Assembly: GCA_003696125.1 (NCBI GenBank)
Contig: RFHZ01000166.1
Coordinates: forward strand, 1 to 5,913
Direction: 5' to 3'
Source of the DNA: Nitrospinota bacterium
GTDB lineage: Bacteria > Tectomicrobia > Entotheonellia > J063
DNA length: 5,913 nt
Below, piece after piece: positions 1 through 5,913 of the stretch (the stretch's first letter is position 1; each line of letters opens with the position of its first letter). The translations under genes were made by a program, and so were the position numbers. A model generated the notes under the pieces. That model had not been told where the DNA came from. It did no database searches and worked only from the letters and a program-made list of their open reading frames with translations.

Positions 1-1472
1 AGGGCTTCCTCGATCTCTTTCACAAAGAACCCCTTATCCCCTACCGTGGGCAGGGGAACATCACGGATCACATCACCACTGGTCTTGATGATCAGCTTCT
101 CAAAGGTGATATGGGGGAAGAGGGAGGCCAGTTGACGCTGTACCCACTCTGTCTGGCGCAGGGCAAGGGAGCTGCCCCGACTCCCGATACGGATCGGGCG
201 GTGCCAGCGCTCGTTCAGGTCGAACAGTTGGCGCACTGCCTGCAGGAGCTTATTCCCTTCCGGGGCCTTGACCCCTTTCCGCAGGTTCATGATCGGGGTG
301 GAGAGGAGCTTATCGACCATGGCGATGGAAAAGGCTTCGATGGCTTCCCGTTCCTGTTCCGATAGAGTGGGGAGGTGGTCTAAAAGCTGGGAGAGCTCTT
401 GTTGCCGGATGCTCTCCGCTTTCTGTTGCAGCGACACAATGGTGGGGGCCACATCCAGGCTATTCAACCAGCGCTGGAAGGCCACCGCTTCTCGATTGAC
501 CAGTTCTTCGGCGATCGCTGCTTCCTGTTGTCGCTGGCGGATGTTGGTGTTGACCACGTTCTGCAGGTCATCCACATCGTAGAGGTAGACGTTGCTGATG
601 GCATTGACCGAGGGGTCGATGTTGCGGGGAGCGGCCATATCGATGAAAAACATCGGCCGGTAGCGTCGCCGGCGGATCACCTCCTGGACTGCGGCCCGGG
701 TCAGCACCGGATGCCGGGTCGGCATGGAACCCAGGACAATATCGGCCGTTTCCAGATAGGTAAAGAGATGATCGTACTGGATGGCGTCCCCGTCCAGTCG
801 TTCCGCGACGGCTACGGCACGTTCAAAGGGGCGGCTGCAGATCAACAGGGTGCGCACCCCATGATGGAGCAGGTGTTGGGCCGCCAATTCAGCCATCTCT
901 CCGGTCCCGATCAACATGGCGGTGCAGTGATGGAGATCGACAAAGATCTTCTTGGCCAGTTCCACGGCGGCAAAGCTGATCGAGACCGCATTCTCCGCGA
1001 TCTGGGTTTCCGTGTGTACCCTTTTGGCCACGGAAAAGCTCTTCTCAAAAAGGGCTCCCAGCACATTACCGACCATGCCGTGTGCCTTGGCCCGATTGTA
1101 CGCCTCCTGTACCTGGCCCAGGATCTGCGGTTCGCCCACCACCATCGAGTCGAGGCTGGAAGCCACCCGGAAGAGGTGACGGATGGCCTCTCCTTCCACA
1201 AAATGGTAGAGATAGCTGCGAAAGGCGCGTTCAGGTACCCCATGATAGTCGGACAGGAACTGCACAATGCGCTCTCGTCCCTGCTCAACCTCTTTCACGC
1301 GGGCGTACACCTCTACCCGGTTGGTGGTGGAGAGGAGCACCTTTTCCTGTAGCTCGCTGTACTGATCCAGCTTTTCGGCAACTTCCTGCCACTGGTAAGG
1401 TTCGAAGGCCAGCTGTTCTCGAATTTCCAGCGGGGCCGTTTTATGGCTCAGACCAACAACCAAGAGGGGCAT
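1..1472 (-). CDS. hemA: HemA-HemC fusion: glutamyl-tRNA reductase joined to hydroxymethylbilane synthase (3' end outside window)
   Basis: The frame is open from the ATG at 1472 to the window edge (490 residues seen, no stop). Residues 1-421 are glutamyl-tRNA reductase, the NADPH-dependent enzyme that reduces Glu-tRNA to glutamate-1-semialdehyde. Visible motifs are GLSHKTAP (7-14), His99, LDSMVVGEPQILGQ (107-120), a nucleotide-binding IGTGEM stretch (188-193), FIDMAAPRNID (276-286) and a helical C-terminal dimerisation domain ending DLNE (418-421). After RWHRP comes the start of porphobilinogen deaminase (HemC): IGSRGSSLAL (429-438; Arg432 and Ser434 match E. coli Arg11 and Ser13), KTSGD (463-467) and GDKGFFVKEIEEA (478-490). 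There is no Met between 395 and 490, so a separate HemC start is unlikely. The catalytic Cys50 of STCNR is Thr50 (STTNR) and conserved Gly106 is Ser. Only two Cys (183, 212) occur in the visible 490 residues, neither near the active site. AAGGA lies 8 nt before the ATG, just after the ccsA stop. The family assignments are certain; reductase activity is not. Confidence 0.95.
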   Translation of the reverse strand, partial: MPLLVVGLSHKTAPLEIREQLAFEPYQWQEVAEKLDQYSELQEKVLLSTTNRVEVYARVKEVEQGRERIVQFLSDYHGVPERAFRSYLYHFVEGEAIRHLFRVASSLDSMVVGEPQILGQVQEAYNRAKAHGMVGNVLGALFEKSFSVAKRVHTETQIAENAVSISFAAVELAKKIFVDLHHCTAMLIGTGEMAELAAQHLLHHGVRTLLICSRPFERAVAVAERLDGDAIQYDHLFTYLETADIVLGSMPTRHPVLTRAAVQEVIRRRRYRPMFFIDMAAPRNIDPSVNAISNVYLYDVDDLQNVVNTNIRQRQQEAAIAEELVNREAVAFQRWLNSLDVAPTIVSLQQKAESIRQQELSQLLDHLPTLSEQEREAIEAFSIAMVDKLLSTPIMNLRKGVKAPEGNKLLQAVRQLFDLNERWHRPIRIGSRGSSLALRQTEWVQRQLASLFPHITFEKLIIKTSGDVIRDVPLPTVGDKGFFVKEIEEA

Positions 1473-1487
1473 CGTGCTCTTCCTTTG

Positions 1488-2285
1488 CTATCCGTAAAAG
1501 CCGTAAACATGGATTCCATACCCGAGTAACACCATCAGAAAGCCGATGATGGCGAGCAGGGCCGCGCGTCGTCCTCGCCAGCCGGCGTAGACACGTCCCC
1601 AGAAGAGGACAAGGTAGATGCACCAGGTAAAGATCAGGGGCCAGGTCCGCCCTTCCCAGCTCCAAAACGACCCCTTGGTATAGCGGGCCCAGATCGATCC
1701 GGTCACGATACCGAGGGTGAGGAGAGGAACACCTACCGTCAGCGCGACGAAGTTGAGGTTGTCCAGCACTTCCAGGGAGGGGAGGCGGTAGTAGAGGCGT
1801 CCCAGTTTCTTCCCCTTGAGCTGGTTCTCCAGGATGATGTACATGACCCCGACACAGAAGGCCAACACAAAGGTCGCATTACCCAAGATGGCCAGGGAGA
1901 TATGGGCCACCAGCCAGAAGTGTTGCAACAGGTAGAGCAGTCCCTCCTCCTGGCGGGGACTGACCAGGGAGGAGAGGTAAACAAAGAGCGCAATGGGGAC
2001 CATAAAGGAGCCGAGGGCTTTGATTTGATAGCGACGCTCTACCGCGATATAGAGGGCGATGATCATCCAGGCGGCAAAGTTGACATACTTCTGCAGGGGA
2101 CTGGAGAAGAACAGGTCGAAGAGGAAGGCGGAGAGGAGAAAGGCGGTGTGACAGAGGAAACCTGCCCAGACGATCTTATTGGCGATCTGAAAGAGGGAAG
2201 AGCGACGATAGGCAAAGTAAAACCAGTGGAACCCTCCTCCTACCAGATAGGCACATAAGGGAAGGGTGAAGATCAAGATACCCAT
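1488..2285 (-). CDS. ccsA: CcsA/HemX-type cytochrome c assembly membrane protein
   Basis: This is a polytopic inner-membrane protein of 265 residues with about eight hydrophobic segments (roughly 2-20, 38-60, 66-84, 91-108, 122-150, 176-198, 214-230, 241-263). The C-terminal part carries the tryptophan-rich heme-handling signature of the CcsA/ResC/HemX superfamily: GSIWARY (196-202), then KGSFWSWEGRTWPL (204-217). The family usually has WSWD; here it is WSWE. His128 (VAHISLAILG) and His259 (GIHVYGFYG) sit where the family has conserved, probably heme-ligating histidines. Members either deliver heme for cytochrome c maturation or, as with Bacillus HemX, lie beside hemA and affect HemA level. 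The immediate position before hemA (15-nt gap holding its ribosome site) favours a HemX-like role, but sequence alone cannot separate the two. AAGGAAG lies 6 nt before the ATG. Confidence 0.88.
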   Translation of the reverse strand: MGILIFTLPLCAYLVGGGFHWFYFAYRRSSLFQIANKIVWAGFLCHTAFLLSAFLFDLFFSSPLQKYVNFAAWMIIALYIAVERRYQIKALGSFMVPIALFVYLSSLVSPRQEEGLLYLLQHFWLVAHISLAILGNATFVLAFCVGVMYIILENQLKGKKLGRLYYRLPSLEVLDNLNFVALTVGVPLLTLGIVTGSIWARYTKGSFWSWEGRTWPLIFTWCIYLVLFWGRVYAGWRGRRAALLAIIGFLMVLLGYGIHVYGFYG

Positions 2286-2327
2286 TTTGCGCTTCCTTTT
2301 TGCTCTTTTCTCCCAGAGATTCCTGCC

Positions 2328-2353
2328 GAGAGAGGAACCGTTGTCCCTCTCTC
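2328..2353 (-). other. RNA hairpin in the aldolase-ccsA gap
   Basis: In the minus-strand RNA, GAGAGAGGGAC pairs with GUUCCUCUCUC around the tetraloop AACG, giving 11 base pairs with one G-U wobble. On the plus strand the same wobble becomes an A-C mismatch, which fits a structure acting in the minus-strand transcript. No U-run follows it, so it is not a standard intrinsic terminator. It lies between the aldolase stop and the ccsA ribosome site, with no clear promoter between. It could be a processing or stability element, an attenuator part, or a weak terminator for the catabolic genes. Confidence 0.55.
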
Positions 2354-2389
2354 CCCAGATCCCTTAGACCAGAGATGTAAGCCGGGACC

Positions 2390-3181
2390 CTAGTACGCCG
2401 GGGTCTGGCCGGTTTTGGTCCCTGTCTTCCGAACTGCAGCCACCTCCTCTGCTGCCTTGGCGGCCAGGAAGCGGCTGTCAGAGGCCAGTGTGACCAGTTG
2501 ATACCCTTCCTCGATCATGCGGAGGGCGTATTGGGCGGTCGAATTGTGGATCCCTGCCACCACGCCATGCCGCTTGCACGCCTCCACGATCTTCTTCTGG
2601 GCCTCTACCACCGGGGGATCGGTCTGATCCAGGCGCGGTCGACACCCCAGGGCCAGGCTCAGATCGGAGGGGCCGACGTAAATGGCGTCAACGCCGGGTA
2701 CACTCAGGATATCGTCCAGATTCTTAAGCGCCTCCGCCGTTTCGATCATCGGGATGACGAGGATCTCCTCGTTGGCATGCTCCGCATAGTCTGCTCCGGC
2801 ATAGAGGGAGGCGCGGACCGGTCCGTAACTCCGGTACCCCTGAGGGGGATATTTACAGGCCTGCACCAGCGCCTCGGCCTGCTCGCGGGTGCTGATCATA
2901 GGACAGATCACCCCATATACCCCCGCATCCAGGATTTTCATCAGATAGGCGGGATTATTCCAGGGGACACGGGCCAGGGGAACCGCTGGCGTGTTGGAGA
3001 TCGCCTGCAGCATGGTTACCGCAACCTGATAATCCACCACACCATGCTGCATATCGATGGTCAGGGAGTCGAATCCCTGATGCGCCATCACCTCGGCAGA
3101 GAAGGAACTCGGAATGGATAACCAGCCATTGACGACAACCCCGCCACTTGCCCAGATCGACTTTAGTCTGTTCTCTCGCAT
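2390..3181 (-). CDS. HpcH/HpaI family metal-dependent aldolase
   Basis: This 263-residue protein belongs to the class II pyruvate aldolases typified by HpaI (4-hydroxy-2-oxoheptanedioate aldolase), which reversibly cleave 2-oxo-3-deoxy acids to pyruvate and an aldehyde. The TIM-barrel active-site set is complete: Asp43 and His46 in TIDMQHG, Arg71 in LARVPW, metal ligands Glu147 in IPMIET and Asp173 in YVGPSDLSLALG. They match HpaI Asp42, His45, Arg70, Glu149 and Asp175, and the length is usual. AGGAGA lies 5 nt before the ATG, and the preceding FAD enzyme gene ends 36 nt upstream, so the two are probably co-transcribed. The substrate cannot be read from sequence. Relatives include HpaI, GarL-like and RhmA-like aldolases. 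The C-terminal 13 or so residues are polar and probably disordered. Confidence 0.9.
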   Translation of the reverse strand: MRENRLKSIWASGGVVVNGWLSIPSSFSAEVMAHQGFDSLTIDMQHGVVDYQVAVTMLQAISNTPAVPLARVPWNNPAYLMKILDAGVYGVICPMISTREQAEALVQACKYPPQGYRSYGPVRASLYAGADYAEHANEEILVIPMIETAEALKNLDDILSVPGVDAIYVGPSDLSLALGCRPRLDQTDPPVVEAQKKIVEACKRHGVVAGIHNSTAQYALRMIEEGYQLVTLASDSRFLAAKAAEEVAAVRKTGTKTGQTPAY

Positions 3182-3217
3182 GTGTCTCTCCTTTTTGTGC
3201 GCTTATTTACCACTCCT

Positions 3218-4393
3218 CTACCTCATCCGGTTGCCTTCCGGCTCAGGTGCTCTCCCCTGCTGCGTGATCTCCCGGTTTTGAAAACGGCTCAGGCGAAAAA
3301 GGGAGAGGTCCAGAGACGGTTGGCCGTCGAGGATCATCTCTGCCACCACGCGACCGGCTGCCGGAGAATGCTGGAATCCATGCCCGCAGAATCCGATGGC
3401 ACAGAGGACCCCTTCCACCCCTGGCAGATAATCGATGATGGCATGCTCATCCGGGGTGAGCGGGCGCAGACCGGCCCATCCGCTCATGATCCCCGCGCGT
3501 TGCAGGACAGGAACCCGCCTTGTCGCCTTTTGCGCCGTTTCCTCTGCCTTGCTCCAGTCGATACCGACATGGTAAGAGAGGGGGACGGCCTCTGCGTCAC
3601 CAGGACTCATCAGCACACCCGGGCCTTCGGCCCGGCAATAAAAGCCAGAGGTGCGATCGATCACCAGGGGAGAGGGGTGCACGAAATCCGGAAACGGTTC
3701 GGTAAAAAAGATATGGCGCCGGCGGGGAAGAAGGGGGAGTTCCTGGCCCAGCATCTTCCCGATCAGACCGGCCCAGGGACCGGCTGCATTGACTACCAGG
3801 GGGGTGGCAATGGTGCCGCGCGTCGTTTGCACCCCTGCTACCCGCTCTCCATGTACCAGGATGTCGACCACCTCGGTCTGTTCCAGGATGCGTACCCCCT
3901 TTTCCCGCGCTTTGCGGGCATAGCCCATCACCACTTCATTGGTCCCGGCATAGCCGTCGGTCGGACAGTAAACCGCGGCCAGCAGATCCTCAATGGCGAG
4001 TTGAGGGACGAGCTCCCGCGCCTCTTGCGGGGAGATGATCTGCACATCCACCCCGAGCCGTTGCTGCATGGCGACCTGCTGACGGAACCGCTCCAGGTCG
4101 CGCTCATCATTGAGGAGAAAGAGATAGCCTACCTGCCGCAGGTAACAGCTCGTCCCCATCTCCTCCTCGAAACGACGGAAAAAGTCTAGGCTCTCCAGGG
4201 AAAAGCGGACCTCTGTCTCTGTACCAAACTGGGCACGGATCCCTCCTGCTGCCTTGCTGGTCGTTCCTGAGCCGATCAGATCCCGCTCCAGCACCACAAC
4301 ATCCGTTTGTCCTCGTCGGGCGAGATGGTAGGCGATACTGCACCCGATGGCTCCAGCCCCGATAATGACCACATCAGCACTTTTCGGTATCAT
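3218..4393 (-). CDS. FAD-dependent oxidoreductase of the DAO family (sarcosine oxidase beta / glycine oxidase-like)
   Basis: This 391-residue flavoenzyme has an N-terminal Rossmann dinucleotide fold: VVIIGAGAIG (8-17, Gly12/14/17) with Glu36 ending the second strand to bind the FAD ribose. GSGTTSKAAGGIRAQFG (41-57) is the segment typical of sarcosine oxidase beta-type and related enzymes. NAAGPWA (202-208) and the C-terminal GWAGLRPLTPDEH (305-317) plus GFCGHGFQHSPAAGR (334-348) complete the FAD site. The family oxidises secondary or primary amines and amino acids (sarcosine, glycine, proline, opines, gamma-glutamylputrescine as in PuuB). I see no diagnostic residue for covalent flavin attachment or for one substrate. 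AAGGA lies 6 nt before the ATG. The gene sits between a gamma-glutamyl hydrolase-like gene (53-nt gap) and an aldolase gene (36-nt gap), which suggests one step of a shared catabolic route. No membrane segment is seen. Confidence 0.9.
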   Translation of the reverse strand: MIPKSADVVIIGAGAIGCSIAYHLARRGQTDVVVLERDLIGSGTTSKAAGGIRAQFGTETEVRFSLESLDFFRRFEEEMGTSCYLRQVGYLFLLNDERDLERFRQQVAMQQRLGVDVQIISPQEARELVPQLAIEDLLAAVYCPTDGYAGTNEVVMGYARKAREKGVRILEQTEVVDILVHGERVAGVQTTRGTIATPLVVNAAGPWAGLIGKMLGQELPLLPRRRHIFFTEPFPDFVHPSPLVIDRTSGFYCRAEGPGVLMSPGDAEAVPLSYHVGIDWSKAEETAQKATRRVPVLQRAGIMSGWAGLRPLTPDEHAIIDYLPGVEGVLCAIGFCGHGFQHSPAAGRVVAEMILDGQPSLDLSLFRLSRFQNREITQQGRAPEPEGNRMR

Positions 4394-4446
4394 CCCTCTT
4401 CCTTAAATCGCCTGGTGCATCGGGCAGGTGGGCAGAAGATCCGCAT

Positions 4447-5196
4447 TCAGGTGCGCACTGGTTGGAGTTTGGCAGCCTGGACAAAGGCCTCAAAGAGTCG
4501 CCGGGCCCCTTGGTCTCGCTGGTACATCCGTTCAGGGTGCCACTGTACCCCGAGGACAAACCCGTTCCCTGGTCGTTCGATGCCCTCGATGATGCCATCT
4601 TCTGCTCTGGCCGTTACCAAGAACCCTTCGGCAACGTGCTTTACTGCCTGATGGTGGAAGCTATTCACGCGGTAACTGGTTCCCCCACAAATCTCCTGTA
4701 GCCTGGACCCGCTCTCGATGTGCACGGCATGGGTCGCATACCAGCCAGGTGCCGCCTGTTGGTGCTTTATCGCTTCAGGCAGTTGACTGGCGATATCCTG
4801 ATAGAGGGTACCGCCGAAGGCGACGTTCAGTACCTGCATGCCACCGCAGATTCCCAAAATGGCCCGTCCTTTGGCAAAGGCTTTACGGGTTATGGTCAAC
4901 TCAAAATCTGCTCGCAGCGGATTCCCCGGTCCCAGACGAGGGAGGGGAAGCTCTCCATAACAGGAAGGATCGAGATCCGAGGAGCTCCCAGGGATCAGCA
5001 CCCCTTGTATCATATCGACATAGGCATCGATAATCTTAAGCTGGGCAGAAACGGGGAGCAAAACCGGAATTCCTCCGGCCTGTTCTATGGCCTCGACATA
5101 AGAGGCCCGCAAGATGAGGGCAGGATTCCCAGGGTAGACAGAATACCGCTGTTCTCCACTATCATAGTCACAGGTTATACCGATGTACGGCTTCAC
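4447..5196 (-). CDS. Class I glutamine amidotransferase, PuuD-like gamma-glutamyl amide hydrolase (peptidase C26 type)
   Basis: This 249-residue stand-alone amidotransferase domain is close to the length of PuuD (about 254), which hydrolyses gamma-glutamyl-GABA to glutamate and GABA. The catalytic triad is visible: Cys117 in the nucleophile elbow GICGGMQ, and His220 and Glu222 in GVQWHPE. The oxyanion loop IPGSSSDLDPSCYGE (68-82) and VNSFHHQAVK (177-186) resemble the PuuD equivalents. No synthetase or ammonia-accepting domain follows, which fits a hydrolase. The start is GTG at 5196, set by AAGGAGG with a 5-nt spacer. It is the first gene of the set, about 33 nt after a predicted transcription start. 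PuuD with a PuuB-like FAD oxidase recalls gamma-glutamylated polyamine breakdown, but no ligase (PuuA) or aldehyde dehydrogenase is in view, so the substrate remains open. Confidence 0.88.
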   Translation of the reverse strand: MKPYIGITCDYDSGEQRYSVYPGNPALILRASYVEAIEQAGGIPVLLPVSAQLKIIDAYVDMIQGVLIPGSSSDLDPSCYGELPLPRLGPGNPLRADFELTITRKAFAKGRAILGICGGMQVLNVAFGGTLYQDIASQLPEAIKHQQAAPGWYATHAVHIESGSRLQEICGGTSYRVNSFHHQAVKHVAEGFLVTARAEDGIIEGIERPGNGFVLGVQWHPERMYQRDQGARRLFEAFVQAAKLQPVRT

Positions 5197-5235
5197 CCAG
5201 TCCTCCTTTTTCGGTTGAGAACTCTACTCATTCCT

Positions 5236-5264
5236 AATGTACTCAGCATCTGGAGAAATGTCAA
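5236..5264 (-). promoter_or_regulatory. Sigma70-type promoter of the amidotransferase-oxidase-aldolase genes
   Basis: On the minus strand a perfect -35 box TTGACA (5259-5264) is separated by 17 nt from TACATT (5236-5241), a 4/6 match to TATAAT. The expected start, near 5229, leaves a leader of about 33 nt carrying AAGGAGG before the GTG of the amidotransferase gene. The leader is too short for a riboswitch. Confidence 0.65.
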
Positions 5265-5320
5265 GAAAGGGAACCATATTCTGAGGAGCTATTCCTGACG
5301 CTTTTGTCCACTGCGACATC

Positions 5321-5340
5321 CCTGGCCAGGTCTCCCCGGG
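5321..5340. repeat. Adjacent short palindromes between the small gene and the next promoter
   Basis: CCTGGCCAGG (5321-5330) is a perfect 10-bp palindrome. It is followed closely by a second palindromic G/C block, centred near 5338 (TCCCC-GGGGGA type). Both lie just downstream of the small gene's stop and upstream of the -35 box at 5259-5264. They could be protein-binding sites or 3'-end RNA structure. There is no U-tract, so a classic terminator is not supported, and chance is possible for elements this short. Confidence 0.25.
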
Positions 5341-5348
5341 GGAAGCTT

Positions 5349-5633
5349 TTACCGCTCTTCGCTTTCACTTGCCCGCTGCGGCACCACAGGAATGGCCACA
5401 GTAGAATGCCGGTAATCGGACATAAAGCGCTCGCTCACCTCTTCAAAGTCTTCAATGAACTGGGCAATCACGGATAAGACGTTTTCTAAATTCTCTTTGG
5501 AAAAGGTGACATTGCTCCCCTTTTCTTGCTCGATCTTATTGGCCAGGAAACAGCAGGCCACCTTGACATTGGTGAGCCGTTTGCTGAGGTAAGGGAAAAC
5601 CTCTACGACCGTCTGCTTTCGTTCCATCACCAC
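5349..5633 (-). CDS. Small soluble protein of unknown function, about 94 residues
   Basis: I do not recognise this protein. It is mostly amphipathic helix: a hydrophobic first half with paired cysteines (KVACCFLANKI), an acidic middle (VLSVIAQFIEDFEEVSERF) and a polar, probably disordered C-terminus (RASESEER). No signal peptide or membrane span is evident. The coding case rests on a perfect AAGGAGG ribosome site, an upstream promoter and protein-like composition. The start is ambiguous. GTG at 5639 touches the ribosome site and is unlikely. GTG at 5633 (6-nt spacer, chosen), GTG at 5630 (9 nt) and ATG at 5627 (12 nt) are all in frame. It lies between two promoters, so it is probably monocistronic, with some read-through into the amidotransferase gene possible. 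Confidence 0.7.
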   Translation of the reverse strand: MVMERKQTVVEVFPYLSKRLTNVKVACCFLANKIEQEKGSNVTFSKENLENVLSVIAQFIEDFEEVSERFMSDYRHSTVAIPVVPQRASESEER

Positions 5634-5639
5634 TTGCAC

Positions 5640-5646
5640 CCTCCTT
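5640..5646 (-). promoter_or_regulatory. Shine-Dalgarno site deciding the small gene's start
   Basis: AAGGAGG on the minus strand is a full match to the anti-SD core. Its distance to the four in-frame GTG/ATG codons downstream (0, 6, 9 and 12 nt) rules out the first and favours the GTG at 5633 or 5630. Confidence 0.7.
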
Positions 5647-5753
5647 AAACAAGACTTCCTTGATCAGCCGACCCTCGTTGCACCGAAGAAAGGGGTGGAT
5701 GGTACGGTCCCTTCTCCCCCAAACCAGAATACCCTCCTGCGGAATGGCACTGT

Positions 5754-5782
5754 ATTCTACATCAATTGAGGAGGAAAGACAA
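5754..5782 (-). promoter_or_regulatory. Sigma70-type promoter of the small gene
   Basis: On the minus strand, TTGTCT (5777-5782, 4/6 to TTGACA) is followed after 17 nt by TAGAAT (5754-5759, 5/6 to TATAAT). Transcription would begin near 5747, giving a leader of about 110 nt before the small gene. An imperfect inverted repeat, GCGAA-GA-TTCGC (5783-5794), abuts the -35 box on its upstream side and could be an operator or the end of an upstream terminator stem. Confidence 0.55.
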
Positions 5783-5859
5783 GCGAAGATTCGCCGGCTG
5801 CCTTCACCTGAGCCGCATGGAATCCTCGTGGCCTTTCCCCCCGGAGCGATGGTAACCGT

Positions 5860-5913
5860 TTACCGCATATCTCCCCACATATCGCCGACGGTAAAGCCCT
5901 CGGGGAAGGGATC
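5860..5913 (-). CDS. Possible C-terminal end of an unidentified gene entering from the right edge
   Basis: Read on the minus strand from the window edge, 17 codons (DPFPEGFTVGDMWGDMR) end in TAA at 5862-5860. The residue mix looks like a protein C-terminus, and a same-strand upstream gene would fit the layout. The stretch is too short to identify, and the other two minus frames are also open here, so it could be non-coding. Confidence 0.35.
   Translation of the reverse strand, partial: DPFPEGFTVGDMWGDMR

Follow-up and report, generated by a model that had tools for sequence, protein, structure and literature searches.

Does the reading frame that runs out of one end of a Nitrospinota contig encode a true fusion of glutamyl-tRNA reductase (GluTR, HemA) with hydroxymethylbilane synthase (HemC), and are both parts of such a protein enzymes? 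The window, i.e. the whole stretch of 5,913 nucleotides that was analysed, is contig C476 in its entirety; the MAG to which it belongs (Nitrospinota bacterium, GenBank GCA_003696125.1) has 4.18 Mb in 990 contigs and is 94.8% complete with 8.0% contamination. According to the ORF list, the open frame 1472..3 on the minus strand comprises 490 amino acids from the ATG at 1472 and leaves the contig end without a stop. In this frame Pfam recognized GlutR_N (6-156), Shikimate_DH (171-306), GlutR_dimer (321-419) and Porphobil_deam (427-490), the last with profile positions 1-62 of 207. The features of the locus are as follows.

1488..2285, minus strand: gene for a HemX/CcsA-like membrane protein with a Cytochrom_C_asm match, the immediate upstream neighbour of the fusion within the hem operon (ORF list, Pfam)
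1481..1485, minus strand: AAGGA resembling a Shine-Dalgarno sequence, placed 8 nt ahead of the hemA ATG; it overlaps the end of the preceding gene (inspection)
210..1472, minus strand: HemA (glutamyl-tRNA reductase) domain, residues 1-421, catalytically degenerate, with GlutR_N, NADPH-binding and dimerisation domains (Pfam, TIGR01035)
1323..1325, minus strand: codon ACC (Thr50) at the catalytic cysteine position, two base changes from TGC or TGT (sequence, alignment)
234..236, minus strand: GTG in frame within the HemA C-terminal motif VRQLF, lacking a well-placed Shine-Dalgarno sequence (inspection)
195..209, minus strand: linker RWHRP, without stop or start codon (sequence)
3..194, minus strand: first 64 residues of HemC (hydroxymethylbilane synthase), truncated at the contig end, with the apparent remainder on contig C540 (L024:2-721) (Pfam, NCBIfam)

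The hem operon is adjoined by a catabolic cluster (2390-5196, minus strand) with an HpcH/HpaI aldolase, a DAO-type FAD oxidoreductase and a peptidase C26 resembling gamma-glutamyl-GABA hydrolase. An ORF of 96 amino acids (5349-5639, minus strand) was unmatched in Pfam and NCBIfam and gave only a chance-level PHROG match (E 0.069).

The first-pass annotation had described HemA and HemC as lying in one frame with a linker of about five residues, and the open frame, the Pfam matches and the residues RWHRP agree with this. The junction reads ...VRQLFDLNE-RWHRP-IRIGSRGSSLAL. Around the junction, the HemC frame contains neither ATG nor TTG; the closest start-type codon in frame, and the only one in this region, is the GTG at 236-234. 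HemC would thus still be without a start if a stop had been misread, e.g. at the Trp codon, and hence a single sequencing error is not sufficient to account for the fusion. The analysis confirms that HemA and HemC are fused in frame, and we take this to be a genuine fusion of genes within a hem operon of the order hemX, hemA::hemC, hemD, hemB.

Since the window is the whole of C476, HemC is ended by the contig end and not by a stop. In a profile search of the contigs the sole other HemC match of the genome was located at the start of C540, covering profile positions 74-206 in phase. A separate intact hemC elsewhere in the MAG, which the first-pass annotation had named as a finding against the fusion, was not detected by this search. 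The last residues of C476 are ...KEIEEA-CT, where CT is the beginning of a Leu codon, and C540 starts with C-AGC-ATC-AAA-GAC, the final base of a His codon followed by SIKD. Compared with the complete HemC of L025, both pieces are complementary and in phase without overlap; about 30 nt are missing, and this gap itself is unseen. The N-terminal motifs GSRGS and KTSGD are present in the window (194-3), whereas the piece on C540 contributes an HSIKDLP-type catalytic Asp motif and the Cys of the dipyrromethane cofactor (GGCQVP). The simplest reading is that one hemC gene was split by the assembly, which supports the expectation that the frame continues into a complete HemC. With its key residues retained, the HemC half would be the only hydroxymethylbilane synthase of the organism. 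On C540 the HemC C-terminal domain is followed by hemD and then hemB. The annotation's further suggestion of a run-on into HemD has to be dropped, as hemC terminates there, with an overlap of 4 nt with hemD. Directly downstream of hemB, C540 carries a glutamate dehydrogenase-like protein fused to a CBS domain pair (L024:2626-4452).

The HemA half was described beforehand as full-length. This is right for its length, but the catalytic cysteine was overlooked: the codon at 1325-1323 is ACC, and the fused HemA reads STTNR where GluTR has STCNR. At this site cysteine was found in all of the 110 other HemAs compared, which were chosen by a pattern leaving the cysteine position free. Cys48 is reported to be the nucleophile of GluTR and to be conserved in all GluTRs (PMC3778395); with it the glutamyl thioester is formed (PMC3778395; also PMC6399207). 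Because the nucleophilic cysteine is replaced by Thr, the fused HemA should not be able to form this thioester, and we infer that it is without reductase activity. Further deviations at highly conserved sites, T215P, T250M, A252T, I279M, V281A and H391S, mostly fall in the NADPH-binding domain. Nevertheless, most of the substrate pocket (Thr49, Arg52, Glu54, His99, Glu114, Gln116) and the NADPH motif GTGEM are kept, as would be expected for a bifunctional HemA-HemC with both activities, in which Thr50 or another residue serves as nucleophile. We regard such a protein as very improbable in view of the cysteine shared by all comparators and reported as the conserved nucleophile of all GluTRs (PMC3778395), the changes at the NADPH site and an intact HemA elsewhere in the genome. 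The fold itself appears to be preserved. The TIGR01035 score of the fused HemA (459.8 bits) is above the cut-off, and the AlphaFold model has good confidence for HemA and matches solved GluTR structures; for the truncated HemC portion the model is poor, and it gives no information on how the domains are placed relative to each other.

The intact enzyme, a stand-alone canonical HemA, is encoded on contig C49 (L023:1521-2789). It is 66% identical to the fused copy, and its cysteine and every other conserved site are intact. A strong candidate for HemL was also found in the MAG (68% to a generic query sequence), so that a working GluTR is expected in this organism. As the fused HemA lacks the nucleophile, the glutamyl-tRNA reductase activity would have to come from the HemA on C49, which presumably does the HemA job of the organism. 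The first-pass annotation had suggested that both enzymes work and are kept in a fixed stoichiometry; this is thus not upheld. The hemA on C49 is flanked by apparent fragments of a PAS-domain sensor protein (L023:1193-3808), as if it was inserted beside or into that gene.

In the tree both HemAs are sisters (support 100/99), with branch lengths of 0.42 for the fused and 0.16 for the stand-alone copy. Their differences are distributed over the three codon positions as 110/61/224. With dN 0.23 and dS 1.54 (saturated) the ratio is low, a value that spans both lineages since their split and says nothing on the date of the cysteine loss or on selection after it. When neutral drift of 421 codons to the same distance was simulated, stops arose in every run. 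Together with the mostly synonymous differences this speaks against free drift of the sequence and shows that purifying selection prevailed in the evolution of the pair.

The fusion is known from one fragmented MAG only. This, the contamination of 8% and the HemC broken at a contig end could speak for an artefact of assembly, sequencing or binning, by which the junction was misread or the two HemAs were brought together from two organisms. Several results make an artefact unlikely. At least two changes are needed to undo the fusion, one for the missing stop and one for the missing start, and the cysteine change needs two more; furthermore, the gene order is that of the usual hem operon. The tetranucleotide signatures of C476, C540 and C49 fit the genome (r 0.93, 0.96 and 0.94), whereas loci of other genomes gave r of 0.37 and 0.58. 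Moreover, rpoB, HemB and HemC are single copy in the MAG. Based on these copy numbers and the common signature, a second organism in the bin is unlikely as the source of the two HemAs.

The relatives indicate how the fusion may have arisen. In four other genomes of the phylum (G001-G004) hemA and hemC are separate and adjoining in different frames, all with intact cysteine. In the Nitrospinota-like families f7 and f58, about 30 of 60 genomes have hemA, a stop and hemC in one frame (L004, L025, L032-L042, L056 and further genomes of these families; L056 is a Nitrospinaceae MAG that groups with G009). There the junction has exactly one stop codon, with an ATG between the genes or directly after the stop, e.g. 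HLDD-stop-MEPRKIKIGSRGS. Translational coupling or readthrough is possible at such junctions. By sequence this arrangement appears to be one step short of a fusion and shows how short the route to it can be. Relatives with a stop between the genes had been proposed as grounds for rejecting the fusion; the stops are indeed present, but they argue for a fusion derived in this lineage, not for an error.

Neither the 80 named GTDB loci nor the loci of 120 related genomes contained a second HemA-HemC fusion; none besides the window was found in the about 120 loci compared. The scan of 386 genomes, 199 of them with HemA, revealed none among the matches listed, where long frames of at least 650 amino acids were inspected. 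The fusion is thus unusual, as had been supposed, although rare HemA-HemC fusions may exist elsewhere. G044, which came into consideration by its listed frame length, was rejected because of stops between the genes. Viral contigs contained no relatives of the window lineage, plasmid records only ordinary separate hemA and hemC, and in the literature searched no HemA-HemC fusion was found.

Taken together, we consider it probable that after a duplication the HemA of the operon lost catalysis and persisted as a GluTR-fold domain joined to HemC, and that the relocated copy supplies the glutamyl-tRNA reductase. One hemA copy would have moved to its place on C49 and kept the enzyme activity; the copy in the operon would have lost its catalytic residues and joined HemC. 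Translation from the HemA ATG would then yield one chain with the GluTR-fold domain, the five-residue linker and a complete HemC.

Why such a domain is kept may be explained in two ways. GluTR is a V-shaped dimer able to dock HemL (PMC6399207, PMC3778395), and on this ground the dead domain may be retained in folded form for dimerisation or docking. It could bring HemC into a dimer, associate with the active HemA or bind to HemL. Tentatively, the pseudo-GluTR domain, set free by the hemA duplication, might be a permanent scaffold for dimerisation or docking that attaches HemC to the HemA/HemL complex or brings it under regulation by way of this complex; if true, the third common tetrapyrrole enzyme would be tied to it. 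The main rival is a functionless relic: the HemA half would be a decaying duplicate, a mere N-terminal extension that stays in frame only since HemC uses its start codon. This would agree with the lost catalytic residues and with a fused branch 2.6 times longer than that of the sister copy. Furthermore, a frame break would also abolish the single-copy HemC, so the frame is protected even if HemA serves no purpose. In contrast, the matches to the three GluTR domains are still good, GluTR is recognizable over the whole length and models as such with good confidence, the changes are mostly synonymous, and the retention of 421 codons at full length suggests that the fold matters. We hold the relic to be doubtful. 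If the non-catalytic GluTR-fold domain is real, tetrapyrrole synthesis would include a pseudoenzyme, which would offer a natural test of structural or regulatory roles of this fold besides catalysis, for which a dimer scaffold, HemL docking and the sensing of tRNA or haem are candidates.

Compared with known HemA (TIGR01035; PDB 1gpj, 4n7r, 5che), the fused copy has all three domains, the full length and a structural match; it differs by the exchange of Cys50 for Thr, the changes at the NADPH site and the C-terminus continuing into HemC. HemC (TIGR00212) is matched by the N-terminal motifs in the window and by the Asp motif and the Cys for the cofactor on C540, but the fused HemC lacks its own start codon and makes up the C-terminal half of a chain that begins with a HemA-like part. 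The f7/f58 loci with abutting genes (L004, L032-L042, L056) share the frame and, within a few codons, the spacing. In contrast to the fusion they encode separate proteins with own stop and ATG, and their HemA is catalytically intact. Another arrangement was observed in G039, where HemA lies behind a siroheme-synthase-like domain of the CysG/Met8 N-terminal type in one ORF of 627 amino acids (L027:3031-4914).

HemC-HemD fusions are known, and fusions of haem-pathway enzymes usually combine two working enzymes. A survey of archaea described HemC fused with CobA-HemD and, in one Sulfolobus assembly, a HemA-HemB fusion (PMC11237513). All of these resemble the present case in that neighbouring hem genes are fused in frame. 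In the parts of the archaeal survey considered here (PMC11237513), HemA with HemC is not mentioned and loss of catalytic residues in a fused partner is not described. The protein reported here is a fusion of tetrapyrrole enzymes with a likely pseudoenzyme as one partner: a single-copy, presumably essential HemC is joined to a nucleophile-less form of the first committed enzyme of the pathway, with an intact paralogue alongside.
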